DNA from: Athalassotoga saccharophila
Lineage (GTDB): Bacteria; Thermotogota; Thermotogae; Mesoaciditogales; Mesoaciditogaceae
Length of the DNA stretch: 64,000 nt
NCBI RefSeq assembly: GCF_009936215.1
Contig: NZ_AP019551.1
Span: 1,574,708-1,638,707 of the forward strand
Direction of reading: 5' to 3'
Part shown: positions 1 to 64,000 of the stretch, piece by piece
Layout of the letters: each line of letters opens with the position of its first letter
How positions within the stretch are numbered: the stretch's first letter is position 1
The notes under the pieces: model-generated
What the model saw: only the letters and a program-made list of their open reading frames with translations
Database searches by the model: none
Told to the model about the DNA's origin: nothing
Translations under genes and position numbers: made by a program

Positions 1-1469
1 TAGGGCATTTCTTCATCTTCGAGTATTCTCGAAATAGTTCCTTTGTTTCCATATCTACCAGTTATTTTGTCTCCAACCTCAAGTGGTTTTTCAACTTTTA
101 CGGGTATTCTTATCGTCAAATGACTCATGGAAATCATTTCTTTTACAAGCGGAGGAGTTATATCTCCTATTTCAAAACAATCCTTTGTTATGTTCAAAGT
201 ATATGTGTACCTTTGATCAAATAAAAAAGACCTTTTCAAATCTTTGTTTTCATTTCCATCAAAAAATACCCTTCTCCTAAGATAAAGATCGCCATACACA
301 ACATTTTGAGTTTTGACGAATTCATAAACAATCTCAATAGATTTTCCGCTTTGAACTTTCGATTGTATGACAAACTTCTTTGTACTTCTGCCAGATTCAA
401 TTATTTCATAATCGATTGGAAGCGGGACTTCATCTTCTATTTTCAGTTCTTCTCTCGATTCTATCTTCATCTTTTGAGAGAATGATTTTGAGGCGACTAT
501 TCCATCCTCAAAATTAAGACCATCAAAGAGTGCATATCCGACAAAAGCATTTACTCCTAAATCGAAGCCAATTTGGTCTTCAATGCCAGTCTTAACGATG
601 GGTTTTTCACTTCCAACGACTCTAATGGCCTGCTTTAAGTTTTTTCCTCCCATCATTGCCCTTGGCGTGTCATTGTAAGTTAAAAATGGAACGAGTAAAG
701 TCGAATAACTGAAAAAATCATTAGAACTTTTGATATCTGAATCTATGGCCAATTTTTTAGCGTTGTACCTTGCGCCGAGAGACAAAAACAAAGAAAGGCC
801 TATCTCTTCTGATTCAGGGCTTTCGAGTAGATCTATCTTCCCAAGATGTGATTTGTGTGGATATCTCATCGTGTCTGCAACAACGCTTCCATGGTACACT
901 ACTTTTCTTGTGTTGGAAATCTTAAGCAATGGATTTGATTCGTCAAGTTCAAAAAGAGAGGGAATTCTTACAAACCGTTTTGATTCTGGATCTATTTTAT
1001 GAATCTTCGTTCCTATCTCTACCGTGCTTAAATTTGCCGAGATCATGTACTCAAAAAGTTCAGATTCATCTTTGAATTGAAGTGCACGATCGTAAGAACT
1101 CATTATCTGAATGGCCTTATCCAAAAAATATCCAGGAATCACGAAAAAATTCTTTAGATCCATGTTTTTTACCTGTTCTTTCAATTGTTCAGGTTTTTCG
1201 ATAAGCACAAATGGAGAATAATAATTCTTTCCCATCCATTTGTAAATTCCATCATTTGGAATCAGGCAAAGGAATTCGACCTCTAACGGATCGTAAATCC
1301 TTGAGTTGATTTGTAATTTGACGATTTTGTATAACTCATCCTTAATAAAAAAATTACTTGTAGAGATTATCTTTAGAGCGTCGTAGTTGAAAACTTTGGG
1401 CCTGTAATTAGAAATAAAAAAATTTAATCCATCGAATATTTCTTCCATGGAAAAATCAATTTCATTAAT
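1..1469 (-). CDS. Divergent, shortened RNA polymerase beta-subunit-like protein (partial, runs off left edge)
   Basis: An uninterrupted minus-strand frame of about 489 codons runs off the window, so the C-terminus is missing. Read from the minus strand and numbered from the in-frame ATG at 1448, it carries the bacterial RpoB core motifs in the right order: DESNPL (169-174, cf. MDQxNPL), LESPESEEIGL (cf. IETPEGxNIGL), PFLTYNDTPRAMMGG (254-268, R263 matching E. coli R678), FDGLNFEDGIV (308-318, E314-D315 matching E813-D814) and GDKITGRYGNKG (459-470, K461 and K469 matching K1065 and K1073). It is far from a normal RpoB: the NPL motif lies near residue 170 instead of about 510, and NFED to GDK is about 145 residues instead of about 250, so lobe and insertion regions are mostly absent. 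The best Shine-Dalgarno (AGGAGG) is 8 nt before an in-frame ATT at 1469; the first in-frame ATG is 29 nt away. Catalytic residues look intact, suggesting an active accessory polymerase. A beta'-like partner would lie outside the window. Confidence 0.82.
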   Translation of the reverse strand, partial: MNEIDFSMEEIFDGLNFFISNYRPKVFNYDALKIISTSNFFIKDELYKIVKLQINSRIYDPLEVEFLCLIPNDGIYKWMGKNYYSPFVLIEKPEQLKEQVKNMDLKNFFVIPGYFLDKAIQIMSSYDRALQFKDESELFEYMISANLSTVEIGTKIHKIDPESKRFVRIPSLFELDESNPLLKISNTRKVVYHGSVVADTMRYPHKSHLGKIDLLESPESEEIGLSLFLSLGARYNAKKLAIDSDIKSSNDFFSYSTLLVPFLTYNDTPRAMMGGKNLKQAIRVVGSEKPIVKTGIEDQIGFDLGVNAFVGYALFDGLNFEDGIVASKSFSQKMKIESREELKIEDEVPLPIDYEIIESGRSTKKFVIQSKVQSGKSIEIVYEFVKTQNVVYGDLYLRRRVFFDGNENKDLKRSFLFDQRYTYTLNITKDCFEIGDITPPLVKEMISMSHLTIRIPVKVEKPLEVGDKITGRYGNKGTISRILEDEEMP

Positions 1470-1534
1470 AGAAATCGCCTCCTATTTTTAAAATGAATTT
1501 TATTTATCTTTAAAAAAGAAGTTTACAGAACTAA

Positions 1535-1563
1535 ATTATAACATTTCTAAATCATAATTTAAA
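1535..1563 (-). promoter_or_regulatory. Promoter for the RpoB-like gene (extended -10)
   Basis: On the minus strand, TTTAAA (1563-1558) and TATAAT (1540-1535) are separated by 17 nt, and the -10 is preceded by TG (TGtTATAAT). This gives a leader of roughly 60 nt before the AGGAGG site. The region is shared with the divergent promoter of the methionine synthase operon. Confidence 0.55.
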
Positions 1564-1606
1564 TATCATTACAAAATGAAGACTTAATTTTTGAATGGAA
1601 AGATAG

Positions 1607-1612
1607 TATAAT
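1607..1612 (+). promoter_or_regulatory. Candidate -10 box for the metH operon
   Basis: A perfect TATAAT lies 22 nt before the ATG at 1635. No good -35 is seen at 17 nt; TTGAAT occurs only 10 nt upstream. A purine-rich Shine-Dalgarno (GGAAAGGAAG) follows at about 1618-1627. Confidence 0.4.
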
Positions 1613-1634
1613 CATTCGGAAAGGAAGCGATCTT

Positions 1635-2585
1635 ATGAGATGGGCAATCGTTGGATTTGGAAGTATATCAAAGAATAGATTCTTGCCCGCCCTGCGCGAG
1701 GCTGGAGGAACGCTTGTAAGCGTTGTTACCTCCCATCCAGAAGCGGTTAAAATAGATGGTGTGAAGGTCGTGACAAGAGTAGCAGATTTAAAAGATGTAG
1801 ACGTTGTCTACATTGCAACGCCAAATGCTTTCCACATGGATCAAACTATAGAATGTGCCAGACTTGGGATAAACGTCTTTTGTGAAAAGCCTGTAGGAAT
1901 GAACGCAAAAGAGGCTTACAAGATGGCAGAATTTTGCGATAAGGTTGGCATCACATTTGGAGTTGCTCACATGGGAAGATTTAACAGTTACAATATACTT
2001 GCAAAAAAGATCCTTGACTCGCATGAACTCGGAGAGATAGGTATAATCAAGGCTTCATTTTCTTTTGTCAACAAAGAAAGGAATAAGTGGAGATACGATC
2101 TATCTCTAAGCGGTGGTGGAGCGATAATGGACATAGGAATTCATCTTATAAACACTTTGAGATTCATGCTTGGATCGAATGTTGTTGAAATTGAATCGAT
2201 TAACGATAATTTGAATTATGCCGTGGATCAAAATGCGGCAAGCATTATGAAGTTTTCGAATGGAAGCATAGCGCTTGTGGACGCAAGTTTTAACACCTAC
2301 GCGAGTGCATCCTTCGAATTCCGCGGAGACAAAGGCATGATGTACGTCATGGATACACTCTTTCAAGATTACGTGGGAAGGGTAATAATTGCCAAGGATG
2401 GGACTTTTCAATTGAGAGATTCAATAGATAAAAATCCTTACGTCCTTGAGATAGAGGATATGGAGAAAGCCGTCAAAAACCATGCAAGACCTGCAACAGA
2501 TGGATGGGAAGCATTTGAAGATATGAAGGTAGTCGATGCGTGGTACGAATCGGCCAAAACGGAGAAAAAGGTAAGAATAGGATGA
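1635..2585 (+). CDS. Gfo/Idh/MocA family NAD(P)-dependent oxidoreductase
   Basis: A 316-residue protein of the usual family length. An N-terminal Rossmann fold is shown by GFGSIS near residues 7-12, the family EKP motif lies at 84-86, and the C-terminal alpha/beta domain carries GGGAIMDIGIH (160-170), whose Asp and His are typical of catalytic or metal-site positions. Members oxidise or reduce sugar, inositol or biliverdin-like substrates; the substrate cannot be read from the sequence. The gene is first in an operon and overlaps the MetH-reactivation-like gene by an ATGA junction, so it is co-translated with methionine synthase. A role in supplying or salvaging a one-carbon or homocysteine-related compound is only a guess. 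Confidence 0.85.
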   Translation: MRWAIVGFGSISKNRFLPALREAGGTLVSVVTSHPEAVKIDGVKVVTRVADLKDVDVVYIATPNAFHMDQTIECARLGINVFCEKPVGMNAKEAYKMAEFCDKVGITFGVAHMGRFNSYNILAKKILDSHELGEIGIIKASFSFVNKERNKWRYDLSLSGGGAIMDIGIHLINTLRFMLGSNVVEIESINDNLNYAVDQNAASIMKFSNGSIALVDASFNTYASASFEFRGDKGMMYVMDTLFQDYVGRVIIAKDGTFQLRDSIDKNPYVLEIEDMEKAVKNHARPATDGWEAFEDMKVVDAWYESAKTEKKVRIG

Positions 2586-3178
2586 AAGTAATAGAAATTC
2601 CTCCTCAAGATATCGATATTCCCCAAAGAGCTATCGCGGCAAGAATGGGATTTAGAGGCCTTGGAGAGGTTCCCGATCAGTTTAAACCCATTTACGAGGA
2701 ACTTATTTCTTTGCTTTTAAAAGTATCAAATCCACGTGTGGCGTTCGACGATTTTGTGCCTTCGATCGAAAACGGAGAGATCTCGATAGGCAATGTGAAA
2801 ATAATCGGGACTCTTGCAAAATCTCAACTTGGAAAAAGTGTTGAGATAACTGCCATGCTTGTAACTCTCGGAGATAAAATTGATGAAGAAATAGCACATT
2901 TTCATGATGTAGGAGATGATTTAAGATCATTCATGCTTGATTCGATAGGATCGGAATTTGTAGAATATGTGGCAAGGAAGTTCGATGCATCTTTGAGATC
3001 AAAAAAATCTCTCAAGGGAAGTGCAAGAATTGCACCGGGTTATGTCGATCTTCCAATTACTTTGAATAAATGGTTTGCATCTGAGTTTGGAAAGGCGATA
3101 TCCGTGACAATAGATCCAGATTCTTTTGTCTTTTTGCCGAGAAAGACTATATCTGCGTTTATAGGGTGGTCTAATTGA
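2582..3178 (+). CDS. Stand-alone methionine synthase reactivation-domain-like protein
   Basis: The 198-residue product, starting at the ATG that overlaps the upstream stop (ATGA), resembles the AdoMet-binding reactivation domain normally fused to the C-terminus of MetH. In Thermotoga maritima the same split is known (TM0268 truncated MetH, TM0269 activation-like protein). Family-like features include GDDLRSFMLDSIGSE and GSARIAPGYVDLP, the latter corresponding to the conserved RxSPGYxxxP segment. Its expected role is to bind MetH carrying cob(II)alamin and allow reductive methylation from AdoMet. A longer reading starting at 2540 lacks support because it lies within the previous gene. Confidence 0.82.
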   Translation: MKVIEIPPQDIDIPQRAIAARMGFRGLGEVPDQFKPIYEELISLLLKVSNPRVAFDDFVPSIENGEISIGNVKIIGTLAKSQLGKSVEITAMLVTLGDKIDEEIAHFHDVGDDLRSFMLDSIGSEFVEYVARKFDASLRSKKSLKGSARIAPGYVDLPITLNKWFASEFGKAISVTIDPDSFVFLPRKTISAFIGWSN

Positions 3179-5487
3179 GAAGAAACGAATTAAGTGAGAT
3201 TTTGAAAGATCGCGTCTTGATCCTCGATGGCGCTTATGGAACAGAATTAATGAGAAGAGGCTTCAAAGAAAGTCCCGAAGAGATCGTTCTTTCACATCCC
3301 GAGGCAATAAAAAAGTTGCACGAAGAGTATGTAAATGCGGGATCCAACGCCATCCTCACATCCACATTCGGAGCGAATCCCATAAAACTTTCTAAGATCG
3401 GACTTGAATCTTACCACGAGAAGATAGTAAGAGATGCTGTAAGAATAGCAAAAAGCATTTCAAAGGATGTTCTTATATTTGGAGACATCGGTCCAACCGG
3501 AGATCTTCCATACCCTTTGGGTGAAAGGACCTTTGACGAATATTACGATAATTTTCAAAAAACGGCCTCCATTCTCATAGAAGAGGGCGTTGATGCGATC
3601 ATACTCGAGACCTTCACAGATATTCTCGAATTGAAAGCGGCCTATATGGCCGTAAGAGACATATCCAAAGATATATTTCTCATAGCCCATCTCACCTTTG
3701 AAAAGAATGGAAGAACGCTAACGGGAACGGATCCGGTCAATTTCGCGATCACATTCGACGATTTAGACGTCGATGCGATAGGGATGAATTGTTCCCTTGG
3801 CCCCGAAGAAATGCTTCCCATCTTTGAAGAACTTTCAAAATACACTCACAAACTTTTGACCGTTGAGCCAGATGCCGGAGCCCCGATTCTCAAGGGAGAG
3901 AAGGTCGAATATCCTGTAACTCCGGAAGAGTTTGCAATTCACATGGATTCTTATTGGGAGGCGGGGGCCAACATAATAGGATCCTGTTGCGGATCGAATC
4001 CTTTGCACACAAGAAAGATATCCACAGTGGTAGGAAAGAGAGGACCTGTAGACAGGGAAAGCAAAAAGATCTTTGCTATTTCTGGACCTTCATCCGTTGT
4101 CAATTTTGACAAGTTTGTAGTCATAGGAGAAAGGCTAAATCCGGCCGGAAAAAAGAGGCTTTCTCAAGCCATCAAAGACGAAGATGTAAATTACTTGATC
4201 GATCAGGCCCGAGATCAGGTCGATCATGGAGCCCATGCGCTCGATGTTAATTTTGGAGTTGAACAGACCGTATCAAGAAATTTCATGTCCAAAAGCGTTG
4301 CCGCACTCTCTTACAAAGTTAACGTTCCACTCTCTCTCGATATTCAAACGTATGATTTTTTAGAATTCGTCATGAAAAGATACCCGGGGCGACCTCTTAT
4401 CAATTCGGCAAGAGCCGTTGAGGAAGAGTTCGTAAAGCGGGCGAGTCTCGTTAAAAAATACGGAGGAATATTGATAACGCTTTCTATGGGAGAGAGGGTG
4501 CCGGAAAGTTTTGAAGAGAGAAAAAAGTCGATAGAGTACGCACTTGAGATGGCAGAAAGGATAGGACTTACAAGGGATCGACTCATTTTTGATCCTATAG
4601 TCCTTGCGATAGGGGCAGGATCTGATGCCAGAGAAACCTTAAAAACAATAAAATATCTCGACTCTGTGGGGCTAAAGAGCGTTTTCGGACTTTCAAATAT
4701 TTCTTTCGGGATGCCAGATAGATCTTACATAAACGGCGCATTTTTGGCAATGTCCATTTTGAATGGTTTAAGTTCTGCGATAATGAATCCAATTGACGAA
4801 ATCGTTATGGGTAATATGAAGGCATCTTTGCTTTTGACAAAAAGATCCCAGATCGAGATAGAAAAAATCCAGGGAACGGATGAATTGTTAAATTTCGTTC
4901 TTACAGGTGCGGAAGACAAATTGATGAAGGCCGTCGATGATCTGATCAGCGTTGAGGATCCGGTTTCCATAATAGAAAATCATCTAAAGCCAGTCATGGA
5001 TAGGGTTGGAGACCTTTATGGAAGTGGTAAGATATTCCTTCCCCAGTTAATCCTTGCAGCACAAACGGCCCAAAAAGCCTTTGAAAAGGTACAAAAATTG
5101 ATTCCATCCGGATCAGAGACAGGAAAATTCGTAATAGCGACGGTAAAGGGAGATGTGCACGATATAGGAAAGAATATAGTGGCAACTATAGTCAAAAGTG
5201 CCGGATACAGAGTTATAGATCTTGGAAGGGACGTGCCATCTGAAAGAATTATCGAGACCGTCGAAAAAGAAAATCCGGTAATGGTTGGATTGTCCGCAAT
5301 GATGACGACAACAGCCCCAAGGATAAAGGAAGTTGTCGATGGAATGAAAAAGAAGCACCTCAACGTACCGGTTATTGCCGGAGGCGCTTCTTTGAATGAA
5401 ACTCTTGCAAAGGATCTCGGTGCCGATTTCTACGCAAAGAGTGCCACAGATGCCATAAAATATCTCAAGATGGTTATCAGAACTTAA
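3175..5487 (+). CDS. metH: Cobalamin-dependent methionine synthase (lacks activation domain)
   Basis: A 770-residue protein transferring a methyl group from methyltetrahydrofolate through cobalamin to homocysteine. Residues 1 to about 290 form the homocysteine/zinc barrel, with Zn ligands C206 (GMNCSLG) and C271-C272 (GSCCG). About 310-570 is the pterin-binding barrel (VIGERLNPAG, HALDVNFG). About 580-770 is the cobalamin cap and binding domain, with GDVHDIGKN containing the cobalt-ligating H662. Canonical MetH is about 1200 residues; here the fourth, reactivation, domain is supplied by the overlapping upstream gene. The start is a TTG sharing bases with the upstream TGA. Its TAA overlaps the TAA of the convergent ECF ATPase gene. 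Confidence 0.95.
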   Translation: MRRNELSEILKDRVLILDGAYGTELMRRGFKESPEEIVLSHPEAIKKLHEEYVNAGSNAILTSTFGANPIKLSKIGLESYHEKIVRDAVRIAKSISKDVLIFGDIGPTGDLPYPLGERTFDEYYDNFQKTASILIEEGVDAIILETFTDILELKAAYMAVRDISKDIFLIAHLTFEKNGRTLTGTDPVNFAITFDDLDVDAIGMNCSLGPEEMLPIFEELSKYTHKLLTVEPDAGAPILKGEKVEYPVTPEEFAIHMDSYWEAGANIIGSCCGSNPLHTRKISTVVGKRGPVDRESKKIFAISGPSSVVNFDKFVVIGERLNPAGKKRLSQAIKDEDVNYLIDQARDQVDHGAHALDVNFGVEQTVSRNFMSKSVAALSYKVNVPLSLDIQTYDFLEFVMKRYPGRPLINSARAVEEEFVKRASLVKKYGGILITLSMGERVPESFEERKKSIEYALEMAERIGLTRDRLIFDPIVLAIGAGSDARETLKTIKYLDSVGLKSVFGLSNISFGMPDRSYINGAFLAMSILNGLSSAIMNPIDEIVMGNMKASLLLTKRSQIEIEKIQGTDELLNFVLTGAEDKLMKAVDDLISVEDPVSIIENHLKPVMDRVGDLYGSGKIFLPQLILAAQTAQKAFEKVQKLIPSGSETGKFVIATVKGDVHDIGKNIVATIVKSAGYRVIDLGRDVPSERIIETVEKENPVMVGLSAMMTTTAPRIKEVVDGMKKKHLNVPVIAGGASLNETLAKDLGADFYAKSATDAIKYLKMVIRT

Positions 5488-7241
5488 ACAAAAGTTTTCG
5501 ATATTGCGTTGTTCATTTCTTCAACGGTTAGAAAGATGTCATCTGTCATCCCGACACTGATCATTTCTTCTGAAAGGCGAACGATTTGCGGTGGCCTTAA
5601 AGATGCCTTATCGAGTATTGATTTATTTTTGAAAAGTTCGAAGGTTGGACCATCGTAAAGGATCTTCCCCTGATTTAAAACTATAGATCTCGGGCAGAAT
5701 TCTGCAACAAGACGCATATCGTGTGAAATTACAATAATTGTTGTACCATCGTCATTTAATTTTTTTAATAGTTCCATTATTTCCCTTGACATTTTGTAAT
5801 CCTGTCCGGTTGTGGGTTCGTCGACTATTATTATTTCGGGATGCATTGCAAGAACACTTGCAACCCCCAATCTTCTTTTTTGGCCTCTCCCGAGAAACAA
5901 GGGATCTTCATTTATTTTGTCAATTAGATCAACACTTTTCAAAACACTTTTAACCTTCTCGTCTATAATCGATTGAGAAAGGCCCATATTCTTTAGTCCG
6001 TAGGCCACTTCATTGTAGACACTTCTGTTGAAGATTTGATGGTCAGGATTTTGAAAGACATAACCCACATGGTATGGCATACGCCTTCTATTTTTAGGAT
6101 CGTGGAGATCAAGGCTTGCTATTTTAACACTCCCACTGAAATTTCCCTCTATTCCGGAAAGGATTTTTGAGAGAGTACTTTTGCCGGAACCATTTTGACC
6201 TATTATTGCAACAAATTCCTTTTGTTCTACCTTGAAAGATAAACCTTTAAGCGCGTGCGTTCCGTCTTCATAAGAGAAATCGAGATTTTCAACTTCTAAA
6301 ATGGGTTTTAACCTGTATTGGGGATATCTTCTTTTCGGACCTTCAAATTTTGCATTTGGAATTTTTGAGATCAACTCTTTTATTCTCGTGGCTCTTTTGC
6401 CATTACCGATTTTCAGTTCTGCAATTTCGGGTGTGTAGACATTGAATTTTTTTACCGCTTCAGCGTTTGAGTATATATCATCAGGTGTACCTTCGGCAAC
6501 TATTTTACCATCGTTGAGAACTACCATTCTGTCAACGAAATCCTGCATTAGTTCAGGATTATGTTCTACAAGAACTACGGTCAAATTCCCTTCTGTTTTC
6601 AGTTTCTGAATTGCTTCTATTACTTCGATCTTTCCTGCAGGATCGAGATCGGAGGTTGGCTCATCAAGGATCAAAATTTTAGGTCTCATGGCGATAAAAC
6701 TCGCTATTATAAGTCTTTGTTTTTGTCCTCCGGATAACTCGGCAGGATGGATCTTACCAGACATTTCGTATATATCTTCCATACCAACGCGCTTTAAGGC
6801 TTCTTTTATTCTTTCTTCTATCTCCCCTGAATCAAGCCCCATTAAACGAAGACCAAGAGATAGTTCTTGCTTTACGCTCATCGTTAAAAATTGACTTTCA
6901 GGATCCTGCATAACGAGACCAATTTTGTCTGACATAACACCTTTTCCGATCAGAAAGCTTTTTCCATTTCTTTCCTCGATGGCGCTTACCACTTCATCGA
7001 ATACTTTCACAGATCCGATCATGTAAGATCTTGGATCTCTGTCGTTTATCTGCATATGATGAGGTATAAGACCCATCATCGCAAAACAAAGTGTCGTTTT
7101 TCCAGATCCGCTGGGTCCCGTTATGCCAAAAAATTCTCCCTCTTTCACATCCAAATTGATGTTTTTGAGCGCAAAGTCACTCTCAACTCCCACAAAGTTG
7201 GGGTATTTCCAGTAGAAATTTCTTATCGTTATTGCATTCAT
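5484..7241 (-). CDS. ECF transporter ATPase, EcfA1-EcfA2 fused in one chain
   Basis: 585 residues holding two complete ABC ATPase domains. The first has Walker A GPSGSGKTTL, signature LSGGQKQRL and Walker B ILILDEPTSDLD. The second has Walker A GQNGSGKSTL, an altered signature (LGRGQKRRL in place of LSGGQ) and Walker B IIIVDEPTTGQD. Energy-coupling-factor importers normally use two separate ATPases; fused forms occur in several lineages. The asymmetric second signature suggests unequal ATP sites. It is the last gene of the S-T-A operon, four bases after ecfT, and is presumably controlled by the purine riboswitch upstream. It powers uptake of the S-component ligand. Confidence 0.92.
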   Translation of the reverse strand: MNAITIRNFYWKYPNFVGVESDFALKNINLDVKEGEFFGITGPSGSGKTTLCFAMMGLIPHHMQINDRDPRSYMIGSVKVFDEVVSAIEERNGKSFLIGKGVMSDKIGLVMQDPESQFLTMSVKQELSLGLRLMGLDSGEIEERIKEALKRVGMEDIYEMSGKIHPAELSGGQKQRLIIASFIAMRPKILILDEPTSDLDPAGKIEVIEAIQKLKTEGNLTVVLVEHNPELMQDFVDRMVVLNDGKIVAEGTPDDIYSNAEAVKKFNVYTPEIAELKIGNGKRATRIKELISKIPNAKFEGPKRRYPQYRLKPILEVENLDFSYEDGTHALKGLSFKVEQKEFVAIIGQNGSGKSTLSKILSGIEGNFSGSVKIASLDLHDPKNRRRMPYHVGYVFQNPDHQIFNRSVYNEVAYGLKNMGLSQSIIDEKVKSVLKSVDLIDKINEDPLFLGRGQKRRLGVASVLAMHPEIIIVDEPTTGQDYKMSREIMELLKKLNDDGTTIIVISHDMRLVAEFCPRSIVLNQGKILYDGPTFELFKNKSILDKASLRPPQIVRLSEEMISVGMTDDIFLTVEEMNNAISKTFV

Positions 7242-7245
7242 AAAA

Positions 7246-8127
7246 TCACCTCATAAGACCAAGGAGAAGTACGAGATTAATATGGTAAGAGATTACAAGT
7301 ATTAAAATCGAAAATGCGACGAAGATCCAGTCTATTGTGTGAAAGGCATCGCCGTTTATGGAGGTTACATGTTTTAGATTACCAAATCCTCTTGATTCGA
7401 GTGCCGTCGCCATATCTACGGATCTCTTTATCATTGTTGCAGTTAAAGGAATAGAAAGGGAAATGAAATTCTTTGCATTTTTAATTACGCTTTTTCCAGA
7501 ACTTATACCTGCTCCCCTCGCAAACTGGGCATGCCTTATAGATTCAAAATCACTTTGCATCACATGAAAACTCCTTAGAATCATTGAGGTAAAGAAAGAT
7601 ACCTTAAAAGGCACTTTCAAAGCACTTAAAGCATCTATTATGTCGGAATCTCTTGTCGTCATTATAACTAAAAGCGTCAATAGGGCCATAGAAGCGTATC
7701 CGATGATCTTGGTTATCCCAATCTCAAGAGAAAGAGTAGTTATTCTAAATGGTATCCCATAAGGTAAAAGTGAGAACAGGACTTTATTTCCAACCTGATT
7801 AAAAATAAGCCACCAGATAAGCATTATGACAAGTGCGATCGGAAGTATGACAAGATATGTTTTGACAATGAAGCGTAGCACTTTTGCATTTTCCATAAAC
7901 AAAATCACCATCAAAAGTACCAATATTGCCGAGAAAAGATCTGGTGTCTTTTCTGTCATCATTCTTATAACTGCAAGAGAAATGATTATAAGAATAACGA
8001 ATTTTACAAGGGCATTTATCTTCGTAAAGATCGATCCTTCTTTTGCCGAAAATAGAAGTGTTTTTATATACTTTTTTTCTCCACTTCTGTTTATCCTTGC
8101 TGCACTTTCTTCCGTCATGAAATCCAT
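7246..8127 (-). CDS. ecfT: ECF transporter transmembrane subunit EcfT
   Basis: A 293-residue membrane protein with about five hydrophobic segments and the two short Ala-Arg-Gly-type motifs that couple EcfT to the ATPases (FARGAG and ALESRGFG). It overlaps the S-component gene by 13 bases and is followed directly by the fused ATPase gene, making a dedicated group-I-like ECF operon. The start at 8127 could also be the ATG three codons later. Confidence 0.9.
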
Positions 8128-8759
8128 CCCTTGTTCAAAAGTCCGTACCTTTCAACGATTGGTGTCAAGTATTTGCTCAAAAAAGGCATAAGCAAAAGTA
8201 CGATGGCATCTCCCACAATCCACAAAGAGGCTCCAATCCAGTAAGCCTTAACTGGAACAAAGCCAAGAACCGTCAGGACCCATACGCCCCAAAGTCCACC
8301 GAATATATTTGTGATACCCATTATCCAGATGATAAACCAAAAAGTTGCCCATCCATTTGTGAAAATGTCTCTACCAAAAGGATCGATACCTTTCTTTACC
8401 AAATAGCCACGGTAAAGCAGGAAGATCAAAAGTGCCGGCACAAAATCCCCTACGCTAAAAAGTAGTGATGGAATTATTGGAAGACCTGTTAAAAGGCCTG
8501 CGCCAACAACACTTCCTATCCATGCACCAAGGATGCCCCACATGCCCCACCATAGCGTGAACACGACAAAGAAAGGATAAGCCCAGTAAAGAAAGCCTAT
8601 CCCCGGTCCCACGACAGGCGTTGCAACTGCACCAAGCCATGAAAGTAGGATAATAACGGCGATTTGAACTGCGTAAAGTACATACTTCGTCGTTGTTATC
8701 TTGCCCGGATTCCAGTCAAGAGTGTATTGACTGGAAAGATTCACATTAGATTTAGCCAT
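8115..8759 (-). CDS. Putative ECF substrate-binding (S) component, probably purine-related
   Basis: 214 residues with about six hydrophobic segments, the size of an S component, next to ecfT and ecfA. I do not recognise a named S family (RibU, ThiT, BioY and others) in it. Trp- and Gly-rich stretches such as [18 protein letters not shown] are prominent. The gene directly follows a guanine-class purine riboswitch, so the ligand is most likely guanine, hypoxanthine, xanthine or a related nucleoside; that is inference from regulation only. The Shine-Dalgarno is GAGGAGG, 7 nt before the ATG. Confidence 0.75.
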
Positions 8760-8785
8760 AAAGGCACCTCCTCAAAATGATGTGA

Positions 8786-8820
8786 AATAAAAAAAGATCA
8801 CTTCTACAAAAAGTGATCTT
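8786..8820 (-). terminator. Riboswitch expression-platform terminator
   Basis: On the minus strand a 10-bp hairpin, AAGATCACTT with AAGTGATCTT around a 7-nt loop, is followed by a run of T. Its 5' arm can alternatively pair with the 3' side of the aptamer P1 (CTACAGAAAGTGATC with GATCACTTTTTGTAG), giving an antiterminator. Ligand binding should therefore switch the ECF operon off. Confidence 0.9.
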
Positions 8821-8823
8821 GCG

Positions 8824-8904
8824 ATCACTTTCTGTAGTCAGACAATTCACGGTTGTCTGGTAGAAACTCCCGGGCCATATTCCCAGGATTATACAGAAGT
8901 GATG
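8824..8904 (-). promoter_or_regulatory. Purine riboswitch aptamer, guanine class
   Basis: The minus strand carries the canonical purine aptamer: P1 CACTTCTG with CAGAAAGTG, then TATAAT, P2 CCTGGG with CCCGGG around AATATGG, J2/3 GTTTCTACC, P3 AGACAA with TTGTCT around CCGTGAA, and the closing GACTA. The specificity base (position 74 in xpt numbering) is C, at window position 8837, which pairs with guanine; adenine switches have U there. It sits between the promoter at 8922-8950 and the terminator at 8786-8820. Confidence 0.95.
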
Positions 8905-8921
8905 AAAACTCAGTTTTAACA

Positions 8922-8950
8922 ATTATATCACATGAATATGAAACACACAA
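8922..8950 (-). promoter_or_regulatory. Promoter of the riboswitch/ECF operon
   Basis: TTGTGT (8950-8945) and TATAAT (8927-8922) on the minus strand are 17 nt apart, with TGa before the -10 (extended -10). The transcript would begin just before the aptamer P1. Confidence 0.7.
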
Positions 8951-9012
8951 AAAACATTGATATTTCTTTTATGATAATTTCTCTTTAAAACTAAAACAAA
9001 GGCTACCAATCT

Positions 9013-9837
9013 TCATCTTGCGACTCTCGGATACAGTATCGCACCTATCACAACAAGACCGGCAGATGTCAAAGATATAACGGCAAAATCGATTATTAAA
9101 GGATAGGTAGAACTAAAATTCGGTAGCATCAAAGCGCGTAGAGCATCTACTTCATAACTTAATGGATTAAGTTTTGCTATGATTTGAAGCCATTCTGGCA
9201 TCATTGATATAGGATATATGGCATTGCTCGCAAAGAACATGGGCATTGTTAGTAATTGGCCTATTCCCATGAAACGCTCCCTCGTTCTGACAATACACGC
9301 TATCACTAAAGAAAAAGTTGAAAACAAAATGGCACTTATTATGACCACCGCAATGACGCCAATTATATCGAATAAATTTCCATTTATCTTAACTCCAAGA
9401 ATAAGAGAAAAAATGTAAATTATCAAAGCCTGAGAAAGACCTCTTATGCTCGCAGATAGCGCTTTTCCAAGCACAATAGAGAGTCTCGGTGTTGGACTCG
9501 CCAAAAATTTGTGGACAATTCCAAGATCTCTTTCCCATATTATCGATATGCCATAAAAGATCGAGATAAAAAGTACGCTTTGTGCAAGAATTCCGGGTGC
9601 CATAAAATCAAGGTATGAAACATTTCCTGTAGGAATCGCTCTAATCCTTGTGAATACCTCTCCAAAGACCAAAAGCCATAAGAGTGGTTGAATTGCACGC
9701 GTGATAAGTTCAGTTGGATCGTGCTTTAACTTCCTTGCTTCAAGTTCTGCTATAGTGAGAGTCTTCACAAAAAAACCAGAAAAAATGTTACTCTTAACCA
9801 AGTCTTTTTGCAATTTTTCTTGTTCTCGCACTGTCAC
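9013..9837 (-). CDS. ABC-2 type transporter permease
   Basis: About 274 residues with six predicted membrane segments and the ABC-2 permease pattern (RAIQPLLWLLVFGEVF near the N-terminus, then MAPGILAQSVLF, and ANAIYPISMMPEWLQIIAKLNP before the last segments). This fits daunorubicin-type or polyketide/drug exporters of the DrrB class. The GTG at 9837 is preferred: GGGAGG lies 8 nt upstream. A longer reading from 9963 would overlap the ATPase by 170 bases. The real overlap with the ATPase gene is about 44 bases. The exported substrate is unknown. Confidence 0.87.
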   Translation of the reverse strand: MTVREQEKLQKDLVKSNIFSGFFVKTLTIAELEARKLKHDPTELITRAIQPLLWLLVFGEVFTRIRAIPTGNVSYLDFMAPGILAQSVLFISIFYGISIIWERDLGIVHKFLASPTPRLSIVLGKALSASIRGLSQALIIYIFSLILGVKINGNLFDIIGVIAVVIISAILFSTFSLVIACIVRTRERFMGIGQLLTMPMFFASNAIYPISMMPEWLQIIAKLNPLSYEVDALRALMLPNFSSTYPLIIDFAVISLTSAGLVVIGAILYPRVAR

Positions 9838-10591
9838 GGTAACTACCTCCCGAATCAAGAGTACTTCCGCTGTAATAAACAAAAACCTCATCAAGGGTGG
9901 CATTGGCCTTTCCAATAGAATTTTTGAGTTCTTCAACGGTTCCGATGGCCGCGATTTTGCCAAGGTTCATTATCGCCACCCTATCGCAAAGCATCTCTGC
10001 CTCTTCCATGTAATGGGTGGTCATGAAGATCGTCATTCCGAATTCGTTCTTTAACTTTGTTACGTGATCCCATACAACTTGCCTTGCGACCGGATCAAGC
10101 CCGACAGTCGGCTCATCGAGAAAAAGCACCTTTGGATTGTGCAATAAGGCTTGGGCAACTTCGAGTTTTCTTATCATTCCGCCGGAGTAATTTCTTACGA
10201 GTTTATTCGCATGTTCAGACAAGCCCATAAAATCGAGGATGTCCATGATTCTTTGTTTCCTTACATTCGAAGGTATGTCGTAAAGTTTGGCAAAGATCAA
10301 AAGATTTTCATAGCCTGTCAAAGTTCCATCTGCAGAAAGGGCTTGTGGAACGTATCCTATAACCCTTCTTACCTTTGAGGCTTCGTGTACCACGTTAAAG
10401 CCACCGACAAAGGCTTCACCAGACGTCGGAGGCAAAAGCGTGGTCAAAATCTTAACGGTAGTCGTCTTTCCAGCCCCATTTGGGCCCAAAAGGCCAAAGA
10501 TTTCACCATTTTCTACATTTAAAGAAATGGAATCGACGGCCTTTAACGTTTTGAATGACTTTACAAGCGATCTTATCTCCACAATCGCCAA
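9794..10591 (-). CDS. ABC transporter ATP-binding protein, DrrA-like
   Basis: About 265 residues with Walker A GPNGAGKTTTVKIL, Q-loop region GYVPQALSADGTLTG, signature NYSGGMIRKLEVAQ, Walker B VLFLDEPTVGLDP and the H-loop TTHYMEEAE. The NATLDEVF segment near the C-terminus is typical of DrrA-type export ATPases. A TTG at 10591 lies 8 nt after AGGAGG and is the best start; a GTG at 10600 overlaps the ribosome site itself. It pairs with the permease downstream to form a two-gene exporter. Confidence 0.88.
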   Translation of the reverse strand: MAIVEIRSLVKSFKTLKAVDSISLNVENGEIFGLLGPNGAGKTTTVKILTTLLPPTSGEAFVGGFNVVHEASKVRRVIGYVPQALSADGTLTGYENLLIFAKLYDIPSNVRKQRIMDILDFMGLSEHANKLVRNYSGGMIRKLEVAQALLHNPKVLFLDEPTVGLDPVARQVVWDHVTKLKNEFGMTIFMTTHYMEEAEMLCDRVAIMNLGKIAAIGTVEELKNSIGKANATLDEVFVYYSGSTLDSGGSYRDSARTRKIAKRLG

Positions 10592-10958
10592 ACTAACCAC
10601 CTCCTCACTTTGAGTATAGCAATTGTTGATTTCAAAACCTTTTACTTCAAAGTAATAAAATATTTCTGAATTTTCATATCTTTTTCACAAGAAAGTTCTT
10701 TATATGTCAGACACTTAATTTTGTTGTAGACTCAGCAATTGAAGATTTTACGACTAAAATTTAGATATCATTAGAAAATAGGAGAAAAAATCGATTAATT
10801 ACTAAATAATAAAGATTATCAAGTTTAAATTTGTTTTATAAGGTTTTCTTAGTCAAAAAAATTATGATATCATTGTTATGTAAATGTTTTCATTAAACAA
10901 AACCATTCCACGCACTCTCTAAGGGGGATCAGGAGAGAAAAAGTGGAGGTGGTACAGT
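10592..10958 (+). other. Intergenic region between exporter and binding-protein genes
   Basis: 367 AT-rich bases between divergent genes with no convincing ORF. On the minus strand an extended -10 (TGcTATACT, -10 hexamer at 10613-10618) probably serves the exporter. On the plus strand an imperfect inverted repeat, TAAATG-TTTT-CATTAA, near 10880-10896 could be an operator for the binding-protein gene, but no good plus-strand promoter was identified. The Shine-Dalgarno GGAGGTGG lies just before the GTG at 10959. Confidence 0.4.
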
Positions 10959-12683
10959 GTGAAACATAACAAAGTTTTTTTCATCTTTCTTACCATCATG
11001 TCTTTGGTTAGTTTGATGCTCTTTGCCGCAACTGGTTATTCTTACTTGCAGGAATATGGTCCTGGAATAGTCAACTGGGGAAATAACGTCAAATATGGAG
11101 GAACTCTCAAAGAGGTTATGCCATGGGGACCCCAGACTTTGAATTTCAATCCTTTTGTGCCAACGAACCTACCAACTCATGCCATATACGAACCACTTTT
11201 TTACGTCAACATGTTGAATGGTGATACAACTAATTTACTTGGAACCTCTTACAAGTTCGAAGATAACAATCTTAAACTTGTTATAACAACGAGAAATGAC
11301 GTCAAATGGTCGGACGGCACGCCATTTACAGCCCAAGATGTGGCCTTTACATTCAATTACATAAAAGAATATCCCGCAATAGACGGATATGGCATATGGT
11401 CTAAGATATCGGATGTTCAAAGCGTTGTGGCAAGCGGAGATACGGTGATCTTCACATTTTCAAAGCCAAATGTTGCACTATTTCCATTCATTGCAAGTCA
11501 ACCTATAGTACCAGCACATATATGGGCAAATATAAAAGATCCTTCGACATATACGAATCCGAATCCAATTGGGACGGGTCCATTCATGCTCAAAAGTTTT
11601 TCTCCTGACAAAGTTGTGCTTGTAAAAAACCCAAATTACTGGATGAAAGGCAGGCCATATATTGATCAAGTCGATGTGTCGTACGTCGTTTCAAACACGA
11701 CTGCGTACCTTTACATGTTAAAGCACGAAGCAGATTGGTCTTTTCTCTTTGCTCCAGATCCAATAACAACTTATGTTGATAAAGATCCTTCTGTTAACAA
11801 GATATGGTGGCCTACTTACAGTGTAAATGGATTAGTCTTTAACACTCAAAAATATCCTTTTGATAATCCAATATTCAGAAGGGCAATTTCAATAGCGATA
11901 GACAAAAACAAACTTGAAAAAGAGGTGTATTTTGGAACAGGTGGTTATAATCCCAATCAGGCTGGCCTAATTCCAACCCAGTATGACTGGATGGATCCAT
12001 CTCTCGAAGCGACGAACAATTACCTCAACACTTACAATCCTCAGGAGGCTCAGAAATTGCTCGCATCAATAGGCTTCGTTAAAAATTCTGCCGGTCAACT
12101 CGTCGGTCCAGATGGTAAGGTTCTGCCTCCAATTCAACTCGTCGTTTGTGCCGGCTGCACGGATTTCATCTCGATGGGAAATATAATATCGAGCGAACTT
12201 GGACAGTTAGGAATCTCGGTTAACGTAAATCAACAGTCCGGGGGTACTTACATGGGAAGTATTACAACCGGAACATACGATATGGTCATATACTGGGGAA
12301 TTGGCGGAGGACCAACACCTTATTACGAATATTACACAAACCTTAATCCAGCCTTTTCAGCACCTAAACTTGGGGAACCTGTCATTTCAGACATATCTCG
12401 TTACACGAATCCCATCATAACTGAATCTTTGAAGGAATACTCACAAACAACCGATCCGACCGTTCAAAAGCAGGCTATATATAAAATCGAGCGCGTATTT
12501 CTTAACGAACTTCCTTATGTATCTCTAACAAATAGAACAAATTTCAACATATACAACGAATCCACGATAACTGGATTCCCATCGGATCAATATCCTTATT
12601 CTTCTGGTGGAAGCCCGGGTGCAGCGATCGGCCTTGGAAGTTCCGATCTTTTGATGACCCTTCTTAACGTTCATCTTAAATGA
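10959..12683 (+). CDS. Family-5 (peptide/oligosaccharide) ABC solute-binding protein, orphan
   Basis: 574 residues with an N-terminal signal peptide (lysine, then a hydrophobic stretch to about residue 25) and the SBP family-5 layout: YGGTLKEVMPWGP, WSDGTPFTAQDVAFTFNY, PNYWMKGRPYIDQV and FRRAISIAIDKNKLEKEVYFGTGG. It would capture peptides or oligosaccharides outside the membrane. No permease or ATPase genes adjoin it; it sits alone between an exporter and an antiporter operon and has its own terminator. It is a clear paralogue of the protein at 56503-58221; both share the WxDGxPFTxxDVAFTFNYxKxYPAxDxxGIWS pattern and end in LNVHLK. In Thermotogota such proteins often bind sugars. Start is GTG after GGAGGTGGTACA. 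Confidence 0.9.
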   Translation: MKHNKVFFIFLTIMSLVSLMLFAATGYSYLQEYGPGIVNWGNNVKYGGTLKEVMPWGPQTLNFNPFVPTNLPTHAIYEPLFYVNMLNGDTTNLLGTSYKFEDNNLKLVITTRNDVKWSDGTPFTAQDVAFTFNYIKEYPAIDGYGIWSKISDVQSVVASGDTVIFTFSKPNVALFPFIASQPIVPAHIWANIKDPSTYTNPNPIGTGPFMLKSFSPDKVVLVKNPNYWMKGRPYIDQVDVSYVVSNTTAYLYMLKHEADWSFLFAPDPITTYVDKDPSVNKIWWPTYSVNGLVFNTQKYPFDNPIFRRAISIAIDKNKLEKEVYFGTGGYNPNQAGLIPTQYDWMDPSLEATNNYLNTYNPQEAQKLLASIGFVKNSAGQLVGPDGKVLPPIQLVVCAGCTDFISMGNIISSELGQLGISVNVNQQSGGTYMGSITTGTYDMVIYWGIGGGPTPYYEYYTNLNPAFSAPKLGEPVISDISRYTNPIITESLKEYSQTTDPTVQKQAIYKIERVFLNELPYVSLTNRTNFNIYNESTITGFPSDQYPYSSGGSPGAAIGLGSSDLLMTLLNVHLK

Positions 12684-12692
12684 GCCAACAAC

Positions 12693-12730
12693 ATATTAGG
12701 GCAGGCAATTTTTGCCTGCCCTAATATTTT
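12693..12730 (+). terminator. Rho-independent terminator
   Basis: A 16-bp perfect stem (ATATTAGGGCAGGCAA with its complement) around TTT, followed by a T-rich tail, ends the binding-protein transcript. Confidence 0.92.
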
Positions 12731-12803
12731 AATCGATGCGGCGATTGTAGTTCTAAATCCTTTGACGAATATCTTTACCTTTTTGAATCCTTAAGGGTCA
12801 AAT

Positions 12804-12832
12804 TTGAAAAATACCCGTATATGGTATATAAT
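12804..12832 (+). promoter_or_regulatory. Promoter of the antiporter-Mrp-Mbx-Nfn operon
   Basis: TTGAAA (12804-12809) and TATAAT (12827-12832) are 17 nt apart, a near-consensus vegetative promoter. No further clear promoter is seen before 27766 because the following genes abut or overlap. Confidence 0.8.
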
Positions 12833-12895
12833 ATTTTTAATTTAGAATAATTAGCGTAAAAAATAACAAATCCAATAACAAGGGGGATGATTTCT

Positions 12896-14170
12896 TTGTC
12901 TCACACCGATTTGGTCGTACTTTCGCTTGTTGTTGTTATGACTTTAGGTTTTATCACCTTCTTTCTCAGCAAAAAAATTCACATCTCGTCAATCCCTATT
13001 CTTATCGTGCTTGGCATTATCTTTGGCCCGGTACTCGGCTTTATAGATCGCGGGAATGCAACGACGATTTTCAATTACGTTAGAGTTATCGGGCTTGTGA
13101 TAATTCTCTTTGCCGAAGGCCATAACCTTAAATGGCCCTTGTTAAAGAAGCACATGGCAACGATAGGGATTCTCGACACAATAGGTTTATTCATCACGGC
13201 AATAGTCGCAGGCCTTTTCTTTTCTCTCTTTTTCCATCTTCCATTTCTTGCAGGCTTTTTATTTGGTGCCATCATTTCGGCCACCGATCCGGCAACTTTG
13301 ATACCACTGTTTAAACAGAACAGAGTAAACGAAGATATAAGAACTGTTATAGTTACCGAATCGATCTTCAACGATCCTCTCGGAATAGTTTTGACAGTCC
13401 TTGCCGTGGCACTTGCCGTTCCTCAGGCATCAAGTGCCCAATTCATAGAGTCAATAGCGAAATACACAACTCTGTATCCTGCAGCCGTTATATTTTTCTT
13501 GTACGAAATAGGTATCTCGGTTGTGATAGGTGTGATTTTGGGGATAGTTGGATACTGGATCGCAAGAAAACTCAAAATCGATACCTTTCCAGAAATTTAC
13601 GCGCTTGCCCTTGCCTTCGGTGGATTTTTGATAGGCGAATGGGCTCAGGCTTCTGGTTATCTCGTTGCGACAACCGTTGGAATAATCTGGGGAAATTACG
13701 ACATTTTCTTTAAGAAAAACGGAGAATCCAAAGAATTTCACGATCTTATGGAATCAGAATTGCATTTTAACGAAATCCTTTCCGATTTTGCAACTGTCTT
13801 CATCTTCACTCTTATAGGAGCAACAGTAGATCTTAACGTTTTCGGATCATCTTTGTTGCTTGGAACAATACTCGCTTTGATTGTCGTCTTCGTTGCAAGA
13901 CCGATTGCCGGTCTTACGATATTACCGTTAAAGAAATGGAATGCCAAAGAGTATCTCTTCATTTCACTTGAAGGACCGAGGGGAGTTGTCCCGTCCGCAC
14001 TTGCCGGCCTGCCGCTTAGCCTTGGAATAATGTACAAAGATCCTGTCTTAACCCAGTGGGGCGAGGTTATACTGGCCGCAACGGTTATAACCGTTTTGGA
14101 GTCTGTAATAATTGAAACTCTGTGGGTTAGACCTTTGAGTAAGAGACTTTTAAAGGATCCTATTGAATAA
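12896..14170 (+). CDS. CPA1-type Na+(K+)/H+ antiporter
   Basis: About 424 residues with roughly 12 membrane segments. Family hallmarks are present: ISATDPATLIPLF and FNDPLGIVLT, the latter holding the Asn-Asp pair of the ion site, and EGPRGVVPSALAG in the C-terminal half. There is no C-terminal nucleotide-binding domain. The TTG at 12896 is favoured because GGGGG ends directly before the ATG at 12887, leaving that ATG no spacer. It is the first gene of the long operon, so a single-subunit antiporter is co-expressed with a multisubunit Mrp antiporter. Confidence 0.88.
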   Translation: MSHTDLVVLSLVVVMTLGFITFFLSKKIHISSIPILIVLGIIFGPVLGFIDRGNATTIFNYVRVIGLVIILFAEGHNLKWPLLKKHMATIGILDTIGLFITAIVAGLFFSLFFHLPFLAGFLFGAIISATDPATLIPLFKQNRVNEDIRTVIVTESIFNDPLGIVLTVLAVALAVPQASSAQFIESIAKYTTLYPAAVIFFLYEIGISVVIGVILGIVGYWIARKLKIDTFPEIYALALAFGGFLIGEWAQASGYLVATTVGIIWGNYDIFFKKNGESKEFHDLMESELHFNEILSDFATVFIFTLIGATVDLNVFGSSLLLGTILALIVVFVARPIAGLTILPLKKWNAKEYLFISLEGPRGVVPSALAGLPLSLGIMYKDPVLTQWGEVILAATVITVLESVIIETLWVRPLSKRLLKDPIE

Positions 14171-14182
14171 GGAGGGATTTGA

Positions 14183-14644
14183 ATGCTTAAAAGTGTTGAG
14201 GAAGTCCTTGAAACTGCAAAAAGAATAGAGGAGAGTTCTTACGCTTTTTACACTCAGGCACAAAATGTCGTAACTTTGCCTTATTTAAAAAAGGAATTGC
14301 AGTATCTCGCCGAGCAGGAAATCGATCATAGAAAAAAGATCGAGGCGATGATGGCGGAAGGGCCTTCAAAGATCGCAAAGGAATTGAAGATCGAAAGAAT
14401 TCAGGATATGAAACTCGGAGATTATCTCATGCCATCTCACTTCGATCCGAATTCTACCATTCAGGATATCTTAATAGCGGCCATAAAGAGAGAAGATTTA
14501 ACCCATCAATTCTACCAGAACCTATTAAAGGGAGCCAAAGATGAGGATTTAAGAAAGGTCCTTGAATACCTCTCGATAGAAGAATTAAAGCACAAGAACA
14601 AGGTACAATTTCTTTACGATGATATAGTCTACAAGGAGAATTGA
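14183..14644 (+). CDS. Ferritin-like (rubrerythrin-type) di-iron protein
   Basis: 153 residues predicted to form a four-helix bundle with two repeated iron-ligand sets: an early Glu (RIEES) with EQEIDH, and a second Glu (KREDL) with EELKH. This is the E...ExxH twice pattern of rubrerythrin/ferritin-like proteins. It lacks a rubredoxin domain, so there is no C-terminal CxxC pair. Likely roles are peroxide reduction or iron handling protecting the redox complex encoded downstream; this is inferred from family and operon position. It lies 12 nt after the antiporter gene. Confidence 0.8.
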   Translation: MLKSVEEVLETAKRIEESSYAFYTQAQNVVTLPYLKKELQYLAEQEIDHRKKIEAMMAEGPSKIAKELKIERIQDMKLGDYLMPSHFDPNSTIQDILIAAIKREDLTHQFYQNLLKGAKDEDLRKVLEYLSIEELKHKNKVQFLYDDIVYKEN

Positions 14645-14646
14645 TC

Positions 14647-15156
14647 ATGGAAAGGGCAGAAGCCTCTTCAATCAACCGTTATTTTTACGCTGTCGTACTG
14701 TATTTCTTTTTGTGGATAATTTTGACCTACCCATTTTCAATTCAGGAATGGGAAGCGGGGGCCGCGATAGCCTTTATTGCGGCCCTGCTCTCTTACAGGG
14801 AATTAAGTGTGTCCGGGTTGAAAAACATAAAGCGGATCGGGATTCTCCTCTTTTGGTATCTTCCGGTCTTTATTCGTGAATTGATAAAGGCCAATCTTCA
14901 CGTGGCCGGGATCGTTTTAAATCCAAAAATGCCAATAAAGCCGGGCTTTGTAAAGATAAAGACCAACCTCAAATCTCCAGTTGCGCGCGTCTGGCTTGCG
15001 AATTCCATAACATTAACGCCCGGAACATTATCTGTCGACATAGAAGATCAGTACATCTACATTCACTGGATAACTGTCGGATCGACGGATGTAGAGCATG
15101 CTTCGGAAGAGATAGCCGGGAGTTTTGAAAAAATTTTAGAGGTGATGTTTAAATGA
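14647..15156 (+). CDS. mrpE: Mrp-type Na+/H+ antiporter subunit E
   Basis: 169 residues, the usual MrpE/MnhE length. An N-terminal hydrophobic region is followed by a cytoplasmic domain with the family segment RVWLANSITLTPGTLSVDIE and the ending HWI...EEIAGSFEKILEVMFK. The ATG at 14647 has AAGGAG upstream at proper spacing; the TTG six bases earlier is too close. First Mrp subunit of the membrane complex; overlaps mrpF by ATGA. Confidence 0.92.
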   Translation: MERAEASSINRYFYAVVLYFFLWIILTYPFSIQEWEAGAAIAFIAALLSYRELSVSGLKNIKRIGILLFWYLPVFIRELIKANLHVAGIVLNPKMPIKPGFVKIKTNLKSPVARVWLANSITLTPGTLSVDIEDQYIYIHWITVGSTDVEHASEEIAGSFEKILEVMFK

Positions 15157-15425
15157 GAATCGAGATACCTCAATTCATATGGATAGCATGGTTTGTAATA
15201 GTATCGATTGCCACGATATTGGCAACGATAAGGGCAATAATAGGCCCGACGAATTCTGACAGGGCTGTCGGTCTTGATACGTGGACGACAATTACAACCG
15301 GTTTTTGGGTTATACTCGCGCTTTATTTCTTCCAGTACATACTTTTGAGCGTTTCAATGGTTTACGCAATTCTTTCTTTTTTAGGAGTTTTAGCGATAGC
15401 AAGGTACCTCGAAAGGGGGCTTTGA
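15153..15425 (+). CDS. mrpF: Mrp-type antiporter subunit F
   Basis: 90 residues with three membrane helices and the MrpF signature IRAIIGPTNSDRAVGLD, a conserved G-P-x-x-x-D-R-x-x-x-D pattern. It corresponds to MbhB/MbxB in archaeal membrane-bound hydrogenase-type complexes. Translationally coupled to mrpE and mrpG. Confidence 0.92.
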   Translation: MRIEIPQFIWIAWFVIVSIATILATIRAIIGPTNSDRAVGLDTWTTITTGFWVILALYFFQYILLSVSMVYAILSFLGVLAIARYLERGL

Positions 15426-15426
15426 T

Positions 15427-15777
15427 ATGATCGACTTGATACTCGGATGGACGGGGGTCGTGTTAGTCTTTATAGGGGTTTTCTTTCTCTTCCTCGGAGC
15501 GCTTGGAGTTTTCAGGCTTCCAGACCTTTTCAACAGACTTCAGGCCGGCACAAAGGCCACAACCTTAGGCGTTGTATCGACAACGATAGGCGTTGGTTTA
15601 ATAGCAAAGGGATGGCTTATTTTCTCTCTTGCACTTGCGATATTTTTGCTTATGACAAATCCCATTTCAAGTCATGCCCTCGGACGTGCTTCTTACAGAG
15701 CGGGTGTTAAACCTTACAAAGGAACAAATCCGGACCTTTACGCAGAAAAGGTTAAAAAAGAAAGTGATCAAAAATGA
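15427..15777 (+). CDS. mrpG: Mrp-type antiporter subunit G
   Basis: 116 residues with three membrane helices and the MrpG pattern LGVFRLPDLFNRLQAGTKA followed by TNPISSHALGRASYR. It corresponds to MbhC/MbxC. A GGGGG Shine-Dalgarno lies before the ATG, and the gene overlaps the next one by four bases. Confidence 0.92.
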   Translation: MIDLILGWTGVVLVFIGVFFLFLGALGVFRLPDLFNRLQAGTKATTLGVVSTTIGVGLIAKGWLIFSLALAIFLLMTNPISSHALGRASYRAGVKPYKGTNPDLYAEKVKKESDQK

Positions 15778-16028
15778 TAACTCTCTTTTCAACTTTGCTC
15801 GTTATTCTCATAGTCGCCGGAGGCTTTGTCGCCGTTTTTTCAAAGAAGTTGCTTTCTTCAGTCATTTCGATGGGTCTTGTCAGTTTGGGAGTTTCGGGAC
15901 TTTTTTTCTTTTTACAGGCTCCCGACGTTGCTATAACTGAAGCGGCCATAGGTGCAGGATTATCTACCGCGATCTTCATCATAGCGATGAAAAAAATACA
16001 AAAGGGTGGGACAAGCGATGATGAGTGA
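15774..16028 (+). CDS. MbhD-like small membrane subunit (DUF4040-type)
   Basis: 84 residues with three hydrophobic segments. The stretch LQAPDVAITEAAIGAGLSTA is the conserved core of the MbhD / MrpA C-terminal domain, in which the acidic residues in the helix are thought to be part of the ion path. In archaeal Mbh/Mbx operons this gene follows mrpG (MbhC), as here. Confidence 0.88.
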   Translation: MITLFSTLLVILIVAGGFVAVFSKKLLSSVISMGLVSLGVSGLFFFLQAPDVAITEAAIGAGLSTAIFIIAMKKIQKGGTSDDE

Positions 16029-16848
16029 TACTCCGGAGATAGTAAAAAAAGTTTTTGCCATTTTCGTCGTTGGGATCTTTATAGTCGGTTTTTTCGTGAC
16101 ATTCACTCAAATGCCAAAGGGCAATGAAGTAAACGTGAATGACACCGTATCGAGATTTTACGTCATGAAAGATGTCGATCAGGCCACTCAGATGTTAGAT
16201 AAAGGTACTTATTTCAACAAAGATATGGTTCCGTTGAGAAATGATGTACCTTACACGCCCATAACATTCGGAAAAAGTTCGAATTTGGAAGACGGAGCGG
16301 CCAACGTCGTGACATCAATAGTTGTCGACTACAGAGGCTTCGATACGTTGGGTGAAGTTACGGTGCTCTTTTTGGCCGCAAGCGGTGTAATGCTTGTACT
16401 TCACGGAGAAAAAAGAAAGGTGCCAAAAAAGAAGACCGAGCCATCCGAGATCATGTACGTCGGCACAAGAATTGCTTTTGCCGTTATCTTTCTTTTTGGA
16501 ATTTATGTTTTCATACACGGTCATCTAACGCCCGGAGGGGGGTTCCCCGGTGGTGCGATAATAGCCTCAGGAATACTTGGCTTATTTTTAGGAAGAAAAG
16601 GATATTCTCCGAACAAGGCGGGGTTGACTGTCTTTGAATCTCTTTCTGGAATGGCTTACGTGATAATAGGCATAATCGGTCTTGTAGCCGAGAAATCCTT
16701 CCTTGCCAACTTCTTACCGACAGGCACAATCGGAGATCTCTTCAGCGCGGGCTTTATAGCCTTGATATACATAGCGATAGGAATGAAGGTTGGATCTGAA
16801 CTTTCGGCCGTTACAAATGCAATGATAGTTGATACGGAGGAGGATTGA
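16018..16848 (+). CDS. mrpB: MbhE-MrpB (MbhF) fused membrane subunit
   Basis: About 276 residues joining two modules. Residues to about 125 match MbhE (ANVVTSIVVDYRGFDTLGEVTVLFLAA). The C-terminal half is MrpB/MnhB (YVFIHGHLTPGGGFPGGAI, then a helix-rich end). In Pyrococcus these are separate genes. The ATG at 16018 (or 16021) follows a GGGTGGG site; a GTG at 16006 is less likely. It overlaps the previous gene by 11 bases. Confidence 0.88.
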   Translation: MMSDTPEIVKKVFAIFVVGIFIVGFFVTFTQMPKGNEVNVNDTVSRFYVMKDVDQATQMLDKGTYFNKDMVPLRNDVPYTPITFGKSSNLEDGAANVVTSIVVDYRGFDTLGEVTVLFLAASGVMLVLHGEKRKVPKKKTEPSEIMYVGTRIAFAVIFLFGIYVFIHGHLTPGGGFPGGAIIASGILGLFLGRKGYSPNKAGLTVFESLSGMAYVIIGIIGLVAEKSFLANFLPTGTIGDLFSAGFIALIYIAIGMKVGSELSAVTNAMIVDTEED

Positions 16849-16849
16849 A

Positions 16850-17224
16850 ATGGTAGACTTTCTCCAGAACTGGGTATATTTAACCGGATCGATGGCGCTT
16901 ATTGGAATCGGTCTTTACATAGTGCTCACAAACACTAATATATTCAGAATCATAGTTGGTCTTAACATAATAGACAGCGGCACCAATCTATTCATAGTGA
17001 CGATCGCATGGCATCCGAAATCTGTTATGCCAATATACACGGCAACGAATAACCTTGTGGTCAACGGTCATGTGATAGCGGCCGATCCTCTTCCACAATC
17101 ACTGGTCTTAACCGCCATAGTCATAGGTCTTGGAACAACGGCACTTGCACTTGCGATAGCAGTCAAAATTTACCAAAAATACGGCACACTCGATGTCAGA
17201 AAGATCAAGGAGGAGGACAGATGA
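16850..17224 (+). CDS. mrpC: Mrp-type antiporter subunit C (NuoK-like)
   Basis: 124 residues with three helices. It shows the NuoK/MrpC pattern LIGIGLYIVLTNTNIFRIIVGLNIIDSGTNLF near the N-terminus and PLPQSLVLTAIVIGLGTTAL. The acidic residue in the second helix present in many NuoK proteins is here within NIIDSG. The start was set at the ATG 16850, behind GGAGGAGG, one base after the previous stop. Confidence 0.92.
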   Translation: MVDFLQNWVYLTGSMALIGIGLYIVLTNTNIFRIIVGLNIIDSGTNLFIVTIAWHPKSVMPIYTATNNLVVNGHVIAADPLPQSLVLTAIVIGLGTTALALAIAVKIYQKYGTLDVRKIKEEDR

Positions 17225-18738
17225 AAACGTACAACATTGCCGCTTTACTTGTCGGAGTGCCTTTACTTATGGCCTTTTCGATACCGCTTTTTGGATTCAT
17301 ATCCAAACAACTTGCAAAGTGGATAACCGTTCTTACACTTGGCTTTGAATTCTTTTTCGCCCTCTACATATTTTTATGGCACATCTATCCTTTTAACGTA
17401 ATAATGGGAAATTGGGTCCCACCATTTGGTGAGAATCTTTACATAGGCCCATTCGCAACTGTCTTGATAATTTTAGTCTCTTTTGTAGGCTTGATGATAA
17501 GCATATACAATCTTTGGTCTGCAAATCATGGTGATGTTGTACATTTTGCATTGCTTTTTTTGATGTTTGTCGGTGGATCCATAGGATTGATATCGACAGG
17601 GGATATATTCAACATTTTCATCTTCATGGAAATAACAGGTATCTCCTCTTACGCACTCGCAGCCTATGGACCTGAAAGAAGGGCTCTGGGCGGTGCTTTC
17701 AAATATCTTGTCGTGAGTTCTATAGGATCAACACTTTACCTTTTTGGAGTCCTTTTGATCTACACACAACTTGGAACCCTTAACATAGCCGAAATTGCCG
17801 CAAGAATCTCCCAGACAACTTCCGGCCTTCTGACCTTTGCAGGGATTTTGCTTGTTGCCGGTCTTGCGGTTGAGGCAGAACTCTTTCCCTTTAATGGATG
17901 GGTACCAGACACTTATACCGGTGCAGTTAATCCGGTCTCGGCCACTTTAAGCGGTATAGGTTCTGTCGGTGGCGTATATGTGCTTTTCAGAATTCTTATG
18001 ACGGTCTTTGGCAAGGATGGAAATTTCGTCTCGACCTATGGAAATATAGATCTCATGTCTTTGGTGGCCATTTTGGGATCGGCGACAGTTGTGATAGGAG
18101 AATTGTCCGCGCTTGCCCAAAAGAATGTCAAAAAAATGCTTGCCTATTCATCGATGGCACAGATGGGCCTTGTCGCGATAGGTTTTTCGATAGGGTCAAA
18201 GATGGGATCGTACGCGGGTGTATTTCAACTTGTAAACCATTCGGTGGCCAAGGCCATGATGTTTTTGATACTCGGCGTCATAGTCTCTTTCGGAATCGGA
18301 GAACGTATCGATGACATGAAGGGTCTGTGGTACAAAAGTCCGTTTTTGACCATTACCTTCACGATAGGTTCCCTTAGCCTTCTTGGCCTTCCGTTGTTCG
18401 GAGGATTCTGGTCAAAGTTTGCCCTTGTTGACGCTTCGATTCAACGAGGTGGATGGTACGATTTCGTGATTGCAATTGTGCTCTTTGCTTCAGTTGTCGA
18501 AGCCTTTTACTACCTCAGAATAGTCGGATACATGTTCACATCTAAACCCATCTCGACCGATAAGATAAAGGTTTCCGTCTCACCGGCCGTGCCTATCGTC
18601 GCTTTTTCCATTTTGATAATCGCAATAGGTGTATTCCCGCAAATAGTCGGTGGCATTTCCTGGAACGCGGCGCACGAATTGACCGATAAGATGGGCGGAT
18701 ATGTGCTTAACGTTATACCCACCATAGTTGGTCATTGA
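17221..18738 (+). CDS. mrpD: Proton-conducting membrane subunit, MrpD/NuoN-like (MbxH)
   Basis: 505 residues with about 14 membrane helices and the proton-pumping module signature: the Glu in FIFMEITGISSYAL, lysines near KYLVVSSIGSTLYL, and KKMLAYSSMAQMGLVAIG with HSVAKAMMFLILG. It acts as an antiporter-like ion channel in the membrane arm. It overlaps mrpC by ATGA. It is the first of two antiporter-like subunits; the next gene is longer. Confidence 0.93.
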   Translation: MKTYNIAALLVGVPLLMAFSIPLFGFISKQLAKWITVLTLGFEFFFALYIFLWHIYPFNVIMGNWVPPFGENLYIGPFATVLIILVSFVGLMISIYNLWSANHGDVVHFALLFLMFVGGSIGLISTGDIFNIFIFMEITGISSYALAAYGPERRALGGAFKYLVVSSIGSTLYLFGVLLIYTQLGTLNIAEIAARISQTTSGLLTFAGILLVAGLAVEAELFPFNGWVPDTYTGAVNPVSATLSGIGSVGGVYVLFRILMTVFGKDGNFVSTYGNIDLMSLVAILGSATVVIGELSALAQKNVKKMLAYSSMAQMGLVAIGFSIGSKMGSYAGVFQLVNHSVAKAMMFLILGVIVSFGIGERIDDMKGLWYKSPFLTITFTIGSLSLLGLPLFGGFWSKFALVDASIQRGGWYDFVIAIVLFASVVEAFYYLRIVGYMFTSKPISTDKIKVSVSPAVPIVAFSILIIAIGVFPQIVGGISWNAAHELTDKMGGYVLNVIPTIVGH

Positions 18739-18749
18739 GAGGTGATAAT

Positions 18750-20612
18750 ATGAATTCACTTTTGGCACTTTTAATAATTCCCGTAATAGGTAGCGCTGCC
18801 GCTGCCATACTTCAGAGATATAGAATTGTCGAAAGGCTCATAACCTTTTTGACCTTTTCCTTGACCTTCCTCTTTCTTTTTGGAATAAAGACCGGAAATC
18901 TTTTCACATGGCATCTTGATTTTTTAGGTAAAAATTTGGAGATGGGCCTTCAAATAACGCCTCTGTCGATTTTCATGCTTTACATGACGATCGCTTTCGG
19001 AATCGTTTTGACATTCTACAATCTTTCAGAAAAATCAAAGATGAAAGGTTTCCTGCTTTTGTTAACCTTAGCGGCGAGTAACTGGATCTTCATGTCGGCC
19101 GATCTTATCAGTTTCTTCTTTGCATGGGAATTGATGGGATGGTCGTCTATTTTGATGATATTCGGAGGCAGACGTGAGGCTGAATCAAGGCAAGGTGCAC
19201 TTTATTACGCGATGATGAGCATTGGCGGATCTTACTCGATGCTTATAGGAATTTTTTTGCTTTCGAACCTCACAGGCACATTTTCAATTCAGTCAAATGT
19301 ATCATACCTTGTGTCAATTCTGAGCGTTCATCCATGGTGGGTACTGGGAATACTTTCTCTGTTTTTCGCTGCTTTCATGATAAAGTCCGGCATTTTCCCC
19401 TTTCACACATGGGTTCCCTACACCTACGGCGAGGCTCCTGATGGATTCGTGCCGTACCTTTCTTCCGTGATGAGCAAATACGGAGTTTACGGATTCTTGA
19501 TCTTTTTGCCTTTAACGCTTGGTGCACATGTGCCTACGGTTTTGGGACTTGCATGGCCAAATTACGTGCTTTTGTGGTTTGGAAGTATTACGGCCGTCGT
19601 CGGAAGTGTTTTGGCCTTCATGCAGGATGATGTCAAAAAACTTTTCGCGTATTCGTCTTTCAGCAATCTTGGCTTTATCCTTGCCGCGATAGCGATCTTT
19701 ACCCCGATAGGTCTGACCGCAGGATTGTTTCATGCTTTCAACCATTTGCTTTTCAACGGCGCGATCTTCATAACCGTTATAGCCGTGATATCAAAGGTTG
19801 GGACAACGCGCATGAGCGAAATGGGAGGGCTCTGGCAAAAGATGCCACTTACCTTTTTAACCTTCTTCGTCGGTATAGCGGCGGCCGCCGGAATACCGCC
19901 TTTTGCAGGTTTTGGATCGAAATGGATGATCTTTCAGGCGATGATAAGTCACGGCCTCATTTTTGCCACCATTTTGCTCTTCTTCTCCTCCATAGCGTCT
20001 TTCCTTTATTTAATGCGCGCATTTCACGCCATCTTTCTCGGTCAACTTTCTCACAGGTACGATAACGTAAAGGAAGTTTCGGCTATAGGAAAGATCACCG
20101 AATCATTCTTGCTGGGTGCTTTGATCTTTTTTGGAATCTTACCCGGGTTCATTCTCGATCCTATAAATTCAATAGTAAGTTCTTTTGGACTCAAGCCACT
20201 CCCCACATCCGGGTACGAATACATAAATGGCTTCTTCTCCTCGATAAACATGGTCTCGATCTTCATAGTGGTCATAATCGCCTTTATCTTTGGCTTTACC
20301 CTTTTTGCCGTTGTGGCAAAGCACAAAAAAGTTCCACAGGAGGACAATTACACGGCCGGGCAGATTCCTCAAGACTGGAATTTAACGCCCGAGATGTACC
20401 AGTTCAGTTATGATTTTTACGAGCCTATGGACAAAGAACTGGCGCCGTTTTTAAAGGTAAAGATAGACGGTTTCTTCAAAGGATTTGGAGAATCCGTCGA
20501 ATACATAGGTGGAGCCGTTAAAGAGATCTTTACCGGCAACGTCCAGATATACACATATCTTGCGATAGGTGGTCTTGTGATCTTCATCATAGCGGGGTGG
20601 GTTGTATGGTGA
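18750..20612 (+). CDS. Second proton-conducting subunit, NuoL/MrpA-like (MbxH')
   Basis: 620 residues, about 16 helices. The antiporter motifs are FAWELMGWSSILMIFGG, FPFHTWVPYTYGEAPDGFVPYLSSVMSKYGVYG and KKLFAYSSFSNLGFILAA, with HAFNHLLFNGAIF. The length and a C-terminal helical extension containing ESVEYIGGAVKEIF resemble the lateral-helix subunit MbxH' of membrane-bound sulfane reductase. ATG at 18750 is preferred, behind GAGGTGAT. Two NuoL/N-type subunits suggest the Mbx rather than the simpler Mbh layout. Confidence 0.9.
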   Translation: MNSLLALLIIPVIGSAAAAILQRYRIVERLITFLTFSLTFLFLFGIKTGNLFTWHLDFLGKNLEMGLQITPLSIFMLYMTIAFGIVLTFYNLSEKSKMKGFLLLLTLAASNWIFMSADLISFFFAWELMGWSSILMIFGGRREAESRQGALYYAMMSIGGSYSMLIGIFLLSNLTGTFSIQSNVSYLVSILSVHPWWVLGILSLFFAAFMIKSGIFPFHTWVPYTYGEAPDGFVPYLSSVMSKYGVYGFLIFLPLTLGAHVPTVLGLAWPNYVLLWFGSITAVVGSVLAFMQDDVKKLFAYSSFSNLGFILAAIAIFTPIGLTAGLFHAFNHLLFNGAIFITVIAVISKVGTTRMSEMGGLWQKMPLTFLTFFVGIAAAAGIPPFAGFGSKWMIFQAMISHGLIFATILLFFSSIASFLYLMRAFHAIFLGQLSHRYDNVKEVSAIGKITESFLLGALIFFGILPGFILDPINSIVSSFGLKPLPTSGYEYINGFFSSINMVSIFIVVIIAFIFGFTLFAVVAKHKKVPQEDNYTAGQIPQDWNLTPEMYQFSYDFYEPMDKELAPFLKVKIDGFFKGFGESVEYIGGAVKEIFTGNVQIYTYLAIGGLVIFIIAGWVVW

Positions 20613-21526
20613 TCGAATTTTTGATAAAACTTGCTCAGGGATTGGGAATAGGTGCATTGGCGCTTGCAACAGGATTACTCTTTGGAGGAATAGGTAGAAA
20701 GATAATTGCGAGAATTCAAAGAAGGTATGGCCCTCCATTCACGCAAAATTACATAGATCTTTTCAAATTATTTTCAAAGGGATCTGTAAGTCACGGATGG
20801 GCATTTGATTTGGGTCTTGTGGCAGGTTTTGCGCCGATGCTTGCAGCGTTGATGTTTTTGCCAATAGGCCCCTTTACACTTCTGCCGTCCGATTCAAGTC
20901 TGATAATGATCGTCTACCTTATGATGATGGCATACCTCGGAATGGCAATGGGAGTACTTGCGAGCGGAAACCCGAATTCTGCCATAGGTATGTCAAGGGC
21001 TTTGATGTTGATGGCCGGATACGAAGTGCCATTTGCCGCCGTCATCTTTTCTGTGTATCTTTTCTCAAAGACGGGATATTTAACACAAATCGTTGCCCAG
21101 CAAGCCGGAGGCTTTATGAACTGGAATATAGTCAAAATGCCTCTTGGCTTTTTGGCAATAGAGATAGCGCTTCAGGGTATGCTCGGAGAAAAGCCATTCG
21201 ATCAGGCCATAGCACCTGCCGAAATCGCATCCGGTCCTATGGTTGAACTTGGTGGAAAGTACCTTGGATTCGGCATGATCCAGCATTCGGTAGGTTTGTT
21301 TTTGGAAACCGGAATAGTCGTAGATCTTTTCTTGGGTGGCGCACCGAATTTTTGGATCTTCATCGCAAAACAATTCGTTTTGTATTTCATAGTCATACTT
21401 GTAGACGCAATATTACCGAGGTTAAGGATTCATGAATCTACAAGTTTTTTCTGGAAATTGCCTTTGTTTTTGGGCATTCTTCAGGCCGTGATAGTTATAA
21501 TTCAAGGAGGCGTTTTGAATGTCTGA
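20606..21526 (+). CDS. mbxM: NuoH-like membrane anchor subunit (MbxM)
   Basis: 306 residues with about eight helices. It is the complex I subunit 1 homologue linking the peripheral arm to the membrane arm. Hallmarks are GGIGRKIIARIQRRYGPP, NPNSAIGMSRALMLMAGYEVPF (the conserved E-rich E-channel loop region) and EKPFDQAIAPAEIASGPMVELGGKYLG. The start is uncertain among GTG 20597, ATG 20606 and GTG 20609 because the site overlaps the end of the previous gene. Confidence 0.92.
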   Translation: MVIEFLIKLAQGLGIGALALATGLLFGGIGRKIIARIQRRYGPPFTQNYIDLFKLFSKGSVSHGWAFDLGLVAGFAPMLAALMFLPIGPFTLLPSDSSLIMIVYLMMMAYLGMAMGVLASGNPNSAIGMSRALMLMAGYEVPFAAVIFSVYLFSKTGYLTQIVAQQAGGFMNWNIVKMPLGFLAIEIALQGMLGEKPFDQAIAPAEIASGPMVELGGKYLGFGMIQHSVGLFLETGIVVDLFLGGAPNFWIFIAKQFVLYFIVILVDAILPRLRIHESTSFFWKLPLFLGILQAVIVIIQGGVLNV

Positions 21527-22064
21527 ATGGACAGAAATAGTCGATTACTTTAGAGGCAGATCGATGTGGATGCTCCACTATTGCACAGGCTGCGGCGCAA
21601 TAGAGTTGCCACCGACCATGACATCGAGATGGGACATGGAAAGGTTTGGAATAACTCCCATGGCCACGCCCCGCCAGGCCGATATATTGCTCATAACTGG
21701 ATATCTTGCCATAAAGACTTTGAAAAGGGTTATCTACACGTACGAACAGATGCAGGCTCCAAAGTGGGTCTTGGGCTTTGGATCGTGCACGATAAATGGA
21801 GGAATTTACTGGGACTCTTACAACGTCATAGAAAGACTTGACAAATACATACCCGTTGATATATACATAGCAGGATGCATGCCGAGGCCTGAGGCCATTT
21901 TGGACGCTTTTGTCAAACTCAAAGAGATGGTTCAAAAGGGAGAGGCAAAAGGATACGAAAAGTACGTCAAAAATTACGACTGGTACAAGGCCAATCAGGA
22001 CAGAGTTTTGAAAAGAACCTCTCCGGTGTTGAAAGAGATCGAGAAGGTGACCAAAATTGGCTGA
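21519..22064 (+). CDS. mbxJ: NuoB-like [4Fe-4S] subunit (MbxJ)
   Basis: 181 residues. Four cysteines that would bind the proximal cluster are C22 and C25 (CTGC), C90 (GSCTINGG) and C120 (AGCMPRPEA). The CxxC arrangement, in place of the tandem CC of complex I NuoB, is that of group-4 hydrogenase/Mbx small subunits. It passes electrons between the ferredoxin-like clusters and the NuoD-like subunit. RBS AAGGAGG lies upstream; the gene overlaps the preceding one by eight bases. Confidence 0.94.
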   Translation: MSEWTEIVDYFRGRSMWMLHYCTGCGAIELPPTMTSRWDMERFGITPMATPRQADILLITGYLAIKTLKRVIYTYEQMQAPKWVLGFGSCTINGGIYWDSYNVIERLDKYIPVDIYIAGCMPRPEAILDAFVKLKEMVQKGEAKGYEKYVKNYDWYKANQDRVLKRTSPVLKEIEKVTKIG

Positions 22065-22554
22065 CATCTTAGATGAGATAAAGTCGATGGATCTCAAGGC
22101 TTCACGGCTTGGAGAGTGGGAATTCGAGGTTTTTACACCAAAAGACAGGCTCGCCTCAACTCTTTCATATCTTAAATCAAAGGGATTCAAAGCCTTTATG
22201 GGACTGTCCTGTGTCGACTGGATAGCGGAAGGAAATTTTGAACTTGTCTACATACTCCAATCATACGATCTTGGCCTTGAAGCCATCGTGAAAACGAAAA
22301 TTCCGCGCCAGAGGCCGGTTATCGAGTCGATGGGACCTTTATGGAAGTTGTGTGAAGTTTACGAAAGGGAGATGCATGAATTCTTCGGCATAGAATTCAC
22401 GGGAAATCCAAACCTAAAACCGTTCTTTTTGGAAAATTGGCTCGACATACCTCCTTTGAGAAAGGATTTCGATACGCTTGCCTTCTCCGAGGAACTTTTT
22501 GAATTCAAGGAGGATGAAACCCATGGAATTGAATCTCCTAAAAGAATCGAATGA
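22057..22554 (+). CDS. mbxK: NuoC-like 30-kDa subunit (MbxK)
   Basis: 165 residues. The conserved NuoC core is present: VCEVYERE-type sequence here reads LCEVYEREMHEFFGIEFTGNP, followed by LDIPPLRKDF. It is a structural subunit of the peripheral arm. The start is a TTG at 22057 behind AAGGTGA, overlapping the mbxJ stop. Its 3' end overlaps the next gene by 32 bases. Confidence 0.92.
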   Translation: MADILDEIKSMDLKASRLGEWEFEVFTPKDRLASTLSYLKSKGFKAFMGLSCVDWIAEGNFELVYILQSYDLGLEAIVKTKIPRQRPVIESMGPLWKLCEVYEREMHEFFGIEFTGNPNLKPFFLENWLDIPPLRKDFDTLAFSEELFEFKEDETHGIESPKRIE

Positions 22555-23653
22555 TTACAAATATTACGAACTTTTCATAGGGCCAAATCATCCGGGAATA
22601 GAGGGAAACTTCTCATACGTTTTGAAGATGAAAGGGCACAGCGTCGAAGAGGTAACACCCGATCCCGGATTGCTGCACAGAGGATTTGAAAAGTTAATGG
22701 AAAGAAGACTTTGGACTCAAAATCTTGCCCTGATTCCACGAATATGCGTGCCAGAGCCGGACGTCAATGAGGTTGCCTACTGTCTTGGAGTCGAGCACAT
22801 GATGGGGATAGATGTGCCAAAACGTGCGCAATACATAAGGGTCATCGTTTTGGAACTTGCAAGGATCGCGTCCTTTCTCTTTGGCATGAGCGGTCTTGGA
22901 GGCACAACCGGTCACTATACCTCGGTTCAGTGGCTTATCGGCGATAGAGATTACATTCTCGATCTCTTCGAATGGCTCACCGGCGGAAGGGTTTACCACA
23001 TATACCAGTATCCGGGAGGAGTCAAAAATGATCTGCCGGAAGGATGGCTCGACAAACTTTCGGACTTTCTCGATTATCTCGAGAAGAGATTACCGGAATA
23101 CGATAAATTCATCTTCAAAAACCCGATAATACAGAAAAGGACCGTTGGACTTGGATATATCTCTGCCGAGGATGCCATAGAAAATGGCCTTACGGGTCCA
23201 AATCTTCGTGCGTCCGGCGTTATGTACGATATAAGAAAGGCACAACCTTATTTGGTCTACAGCGAGTTGGACTTTGACATCCCAAAGACCGGAGACGGAG
23301 ATGCCTTCTCTCGCGTATTGCAAAGAAGGCTTGAACTTTCAGAATCGATAAAGATATTAAGGCAGTGCATAGAGCAAATTCCTGAAGGTCCTCACAGAAC
23401 AAAGGTCCCAAATCCATTCCAATTCAGAGTTCCAAAGGGATCGTACTATTCAAAGGTTGAAAGTTCGAGAGGAGAGTTCGGATACTACATAGTCTCGGAT
23501 GGGGATGTCAAACCTTACAGAGTCTATGTCAGGGGCCCATCTTACTCGATAGGCCTTTATTACGCGACAAAAGCACTTGTGGGAATGAGAATAGAAGACG
23601 TTCCGGTCTGGATTCACACGACGGACATGTGTCCGCCAGACTTTGACAGGTAG
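22523..23653 (+). CDS. mbxL: NuoD/hydrogenase large-subunit homologue without a full NiFe site (MbxL)
   Basis: 376 residues from the ATG at 22523, which has AAGGAGG 9 nt upstream. It has GPNHPGIEGN near residue 20 and LLHRGFEKLMERR, as in NuoD and group-4 hydrogenases. Of the four Cys that hold NiFe in true hydrogenases only two remain: C75 in RICVPEP and C370 in DMCPPDFDR. The partners are E78 and D373. A classical NiFe centre is therefore unlikely, and the protein fits the Mbx/Mbs class, which in Pyrococcus reduces polysulfide sulfane bonds. Hydrogen evolution by this complex is disfavoured. Confidence 0.92.
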   Translation: MELNLLKESNDYKYYELFIGPNHPGIEGNFSYVLKMKGHSVEEVTPDPGLLHRGFEKLMERRLWTQNLALIPRICVPEPDVNEVAYCLGVEHMMGIDVPKRAQYIRVIVLELARIASFLFGMSGLGGTTGHYTSVQWLIGDRDYILDLFEWLTGGRVYHIYQYPGGVKNDLPEGWLDKLSDFLDYLEKRLPEYDKFIFKNPIIQKRTVGLGYISAEDAIENGLTGPNLRASGVMYDIRKAQPYLVYSELDFDIPKTGDGDAFSRVLQRRLELSESIKILRQCIEQIPEGPHRTKVPNPFQFRVPKGSYYSKVESSRGEFGYYIVSDGDVKPYRVYVRGPSYSIGLYYATKALVGMRIEDVPVWIHTTDMCPPDFDR

Positions 23654-23662
23654 GTGAATGAA

Positions 23663-25514
23663 ATGGGCAGTCAGGATATCGAAAAAAAGAATGGATTTGC
23701 GCCTATTGTTGGCCTCAAATATCTTTTCAAAAAACCACATACAATAAGGTATCCAAAAGAGGATCTCGAAGTCTTTCCCGTTTCTGGAAATTCTCCGAAT
23801 TACCGGGGTTTTCACACGAATGATCTTGAAAAATGTATAGGCTGCGGTAACTGCGCAAGAATATGTCCAACTGATGCCGTGACAATGGTAGAGTCCACAG
23901 ATGTCAGGCCGACAAACAAATTCGCAAAAACCGTAAGGCCCGTTTTCGATTACGGAAGATGCTGTTTCTGTGCCCAGTGTGTGGATGTGTGCCCGACTGG
24001 ATCTTTGCAGATGTCGAGGGATTACATACACACATTCCATCCCGATCTTTCAATACCGGTTGAAGATGAACCAGAAATCGTTTCAAAAGATTTCATATGG
24101 CGCGCAGACATGAGTAGATCTAAAAACCCGGGTTATGTGAGAAATGAGTCGAACAAATTCGATAAAGTCCTAAATTTCGAAAGAATAGAGCCTAAAAAGG
24201 CAGATCCGGACAAAAGGAAGATCTCTTTTTCCAAATATGTCCAGATATATTCAAAAGAAGAAGCGTCCAAAGAAGCCTCAAGATGTCTCGGATGCGGTGC
24301 GTGTGTGGAGGCATGTCCGAATGAACTTCACATTCCAGAATACATAAGCGCGATATCAAAACAAGATCCTCAAGAATCCTTGGAATGGATATACAAAAGA
24401 AATCCATTGCCACTTATATGTGGAGAAGTTTGCACGCACCAGTGCGAGGAGGCATGCGTTGTCGGAATCCAAGGTGAGCCTCTTGCAATAAGATGGCTTA
24501 AGGCATTTTCGGCATCCAATGTGGACGATTATCTGAAAACCGCAAAGATAACACTTCCAAAATTCAACGGCAAAAAGTTGGCTGCAGTGGGAGGAGGACC
24601 GGCCTCTTTGTCCTTCGGCTACTACGCAAGGTTACTTGGATATGATGTTACAATATACGAGGCCGAAGAAAAGTTGGGTGGCGCCATGATGTGGGGCATA
24701 CCTATATACAGACTTCCAAAAGAAGAGATGATGAAAGATATAAATGCCATTTTATCCACCGGAATAAACGTACACCTCAAAACAAAGGTCGGAAAAGACA
24801 TAAAATTCGAAGATCTCATGAATTCTTACGATGCCGTCTTCATCGGAGTCGGGAACTCAAAGCCTATGACGCTCAAGATAAAGGGTGAGGATCTCAATGG
24901 CGTAATGCAGGGACTTACCTTCATGCACATGGTAAATGACGGATCCCTGAAAGATCTCAAAGGCAAAAAAGTTGTAGTAGTAGGCGGTGGAAATGTCGCA
25001 ATGGACGTTGCGAGATCTTCTGTAAGACTTGGCGCACAAGTTACCATCGTGTACAGAAGAAGGATAGAAGATATGCCGGCCGATCCCGAAGAGATTGAAG
25101 AGGCACGTGAGGAAGGTGTTAAAATAGTTGAGATGGGAGTACCAGTCGAGATAAGGGGTAAAAGTTCGGTGGAAACATTCGAATACGCCGTGGCATCTCT
25201 TGTGCCGGATCCATCTGGTGGAAGGCCCAAGCCGGTTGTGGATGACAGATCTCCACACATCACACTCTCGGTCGATTACGTCATCGCCGCGATAGGACAG
25301 ACGCCATCTTTAGATTTTGTCCCTGCCGAAATTCAGCAAAAAATTGGATTCGATGGAAGGTCCGTTCCTGTAGACGAGTACGGACACACAAAGGTCAAAG
25401 GACTCTTTTGTGGCGGTGATGCCTCGAATTCAAGGCAAGATATAATAAGCGCTATAGGATCCGGCCTGAGGGCTGCAAAAGGTGTGGATTTGTATTTGGC
25501 GAAGGAGGAAAAAC

Positions 25515-25522
<8 letters not shown>
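23663..25522 (+). CDS. Fused MbxN-type 2[4Fe-4S] ferredoxin and GltD/NfnB-like FAD-NAD(P)H oxidoreductase
   Basis: About 619 residues. The N-terminal ~160 residues resemble NuoI/MbxN, with two CxxCxxCxxxCP clusters (C58-C68 and C100-C110). Residues from about 180 form a glutamate-synthase-beta-type module: a Cys-rich helical domain (CLGCGACVEACP, then CGEVCTHQCEEAC), an FAD site (AAVGGGPASLSFGYYARLLG), an NAD(P) site (VVVGGGNVAMDVARSSVRLG) with YRR after it, and the C-terminal GGDASNSRQDIISAIGSG. In archaeal Mbx operons MbxN is a simple ferredoxin-like subunit. Here the fusion would plug NAD(P)H or flavin chemistry straight into the membrane complex. Start ATG 23663 follows AGGTGA. Confidence 0.9.
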
Positions 25523-27766
<2,244 letters not shown>

Positions 27767-27768
27767 TT

Positions 27769-28743
27769 TCAATCGTAAAGATGGCAGGCAACTGTCCTGC
27801 CATTTATTTCTTTCAATTCTGGCTCAACTTTGGTACAAATCTCCATTGCGTAAGGGCATCTCGGGTGAAATCTGCATCCTGAAGGTATATTTATGGGAGA
27901 TGGAATCTCTCCCGATGGGATGAATTTTTTCTTCTTCATCTTTGGATCGGGCACGGGCACACTCGATATCAGTATCTTTGTGTAAGGATGCAATGGTTCT
28001 TTGAATATATCGTATGTTTTTGCGATCTCGATTATTTTTCCAAGATACATAACCGCTATTCTATCGCAGATGTACTTTGCACTCGCAAGATCATGGGTTA
28101 TGAACAGATATGTAAGACCAAGTTCATTTTTCATATCTATGAGAAGTTTAAGGATCTGGGATCTTATCGATACGTCCAACATGGCCGTAACCTCATCTGC
28201 CACGACAAATTTAGGATTCGTAACCATGGCTCGCGCAATAACAACCCTCTGCCTTTGACCTCCGGAAAGATGCCTTGGAAAACGGCTGTAAAACTCTTCT
28301 GGTGGAAGGCCTACTTTTTCAAGAATTTCATAAACACGTGCTTTTCTATCTGCTTTATCTCCCATTTTGTGTATCTTCAAAGGATGTTCTATGGCATTGC
28401 CAATTCTCATGTAAGGATTCAACGATGCCATGGGATCCTGAAAGATCATCTGAAAGTCTTTCCTTTTAGTTCTTAAAGATTCTCCAGAAAGTTTTGCCAG
28501 ATCGAGATCTTCAAAGATTATTTGGCCTTCCGTTGGATCTTCAAGCCTTATCAAAATTCTACCCACCGTGGTCTTGCCGCTTCCCGATTCGCCCACGAGG
28601 CCGAGAGTCTCACCGTATTTTATCTCGAAGGAAAGATCGTCAACTGCCCTGACGTAAGGTTTTTCTTTGAATGCCTTTAGCCATGAGACCTTGAGCGGAA
28701 AATACTTTCTCAAATTTATAACCGATATAAGTCTATGATCCAT
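27769..28743 (-). CDS. oppF: Peptide/oligosaccharide ABC transporter ATP-binding protein OppF
   Basis: 324 residues: Walker [15 protein letters not shown], signature [15 protein letters not shown], Walker [13 protein letters not shown] (Val and Thr replace the usual PT of DEPTSALD) and the C-terminal oligopeptide-ABC segment [16 protein letters not shown], whose Cys residues may bind iron-sulfur in some relatives. It overlaps oppD by 11 bases. The last codons contain the hairpin at 27781-27802. Confidence 0.93.
27781..27802 (+). terminator. Hairpin terminator for the Nfn operon, inside the oppF 3' end
   Basis: ATGGCAGG-loop-CCTGCCAT is followed by TTATTTCTTTC on the plus strand, 14 bases after the nfnB stop. 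The same bases encode the last residues of OppF on the other strand. Confidence 0.65.
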
Positions 28744-29701
28744 CTTTCTCTCCTTTATAAAGCCAGCACTTTACCTTTCTTCCATTTAACTCAAAAGTTG
28801 GAGGATCCTCTCTTGTGCATATGTCCATTGCAAAGGGGCATCGTGGATGGAATTTGCACCCGGCCGGAGGCGACTTAAGACTCGGTAAATTCCCTTTTAT
28901 GTACTTTAGTTCCATATCTTCGAGTTTAACATTTGGTATCGAAACGAGTAAAAGTTGGGTATACGGATGCAAAGGTTTTTCGTAGATAGAATTCACATCT
29001 CCGAATTCGACAAGGTTTCCAGCATACATTATTCCAACCTTGTCGACTATCTCGGCGACGAGGCCAAGATCGTGAGTTATCAAAATCATCGACATATCCT
29101 TTTTTTCCTTTAACTCTTTGAGGACCTCCATTATCTGTAATTGTACGACAACATCGAGAGAGGTTGTCGGCTCATCTGCGATAAGCAAAGAAGGATTTAA
29201 AACTATGGCAAGCGCTATCATGACCCTCTGACGCATGCCACCGCTGAATTCAAATGGGTAATTTTCAAGTCTCGACGGATCTATGCCTATTGATTTTAAA
29301 ACATTGGATGATATTTTAAACATCTCATCTTCTTCCATCTTTGGAAAGTGCGCACGGAAGGTTTCAAAAAATTGATTTTTTATTCTCATTATCGGATCGA
29401 GAGAGGTCATCGGATCCTGAAAGATCATCGAAATTTCCTTTCCACGTACCGATCTCATCTCTTCATCCGGAAGATTTACTACGTCCTTTTCCTTGTAAAG
29501 TATCCTTCCCTTCATCCTTGCGTTGATCGGTAAAATTCTCAATAGCGAAAGTCCTATAGTCGATTTTCCGCATCCAGATTCTCCCACAAGGCCAAGAGTC
29601 TCATGAAATCCGAGAGAAAATGAAACGCCTTCAACCGCTTTGAGATTTCCATCTCTTGTCAGATACTCGATTTCAAGATTCCTTACCTCGAGTAAGTTCA
29701 T
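28733..29701 (-). CDS. oppD: Peptide/oligosaccharide ABC transporter ATP-binding protein OppD
   Basis: 322 residues with Walker A GESGCGKSTIGLSLL, signature EFSGGMRQRVMIALA, Walker B LLIADEPTTSLDV and the C-terminal CKFHPRCPFAMDICTRE segment. With OppF it forms the ATPase heterodimer of the importer. It begins four bases inside the oppC 3' end, implying coupled translation. Confidence 0.94.
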   Translation of the reverse strand: MNLLEVRNLEIEYLTRDGNLKAVEGVSFSLGFHETLGLVGESGCGKSTIGLSLLRILPINARMKGRILYKEKDVVNLPDEEMRSVRGKEISMIFQDPMTSLDPIMRIKNQFFETFRAHFPKMEEDEMFKISSNVLKSIGIDPSRLENYPFEFSGGMRQRVMIALAIVLNPSLLIADEPTTSLDVVVQLQIMEVLKELKEKKDMSMILITHDLGLVAEIVDKVGIMYAGNLVEFGDVNSIYEKPLHPYTQLLLVSIPNVKLEDMELKYIKGNLPSLKSPPAGCKFHPRCPFAMDICTREDPPTFELNGRKVKCWLYKGEKDGS

Positions 29702-30558
29702 CTCTTCTCACCTATATTCGGGTTGAAATATTCATCAAGACCTTCGGCGAACATGCTAAAGCCCAGAACTATTGTTATTATGGCAAGGCCCGGAAATAGC
29801 ACCATCCACCAATCGTTATTCAAAATGAATTGCTGGCCCTTTGCGAGATCGTATCCCCAGTCCGGCGTCGGTGGAGCAATTCCAAGACCCAAAAAGCTCA
29901 ATCCAGCCTCTGTCATTATCGAATCTGCAAGGTTCATGGAAAATATCACTATCGTCGAAGGCAAAACATTTGGGAAGACGTACGATCCTATGATGATAGA
30001 GGTCCTCGCCCCGATCGCACGCGCTCCATCAACGTAAAGTTCGGATTTTACCGTGCTAACCTGACTTCTTATAACCCTGTAATAAGTTGGAATGTAGACT
30101 ACGGCTATAGAAAAGGCTATATTCAAAAGGCCCGGTCCCAACATTGCCGCTATCGCTATGGCAAGGATAAGGCCCGGAAATGCGTAAATCGAGTCCATTA
30201 TCATCGTTACAACACGATCTATCTTTCCACCAATGTACCCAACAAGAAGGCCTACTGGAATCCCAACCACCGCCGCTATCGCAGTCGCTATAAGTGCTAT
30301 TGCAAAGGCCATCCTCGTTCCCCAGACAAGTCTGCTGAAAATATCGTATCCCAAATTGTCCGTCCCCATTATGTGAGATATAGTCGGAGGTAGAAGAGAC
30401 GGTCCAGATGGCTGGGTTGGATTGTAGGGAGATATGAAAGGCGCAAATATAGCCACAACAACGTAAAAGGCGAGTATCAAAAATCCTATCACGGCCATAA
30501 GGCCCGAAGAATCTTTGAAAAGGCCTCTTAGACCCTTTCTTATCTCTTTGCTTATCAT
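29698..30558 (-). CDS. oppC: ABC transporter permease OppC/DppC
   Basis: 286 residues with six membrane helices. The N-terminal pattern (GLMAVIGFLILAFYVVVAIFAPFISPYNP) and HIMGTDNLGYDIFSRLVWG are typical of DppC/OppC, and the EAA loop reads DGARAIGARTSIIIGSYVFPNVLP. The ATG at 30558 overlaps the oppB stop (ATGA). Upstream in-frame codons up to 30714 lie within oppB. Confidence 0.93.
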   Translation of the reverse strand: MISKEIRKGLRGLFKDSSGLMAVIGFLILAFYVVVAIFAPFISPYNPTQPSGPSLLPPTISHIMGTDNLGYDIFSRLVWGTRMAFAIALIATAIAAVVGIPVGLLVGYIGGKIDRVVTMIMDSIYAFPGLILAIAIAAMLGPGLLNIAFSIAVVYIPTYYRVIRSQVSTVKSELYVDGARAIGARTSIIIGSYVFPNVLPSTIVIFSMNLADSIMTEAGLSFLGLGIAPPTPDWGYDLAKGQQFILNNDWWMVLFPGLAIITIVLGFSMFAEGLDEYFNPNIGEKR

Positions 30559-31562
30559 CAGTATCTCACCCGCGGATCCATCCACGCGTTGATTATATCT
30601 ATTAATATACTCACAACAACTACAAAGAGTGCAAAAAACACGACAGCCCCCTGGATTGCGGGAAAATCCCTGTACCTTATCCTCTCGACGAGATAACTTC
30701 CTATTCCAGGCCACGAAAAGGTCGTTTCGGTTAAAACGGCTCCTCCAAGCAGGAGGGCAAATTGGAGGCCCATTATTGTAAGAATGGGGATCATGGCATT
30801 TTTAAGAGCATGTGCGTAAAGGATTTTACTTTCTTTTACACCCCTCGATCTTGCAGAAATGACGTACTGACTTGAGAGAGAAAGCAATACGTTCGATCTC
30901 ACCATTCTTACGAAAATGCTCGATATCACGACGCCAAGAGTTACAGACGGAAGTACAAGGTGCAAAAGCGCATCGTAGAGCACGTTCCACTGACCATTTA
31001 AAATCGCATCGATAGTGTAAAGACCCGTGTAAAGATTATCTGGCGTCATGAAAGGGGAAGCACGACCTGAGACGGGCAGAATTTTGAACCACACTCCGAA
31101 GATGAGTTGAAGCATTATTCCAAACCAAAAGACAGGCATCGAATAAACGAATATAGAATAAATTCTGGCCATCACATCAACGGTTTTGCCGTAATGCGAG
31201 GCCGCGAAACTTCCGAAAAATATACCTATTAAAACGGCTATAACCATAGAAAATATTGTAAGTTCGAGCGTTGCTGGAAATCTATCTTCCAATTCTTGAA
31301 TAACAGGAAGCGTCGTTACAGTTGAATTTCCAAAATTTCCCCTTAAAATATTGGCTATGTAATCGCCGAACTGAACGATTATTGGCTTGTCGAGGCCAAG
31401 TTGGGCCTCCATGGATTTTACAACCTCGGGTGGAGCCTTTGGACCGAGCATGGCCGTAACGGGATTTCCCGGCAGAATTCTTAAAATGACAAAGACCACA
31501 GTCAGAAGTATAAAGATCATAGGTATGGAAAGTATAACCCGTGTAAGAATGTAAGTCTTCAA
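30558..31562 (-). CDS. oppB: ABC transporter permease OppB/DppB
   Basis: About 334 residues with six helices. It has the DppB-type start YILTRVILSIPMIFILLTVVFVILRILPGNP and the EAA loop SARSRGVKESKILYAHALKNAMIP. A TTG at 31562 lies 8 nt after AAGGAG and is the best start; earlier in-frame codons fall in the intergenic hairpin. Confidence 0.92.
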   Translation of the reverse strand: MKTYILTRVILSIPMIFILLTVVFVILRILPGNPVTAMLGPKAPPEVVKSMEAQLGLDKPIIVQFGDYIANILRGNFGNSTVTTLPVIQELEDRFPATLELTIFSMVIAVLIGIFFGSFAASHYGKTVDVMARIYSIFVYSMPVFWFGIMLQLIFGVWFKILPVSGRASPFMTPDNLYTGLYTIDAILNGQWNVLYDALLHLVLPSVTLGVVISSIFVRMVRSNVLLSLSSQYVISARSRGVKESKILYAHALKNAMIPILTIMGLQFALLLGGAVLTETTFSWPGIGSYLVERIRYRDFPAIQGAVVFFALFVVVVSILIDIINAWMDPRVRY

Positions 31563-31589
31563 AGGTATTCTCTCCTTTTGATTCAAATT

Positions 31590-31611
31590 CGGGCGGAGAT
31601 TATCCGCCCGC
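31590..31611 (-). terminator. Intercistronic hairpin between binding-protein gene and oppB
   Basis: CGGGCGGA with TCCGCCCG around a 5-base loop, without a strong T run. Such structures after binding-protein genes stabilise the upstream mRNA or partly terminate, giving excess binding protein over permease. Confidence 0.65.
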
Positions 31612-31616
31612 AAAGA

Positions 31617-33137
31617 TCACTTTTTGTAAAGTAGGTAATATCTGAAAATCTGGACCGGATCGAGAACAACTCCTCCCACCTCAGGCTTTGCAACAATTTG
31701 CTGTTCTCCCTGGAAAAGAGGAATGTACGGAAAATCTTTTGCCATGAGTTTTTGGACGGCCTCGTAAAGGGCTGTACGTCCGGGCTCATCGCTTACAAGT
31801 CTTGCATCTGTTAGCAATTGATCCATCGTGGGATTCGAATAATTGGACCCCATAAGAGGGCTTGCAGAAGATTGGAGGAATGGCCACACAAAATCGTCCG
31901 GATCGAAGTAATCTGGATACCACCCAAGCAGGAACATACCCATGACGCCTTTGTTCCAGTAATCTATATATGTAGCCCATTCGGCGTAATTAACGTTGCA
32001 TTTTATAAGTCCCGTTGATTCAAATTGATTCTTTAGAGTAAGAGCAAGGTCTGCCTCAGTCGATCCGTAATGGCTTGGTGTGTACCATAGCGTTATATTC
32101 AAAGGTTTATCTTTTGAATATCCGAGAGATTGAAGGATCGAGACTGACTTTGCTATATCCTGTGATGGCATAACATTCATACTTCCCCATATCCCAACTG
32201 GTATCATCGTGTAAAGAGGTTTGACCTGACCGGCAAAGATCTTGTTAGCGATTTCATCTCTGTTGACGGCATAGGCAAGGGCTTCCCTTATCTTGGCATT
32301 TCCGAATGGATCTTGCTTTACGTTGAATACGACAAATCTCATGAAAGGACTCTGGCCGACGTAAGTTACGAATTTTTTGTTCTGCTCTAACTGCGCAAAT
32401 TGCTGAGGAAGCAATGTCCTGTAAGCGAGATCGATCTCACCGCCAAGGAGGGCAAGATACAAACTGTTGGCATCCTGATAAAGTTTTATCAAGATAGTTG
32501 GAGTTTTTGCAGGGTCTCCGTAGTAATTTGGATTCGGGGCAAGTTCCATCTCAACGTCTCTTACCCATCTTTTGACTACGTAAGGTCCGCTTGAAACTGG
32601 CATTCCGTTGTAAACCTGATCTGCCGGATAAACCTTAGGATCGACCGGGTATGCTACTGTGAAGGCGAGGATATTTATGAAAGGTGCAAATGGGTATTTA
32701 AGATCGATCTCAAAGGTTGTATCGTCTATTACCTTCGTCTCCTTGACAACATCTGAAAGTAAAAAGGAAGGATCCTGTCCAAGTTTTATGACCCTGTCAA
32801 AGGAAAATTTGAAGGCCTGAGCGTTAATGGGATCTCCATTGGAGAACTTAAGACCCTTTTTAAGGTAGAAAGTGTATGTAAGACCATCCTGAGAAATGTC
32901 CCATTTTTCCGCTAAAGCCGGCACTATTTGTGTCGTTCCTGGCACGTAAGTGACCAAGCCCGTCATGATGTTTTGAAGAAGGTTAACAGAAAGATATTCG
33001 TAAGCCTTTGCAGGATCCAAAGATGTGAATTTGTCAGTCGTGCCAACGATAACGTAATCTTTGCTACTTGCCGCAAAAACCATCACGCCCATTAGAAGCA
33101 AAAGCATGAGAACAAAAACCTTAGAAATACTCCTCAT
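31617..33137 (-). CDS. Family-5 ABC solute-binding protein of the opp operon
   Basis: 506 residues with a signal peptide (MRSISKVFVLMLLLLMGVMVFA then AASSKD). Family-5 landmarks are TSLDPAKAYEYLSVNLLQNIMTGL-like sequence (here FTSLDPAKAYEYLS), KFSNGDPINAQAFKFSFDRV and REALAYAVNRDEIANKIFAG. It delivers peptides or oligosaccharides to OppBCDF. The start ATG at 33137 follows GGGGGCG; the longer reading from 33197 would put charged residues before the signal peptide. First gene of the operon. Confidence 0.92.
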   Translation of the reverse strand: MRSISKVFVLMLLLLMGVMVFAASSKDYVIVGTTDKFTSLDPAKAYEYLSVNLLQNIMTGLVTYVPGTTQIVPALAEKWDISQDGLTYTFYLKKGLKFSNGDPINAQAFKFSFDRVIKLGQDPSFLLSDVVKETKVIDDTTFEIDLKYPFAPFINILAFTVAYPVDPKVYPADQVYNGMPVSSGPYVVKRWVRDVEMELAPNPNYYGDPAKTPTILIKLYQDANSLYLALLGGEIDLAYRTLLPQQFAQLEQNKKFVTYVGQSPFMRFVVFNVKQDPFGNAKIREALAYAVNRDEIANKIFAGQVKPLYTMIPVGIWGSMNVMPSQDIAKSVSILQSLGYSKDKPLNITLWYTPSHYGSTEADLALTLKNQFESTGLIKCNVNYAEWATYIDYWNKGVMGMFLLGWYPDYFDPDDFVWPFLQSSASPLMGSNYSNPTMDQLLTDARLVSDEPGRTALYEAVQKLMAKDFPYIPLFQGEQQIVAKPEVGGVVLDPVQIFRYYLLYKK

Positions 33138-33218
33138 TGCAAAAACGCCCCCTTTTTGTTTTAATTTAGGATGTATTTTATTTGTATATTTAATCATTTA
33201 GAAATTTTACTTGAAGAT

Positions 33219-33247
33219 ATTTTATCATGAAGTTATTTCAAAGTCAA
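33219..33247 (-). promoter_or_regulatory. Promoter of the opp operon
   Basis: TTGACT (33247-33242) and TAAAAT (33224-33219) on the minus strand with a 17-nt spacer; TGa precedes the -10. The leader to the ATG at 33137 is about 75 nt and holds no obvious structure. Confidence 0.75.
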
Positions 33248-33323
33248 ATTTAGTGTATATTTATCTGTGAACAATATTTTTCTTTTAAAATCTTTTAAAA
33301 TAGAGATAAAAGGGGAGAGCATT

Positions 33324-34163
33324 ATGGAAAAAATAGGCATTGTAACAGATAGTTCCTGCGATCTTGACGATGAGATCGCCACCAAATACGGAATTCACAT
33401 CCTGCCTTTGATCATCGCGTATCGTAACAAAACCTACAGGGACAGAATAGAGATAAAACCACAGGAGGTTTACGACTCCCTCGAGAAAGAAATACCAAAG
33501 ACTTCGATGCCCTTAATGGATGACGCTAAAAAACTCTTCGACAAACTAAAGATGGAAGGGTACACCCATGTAATCGCGATTACCATCTCAAGTGCTTTAA
33601 GTGGAACTTACGGAATGCTTAACACCGTCTCGAAAGAATACGATATGAACGTCAAGGTCATAGACTCAAAAAGTCTTTCGATGGGACTTGGGTTTATCGT
33701 CTACGAGGTCGCGAAGGCCATAAAGGATGGCAAGTCTTTCGAGGATGCGTGCAGGATCGCCAAAAATGTAAAAGACAAAATAAGGGTTTTCTTTACATTG
33801 AAAACTCTTAAATATTTGAAGATGGGAGGAAGAATAGGAAAGGTCGAGGCAAATATGGGTGATCTCCTCAACGTCAAGCCAATAATATCTGTCGATGGAG
33901 ATGGATTCCTTTACTCTTACGCAAAGGTCCTTGGATGGAGAAGGGCAATCGATAAGATGTTCGATATCTTTTTGAAAGAATCACAGGGTAAAAAGGTGAA
34001 TGTGGCGGTAATGAATGGTGGGGATGAAGAGGAAGCAAGGGAATTCGCCATGAAGGTAAAAAGTTCGGGAAATGTAGATGAACTCTTCATGGGCCAGATA
34101 AGTCCCGTTCTCGTCGTTCACACGGGTCCGGGCCTTGTGGGAATAGGATTTTACCAAAGTTAA
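33324..34163 (+). CDS. DegV family fatty-acid-binding protein
   Basis: 279 residues, the standard DegV/FakB length. N-terminal IGIVTDSSCDLDDE, the Ser/Thr-rich loop HVIAITISSALSGTYGM, and the C-terminal HTGPGLVGIGFY match proteins that bind a fatty acid and present it to the kinase FakA. No fakA homologue is in the window. ATG 33324 follows AGGGGAG; an upstream in-frame ATG at 33267 lacks a ribosome site. It is divergent from the opp operon. Confidence 0.9.
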   Translation: MEKIGIVTDSSCDLDDEIATKYGIHILPLIIAYRNKTYRDRIEIKPQEVYDSLEKEIPKTSMPLMDDAKKLFDKLKMEGYTHVIAITISSALSGTYGMLNTVSKEYDMNVKVIDSKSLSMGLGFIVYEVAKAIKDGKSFEDACRIAKNVKDKIRVFFTLKTLKYLKMGGRIGKVEANMGDLLNVKPIISVDGDGFLYSYAKVLGWRRAIDKMFDIFLKESQGKKVNVAVMNGGDEEEAREFAMKVKSSGNVDELFMGQISPVLVVHTGPGLVGIGFYQS

Positions 34164-34277
34164 GATATCAAGACGTCTTTGAATAATGAGAAAACTTTAA
34201 TTTGATCATAACCCAAGTATAATAAGTATATGCTAATATATTTATTAGTTTAAAAGGATGTTTGGGAGATGATCAAA

Positions 34278-34652
34278 ATGGCTGAAAAAATGTGGCATGG
34301 TGTTCCAAGATCAGAAATCGAATGGGCACCGGTTATCGATTATTCGAAGTGCACAGATTGTGGATTGTGTTTGCTAAGTTGCGGAAATGCAGTATTCGCA
34401 TTTTCAAAATCGAAACAAAAATATATAGTCGCAAATGGTGGAAATTGTGTCGTCGGATGCACAACGTGCGGAAAAGTATGTCCTGAAAAGGCTATATCTT
34501 TCCCTGAAGATTCTGCAAAGTTCACGAAATCCGTAATCGTAAAATACAAGATCTTTCCGACCGTAAAGAAGGAATTAGAGGCAAGGCTTAACAAATTCCC
34601 CGATCACGTTGTCTTCACAGAGACAAAGAAGGAAGGTAGTTTCAATGGCTGA
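34278..34652 (+). CDS. Ferredoxin-like iron-sulfur protein, paralogue 1
   Basis: 124 residues. Eight cysteines form two groups: C25, C28, C31, C35 (CxxCxxCxxxC followed by G, not P) and C57, C61, C64, C68 (CxxxCxxCxxxCP). The second group has an extra residue after the first Cys compared with classical 2[4Fe-4S] ferredoxins. The N-terminal EIEWAPVIDYSKC and the C-terminal KKELEARLNKFPD are shared with the next protein. An electron carrier is likely; the partner is unknown. A TATAAT at 34218-34223 may be its -10. The ATG at 34278 has GGGAG upstream at 9 nt. Confidence 0.8.
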   Translation: MAEKMWHGVPRSEIEWAPVIDYSKCTDCGLCLLSCGNAVFAFSKSKQKYIVANGGNCVVGCTTCGKVCPEKAISFPEDSAKFTKSVIVKYKIFPTVKKELEARLNKFPDHVVFTETKKEGSFNG

Positions 34653-34995
34653 AGATATGTTTGCCAAATGGCACGGACTCGATAGGAAAAAGATAAACTG
34701 GGGTCCAGTAATAGATCCAGATAAATGCACAGGATGTGGATTGTGTGTCATAACCTGTGGTGAGAAAAGAAATGTCTTCGGATACGATCCGGTAAATAAA
34801 AAGGCAGTTGTGCTTTTCCAAGATCGCTGTATGGTGGGCTGTAACAACTGTCAGGTTGGATGTTTATGGAATGCGATATCTTTTGAAACTGACGAAGAGT
34901 ACATAAGAAGCCTTGCAAAAACAATCCCTGCTGATCAAATACAAAAAGAATTAAAGGCAAAATTGGAAGCAAATCCCGATCTTGTCATCGAATAA
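34645..34995 (+). CDS. Ferredoxin-like iron-sulfur protein, paralogue 2
   Basis: 116 residues, a tandem duplicate of the preceding gene. Cys groups are C28, C31, C34, C38 and C62, C66, C69, C73, the latter again CxxxCxxCxxxC but without the Pro that follows in paralogue 1. KINWGPVIDPDKCTGCGLC and KELKAKLEANPD align with the neighbour. It overlaps the upstream gene by eight bases, so the two are probably made in equal amounts and may work as a pair. ATG 34645 follows GGAAGG. Confidence 0.8.
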   Translation: MAEDMFAKWHGLDRKKINWGPVIDPDKCTGCGLCVITCGEKRNVFGYDPVNKKAVVLFQDRCMVGCNNCQVGCLWNAISFETDEEYIRSLAKTIPADQIQKELKAKLEANPDLVIE

Positions 34996-35008
34996 ATGAA
35001 TACCTCAA

Positions 35009-35032
35009 ATAGCCTCGCTTTTGCGAGGCTAT
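35009..35032 (+). terminator. Hairpin after the ferredoxin-like pair
   Basis: ATAGCCTCGC-TTTT-GCGAGGCTAT, a perfect 10-bp stem 13 bases after the stop codon. The downstream T run is weak, so it may act with Rho or as an mRNA stabiliser. Confidence 0.65.
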
Positions 35033-35087
35033 CATCACAAAATTCAAATTTCGAATCCCTTTGGCAAATGGCGGCGAGAAACTTTCG

Positions 35088-35145
35088 ACTTTTAACGTCC
35101 TTTTAAGCAAGAATTCTCCCACTTCTATAAGTAGTGGGAGCATGT
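35088..35145 (+). repeat. 58-bp dispersed repeat, copy A (IS200/IS605-like end)
   Basis: 57 of 58 bases match, in inverted orientation, the copy at 62658-62715. It contains AAGCAAGAATT followed by an imperfect hairpin CTCCCACTTCTATAAGTAGTGGGAG in two parts (CTCCCACT...AGTGGGAG) and ends CATGT. Hairpins of this kind near the end are typical of IS200/IS605 right ends and PATE-type remnants. No transposase or TnpB gene adjoins. An extended -10 (TGaTAAAAT, 35157-35165) for the ArsR gene starts just beyond it. Confidence 0.8.
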
Positions 35146-35203
35146 TACAGAATATATGATAAAATTAATTCAACAGTCATTTTACATTCAGGGGGACAGC
35201 CGA

Positions 35204-35581
35204 ATGGATTCGAGAAAATTTGAGAAATTCTTTAACGCTCTTTCAAGTCCATTGAGATTTCAGATGGTTCTACTTATGGCCAAAAGGCCTTTTTGCGTTT
35301 GTGAACTTGAGAATCTCTTTGATGTAACTCAGCCGGCGATATCTCAAAACATAAGGATTCTCAAAGACGCGGGCCTTTTGAATGAGAGAAGAGAGAAGCA
35401 ATGGATCTTTTATTCAACAAACAAAGAAATGTTAAAGTCTTTGATCGAAGAGATCCTTCAACTTTTAGAGAAAGATGAAACCTTTGTCGAAATCGTAGGT
35501 CTAAAACTTTCAGATCTTCCCGATGATCCTCAAAAATCGTGCGAAGTGCTATCTAAAAGAAATTCAAAGGAATTAAAATGA
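35204..35581 (+). CDS. ArsR-family winged-helix regulator
   Basis: 125 residues. The winged-helix region includes FFNALSSPLRFQMVLLMAKRP, FCVCELENLFDVTQPAISQNIRILKDAGLL and ERREKQWIFYS. The CVCEL sequence sits where metal-sensing ArsR proteins have ELCVCDL, so a thiol or metal sensor is possible; the remaining Cys near the C-terminus (KSCEV) could be a third ligand. ATG 35204 follows GGGGGACAG. It overlaps the diguanylate cyclase gene by ATGA, so it probably controls itself and that gene. Confidence 0.88.
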   Translation: MDSRKFEKFFNALSSPLRFQMVLLMAKRPFCVCELENLFDVTQPAISQNIRILKDAGLLNERREKQWIFYSTNKEMLKSLIEEILQLLEKDETFVEIVGLKLSDLPDDPQKSCEVLSKRNSKELK

Positions 35582-37425
35582 TCCCGGATTTTCTTTCCCT
35601 CTCTGATCATGAGAAGGCACTCATTTTAAAGTATGCGCCCGTTCTTGAAAAAAGGGCGTGTGATTTTGTACCGAAGTTCTTATCAAAAGCATTTTCTTCA
35701 GACGAACTATTAGATCTTTACAACACGTATTACACGAATATCATGGAAGAAATAGAAAAGATAGAAATCGATCCGTCCGAAAAAGCATCTCTGAAATGTG
35801 CGACAAGAAAAACCGTCGAAAGGTCAATGCTTATTCATCTTAAACTATTTCAAGATAGCCAAAATAAACGGCTCGAAGAGCGCGAAAGATTTTACAAAGC
35901 CATAACGGACATATCAAGAATAAGAATCGAATACGATAACCTTTCCAATATCACTGACATAATGTCTCGCATTGTTGCATCAATTGCAGAGGATATGAAA
36001 CTCCCGCTTGTATGGATAGGAAAGGTCGAGTCCACACGGGTAAATATCGTTGCATCTGCGGGAAGGGCCTCTGGATACCTTGACGGAATAAAAATATCGG
36101 TTGATCCATCGGTTCCGGAAGGAAAAGGACCTGCAGGTATTGCATTTCGGACTGGAAGACCGTATGTTTTAAATGACCTTTCAAGTCTTATCTTTGGTCC
36201 GTGGAAAGAAAGGGCCGACAGATTCGATCTTGCCGGAGTTGCGAATACATTTTTCACAACCTCGGATGAAAGATGGATTACGGCAATGTACTGTGGAAAG
36301 GGGGAAAAATTCCCCGCGCAAATAGAAGACTTACTTGAAGATCTTGGAATGGAGTTAAAGGTTTTGATAGAAAGTTATAAAAGATCTGTCGAACTTTCCA
36401 ACATACGAAATTACGAAAGAGGTCTTCTTGAGATTCAAAGATATCTCATCAAATCTCCATCTCCTGAAATGATATACAAAAAGATCGTCGAGACGATAGG
36501 AAAGCACACACAAAAGACCGTAACTGTCAAAGTGATGATCAAAGATCCAAATTCCGAATGGATGAAGATCATGGCATCCCTGGGAGACGATTCTGAGTTC
36601 TTTTTAAGCAATTCTAAGGCTGTGTCTGTCAATGTAGATAGATACCCCGAAGGCCATCTTGCCACATCTAAAAGTTTTAGGGAAGGTCTTCCCGTGATAA
36701 TGAATACAGATCAACCAGTCTACAAAGATTACTGGGACAAATTTCCCGAACTTGTAAAACTCAAAGTTGTGGGAAGTTGGCCGATATTCGAAAGGGGATC
36801 ACATCCCATCGCGGTACTGACAATAGGAAGTTACGATCCGGATTACTTCACAAAAGATCTTGTAAGACTTGTAGAGCAGATCGTATCATCTACCGGAATG
36901 GCAATAGAGGGATACAAAAAAGATCAAAAACTCGAGTATCTCAGTTTTCATGATCCACTCACAGGTCTTACGAACAGAAGATATTTCGAACAATCCGCTC
37001 AGGATGCGATGAGGCGCGCCAGAAGAGAGAAAAGACACCTTGCCATAGGGATTGCCGATTTAGACAATTTCAAGATGTTGAATGATACGTTTGGCCATAT
37101 TGTAGGAGACGAGATCTTAAAGAAAACTGGCGAGTCATTTCAATCAATTCTACGCGGTGGAGATCTCGTCTCTCGAATGGGAGGAGACGAATTCCTTTTT
37201 CACGTCATGATAGATTCCATCGAAGATTTGAAAGTTATTTCAAAAAGAATGATCGAGACTCTATCTGGAATCGAGGCACCCTACAAAATAACATTTAGCC
37301 TGGGCTGGTCTGTGTACCCAGTTGAAGGTGAGAATTTGGAAGTACTTATGAACATTGCCGACAGGGTCATGTACACGGTCAAAAACAAAGGCGGAAATGG
37401 GTACGGGATTTCAATCGAAATTTGA
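35578..37425 (+). CDS. Diguanylate cyclase with N-terminal helical and GAF sensor domains
   Basis: 615 residues. Residues 1-105 are a helical domain with weak resemblance to a globin-coupled-sensor start (LSDHEKALILKYAPVLEKRA), but too short for a full globin. About 120-270 and 280-440 look like two GAF domains. The C-terminal catalytic domain (about 450-612) has GGDEF intact at 535-539 and an RGGD inhibitory site at 526-529, five residues upstream. It makes cyclic di-GMP from GTP with product feedback. No membrane segment is seen. Coupling to an ArsR regulator suggests expression in response to a metal or redox cue. Confidence 0.92.
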   Translation: MIPDFLSLSDHEKALILKYAPVLEKRACDFVPKFLSKAFSSDELLDLYNTYYTNIMEEIEKIEIDPSEKASLKCATRKTVERSMLIHLKLFQDSQNKRLEERERFYKAITDISRIRIEYDNLSNITDIMSRIVASIAEDMKLPLVWIGKVESTRVNIVASAGRASGYLDGIKISVDPSVPEGKGPAGIAFRTGRPYVLNDLSSLIFGPWKERADRFDLAGVANTFFTTSDERWITAMYCGKGEKFPAQIEDLLEDLGMELKVLIESYKRSVELSNIRNYERGLLEIQRYLIKSPSPEMIYKKIVETIGKHTQKTVTVKVMIKDPNSEWMKIMASLGDDSEFFLSNSKAVSVNVDRYPEGHLATSKSFREGLPVIMNTDQPVYKDYWDKFPELVKLKVVGSWPIFERGSHPIAVLTIGSYDPDYFTKDLVRLVEQIVSSTGMAIEGYKKDQKLEYLSFHDPLTGLTNRRYFEQSAQDAMRRARREKRHLAIGIADLDNFKMLNDTFGHIVGDEILKKTGESFQSILRGGDLVSRMGGDEFLFHVMIDSIEDLKVISKRMIETLSGIEAPYKITFSLGWSVYPVEGENLEVLMNIADRVMYTVKNKGGNGYGISIEI

Positions 37426-37455
37426 ATTTTGTCTTTTACAAGGAGGTTTAAGAAT

Positions 37456-38034
37456 ATGCCGCAAGATGGCCATGTTAAAATTTTTTTGATCTTTGCCTTT
37501 ATTCTAATCTTTTCTGTAAATATCTTCGGGTCACAAGACTTAGATCTTTCCATTTTGAAGATGGTCAATGGAACTCCACAGCCAATTTTTGATGTCCCAA
37601 AGGCCGTGATATCTTCTGACTACTTTGCGGGAATTTTAGGTCTTTCTTCTATATTCATAAGTCCTTACCAGACACTTGTTACCTTCGGTATCACTCTCGG
37701 GGAGGTTGAGATCCTCAAAAATATTTTTGAAAGGCCTCGTCCATTCCAAACCTATGATTGGGTTGTAAAACGTGCAGATGCTTCAGGATATTCAATGCCT
37801 TCAGGACATGCCGCCATGGCATTCGAATCTGCCTATATATGGAGCGAGTATTTTCCGCGATTTTCTCCTTTATTTTATGCTCTCGCAACATATGTGGCCA
37901 TCTCGAGAGTTTATTACGGTGTACATTATCCATCCGATGTGATAATCGGAGGCATAATTGGATATTTGACTGCCTTTACCGTTTCCAAAAACTTCAAAAG
38001 TTATCCTGTCATTCAACTCTCGTACGCCTTTTGA
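37456..38034 (+). CDS. PAP2-family membrane phosphatase
   Basis: 192 residues with several membrane helices. The three phosphatase motifs are KNIFERPRPF (KxxxxxxRP type), SMPSGHAAMAFE (PSGH) and SRVYYGVHYPSDVIIGG (SRxxxxxHxxxD), giving the catalytic His pair. Likely substrates are phosphatidate, undecaprenyl diphosphate or a similar lipid phosphate. The start was set at the ATG 37456, behind AAGGAGG. It follows the cyclase gene by 30 bases. Confidence 0.9.
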   Translation: MPQDGHVKIFLIFAFILIFSVNIFGSQDLDLSILKMVNGTPQPIFDVPKAVISSDYFAGILGLSSIFISPYQTLVTFGITLGEVEILKNIFERPRPFQTYDWVVKRADASGYSMPSGHAAMAFESAYIWSEYFPRFSPLFYALATYVAISRVYYGVHYPSDVIIGGIIGYLTAFTVSKNFKSYPVIQLSYAF

Positions 38035-38035
38035 A

Positions 38036-38066
38036 TGCAATAAATTGCACAATGCATTTTTCTGCA
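38036..38066 (+). promoter_or_regulatory. Twin TGCA-N6-TGCA dyads, possible enhancer (UAS)
   Basis: Four TGCA tetramers at 38036, 38046, 38053 and 38063 form two TGCA-N6-TGCA elements whose centres are 17 bp apart. The first is a perfect dyad (TGCAAT-AA-ATTGCA). They lie about 60-90 bp upstream of the -24-like element at 38122, a usual distance for an enhancer-binding activator. Confidence 0.45.
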
Positions 38067-38121
38067 TCTTAAGTCGCATCGATTTGAGCGATGAAATATG
38101 AATTATTTTAACTTTCAATTT

Positions 38122-38143
38122 TTGGCACGAATAATGCTATAAC
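38122..38143 (+). promoter_or_regulatory. Sigma-54-like -24/-12 promoter (alternative: sigma-A)
   Basis: TTGGCACG-AATA-ATGCT matches the -24/-12 consensus TTGGCACG-N4-TTGCW with one mismatch, and GG and GC are exactly 10 nt apart. A sigma-A reading is also possible: TATAAC at 38138-38143 with TTCAAT 18 nt upstream. It precedes the amino-acid fermentation operon, a class that is sigma-54-controlled in some Firmicutes (bkd/ptb-buk). Confidence 0.5.
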
Positions 38144-38164
38144 AATTTAGAAGGGAGGAACACG

Positions 38165-39376
38165 ATGATGGAGAATTCATTTTCTATGATGTCGCAACGC
38201 CTAAAATCTTCGATAATAAGAGAACTTCTAAGAGACACGGGTATAGTTTCGCTGATTTCTTTTGGGGGCGGTGCGCCCGATCCAGAAACATTTGACAGAG
38301 AGGCACTCGCAGAGATTTCAAAGGAAGTAATTTTAAAAGAATATGTATTCGCCCTTCAATATGGTCCTACAGAGGGAGATCCTATTTTAAAAGATGAATA
38401 TATAAAGGTTTTAAAAGAAAGAAATGGAATCGATAATCTCAAAAGGGAAAATATGCTTATAACCACCGGATCACAGCAAGCCCTTGATTTGATGGGAAGG
38501 ATCCTTCTCGATACAGATTCGTACGTTATCGTTGGACATCCAGTTTATCTCGGAGCAATTAGCGCCTTTAGGGCATATGGACCTAAATTCATACCGGTAG
38601 AGATAGAAGAAGACGGCTTTAAAATAGATCAAATTGAAGAAGAGATAAAAAGACTCGATCAAAAGGGAGAACTGAAAAAATTAAAATTCATTTACGCAGT
38701 TCCAAATTTCGATAATCCATCTGGCGTCACTTTAAGTTTGGAAAAGAGAAAGGCCCTTGCCGATCTCGCGGTAAAATACAACGTCTTAATTCTCGAAGAT
38801 GATCCGTATGGAGAATTGAGATATGAAGGCGAAAGAATTCCGAGCATTTACAAGATAGCCGAAGGACACAACGTCGTCCTTTTGAACACCTTAAGCAAGG
38901 TGATGAGCCCGGGCCTTCGAATAGGTCTTATCGTTGGCGAGTCGAAATTGGTTTCGAAAGCCGCACTCGCGAAACAGGGAGTCGATCTTTGCACTCCGGG
39001 TCTTACTCAAAGGATAGCGGCAAGATATCTTCAAAAAGGGACTGTTTTCGAAAGAATAAATGAAACGATTAAGATTTACAGGAGCAAAAAGAACAAAATG
39101 CTCAATGCACTTCAAAAATACGTGAAAGTAGATGGTTCAAAATGGACAAAGCCGGCAGGAGGCCTGTTCATATGGCTTGAATTGCCAAAGAAATTCGACA
39201 CGATGGAAATGTTTGAAAAAGCCAAAAAAGCGGGAGTTGCCTATATACCGGGTGCTGCCTTTTACGTTGACGATAGAAAAAGTTCGGAGATGAGGCTTTC
39301 TTTCTGTCTGCCGTCTGAAGACGAAATAGAAGAGGGAATAAAGAGAATAGGCCATTTGATCGATACTTACAGGTGA
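38165..39376 (+). CDS. PLP-dependent aminotransferase (fold type I, MocR/2-aminoadipate-like class)
   Basis: 403 residues. TSFGGG-type start (LISFGGGAPDPETFD), LQYGPTEGDPILKDEY, the PLP region TTGSQQALDLMGRI, NFDNPSGVTLSLEKR, EDDPYGELRYEG and the Schiff-base lysine in NTLSKVMSPGLRIG are all present. Members transfer amino groups from branched-chain, aromatic or aminoadipate substrates to 2-oxoglutarate. As the first gene of an operon with 2-oxoacid:ferredoxin oxidoreductase and Ptb/Buk it probably makes branched-chain 2-oxoacids. There is no N-terminal DNA-binding domain. ATG 38165 follows GGGAGG. Confidence 0.9.
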   Translation: MMENSFSMMSQRLKSSIIRELLRDTGIVSLISFGGGAPDPETFDREALAEISKEVILKEYVFALQYGPTEGDPILKDEYIKVLKERNGIDNLKRENMLITTGSQQALDLMGRILLDTDSYVIVGHPVYLGAISAFRAYGPKFIPVEIEEDGFKIDQIEEEIKRLDQKGELKKLKFIYAVPNFDNPSGVTLSLEKRKALADLAVKYNVLILEDDPYGELRYEGERIPSIYKIAEGHNVVLLNTLSKVMSPGLRIGLIVGESKLVSKAALAKQGVDLCTPGLTQRIAARYLQKGTVFERINETIKIYRSKKNKMLNALQKYVKVDGSKWTKPAGGLFIWLELPKKFDTMEMFEKAKKAGVAYIPGAAFYVDDRKSSEMRLSFCLPSEDEIEEGIKRIGHLIDTYR

Positions 39377-39381
39377 TAGAG

Positions 39382-40453
39382 GTGCACAGGATATTAGTCA
39401 TAAATTGCGGATCGACATCTACAAAGGTTGCCATTTTTGAGAATGAAAAATGCTTATTTGAAAAGGAATTATCGCACGATATTGAAGTACTTTCTAAATT
39501 CAAAAGTGTGCGGGATCAATTGAGTTATAGAAAAGAAAGTGTGATCTCATTCATCAAAGAATCGGGATTTAGCGTTAAAGACATGAATGCAATTTCTTGC
39601 AGGGGTGGTCTTATAGGCCCTATTGAAAGCGGCACTTACGTGGTAGATGAGAACATGGTTGAAGCCCTTAGAAATTCAAAGGTAGATCACGCTTCCAACC
39701 TCTCTGGACTTATAGGGTATGAACTTTCTGAAGGAAAGATTCCAGTCTACACTACCGATCCGGTCTCTGTCGATGAATTCGATGACATTGCAAGGATTTC
39801 CGGTATTCCAGATCTGGAAAGGAAAAGTTATTCTCATGCGCTTAACATGAAGATGGTGGGACGTATTGCCGCAAAGGAACTTGGAAAAGATTACAAAGAA
39901 TGTAATTTTGTCATAGCCCATCTTGGGGGAGGCATTTCCGTTGCGGCCCACAAACATGGAAGAATGGTAGACGTGAACAATGCAAATGACGAAGGACCAT
40001 TCAGTCCCGAAAGGACCGGCGAATTGCCCGTTGGCGATGTGGTAAGGGTAGCCTATTCCGGAAAGTACACAAAAAATGAATTGAAAAAAAGGTACGTTGG
40101 TCATGGAGGTCTTGTATCCTACATCTCCACAAATGATTTAAGAGTCGCTCTGAAGATGGCAAAGGAAGATCCACGCGTTGATCTTATAGTCAAGGCCATG
40201 GCTTACCAGATATCAAAAAGCATTTCAGAGATGGCAACGGTTCTCGATGGAAATGTCGATGCGATAGTTTTAACCGGAGGTATGTCTTACAGTAATGAAT
40301 TTGTTGATATGATAAAGATGTACGTATCGAAGATCTCTCTTGTTCTTGTTATACCAGGCGGACATGAAATGGAAGCACTCGCGATGGGGACGCTTAGAGT
40401 TTTAGAAGGAAAAGAAAAAGCGAAATTTTACAATCAAAGGAGTGTGAAAGTCA

Positions 40454-40470
<17 letters not shown>
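39382..40470 (+). CDS. buk: Butyrate (branched-chain acyl) kinase, copy 1
   Basis: About 362 residues of the acetate/butyrate kinase family: ILVINCGSTSTKVAIFEN (phosphate-1 motif), VIAHLGGGISVAAHKHGRMVDVNNA (phosphate-2) and VLTGGMSYS (adenosine motif). It converts an acyl phosphate and ADP to the free acid and ATP. GTG 39382 aligns with the start of copy 2 and has AGGTGAT upstream; GTG 39373 is an alternative. It differs from copy 2 in having DEGPFSPERTGELP in place of [14 protein letters not shown]. It follows the aminotransferase directly. Confidence 0.9.
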
Positions 40471-42431
<1,961 letters not shown>

Positions 42432-42438
42432 TCCTTAC

Positions 42439-43089
42439 ATGGATTCTCGCGTCTTTATATACGTTGGAATGTTTGGAAGCGGTAAGACAGAACTTTCTAT
42501 AAATACCGCGATAGCACTTAGAAAATCTTCCAATAAGGTTGCGCTCATAGACATAGACATAATAAGTCCTTACTTCAGAAGCAGAGATGAAAAAGCATTT
42601 CTTGAGAATCTGAACATAAAGGTCATAACTGCTCCGGAAAGGTACATGCTTGCAGATTTGCCCATAATACCTCCAGAGGTGGGTGGATACATTTCGAACA
42701 AGGAATTTTTGACGGTCGTCGATGTAGGCGGAAATGAGGATGGAGCCATCGTTTTGGGTTCCCTAAACCATTTTCTTCAAAATGCTGATAAAAAGATCGT
42801 ATTCGTTGTCAATGTTTTTAGGCCTTTCAGTTCAACGGAAGAAGAAATTTCAAGAAATATAGACAAAATCTCTCGAGCGGCCAGATGCAGAATAGATTAC
42901 CTTGTCAACAATTCGAATATAGGCCCAGAAACCACCACCAATGATATAAAGACCGGTGAGGAGATAGTGTTAAGGGTTTCGAAGATGACTGGAATTCCTG
43001 TGGCCTTTACCTCTATAGACGAGAATATAGATTACAAAGGTGAGTTGCCGATCTTCAGAATGAAGAGATTCATGAAAAATTCATGGTGA
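42439..43089 (+). CDS. P-loop ATP/GTP-binding protein of unknown role in the fermentation operon
   Basis: 216 residues. Walker A is GMFGSGKT (residues 10-17); further motifs are VALIDIDIISPYFRSRDE and VVDVGGNEDGAIVLGS (Walker-B-like), then NVFRPFSSTEEE and VNNSNIGPETT. It looks like a MinD/CobQ-type SIMIBI NTPase, but I do not recognise a named family. It lies between buk and the oxidoreductase genes, suggesting a role in cofactor or iron-sulfur insertion or complex maturation; this is inference. No clear Shine-Dalgarno precedes the ATG, so the start is uncertain. Confidence 0.75.
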   Translation: MDSRVFIYVGMFGSGKTELSINTAIALRKSSNKVALIDIDIISPYFRSRDEKAFLENLNIKVITAPERYMLADLPIIPPEVGGYISNKEFLTVVDVGGNEDGAIVLGSLNHFLQNADKKIVFVVNVFRPFSSTEEEISRNIDKISRAARCRIDYLVNNSNIGPETTTNDIKTGEEIVLRVSKMTGIPVAFTSIDENIDYKGELPIFRMKRFMKNSW

Positions 43090-43101
43090 GGAGTGATAAC
43101 T

Positions 43102-43335
43102 TTGGCAAAAAAAGGTTATGTGGAGATCAATTCAGATAGATGCAAGGGATGTGGATTGTGCATAAACGCATGTCCCCAGCATGTCTTAAGATTTTCAGAT
43201 AAATTCAACGATAAAGGATACCATTACGCGGAACTTTACGATCCCGACGATAAATGTCCGGGATGTGCTTTTTGTTACTACATGTGTCCGGATGTGTGCA
43301 TAACGGTCCACAGAGTTGCCGAGGAGCGTGTTTGA
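43102..43335 (+). CDS. vorD: 2-oxoacid:ferredoxin oxidoreductase delta (ferredoxin-like) subunit
   Basis: 77 residues with two [4Fe-4S] motifs, CKGCGLCINACP and CPGCAFCYYMCP. It carries electrons from the TPP site to external ferredoxin. The TTG at 43102 lies 8 nt after AGGAG and gives MAKKGYVEINSDRC; the GTG at 43093 overlaps the ribosome site. First of four subunit genes. Confidence 0.92.
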   Translation: MAKKGYVEINSDRCKGCGLCINACPQHVLRFSDKFNDKGYHYAELYDPDDKCPGCAFCYYMCPDVCITVHRVAEERV

Positions 43336-43336
43336 A

Positions 43337-44386
43337 ATGAAGATGCTTATGAAAGGAACCGAAGCGATAGCAGAGGCGGCCATAAGGGCCGGGTGCAGGC
43401 TTTATTTTGGATATCCGATAACGCCTCAAAGCGAATTAACCGAATATATGGCCAAAAGAATGCCCGAGGTCAAAGGCGTCTTTTTACAGTCAGAAAGTGA
43501 AGTTGCAACGGTTAACATGCTTTACGGTGCTGCGTGTACTGGAAAACGCGTTATGACATCAACATCTTCTCCGGGATTTAGCCTGATGCAGGAAGGCATT
43601 TCCTACATGGCAGGAGCGGAATTGCCAGCCGTCTTCATAAATGTCATGCGTGGCGGGCCAGGGCTTGGAGACATCCAGCCATCCCAAAGCGATTACTTTC
43701 AGTCAACTAAAGGCGGAGGCCATGGAGATTACAGGATGATAGTGCTCGCCCCTCACACGTTGCAGGAGGCGGCCAACATAATGGGAGAAGCCTTCGATCT
43801 CGCATTCAAGTACAGAATGCTTGTGACGATCCTTGTAGACGGCATGATAGGTCAGATGATGGAACCTGTCGAACTTCCCGAATGGAAAAACATAGAAGAA
43901 CTCAAAGAACCGGACTGGGCCCTTACGGGTGCAAAGGGGAGAAAACCGAGAAAGGTAACATCATTCGATCTCGATCCTTATGAACTCGAAAAGATGAATT
44001 TAAGATATCAGGCAACCTACAAAAGAGTCGCAGAAAATGAGGTAAGGTATGAAGAATTCAAAATCGAAGATGCAGATATAATTGTAGTTGCGTACGGAAC
44101 GATGGCGAGAATAGTCAAAACCGTTGCCGATTCGGCCCGTAAAGAAGGAATAAGGGTTGGTCTTTTCAGGCCTATAACCTTATGGCCCTTTCCTTACGAA
44201 AGGTTATCGAAAATTTCGCAGAATGTAAAGCATATTCTTACGGTAGAGATGAGTTATGGTCAAATGATCGAAGACGTGAAACTTGCCGTGAACGGAAAGA
44301 CAAATGTTGATTTTTATGGCAGAAGCGCTGGCGTCGTTCCAACGCCTATGGAAGTGCTTGAGGCCATAAAAAAGATCGCGAGGTGA
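43337..44386 (+). CDS. vorB: 2-oxoacid (2-oxoisovalerate):ferredoxin oxidoreductase alpha subunit
   Basis: 349 residues. [37 protein letters not shown] is the VorB-type start, with the conserved YPITPQ motif of the pyrimidine domain. [18 protein letters not shown] and the C-terminal [10 protein letters not shown] region, which helps bind CoA and orient substrate, follow. The match is closest to enzymes annotated for 3-methyl-2-oxobutanoate, though 2-oxoglutarate enzymes are related. ATG 43337 is one base after the delta-subunit stop. Confidence 0.92.
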
Positions 44387-44390
44387 AAAA

Positions 44391-45152
44391 ATGGCAACTG
44401 TAGATAAAATAGTGGCCCAGATGCCAAAGTCCTTGAGTAAAGTCGAATTCAGTTACTGTCCGGGATGTCACCATGGAATTGTTCACAGGATCATCGCAGA
44501 GGTTATAGATGAACTGGGAATAGCGGAAAAAACTTTGATGGTCGCGCCAGTTGGATGTTCGGTCTTTGCGTACAACTTTTTCGATCTGGACGGTACCGTT
44601 GCGGCCCATGGAAGGGCCCCAGCCGTTGCAACGGGAATGAAAAGGGCACTTCCGGATAGAATCGTCTTTACGTATCAGGGAGACGGAGATCTCGCATCGA
44701 TAGGAACAGCCGAGATAGTCCATGCCGCCAACAGGGGAGAGAATATAACGACGATCTTTATAAACAACGCAGTCTACGGAATGACCGGAGGCCAGATGGC
44801 TCCCACAACCCTTATTGGCCAGAAAACCACGACCTCTCCTTACGGTAGAGAGCCAAAGGCAAATGGATATCCCATAAGAATGAGTGAAATGCTTTCGACT
44901 CTCGAGGGCGCAGTATACATAGAAAGAACGATGGTGACAACTCCTCAAAATGTTATAAAGACAAAAGCCGCTATAAAAAAGGCATTTCAGGCACAAATAA
45001 AAGGGTTAGGTTTTTCGATGATAGAGGTTTTATCGACATGCCCGACGAACTGGGGAATGACTCCAATCGAGGCTATGAAGTGGCTCGAAGAGAACATGAC
45101 GAAGACTTTCCCCCTCGGAGTCTTTGTAGATAAAACGAAGGGAATGATATAA
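44391..45152 (+). CDS. 2-oxoacid:ferredoxin oxidoreductase beta (TPP-binding) subunit
   Basis: 253 residues. It carries the substrate/Fe-S region YCPGCHHG and the TPP motif [40 protein letters not shown] in the usual GDGD...N arrangement. With alpha, gamma and delta it oxidatively decarboxylates 2-oxoacids to acyl-CoA, reducing ferredoxin. Its stop overlaps the gamma start (TAATG). Confidence 0.93.
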
Positions 45153-45688
45153 TGATCAAATCCATCATAATAGCAGGCTTCGGCGGACAGGGCGTAATGC
45201 TGATGGGAAAGATAATCGCGGAATCGGCTATGTTAGATGGTCTGAATGTGACATGGCTTCCATCTTACGGTCCAGAAATGCGCGGAGGCACGGCCAATTG
45301 TACCGTGATAGTCGGCGATGAGCCCATCGGTTCTCCGGTTGTAGATGTGCCGGACGTGGTGATAGCGATGAACATTCCATCGATGATCAAGTTCGAGGAG
45401 ATGCTTAAAAAGGATGGAATAATGATACTCAACTCTTCGGTTATAGACAGAGAACCTTCAAGGAAGGACATAAAGGTCTACAAAATAGATGCGAATAAAA
45501 TAGCAGACGCGATAGGCAATTCGAAGGTTTTAAACATGGTAACACTCGGTGCCTTTGCGAGGGTTACAGGCCTCGTTAAATTGGAAATGATTGGAAAAGC
45601 ACTCGAAGAGACATTTGCCGGGAAAAATAAAAAGTTAATAGATCTGAATTTAGAAGCCGTCCGGCAGGGAATGAATTCCGTCTCTTAA
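45152..45688 (+). CDS. 2-oxoacid:ferredoxin oxidoreductase gamma subunit
   Basis: 178 residues starting [23 protein letters not shown], with [27 protein letters not shown], both typical of the gamma subunit. It completes the four-subunit enzyme. Its last 39 bases overlap, on the opposite strand, the 3' end of aroE. Confidence 0.93.
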
Positions 45689-46429
45689 AAGGTAATCTGC
45701 AAGATCTTCCATTGACCAGATTTTTAAGTTCAAAACCGCCTGATTTATTAACATCGCATATCCGTTGATCGTTCTAAGCCCTAATTCGGTAGCCTCCTTT
45801 AGGAATCTGGTCATTGGAGGATTGTATACAAGATCGTACACAACGCAATGTTTTGAGAATTTCGAAAGATCTATCTCTGGCATGCCATCGATGTTTGGAT
45901 ACATCCCAAGCGGAGTGGCATTTATTATTATTGAAACAGATTCTGGATCTGGATCTTCCAGATACACATCGAAGATCTTTTTAAAATCCATCGCCTTTTG
46001 TGAATTTCTGCTTTTTAGATGTATCTTCATCTGCATTTTTTTTAACGCAAAACATACGGCCCTTGATGCACCTCCAGAACCTATGACAAGCGCTGTGTCT
46101 CCCTTTAAATCGACACCGTTAAGGCTTTCTTTGAAACCTCGCCAGTCAGTGTTGGATCCGTTCAGATTCGAGACAACGTTGACGGCTCCCATTTCCTTCG
46201 CATCTTCTGACAGAGATTTAAGATACGGAATTATCATTTCTTTGTAGGGGACTGTTACGTTAAATCCTTGAAGGTCCTTGATCAAATCTTTCACGTTAGC
46301 GAAATCATCTTTTGGTATTTCTATTTTTTCGTATATCGCATCTATTCCAAACCTCTTAAAAAGTGAATTGTATATAAATGGTGAGATGGTATGATCGAGA
46401 TGCTCGCCGATTATTCCATATCTGATCAT
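45650..46429 (-). CDS. aroE: Shikimate dehydrogenase
   Basis: 259 residues. The substrate site shows HTISPFIYNSLF, NVTVPYKE with the catalytic Lys, and NTDWRGFKESL with the catalytic Asp. The NADP site is VIGSGGASRAVCFAL, and GYAMLINQAVLNLKIW lies near the C-terminus. It reduces 3-dehydroshikimate to shikimate. Last of four coupled aromatic genes (ATGA overlap with tyrA). It converges on the oxidoreductase gamma gene with a 39-base overlap. Confidence 0.93.
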   Translation of the reverse strand: MIRYGIIGEHLDHTISPFIYNSLFKRFGIDAIYEKIEIPKDDFANVKDLIKDLQGFNVTVPYKEMIIPYLKSLSEDAKEMGAVNVVSNLNGSNTDWRGFKESLNGVDLKGDTALVIGSGGASRAVCFALKKMQMKIHLKSRNSQKAMDFKKIFDVYLEDPDPESVSIIINATPLGMYPNIDGMPEIDLSKFSKHCVVYDLVYNPPMTRFLKEATELGLRTINGYAMLINQAVLNLKIWSMEDLADYLLRDGIHSLPDGF

Positions 46430-47127
46430 TTCAATTCCTCCGAAATCTTTTTCAACTCTTCAATGACTTCGTTCAAAAATTGAGAAATATTTTTTGAATT
46501 GTATCTTTTAAAACTTTCTCCAAGCAAAGGATTTTGATTCGATAGCCTTGTCATCGAAGCGTAACCCGGGCCGGATAACCCTTCGTAAGAAGTTCCTAAA
46601 GATTTTATGACCTTTGATATGAAATAAAGACCTTGACTTGTGTGGGCAAGAGCCCTGTCGTGATATTCGGCATCCACGATGACAGGCCTCGATCCAAGAA
46701 TTTCAACGAATTTTATGGCAATGTCCATCTTGGAGTTAGGCGTTTCAACGAGTGCAAATGGTCTTCCCTCAAAAAGATTTTCATCCCACGAATCTTTTCC
46801 GACTCTCTCACTTCCCGCTATTGGATGACCGCCAACAAAATTAAGCCCAATTTCAGTAGCCTTTTTTACGACAGGAACTTTGACTGAGGCTGTATCGAGA
46901 TAAAGGTTATCCTTCGGAAGATTATCCATCATATTCAATATAACGTCCGGATAAAGTGCAAGCACAACTACGTCATACCCATGTCCAGAAAAAGTTGAGC
47001 ATCTTCCTCCGAGTGATCTTGCAAGTTCACAATTTGTATCGAAAAGATCCGGATCATACCCTCGTTTTCTAAGTCTTAATGCAATAGATCCGCCTATCTG
47101 TCCAAGGCCAACTACCGCGATCTTCAT
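46426..47127 (-). CDS. tyrA: Prephenate dehydrogenase
   Basis: 233 residues, somewhat short for TyrA (usually about 280). The NAD motif is VVGLGQIGGSIALRLRKRGYDPDLFD, and GGHPIAGSERVGKDSWDENLFEGRPF contains the catalytic His and substrate region; HTSQGLYFISKVI follows. It converts prephenate to 4-hydroxyphenylpyruvate for tyrosine. No ACT domain follows, so tyrosine feedback through such a domain is absent. Overlaps aroQ and aroE by four bases each. Confidence 0.9.
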   Translation of the reverse strand: MKIAVVGLGQIGGSIALRLRKRGYDPDLFDTNCELARSLGGRCSTFSGHGYDVVVLALYPDVILNMMDNLPKDNLYLDTASVKVPVVKKATEIGLNFVGGHPIAGSERVGKDSWDENLFEGRPFALVETPNSKMDIAIKFVEILGSRPVIVDAEYHDRALAHTSQGLYFISKVIKSLGTSYEGLSGPGYASMTRLSNQNPLLGESFKRYNSKNISQFLNEVIEELKKISEELK

Positions 47128-47552
47128 CTATACATCCCCATTATGTACTCTATGCCGAGGATATATCCGTACCATCCAAGACCGGAAATAACACCATCGC
47201 ACACTCGAGAGATAACACTTTTTGATCTGAACTCTTCTCTTTTGAAGATATTCGAAAGATGCACCTCAACTTTTGGCCCTTTGAAGGTTTCAAGTGCGTC
47301 GTGAATCGCGTAACTGTAATGCGCGTAAGCGCCGGGATTTATGACGATTCCATCTCCGTCATTAAGATTTTGAATGTAATCGATTATCTCCCCTTCGTGA
47401 TTTGACTGAAAGAATTCAACCTGTATCTTTCGAGAATCTGACCATTCCTTTATCCTGTCAACTATCTCGGCATATGATAAGGAGCCATAAATGGATTGAT
47501 CTCTCTTTCCGACCATATTCAAATTTGGCCCATTTATAACGTGTATTTTCAT
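47124..47552 (-). CDS. aroQ: Type II 3-dehydroquinate dehydratase
   Basis: 142 residues, the type II length. HVINGPNLNMVGKRDQSIYG holds the flexible-lid Arg and catalytic Tyr, QSNHEGEIIDYI and INPGAYAHYSYAIHDAL the conserved Glu/His region, and VEVHLSNIFKREEFRSKSVIS the product-binding H-x-S-N. It dehydrates 3-dehydroquinate. It begins inside the aroH stop (ATGA). Confidence 0.94.
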   Translation of the reverse strand: MKIHVINGPNLNMVGKRDQSIYGSLSYAEIVDRIKEWSDSRKIQVEFFQSNHEGEIIDYIQNLNDGDGIVINPGAYAHYSYAIHDALETFKGPKVEVHLSNIFKREEFRSKSVISRVCDGVISGLGWYGYILGIEYIMGMYR

Positions 47553-47887
47553 TTGCCGTCATCCCTTAAAATTTCCGATCCATTTTCGTAAACGTGCTTT
47601 ACCTCTTCTTTTTCAACGAAGATCATGACCCTTATCACCATATCGTAAGCACCGTCTATCTTCGCTTCCTGAAGACACATCAGGGGAAGATCGTGGCCGG
47701 ATTTTCTAAAAACAGTAGCCGGATTCAAAGCGTTAAGTCCATCTGTTATGCTGAAGATAACTGAAATGACATCTTTGTCTGTTATTCCATTTACCTCGTA
47801 TATTTTGTTCATCAATTGGATCGTGCTCTTTTCTATTTCGTAAGGAGAATCCTCCTTTACGAATATTGCCCCTCTTATCGCTTTCAA
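47549..47887 (-). CDS. aroH: AroH-type monofunctional chorismate mutase
   Basis: About 112 residues. AIRGAIFVKEDSPYEIEKST, DVISVIFSITDGLNALNPATVFRKSG and VIRVMIFVEKEE match the trimeric AroH class (Bacillus-type), including the N-terminal Arg of RGA and the DLxxxFPA-like segment. A TTG at 47887 lies 8 nt after GGAGG and is preferred; the ATG at 47902 overlaps that site. It rearranges chorismate to prephenate, the substrate of the nearby TyrA. Confidence 0.9.
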   Translation of the reverse strand: MKAIRGAIFVKEDSPYEIEKSTIQLMNKIYEVNGITDKDVISVIFSITDGLNALNPATVFRKSGHDLPLMCLQEAKIDGAYDMVIRVMIFVEKEEVKHVYENGSEILRDDGK

Positions 47888-47901
47888 TTTATATACCTCC
47901 A

Positions 47902-49083
47902 TCAATCGATAAAAAAGTAATCCACGATGTCTCCTTCTTTTAAAGTCTCGGTTCCTGGATAAATTATAAAAAACGCATTCGCATTCGAAAGTGATGTGAA
48001 ATCTCCAGATCCGTTGTACTTTATCGGCATGACTACACCGTCTTTTGCCTGACACGGCACAAAATCCGTTCTCTTGCCATGTTTTTTGAATTTTCCCACA
48101 AATCTTCCCTTCAAAACGGATTTTTTGATCTCATCCGATCCCGTAAGTTTTTCAACGAGTGGAAGAACAGAGACTAAGAATGAAAGGTAAGTCGAGACCG
48201 GATTGCCCGGAAGGCCGAAGATCCATTTGTTTTCAATTTTGGCGATAATTGTAGGTGCGCCCGGCTTTATCGCAAGTTTGTCTACAAGAATTTGCGCATT
48301 CAAATCTTCGAGCACTTTCATTGTAAGGTCCTTGTCACCGACAGATGATCCGCCGGTTATAAGTAATATATCACATCTGGCCATTCCATCTTTAACCTTC
48401 GATTTTATCTCTTCTTCGTCATCTCTCGAAATTCCAAGATCGAAAAAGTCCTGATGAATGGCCGATATTTGAGCCATAAGAGAGTACTTCGAAGAGTTCC
48501 TTATCTGACCATATTCTATCTCTTCGTCAATGTCAACAAGTTCGTCGCCCGTCGATAATATTCCAATTCTCAATTTCCTCTTTACCTTTATATATCTCAT
48601 GCCCAAAGATGCGATCAAATTGATCTTATTGGAGGTTATGACATTTCCCTTCTTAAGAGCAAGTTCTCCTTTTTTTAAATCTTCTCCCTTTATCGCTATA
48701 TTTGCAAATTGAGAAACGGGCTTTTGAAGCCTAACCTTTTTTCCCTCAATTTCGCACGATTCGATCTCGACAACGGTATCGCAAGGATCCGGCACAGCCC
48801 CGCCCGTCATTATTCTCACACATTCTCCATTTTTAAGTTCCACTTTAAGCGGGTGTCCGGCAAGAATCTCATCTTTTACAGTTAAAGTCTTTGATTCATC
48901 AAGATCGGCGTAGCGAAAAGCGAAGCCATCCATTGCCGCCCTGTTGTAAGGGGGAAAATCGTACTTTGAAAAAATATCGGTAGATAATATCCTACCTACC
49001 GAATTTTCTATCCTTACGTCTTCATCTTCCGCTATTTCATCTACTCCATCGAACAAATTCAAAAGTTCATCGAGTGTTTTCAT
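47902..49083 (-). CDS. moeA: Molybdopterin molybdenumtransferase
   Basis: 393 residues. The MoeA domains are shown by FPPYNRAAMDGFAFRYAD, MTGGAVPDPCDTVVEIE, GILSTGDELVDIDEEIEYGQIRNSS, ITGGSSVGDKDLT and FGLPGNPVSTYLSFLVSVLP. It inserts molybdate or tungstate into adenylylated molybdopterin. It follows the MogA/MoaB gene directly. No molybdopterin-biosynthesis genes (moaA, moaC) or molybdoenzymes are in the window; in anaerobic thermophiles tungsten is possible. Confidence 0.94.
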   Translation of the reverse strand: MKTLDELLNLFDGVDEIAEDEDVRIENSVGRILSTDIFSKYDFPPYNRAAMDGFAFRYADLDESKTLTVKDEILAGHPLKVELKNGECVRIMTGGAVPDPCDTVVEIESCEIEGKKVRLQKPVSQFANIAIKGEDLKKGELALKKGNVITSNKINLIASLGMRYIKVKRKLRIGILSTGDELVDIDEEIEYGQIRNSSKYSLMAQISAIHQDFFDLGISRDDEEEIKSKVKDGMARCDILLITGGSSVGDKDLTMKVLEDLNAQILVDKLAIKPGAPTIIAKIENKWIFGLPGNPVSTYLSFLVSVLPLVEKLTGSDEIKKSVLKGRFVGKFKKHGKRTDFVPCQAKDGVVMPIKYNGSGDFTSLSNANAFFIIYPGTETLKEGDIVDYFFID

Positions 49084-49578
49084 CTAAATTCCTTCTTTCA
49101 TTCCTTTCAAAATAGAAATCCCCAACGGAAGTACGTCCATCACAACCTCTAAATCTTCTTTTACTCCATTTGGATTTCCCGGCAAATTTATTATAAGACT
49201 TTTTCCCCTTATTCCAGCAACACCTCTTGAAAGAATGGATTTTTTAGTCTTTGAAAAGAAGGTCGAAACTCTCATTATCTCAGGGATTCCCGGCACCTCT
49301 TTTTCTATGACCGCTAAAGTTGCCTCAGGCGTTACATCCCTCGGAGAAAAACCTGTTCCACCAGCCGTAAGCACAAGATCGACATTGAGATTATCGCAAA
49401 ATTCGACGATCTTTGAGGATATAAGAGATTTCTCGTCCGGCACTGTTTCGTGTACAACTACCTCTCCGATCTTCGAGACCATATCCTTTATCGCGGGAAA
49501 ATTCTCGTCCTTCATCTGACCATTGTAGCATCTATCGCTTACCGTTAAAACCCCTATTTTCAAAAATGGAATCTCCAT
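49084..49578 (-). CDS. MogA/MoaB-type molybdopterin adenylyltransferase
   Basis: 164 residues. IGVLTVSDRCYNGQMKDENFPAI, LTAGGTGFSPRDVTPEAT and IINLPGNPNGVKEDLEVVMD are the family motifs. It adenylylates molybdopterin for MoeA. MogA and MoaB cannot be told apart safely here. It starts one base after the galK stop, embedding cofactor genes in a galactose operon. Confidence 0.92.
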   Translation of the reverse strand: MEIPFLKIGVLTVSDRCYNGQMKDENFPAIKDMVSKIGEVVVHETVPDEKSLISSKIVEFCDNLNVDLVLTAGGTGFSPRDVTPEATLAVIEKEVPGIPEIMRVSTFFSKTKKSILSRGVAGIRGKSLIINLPGNPNGVKEDLEVVMDVLPLGISILKGMKEGI

Positions 49579-50649
49579 TTATACCTTCCTTACTCCTCCA
49601 GAAAGTTTCACCGGATAGTACTTTATCTCAACGCCGAACTCATTTTGGTAAATTCGTCCGATCTCTTTTAAATCATTTTTTACATCCCTTTTAGACAACG
49701 TTATTATGCTTCCTCCAAAGCCTCCACCGATCATGCGCGATCCGTAAACACCGTCGATTTTGTTTATGTGATCGACGAGGAAGTCCATCTCAACGGTCGA
49801 AACTTCGAAAAGATCTCTCAAACTCACGTGAGATGCCTTTACAAGTTTTCCAACCTCTTCCCAGTCTTGGCGCGATATTGCCTTTATCGTCTTCAAAACC
49901 CTTTCGTTTTCTTCGATGACATGCCTTGCCCTTTTGTAAAGGTTATCACCGAGCAAGTTCTTTTTTGATTCGAGAAAAGATCTCTTTAAATCCTTGAACT
50001 GAATTCCAAGTATCTTCGTTGCTTCCTCGCATTCATTTCTTCTCGTGTTGTAATTTCCACTTGAGAGTTTGTGCTTTATTCCAGAATCGATTATCATGAT
50101 CTTTGGAAATCCCTTCGCGTAAATGTATTCGTACCTTCCACTCGAGGCATCTATCAAAATGAAAGAGTCCTTCTTTGCAAGGGCGACGGCGTATTGATCC
50201 ATTATGCCGCAATTCACCCCGACGAACTCATTTTCTGCCTCGTGTGCTATCTGGGCTATTCTTTCTCTGTCAAGGTTGATATTTTCTATCTTTGAAATAG
50301 CGTAAATCAAACCAACCATTAAAGATGCAGAACTCGAAAGTCCCGCCCCTATTGGTAGCGTACTCGATATTTCTATGTTAAAGGGCCTTATCCGCTTTTT
50401 AATGTTCTTCGCAAGGTGAAAGATGGCCCCCTTGACGTAATTTGCCCATTCTTCTTTCTCTTTTTCTTCGTTCAATGAAAATTCAACTCTTTCTCCAAAA
50501 TTGACGGTATGTGCCTTGAAATGATTCGATTCTTCAAGAGTTATGTAAGTGTATTTGTCTATCGCGGCCGGAAGTACAAATCCGCCGTTGTAATCTGTGT
50601 GCTCTCCTATCAAATTTATCCGTCCGGGCGATCTGAATCTGTATTTCAA
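49579..50649 (-). CDS. galK: Galactokinase
   Basis: About 356 residues. GHMP-kinase features: PGRINLIGEHTDYNGGFVLP (galactokinase signature), LPIGAGLSSSASLMVGL (ATP loop), GVNCGIMDQYAVALAKKDS with the catalytic Asp, and GSRMIGGGFGGSIITL. It phosphorylates galactose. A TTG at 50649, 9 nt after GGAG, is the likely start; the ATG at 50658 abuts the ribosome site. Follows galT by 12 bases. Confidence 0.94.
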   Translation of the reverse strand: MKYRFRSPGRINLIGEHTDYNGGFVLPAAIDKYTYITLEESNHFKAHTVNFGERVEFSLNEEKEKEEWANYVKGAIFHLAKNIKKRIRPFNIEISSTLPIGAGLSSSASLMVGLIYAISKIENINLDRERIAQIAHEAENEFVGVNCGIMDQYAVALAKKDSFILIDASSGRYEYIYAKGFPKIMIIDSGIKHKLSSGNYNTRRNECEEATKILGIQFKDLKRSFLESKKNLLGDNLYKRARHVIEENERVLKTIKAISRQDWEEVGKLVKASHVSLRDLFEVSTVEMDFLVDHINKIDGVYGSRMIGGGFGGSIITLSKRDVKNDLKEIGRIYQNEFGVEIKYYPVKLSGGVRKV

Positions 50650-50661
50650 AGATATCATCTC

Positions 50662-51583
50662 CTATATCGAATAAGATGCATTTCTCAAAGATTTGGCCGC
50701 TTCAGAAGGCGTAAGCGGATTTATGAAAGCCCATGTGCCGGTCTCAACACTTGCCATCCATTTAACGTTGACCTTATCCCTTTTTGGCGGATTGAACTCT
50801 ATGTGAAAATGAAAATCCTTCATTTGAGGGTTAACGGGCCCTTGGAAGATCTCCATCATGTAAGGAAATTCTTGATCGAAGAGTGAATCGTATTTTGAAG
50901 TTACAACCTTTAGTGCGATTGCAAGATCGAATTTTTCTCTCGAAGTCATCTCCGTGAAAAAGGAGATGTGTCTGCGCGAATAAATGTGAACCTCGTAAGG
51001 GAATCTTGCAAAGTAAGGCACAAGTGCTACGAAACTTTCTCCATCGTAGACAATATTCTCGCCAGTTTCATGCTTTATCACGTCACATATCGCACATTCT
51101 CCTTTCGATTTGTATTTCGCAATCGCGTCTATCTTTGTCTGAATCCTTTTGGGAAGGAATGGAAAGGCGTATAACTGGCCATGAGGATGGATCTGGGAGG
51201 CTCCGACCTCTTTTCCACGATTTTCAAAGGGAAAGATGTACTTTATCTTTTCGTATTTCATGAGATCCCGAGTTCTATCCTCCCAGACGTAGATGAGTTT
51301 CTCTATCTGACCAAAAGGCATTCTCGAAAGTGAGGAATTGTGATCGGACGTGAACATTATAACCTCACACTTACCGTAAGATGGGGCATTTTCAAAAAAA
51401 TCATCCTTTTGTATCTGAGGAGGATCGAGTTTCAAAGAAGGGTACCTATTGTCGAAGGCCGTAAGATCGTAATCGTGCTTCATTTCAAGTACGCCCGGGC
51501 AAAGCGGACATGACTCCTTTTTGGGCAAGACCGGCCTCTTTTGTGTTTCGGAGGATATTATTATCCATTCGTCTGTTATCGGA

Positions 51584-51603
<20 letters not shown>
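50662..51603 (-). CDS. galT: Galactose-1-phosphate uridylyltransferase
   Basis: About 313 residues. It has the active-site HPHGQLYAF, two CxxC-like metal motifs (CPLCPG and CAICD) and the second HxHxE region (FHFHIEFNPP). It converts galactose-1-phosphate and UDP-glucose to UDP-galactose and glucose-1-phosphate. The start lies inside the 3' end of the alpha-galactosidase gene; ATG 51603 follows GGGGTG. No galE is in the window. Confidence 0.93.
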
Positions 51604-56451
<4,848 letters not shown>

Positions 56452-56463
56452 CTATATTCAATT

Positions 56464-56492
56464 TCAAAAAAGGGAGAGGGATATCCTCTCCC
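56464..56492 (-). terminator. Hairpin with T run between binding-protein gene and lacZ
   Basis: AGGGAGAGG-loop-CCTCTCCCT followed by TTTTTT on the minus strand, just after the binding-protein stop and before lacZ. As an intra-operon partial terminator it would raise binding protein relative to the enzymes; otherwise lacZ needs its own promoter, which was not seen in this short gap. Confidence 0.8.
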
Positions 56493-56502
56493 TTATATTA
56501 TC

Positions 56503-58221
56503 TCACTTTAAATGTACGTTTAGAACGATCGCAAGTGCATCCGCCCAGTCTATATTTCCGGCACCAGCATATGGATTATCCGCAGAAGGCCATCCTACGA
56601 AAGTCCTCTCGCTGTATTCCATGAAATCAGTCCTGTTTGTCAATACGACAAATGGAACATCCTGCAAAACGATTCTTTCTATCGTTGCTATTGCCTGCTT
56701 TTGAAGTGACAGATCGCTCGTCTGAGCATAGGTTTGAAGTGCATCAGTTATAAGCGGGTTGGTGTACCTTGACCAGCCGGAACTCGCGTTCTGTCCTATC
56801 GTTGTTGCCGAGAATGCCGGGTTAAACTCGTAGTAGTAGAGGTAATAAGGAGTTGGTCCCGATCCAGTTCCCCACGAGATCACCATTTCATACGTACCTG
56901 TCATAACGCTGGAGATGTATGTGTCCCATGGTTCCTGATCTGTAACTGTTGATATACCGAGTTGGGCAAGATCGCTGGATATTATCTGCGCCATCGTTAT
57001 GAAATCGCCCCAGCCCGCTCCAACGAGAATCTTAAAGGTTGGCAGAGGTTTGCCATCAGGACCGCAAAGTTGTCCCTGAGCATTCTTTGTGAATCCGGCA
57101 GCGGCGAGAATCTTTTGAGCCTCTGGAATATTGAAAGAATTAAGTTGAGATGCAAGTGCTGTCAAAGTTGGATCGAGCCATTCGGCCTGTTGGGCAGGAA
57201 TTATTCCCGTTGGACTTTGATCGTAACCGCCTGTACCAAAATAAGCCTTATCCTCGAGTGCTTTCCTATCTATGGCCATAGAGACTGCCTTTCTGAAAGC
57301 AACATTGTTGAATGGGTATTTTTGTGTGTTCAGATAAAGAATGTTTGAGTTTGAAGTTGGCCACCAGAATTTATTTGTGGCTGGGTTCTTGCTGTACCAC
57401 AAGGTGTAAGGATCTATTCCGCTACCGTAATATGACCAGTCCGCATCTCCTCTTAAGAGATATTGCAAAGGCTGTCCACCAATCAAAGATCTGACCTCTA
57501 TCTTGTCTATGAATGGCCTATTTCCAAATTCCGGCGTGTTCATGAAGAAGTTGGGATTTTTGACAAGTTCAAATGTGTAATTTGCCGAATTGTAACTTCC
57601 CTTGACGTAGAGGAATGGGCCTGCGACGACTGGATCCTGATTGAGGAATTTCGTAGGATCTGTTATCGATGACCAAATATGCTCCGGAACTATTGGGATC
57701 TGGGCTATTTGTGTTAAGAGTGGAGTATTTGGCTTTGAGAATGTGAAGACAACGGTATCGCCAGAGACGACGACACTTTGAAGGTTGGAAATGCTTGACC
57801 ATATACCGTTTGTGTCAAGGGCTGGATATTGTTTTAAATAATTAAATGTAAATGCCACATCGGCCGGCGTGAAAGGCTGACCATCTGACCATGTAATACC
57901 TTTCCTGATCGTAACCGTCAGTTTCAGATTATTGTCTGACCACGAGTAATTAGTGCCAAAAAATGGTGTCATTGCACCGGTATAGGGCTGAACGAGGAAA
58001 AGTGTTCCATACATTATCGGCCCGACGCCGAGTGACTGTCCGGATGGCTGGAATGGGTTCAAATTGAATGCAACAGGTCCCCAAGTTGTAACAACCCTTA
58101 GGGTTCCACCCTGTTTAACGTTCGATACAGGTGGAAAAATGTTCGCAAATTCCTGAGCAAATGCCGAAATGCCAAGTATTAGCATTGCGCCTACAAGTGC
58201 GAAAACCAGAACTTTCTTCAT
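56503..58221 (-). CDS. Family-5 ABC solute-binding protein in the galactoside operon
   Basis: 572 residues. A signal peptide (MKKVLVFALVGAMLILGISAFA) precedes KQGGTLRVVTTWGPVAFNLNPF and WSDGQPFTPADVAFTFNYLKQYPALDTNGIWS; FRKAVSMAIDRKALEDKAYFGTGG follows. It is a paralogue of the orphan at 10959-12683 and ends with the same LNVHLK. Its neighbours carry family-1-type sugar permeases that do not normally serve family-5 binding proteins, so it probably hands ligand to another transporter, perhaps OppBCDF. The gene order suggests a galactoside ligand. Confidence 0.9.
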   Translation of the reverse strand: MKKVLVFALVGAMLILGISAFAQEFANIFPPVSNVKQGGTLRVVTTWGPVAFNLNPFQPSGQSLGVGPIMYGTLFLVQPYTGAMTPFFGTNYSWSDNNLKLTVTIRKGITWSDGQPFTPADVAFTFNYLKQYPALDTNGIWSSISNLQSVVVSGDTVVFTFSKPNTPLLTQIAQIPIVPEHIWSSITDPTKFLNQDPVVAGPFLYVKGSYNSANYTFELVKNPNFFMNTPEFGNRPFIDKIEVRSLIGGQPLQYLLRGDADWSYYGSGIDPYTLWYSKNPATNKFWWPTSNSNILYLNTQKYPFNNVAFRKAVSMAIDRKALEDKAYFGTGGYDQSPTGIIPAQQAEWLDPTLTALASQLNSFNIPEAQKILAAAGFTKNAQGQLCGPDGKPLPTFKILVGAGWGDFITMAQIISSDLAQLGISTVTDQEPWDTYISSVMTGTYEMVISWGTGSGPTPYYLYYYEFNPAFSATTIGQNASSGWSRYTNPLITDALQTYAQTSDLSLQKQAIATIERIVLQDVPFVVLTNRTDFMEYSERTFVGWPSADNPYAGAGNIDWADALAIVLNVHLK

Positions 58222-58246
58222 GCTTCTTTCTCCCTCCTTTATGGCT

Positions 58247-58269
58247 CCGCAATCGATATCGGAACCGAT
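58247..58269 (-). promoter_or_regulatory. LacI-type operator upstream of the binding protein and lacZ
   Basis: CCGCAATCGATATCGG (58247-58262) has palindromic CCG..ATCGAT..CGG and matches the operators before lacI. It overlaps a second dyad, ATCGGAACCGAT (58258-58269). A weak -10-like TAAAAT (minus strand, near 58280) suggests an internal promoter overlapping the malG end. Confidence 0.6.
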
Positions 58270-58282
58270 TTAAATGGTTATT

Positions 58283-59152
58283 TTATCCCTTTATCGCGCC
58301 AGAACTTAAACCAGACTGCCAGTATCTTCTGAGAAATATAAATGCAAGTATTAAAGGCACTATTGAGATCAAAATGCCCATATTTATGGCTCCATATGGA
58401 GGAGCACCTCTTCCAACGCTTGTCGTGGTTATGGATGTCCACACTTGTAAACCCAAAGTTAAGGGATAAAGATTTGACTTGCTTATAACGACGAGTGGTA
58501 AAAAGAAATTATTCCATGTATTGACAAAACTGAAAAGTGCTACGGTTGCAAGGCCACCTCTGACAAGTGGCAATCCGATTCTAAAAAATATCGCAAAATC
58601 CGATGCACCGTCGACATGGGCCGCATCTATTAGTTCATTTGGAAATTCTTTCATCCAGAAGATTCTCATCAAATAAACGGTAAATGGATTTACAAGGGAT
58701 GGCAATATAACGGCCCAATAAGTATTTATCAAATTCAGTCCGTGCATTAAAAGGTAAATTGGTAAAACGAGAGCAGTAGTTGGAACCATTATAGTGCCAA
58801 GAATGATGTAAAAAAGTACATTTTTCAATTTAAAATCGTATTTCGAAAAAGCAAATCCAGCCATCGCAGATATCAAAGTCGTTCCCGCACTCACACTTCC
58901 GGCGTATATCAATGAATTCAAAAACCATCTCCACAAAATGGCATTGTCGTAAGAAGAGACAACCTTGAGATTACTTAGAAAATTAAATGGAGATGTAAAC
59001 CACAGAGGATTCGTACTGAAAAGTTGCGAATCGCTCTTGGTCGAGGCAACGATTATCCAAAAGAATGGAAGAAGAAAATAAGCACTTGCCACAAACATTA
59101 AAGTCATTATTATTAGTGTAGAAGGTGAATAAAGAGATTTTTTCGTGTCCAT
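58283..59152 (-). CDS. Sugar ABC transporter permease, MalG-like
   Basis: 289 residues with six helices. The EAA loop reads ELIDAAHVDGASDFAIFFRIGLPLVRGGLATVALFSF, and LMHGLNLINTYWAVILPSLVNPFTVYLMRIFW precedes it. Second permease of the CUT1-type importer; no ATPase (MsmX/MalK-like) gene is present, so a shared one encoded elsewhere is presumed. Starts just after malF-like, with AAGGAGG. Confidence 0.92.
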   Translation of the reverse strand: MDTKKSLYSPSTLIIMTLMFVASAYFLLPFFWIIVASTKSDSQLFSTNPLWFTSPFNFLSNLKVVSSYDNAILWRWFLNSLIYAGSVSAGTTLISAMAGFAFSKYDFKLKNVLFYIILGTIMVPTTALVLPIYLLMHGLNLINTYWAVILPSLVNPFTVYLMRIFWMKEFPNELIDAAHVDGASDFAIFFRIGLPLVRGGLATVALFSFVNTWNNFFLPLVVISKSNLYPLTLGLQVWTSITTTSVGRGAPPYGAINMGILISIVPLILAFIFLRRYWQSGLSSGAIKG

Positions 59153-59154
59153 TT

Positions 59155-60024
59155 TTATTCCTCCTTGAATCCAGCAAAGCGCATGAAAATCATAGAAATT
59201 GCAAAAGTGACAAGTGCAAGTACTATTGCCATTGCCGCTGCAAAGTTGAAATTACCATAACTGAAAGCGGTCGTGTATATGTAAAGGTTAGGCGTGAAAT
59301 GCGTCGAAACATAGGTCATGCTTTGAAGTACATATGGTTCATTGAAGATCTGGAATGTTCCTATAACTGTAAAAACAATCGCAAGAATAAGAGATGGAAC
59401 GATCAATGGCAATTTTATATATCTTATGACATCAAAATTTCTTGCCCCATCTATTTTCGCAGATTCGTAAAGTTCTCTCGGTATAGATTGCAATCCCGAA
59501 TAAAGAATTATCATGTTGTAACCAACCCATTCCCACGTTACGATGTTCATTATGGACCAGAACAAAGATCCGCTTGACAGAAAATTCGGATGCAATCCAA
59601 AAACACCAAATATAGATTGAAATGGGCTTAAAGATTTCGAATACATAAATCCCCATAATATGCCACTTATAACTGTCGGAATCGCAAATGGTATATAGTA
59701 AACAAGTTTGAAGAAACCTCTGAAATGATTTTGCTCGTTGTCTATGTAAAGCGCAAACAAAAGGGCAAGTCCTATCATTATCGATCCTTGAATAAGGAAA
59801 AATTCACCCATCGTAAGAATGGAAGAAAGGAAACCGCTATCTGTAAAAGCCTTGACATAATTTTCCAGCCCAACAAAGGTTGGAGGCCTTAATCCATACT
59901 TATGAAAAAGGCTTATATAAAATCCATAAATAAGAGGTGCCACATAAAATAAAGCAAATAAGACCAGGAAAGGAGAGAGGAACACAAAAGGCATGTATTT
60001 TCCAGATCTGAACTTTGTTCTCAT
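59155..60024 (-). CDS. Sugar ABC transporter permease, MalF-like
   Basis: 289 residues with six helices. FLSPFLVLFALFYVAPLIYGFYISLF is the usual first helix, and ELYESAKIDGARNFDVIRYIKLPLIVPSLILAIVF the EAA loop. Partners the MalG-like gene. RBS AAGGAG precedes the ATG. Confidence 0.92.
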   Translation of the reverse strand: MRTKFRSGKYMPFVFLSPFLVLFALFYVAPLIYGFYISLFHKYGLRPPTFVGLENYVKAFTDSGFLSSILTMGEFFLIQGSIMIGLALLFALYIDNEQNHFRGFFKLVYYIPFAIPTVISGILWGFMYSKSLSPFQSIFGVFGLHPNFLSSGSLFWSIMNIVTWEWVGYNMIILYSGLQSIPRELYESAKIDGARNFDVIRYIKLPLIVPSLILAIVFTVIGTFQIFNEPYVLQSMTYVSTHFTPNLYIYTTAFSYGNFNFAAAMAIVLALVTFAISMIFMRFAGFKEE

Positions 60025-60047
60025 GGCATTCTCCTTTCCAAATTATC

Positions 60048-61370
60048 TTATTTCACGTTAAAGCCTTGGCTTTTTGCGTAATTCAAAGATGCATTCTGGA
60101 GTTGATCGAATGCCTGTGTCCAACTTATCTTTCCACTTATAGCATCGTTGATATCCTTAGAAGATTCTGTGTACACGTAGTTAAGCCATGGTGCCCACGC
60201 AAAGTCGGTGTTAACGGCTTTCGATGCATCAAAGGAAAATTGATTTACGTCCTGACCACCGAAGAATTGATCTATTGCCGTTGATGTATCGTGAAGGGCC
60301 GGTGCTTCAAGACCTGCGTAGGATGCCGGGAAAAGACCACCGTATTGATTATCAAGCACACATGCTTCTTCATTGGTATTAAGCCAAAGTGCGAATATGA
60401 AAGCAGCCTCAGGATATTTAGACTGAATTGTTACGGCATCAGTAGATCCTCCCCAGTTTCCACTCGTGAAAGGCATGCCAGGCCATTGTGGTAACGGAGC
60501 GATCCTCCAGTTTCCGGCATTTGAAGAACTTAAATTTTGTGCCAAAAGCGCTGGCATCCAAGCCGGTGACATTATACTTGCGACTTTGCCTTCAGACATA
60601 GCATTGTACCAGTCTGTTGTCCACGGAGTGTATGTGGATATATATCCCTTGCTAACAAGATCTCCCCAGAAATTCACAACTTTTAAAGTTGTTGGGCTGT
60701 TTATAGTCTGAACCCATGTATTTCCCTGAAGTTCCCACCAATGGCCACCAGCAGCCCATACCAAGCCTATTAACCATGATATATTACCCGTTCCACCGGC
60801 ATCGAAATTACCTAAAACGACCTTCCCATTTGAAGCCTCATAAAGTTTTTGAGCATCAGCAGCGTATTCATCCCATGTTTTTGGAACTGTTAAGCCATAT
60901 TTGTCAAAAATGGCTTTATTGTAAGCAAAGGAATATGGACCCGTGTCTTGCGGAATGGCATAAACCGCGTTGCCTTGGGAGACCTGTTTCCATGTCCATG
61001 GTACAAAGAGAGATTTGTAGTTATTTGCACCATATTTGCTGAGATCAACAAGTCCTCCGTAAGAAATAAATGTTGGCAGCATTTGATATTCTATTTGAAC
61101 AACATCCGGTGCGCCCGATCCCGCCGTAAGAGCGGTCAGCAATTTGTTGTACTCGGCTTGTCCGGTACCAACATTTGTCCAATTGATCTTTATTTTTGGA
61201 TATGCCTTCTCGAATAAGGCTATTGCATGATCCAATCCTGGTACCCATGACCAAAAGGTCAATGTTACGGCCGGGCCGTTGTATACAGGCAGTTGAACTG
61301 TACCGGCAAAAGCGGCGCAACTTAGCAAAAACATCGAAATCAAAAGTGCTGGAATGACAAACTTTTTCAT
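60048..61370 (-). CDS. Family-1 sugar-binding protein (lipoprotein-like signal)
   Basis: 440 residues. The start MKKFVIPALLISMFLLSCAAFAG has a hydrophobic segment and LLSC-A, resembling a lipobox, so it may be a lipoprotein. VTLTFWSWVPGLDHAIALFEKAYPKIKINW and the later TPWTTDWYNAMSEGKVASIMSPAWMP match family-1 binding proteins. Trp-rich, as expected for an oligosaccharide binder. First gene after lacI; galactosides are the likely ligand. Confidence 0.9.
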   Translation of the reverse strand: MKKFVIPALLISMFLLSCAAFAGTVQLPVYNGPAVTLTFWSWVPGLDHAIALFEKAYPKIKINWTNVGTGQAEYNKLLTALTAGSGAPDVVQIEYQMLPTFISYGGLVDLSKYGANNYKSLFVPWTWKQVSQGNAVYAIPQDTGPYSFAYNKAIFDKYGLTVPKTWDEYAADAQKLYEASNGKVVLGNFDAGGTGNISWLIGLVWAAGGHWWELQGNTWVQTINSPTTLKVVNFWGDLVSKGYISTYTPWTTDWYNAMSEGKVASIMSPAWMPALLAQNLSSSNAGNWRIAPLPQWPGMPFTSGNWGGSTDAVTIQSKYPEAAFIFALWLNTNEEACVLDNQYGGLFPASYAGLEAPALHDTSTAIDQFFGGQDVNQFSFDASKAVNTDFAWAPWLNYVYTESSKDINDAISGKISWTQAFDQLQNASLNYAKSQGFNVK

Positions 61371-61417
61371 AAACACTCTCCTTTCAAAAATTTAGGAAAT
61401 TCTTCCTTAATTTTTGA

Positions 61418-62407
61418 CTATTTTAATTCTGAACTCTCTCTCTCAATCAAAATCGTATCGAGTACCTTCGTTTCTTTCTCAAAAAGCATCTCGAATGATT
61501 CTTTTCCCATTTCTTGCTTTTGTATTCTCATCGTTGTCAAAGACGGAGTTATCAAAGCAGAAAAAGGTATATCATCGTATCCTATGACCTTAACCTGTTG
61601 AGGAATTTTTATATTTTTTTCTTTTAACGCCTTAATAACACCGAATGCCATTAAGTCGTTGTAAGCGAAGATCCCATCGAATTGCATGCCGTCACGGATC
61701 AATTCCATAACCGACTTGTATCCGCCGTCTATCTCTATGCCACCTGTCTTTATAAGTCTACTGTCTATCTCGATTCCAGCCTCTTTGAGGGCCATTCTGT
61801 ATCCTTCACACCTTTCTATGGATGCGGTGTTGTAAGATTGAGCCCCTACAAAGGCTATTTTCTTGCACCCCCTTTCGATAAGATGTCGTGTTGCCCTGTA
61901 TCCACCGTCAACTTCATCGCTGTATACCATCGGAATTCCAAGTGATTCAAATTCTTTTATATGCCTTCCGATTATGACAAAGGGCACCCCTAAATTCCTT
62001 ATCATGAAAAGATCATCGTATTTTTCCTGATTTGGCGCTATCAAGAGACCATCGACGCGCCTTTGGATAAGTGTTTGAATGGCCTTTACCTCTCTTTCAT
62101 AACTTCTCGATGTGTTGGCAAGGATTATTTGGTATCCTTTCTCCTGAGCCTGAGATTCAACTCCCTTTAGAACCTCAGCCCAGAAAGGGTTGGCGTTGTC
62201 CTCGATTATGACACCTATCGTGTGGGTCTTTTGAAATTTCAGAGACGCAGCAAATCTGTTTGGCACGTATCCAAGTTTTCTTGCCGTCTCCTCGATCCTT
62301 TTTCTTGTCTCGGGACTTACATCCTGCCTTCCGTTGAGTGCCCTCGAGGCTGCGCTTAAAGAGACACCCGCCTGTTTGGCCACATCTTTTAAAGTTACGT
62401 AACCCAT
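61418..62407 (-). CDS. LacI-family transcriptional repressor
   Basis: 329 residues. The HTH is TLKDVAKQAGVSLSAASRALNGRQDVSPETRKRIEE with hinge LGYVPNRFAASL, followed by a periplasmic-binding-like sensor domain (TIGVIIEDNANPFWAEVLKGVE, VDGLLIAPNQ, RHLIERGCKKIAFVG). Operators just upstream indicate autoregulation, and the like site before the second binding-protein gene suggests control of the galactoside genes. The inducer is probably galactose or a galactoside. Confidence 0.93.
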   Translation of the reverse strand: MGYVTLKDVAKQAGVSLSAASRALNGRQDVSPETRKRIEETARKLGYVPNRFAASLKFQKTHTIGVIIEDNANPFWAEVLKGVESQAQEKGYQIILANTSRSYEREVKAIQTLIQRRVDGLLIAPNQEKYDDLFMIRNLGVPFVIIGRHIKEFESLGIPMVYSDEVDGGYRATRHLIERGCKKIAFVGAQSYNTASIERCEGYRMALKEAGIEIDSRLIKTGGIEIDGGYKSVMELIRDGMQFDGIFAYNDLMAFGVIKALKEKNIKIPQQVKVIGYDDIPFSALITPSLTTMRIQKQEMGKESFEMLFEKETKVLDTILIERESSELK

Positions 62408-62415
62408 TTTTGCCT

Positions 62416-62442
62416 CCGCAATCGATACCGCAATCGTTTCCG
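62416..62442 (-). promoter_or_regulatory. Tandem LacI-type operators
   Basis: Two overlapping copies of a 15-bp site, CCGCAATCGATACCG (62416-62430) and CCGCAATCGTTTCCG (62428-62442), lie directly downstream of the -10 box, where a bound repressor would block initiation. Centres are 12 bp apart. Confidence 0.75.
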
Positions 62443-62448
62443 AAACAA

Positions 62449-62477
62449 TTTATACAATTTATTTTAAAAATTGTCAA
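62449..62477 (-). promoter_or_regulatory. Promoter of lacI and the galactoside operon
   Basis: TTGACA (62477-62472) and TATAAA (62454-62449) on the minus strand with a 17-nt spacer. The operators follow at about +1 to +35. Confidence 0.85.
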
Positions 62478-62657
62478 ACCTCGTTTAAGGTGATTTAAAC
62501 CATTTAATGACGATTAAGCCTGAAAATAAGCGTTTAAATCAAAAAAGTTAAAAATACCCACGATTATCATCCAATATCTTTGGCAATTCGAAGATTAACA
62601 TAGTGCATTTAGAAGGTAAAAGGAAATCTTGCGGAAGATTGTATTTATATTAGAGTG

Positions 62658-62715
62658 ACATGCTCCCACCACTTATAGAAGTGGGAGAATTCTTGCTTAA
62701 AAGGACGTTAAAAGT
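62658..62715 (-). repeat. 58-bp dispersed repeat, copy B (inverted)
   Basis: Reverse-complement match to 35088-35145 with one A/G difference in the hairpin. Here the hairpin arms CTCCCAC and GTGGGAG are better paired (CTCCCACTTCTATAAGTGGTGGGAG in two parts). Sequence just outside, on the internal side, is only loosely similar between copies (TTTCGAAT-like), so the conserved unit is short. Confidence 0.8.
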
Positions 62716-62773
62716 AATCCCCTTCGAAAAGAAGATTCAAACTTCGAATTTCTATTTTATATGGACACCGATT

Positions 62774-62802
62774 TTCAATTTTCAATTTTTATGTGTTATA
62801 AT
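62774..62802 (+). promoter_or_regulatory. Promoter of rpsF-ssb-rpsR
   Basis: TTCAAT (62774-62779) and TATAAT (62797-62802), 17 nt apart, with TGt before the -10 (extended). Confidence 0.75.
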
Positions 62803-62807
62803 GATTG

Positions 62808-62852
62808 TACCCGCCCTAAAATAGGGCCAAAATTGTCCATGGGAGGTAATTT
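62808..62852 (+). promoter_or_regulatory. Hairpin leader of rpsF, possible S6:S18 autoregulatory element
   Basis: The short leader contains GCCCTA-AAA-TAGGGC (62813-62827) preceded by CCG, and its 5' TACC could pair with GGTA of the Shine-Dalgarno GGAGGTA. rpsF leaders in many bacteria carry an S6:S18-binding hairpin with a CCG bulge; the match here is suggestive only. Confidence 0.4.
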
Positions 62853-63263
62853 ATGAGGATTTACGAAACGCTTTTCATCATCGATCCTACTCTTGAAGAA
62901 GAGGCAAGGAACAAACTCGTCGATCGCGTTAAAAATCAGATCGAAGAGAAGATGGGGGGAAAGATAAGAAAGATAGACAGATGGGGAGTAAGACAGTTGG
63001 CCTTCAAGGTTCAAAAGTTCAATGAAGGCGATTATACAATCATCCTTTTCGATGCAGATCCTTCGAAGATCAGATCTCTTGAAGAACTTTACAGGGTTGT
63101 CCCAGAAATATTCAGACATCTTATCTTAAGAAGAGAAGATCTCGAAAAGCATCCAACGATTGAAAAGCAAGAAAAAGAAGAAAAGACCGAGGAGATTACT
63201 CCCGATCAAAAAGAAGAGACGGCCGAGGTTACGGTTTCGGATAATGAGGGAGAAAATTCGTGA
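62853..63263 (+). CDS. rpsF: 30S ribosomal protein S6
   Basis: 136 residues. MRIYETLFIIDPTLEEEARNKLVDRV and WGVRQLAFKVQKFNEGDYTIILFDAD identify S6. The core ends near residue 100; a charged, Glu/Lys-rich tail of about 35 residues follows, longer than in E. coli before modification. It binds S18 in the 30S platform. GGGAGG precedes the ATG, and the gene overlaps ssb by four bases. Confidence 0.97.
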   Translation: MRIYETLFIIDPTLEEEARNKLVDRVKNQIEEKMGGKIRKIDRWGVRQLAFKVQKFNEGDYTIILFDADPSKIRSLEELYRVVPEIFRHLILRREDLEKHPTIEKQEKEEKTEEITPDQKEETAEVTVSDNEGENS

Positions 63264-63673
63264 ATTATAACAAGGTAATTCTCGTTGGAAGGATAACTCA
63301 AGATCCACAATTGAGAACGGGTATGAATGGTAATGTTGTCACTTTCAATCTTGCCGTAAACAGGAATTATTCAAAAGAAGACAAACAGGTAGATTTTTTC
63401 AGAATAGTATGTTTTGGAAAGAACGCCGAGTTTGTTGCTTCGTATTTGAGAAAAGGTCGCCTGATCTTGATAGATGGGAGTTTAAGAAATAATTCCTGGA
63501 CAGACAGGGATGGGAAACAACGTGTTACCACAGAGATAATAGCAAACAAGGTACAGCCGCTCGATAAAAAAGAAAGCGTGGAAGAAATCAGCGATTCATC
63601 CGGTGAGGAGATGCCTCCATCTTTTGATAGCGATATTCCGTCAGAAGATGAGGACAATGATGTACCATTTTAA
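63260..63673 (+). CDS. ssb: Single-stranded DNA-binding protein
   Basis: 137 residues. The OB fold shows NKVILVGRITQDPQLRTGMNGNVVTFNLAVNR, FRIVCFGKNAEFVASYLRKGRLILIDGSLRNNSWTD, and the acidic tip ends DDVPF-like (DEDNDVPF), which recruits partner proteins. The linker is short. Starts with GTG inside the rpsF stop. The rpsF-ssb-rpsR order is standard. Confidence 0.96.
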   Translation: MNYNKVILVGRITQDPQLRTGMNGNVVTFNLAVNRNYSKEDKQVDFFRIVCFGKNAEFVASYLRKGRLILIDGSLRNNSWTDRDGKQRVTTEIIANKVQPLDKKESVEEISDSSGEEMPPSFDSDIPSEDEDNDVPF

Positions 63674-63698
63674 TTTTAAAAATTGGAGGTTGATTTGA

Positions 63699-63953
63699 AT
63701 GGCTTACGATAAAGATAGTGGAAAAAAGGAAAAAACAGGTTTCAAAAGAAAGGCAAGAAAATGTTATTTTTGCATGAATGATATAAATTACATTGATTAC
63801 AAAGATACGAGAACTTTGAAGAAGTTCGTCAGCGATAAAGGGAAGATCTTACCAAGAAGGATCACCGGTACCTGTGCGAAACATCAAAGAATGGTGGCCG
63901 AGGCCATAAAGCGCTCGAGAGAAGCGGCACTCATTCCATACACTAAAGATTAA
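63699..63953 (+). CDS. rpsR: 30S ribosomal protein S18
   Basis: 84 residues, with a basic N-terminal tail and [61 protein letters not shown]. The Cys set C-x2-C...C-x2-H could bind zinc, as in thermophilic S18 proteins. GGAGG precedes the ATG. Confidence 0.97.
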
Positions 63954-63973
63954 AGAGGCCACACGGCCTCTTT
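63952..63973 (+). terminator. Terminator after rpsR
   Basis: AAAGAGGCC-ACAC-GGCCTCTTT, a 9-bp stem beginning at the stop codon. Another gene probably starts right at the window end: AAGGTGGTGATAAAAT would place an ATG at the edge. Confidence 0.85.
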
Positions 63974-64000
63974 GTGTTAAACACAAGGTGGTGATAAAAT

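Follow-up and report, generated by a model that had tools for sequence, protein, structure and literature searches.

Why should a bacterium with an ordinary RNA polymerase (RNAP) encode a second, much smaller protein bearing the RpoB catalytic motifs? Bacteria are taught as using one core RNAP, and extra single-chain relatives are known from phages and prophages. The protein in question begins in the 64,000-nucleotide stretch of DNA analyzed here (the window, C1:1574708-1638707 of the 2.04-Mb genome under study, G000), where the 5' part of its gene, encoding the N-terminal, RpoB-like region, occupies positions 1..1448 of the minus strand, starting at an ATG at 1448 and running leftwards past base 1. 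An alternative in-frame start, ATT at 1469, lies behind AGGAGG with a better-spaced Shine-Dalgarno sequence than the ATG. When the contig was extended leftwards, the frame was found to continue without a stop to C1:1572295, neither frameshifted nor degraded; the window holds the first third of an intact protein of 1287 amino acids. The original prediction that this is not the cell's normal rpoB is borne out by the host's ordinary rpoB (1146 aa) and rpoC (1666 aa), which lie as separate genes at C1:590599-599051.

Judged from its sequence, the 1287-aa protein is an RpoB-like and an RpoC-like core fused in one chain. Residues 168-226 match Pfam Rpb2_3 (E 5e-5) and residues 276-604 match Rpb2_6 (E 1e-37), confirming the predicted relationship to RpoB, and these are followed by matches to Rpb1_2 (residues 783-841, E 4e-19) and Rpb1_5 (residues 989-1142, E 2e-13). 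A reduced beta' partner had been expected beyond the left edge of the window; the beta' moiety is instead the second half of the same chain, so that beta and beta' are fused and a reduced beta' gene of its own does not exist. Similarly, the NADFDGD-like motif that was sought next door does exist, but as GADFDGD at residues 823-829 of this protein rather than in a neighboring gene. The A-D-F-D-G-D of this catalytic Mg motif is invariant across 24 homologues. The profile of the family matches solved bacterial beta and beta' chains with E-values down to 5e-78. Identification of the protein as a polymerase is near certain.

The RpoB catalytic series read from the N-terminal part also proved correct. 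K461, K469, E314-D315 and R263 (E. coli K1065, K1073, E813-D814 and R678) are invariant across the 24 homologues and ESPES is invariant or nearly so, in an alignment with more than 100 invariant columns at 36% mean identity. The invariant columns also include R719/R725 (switch 2) and D996, K997, K998, T1008 and R1009 of the bridge helix, and the fork is conserved as well. Both the bridge helix RGRKSMLDKKLHVAEAGYFTRKMV and the trigger loop GERGTQLSMKTF are conserved, the latter with the pattern GE-GTQ--M--F. The trigger-loop histidine is replaced by glutamine in G000 and is present as histidine in many homologues. Of the proposed working second RNA polymerase, the divergent second enzyme with intact catalytic residues therefore stands, and we infer its activity from these residues.

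Much of the remaining architecture is not recognizable. The Pfam search of the 1287-aa chain gave no match to Rpb1_1, Rpb1_3, Rpb1_4, Rpb2_1 or Rpb2_2. Most of the beta lobe and protrusion, whose loss had been anticipated, was unrecognizable both by Pfam and by comparison of the family profile with PDB chains, as was the flap detail. On the beta' side the same holds for the rim helices, for the N-terminal region, which contains the clamp helices, and for most of the chain past the trigger loop. The beta' clamp helices are the docking place of sigma70 region 2, and since this region is unrecognizable, sigma70-type initiation by the single-chain enzyme looks unlikely.

How does this protein compare with known polymerases? 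It is homologous to bacterial RpoB and RpoC over both double-psi barrels, the bridge helix, the trigger loop and the switch regions, but is one chain of 1287 aa rather than two (1146 + 1666 aa), and the separate beta and beta' subunits with full domain sets that characterize the cellular five-subunit core are not found in it. Its best NCBIfam matches are the fused polymerases of Helicobacter and Wolbachia (PRK09603, PRK14844), in which beta is likewise followed by beta' in one chain; those models are 2839-2890 long, however, and the G000 fusion is under half that length. Fusions of the Helicobacter/Wolbachia type are the sole core enzyme of their cells, whereas the G000 host keeps a normal rpoB and rpoC. 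The nearest experimentally studied single-chain relative is YonO of SPbeta, an active DNA-dependent RNAP with few residues in common with msRNAP (PMC5467207). YonO shares with the present enzyme the single chain, the catalytic aspartate triad and separateness from the host RNAP, but the polymerases described here align with msRNAP over hundreds of residues, are accompanied by a sigma54-like factor and an activator, and lie at CRISPR loci.

These companions are encoded directly after the polymerase, outside the window: a gene that we call X (G000:C1 1571451-1572341, minus strand, 296 aa, likely start 1572305) and an AAA+ protein (C1 1570082-1571473, minus, 463 aa). The order RNAP-X-AAA+ protein, on one strand and with the genes overlapping or a few bases apart, was found at nearly every locus with enough contig. 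Among the Thermotogota cassette loci X was detected in 23 and the AAA+ protein in 25, and the cassette recurs in Synergistota, Desulfobulbaceae, Methylobacter and Nitrospirota, with family sizes of 180-320 aa for X and 430-490 aa for the AAA+ protein. The latter is a sigma54-type activator (bEBP), as indicated by Pfam (PF00158, E 2e-35) and by structural similarity to NtrC1 (Z 24.6). Its GAFTGA-like L1 loop reads GSFTGS in G000 and G[AS][FYW]T[DG][AS] across the family.

The cassette activators share their AAA+ domain type with the usual bEBPs, including RtcR, but have no C-terminal HTH (a usual, not universal, feature of bEBPs) and end at the AAA lid. In the structural model, the N-terminal domain looks Rossmann-like, with CARF and receiver as candidate identities. 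The best PADLOC model is RtcR_PspF2 (CARF_AAA_HTH, E 1.7e-52), which matches over the AAA part only; RtcR (CARF-AAA-HTH) is a precedent for a CARF-controlled bEBP (PMC9650030). One genome (G010, L199:8484-9944, minus) has a cassette-type bEBP with neither RNAP nor X, adjoining an unrelated 1035-aa gene, and this copy may serve another partner, a point that speaks against the defence-regulon reading set out below.

Factor X proved harder to place. Thermotogota X gave nothing convincing in Pfam, NCBIfam, PADLOC, PDB sequences or against a Thermotogota RpoN alignment, and profile comparison found no detectable similarity to RpoN or to the Nitrospirae counterpart described below. Its sequence does have a Q/K/R-rich N-terminal helix region and an acidic stretch, resembling sigma54 Regions I and II. 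An AlphaFold model built from 23 sequences has pLDDT mostly above 90 over residues 111-280. Foldseek returned sigma54 as the best match, a weak one (E 0.32), while with VIA-align the 15 best matches were all sigma54 (Z 5.7-3.9, the next unrelated match at Z 3.3), although common fold arrangements can by themselves give a Z of 5.7. In this alignment residues 76-192 of the model pair with sigma54 269-404, which suggests a resemblance to the ELH-HTH region. At a Nitrospirae locus (L096), the gene in the position of X is flanked by a 2296-aa RNAP and a 661-aa activator, and its product has a recognizable sigma54 DNA-binding domain (PF04552, Sigma54_DBD, E 3.5e-14; TIGR02395, E 2.5e-14). The RpoN box, which reads the -24 element, is not visible in Thermotogota X and is degenerate in the Nitrospirae protein.

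It is the predicted structure and this counterpart that tie X to sigma54. We think it quite likely that X is a strongly reduced sigma54-like factor, probably derived from sigma54, and it would act as an initiation factor. It would differ from sigma54 in missing the RpoN box and most of the core-binding domain, and in serving a core enzyme that is presumably not the host RNAP. G000 also has an ordinary RpoN and other bEBPs, which likewise counts against the defence-regulon reading. The RpoN core-binding domain was matched in 60 of 103 Thermotogota genomes, both carriers and non-carriers of the cassette among them, so that its presence is uninformative.

The genes beyond the cassette place it in a defence setting. 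Away from the polymerase, X and the bEBP are followed by a CYTH-CARF-HD effector (C1 1567487-1570072, minus, outside the window; PADLOC CARF_CYTH_HD, E 1.3e-127) and by a Cmr operon (below C1 1567451, minus, outside the window) with a Cmr1-type RAMP, Cas10, Cmr3, CARF-RelE and further genes. Beyond it, a second Cmr set, cas6, DarTG, a 23-repeat CRISPR array, a UDG-like gene and the type I-B genes cas8b-7-5-3 complete a CRISPR-Cas context of types I-B and III-B with CARF effectors. The neighborhood is one shared with type III accessories such as CARF-CYTH-HD and CARF-RelE; unlike these, the RNAP and X have no PADLOC model. Other Thermotogota and Synergistota cassettes adjoin cas6, CARF effectors and I-B or III operons, and the Nitrospirae cassette lies near an RT-Cas1 gene, so that CRISPR linkage is seen in three phyla (Thermotogota, Synergistota and Nitrospirota). 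No cas genes were seen within the stretch read around the Desulfobulbaceae, Desulforudis and Methylobacter cassettes. We found no description of a CRISPR-linked RNA polymerase or polymerase accessory in the literature searched, whose coverage stops short of subscription papers.

Several further features of these loci were recorded. A conflict-system protein, TCAD9 (L074:1584-5132), lies directly 5' of the Methylobacter cassette, and near the most divergent Thermotogota cassette a 782-aa protein (L053:985-3333, genome G011) combines a TBP-TOTE domain with a C-terminus like that of UvrD helicases. In G000, a 548-aa transposase-like ORF (L010:15247-16893) sits on the opposite strand between cmr3 and cmr4 of the second Cmr set. 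The Cmr1-type RAMP heading the first Cmr operon is only 146 aa (L003:11012-11452), with 10582-11011 behind it holding no listed frame, and may be truncated. A 165-bp piece of the CRISPR array, repeats and spacers included, is duplicated exactly, the copies lying 202 bp apart (L010:8734-9100).

The best explanation for this arrangement, to which we give a probability of roughly 60%, is a dedicated, activator-dependent single-chain RNAP that transcribes a defence regulon. This reading draws on the fusion, the conserved active site, the conserved cassette, the CRISPR linkage and a locus-exclusive motif 5' of defence genes, each established at the level of sequence. The enzyme would retain the catalytic cores of beta and beta' and have lost the lobe and protrusion as well as the beta' N-terminal region in which the main sigma70 docking site lies. 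Its partner X would be a minimal sigma54-like factor with a Q/K-rich N-terminal helix, an acidic stretch and an ELH-HTH-like domain, and the activator a sigma54-type AAA+ protein that has an N-terminal Rossmann-like sensory domain and no DNA-binding tail.

The cassette itself would be expressed by the ordinary polymerase. A sigma70-type extended -10 element, TGTTATAAT, is found at window positions 1535..1540 (minus strand; a consensus match only), 92 nt 5' of the RNAP ATG, and on a reading of their sequences sigma70-like TATAAT boxes precede cassette RNAP genes. The cassette thus appears to be transcribed by the ordinary enzyme and not via its own motif. The N-terminal domain of the activator would then sense a signal, most likely of infection, and the AAA+ ring would remodel the RNAP-X complex at promoters with a single -12-like element, AAAGTGTrnnTAwAAannTG. 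A ring acting from solution would fit an activator with no HTH, and a single -12-like box followed by an A/T-rich stretch would fit a factor that keeps the ELH-HTH and has no RpoN box. Genes switched on in this way would include cas6, cas8, the cas10/Cmr operons, the CARF effector, DarTG, a RecQ-like helicase and tiny hydrophobic peptides, and the likely benefit would be expression that persists once phage proteins shut off the host polymerase. Both the infection trigger and this advantage under host shut-off are proposals.

The motif came from repeat finding in the G000 CRISPR locus, where a 21-bp promoter-like element, AAAGTGTGATTA..., stands before several genes. Its consensus is the single -12-like element given above. 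A 12-mer of the motif occurs five times in the G000 genome, all at the CRISPR locus. With up to 2 mismatches, the 21-bp motif has six G000 sites, all on the minus strand within 24 kb (C1:1545878-1570090; starts at 1570090, 1567488, 1550874, 1549348, 1546237 and 1545898, outside the window), compared with two for the reversed control, in a genome-wide test based on G000's own sites alone. These sites lie 36-56 nt 5' of cas6, DarT, a 50-aa ORF, the UDG-like gene, the CYTH-CARF-HD gene and the Cmr1-type RAMP. No motif precedes the G000 CRISPR array; the nearby copy faces the 50-aa gene, away from the array.

Beyond G000, lineage-specific versions (GATTATAAA, AAATGTATA, ACTTAAAAA, with GTGTAWAA after AAAGTGT) occur in about half of the other Thermotogota cassette loci. 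Across cassette loci there are 46 sites compared with four in the reversed control, an excess that is partly circular because the matrix was built on the same loci. Strict matches fall near the RNAP in 5/6 cases in G000, 4/5 in G019, 3/5 in G024 and 4/4 in G029. Two families have DarT behind the motif (Pfam E 3e-34 and 1e-32), and three genomes have cas6 there (in G019 by sequence look-alike); the motif also heads a I-B operon (L046, Cas8 by position only) and precedes a Csm1/Cas10 gene 226 nt away (L038), a Cas2-like ORF identified by eye (L033) and a RecQ-like helicase (L029). Looking blindly within individual 20-kb loci for 12-mers that recur upstream of genes gave nothing useful.

Tiny ORFs of 28-63 aa, often hydrophobic, were also seen directly behind the motif, several adjoining CRISPR arrays (L010:8238(-), L116:9125(-), L031, L040:2400, L055:16035, L102:19390 and L105:8107). 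They are possibly small toxins or membrane peptides.

Is this motif a promoter? The alternative that survives best accepts the cassette as a real polymerase system and takes AAAGTGT as an operator bound by a different regulator of the CRISPR locus, perhaps a dimeric protein of the CARF-HTH or WYL type. The RNAP would then have other templates, for instance the DNA of an invader or a single adjacent operon. Palindromic copies (AAAGTGT-N6-ACACTTT) lie 5' of the RecQ-like helicase in Mesotoga-like genomes, as would suit a dimeric regulator. About 14 of 27 cassette loci have the motif, which leaves half of them in which it was not seen, and it was not found in Synergistota or the Petrotoga-like group. 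Good copies also occur in genomes in which the RNAP was not detected (G009, G010, G020 and G023), where another factor could therefore read them. Against an operator, the typical site is asymmetric, 19-22 bp long, followed by an A/T-rich stretch and TGR, and positioned like a promoter 27-60 nt before starts; one -12-like element is what an X with no RpoN box predicts; and the lineage-specific variants recur within each cassette locus. We consider an operator unlikely on balance, and suggest that the motif is a promoter used by the single-chain RNAP, with the palindromic copies and the copies in genomes of undetected RNAP as the main loose ends of the defence-regulon reading. The palindromic versions (AAAGTGTGATTATACACTTT) are at L102:10017, L104:13188 and L114:6102; in the first two loci the gene that follows is large and resembles the RecQ-like helicase preceded in L029 by a direct copy of the motif. 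Two palindromic strings searched in IMG/VR gave no match.

A survey for a polymerase pair had been suggested; judged by bit score, 27 of 103 Thermotogota genomes, from 9 of 11 families, carry a fusion rather than a pair. Identity is 46-50% in the nearer Thermotogota and mostly 37-45% in the rest. When 84,980 species genomes were scanned with the family-specific stretches MG[GSA]KN[LM]KQ and FEDGIV, relatives outside the phylum turned up among Synergistota, Desulfobacterales/Desulfobulbaceae, a Desulforudis bin, Methylobacter, Ozemobacter, Nitrospirae, Jettenia, Latescibacterota and others. Three scan matches were ordinary rpoB. Single-chain beta-beta' proteins from a Lentisphaerae bin (L080:3453-8384, 1643 aa) and a Jettenia bin (L095:1572-7691, 2039 aa) score closer to ordinary rpoB/rpoC.

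In a quick unrooted tree (870 columns), all cassette-type RNAPs form one group (support 99), apart from the viral split and from cellular RNAPs, and show no close relation to the host's own rpoBC. The Nitrospirae, Jettenia and Latescibacterota enzymes (about 2000-2300 aa) branch nearest the other side of the tree, and those of Thermotogota are the smallest. Long branches make the depth of this tree uncertain.

As a second alternative, the cassette may be a transcription system taken over from a phage that continues to serve a mobile element and is only carried along in the CRISPR neighborhood. Caudovirales phages of the mReC type encode msRNAP homologues (PMC7481178), and the same signature scan found about 70 viral contigs with single-chain beta-beta' polymerases. 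A spacer in the G019 array (AACAACGTAAAAGTGTAAATGTACACTTTGAGGAGTAAG, L100:16240-16290) includes the motif in the form found in that host, and an invading element may therefore carry it. Viral enzymes share the signature peptides of the scan and many are fused, but the single-chain ones are mostly 2000-2850 aa and form a separate group (support 100), outside the cassette clade in the unrooted tree. On the viral contigs fetched, neither X nor a convincing bEBP adjoins the RNAP at any locus. The CRISPR association also holds across three phyla, and no phage structural genes were recognized beside the G000 cassette. We therefore regard phage capture as improbable. Matches in phage and plasmid collections were mostly ordinary rpoBC and phage msRNAP, none covering 80% of the query. 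Of the 80 IMG/VR contigs L119-L198, most encode a single-chain beta-beta' RNAP of about 2000-2850 aa and a handful have separate beta and beta' genes.

Of the uses originally envisaged for the enzyme, a defence setting is supported by the I-B and III-B systems and CARF effectors, but nothing points to RNA-templated or non-templated synthesis. A type III effector making signaling or protective RNA (non-templated or primer-like) instead of mRNA would suit the adjoining CARF effectors and Cas10 cyclases. It is nevertheless very improbable, because the enzyme keeps everything needed for DNA-dependent elongation (bridge helix, trigger loop, switch 2 and fork) and is constantly accompanied by a sigma54-like factor and a sigma54 activator. 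Together, the trigger loop, bridge helix, promoter-like motifs and activator appear to fit DNA-templated, promoter-directed transcription. That the enzyme is a decaying, functionless rpoBC duplicate is hardly credible: one cassette is indeed broken (G059, L055, with RNAP pieces in different frames, a TAG stop and a shortened bEBP), but the other Thermotogota genomes have open frames of 1231-1525 aa, and the invariant columns of the 24-sequence alignment, the conserved operon and the distance from the host's own rpoBC all speak against decay.

No kind of system known to us devotes a second polymerase of cellular type, together with an initiation factor and an activator of its own, to defence; each part alone belongs to a known superfamily. 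Our analysis suggests a separate transcription machine reserved for defence in certain heat-loving bacteria and in a small number of other lineages. At somewhat less than even odds, we can picture an immune system that would own an orthogonal apparatus of polymerase, sigma54-like factor, ATP-driven activator and private promoters, turned on by CRISPR or infection signaling so that effectors and abortive toxins would be expressed despite a phage-disabled host RNAP. If true, this would be a new layer of immunity, namely transcription that survives host shut-off. Sigma54-type activation could then be studied in a minimal model, and orthogonal expression would gain a compact tool. Moreover, the enzymes range from 2296 aa in Nitrospirota down to about 1230-1525 aa in Thermotogota while the sigma54 partner appears to erode alongside, a series that makes the reduction of a multisubunit polymerase directly open to study.
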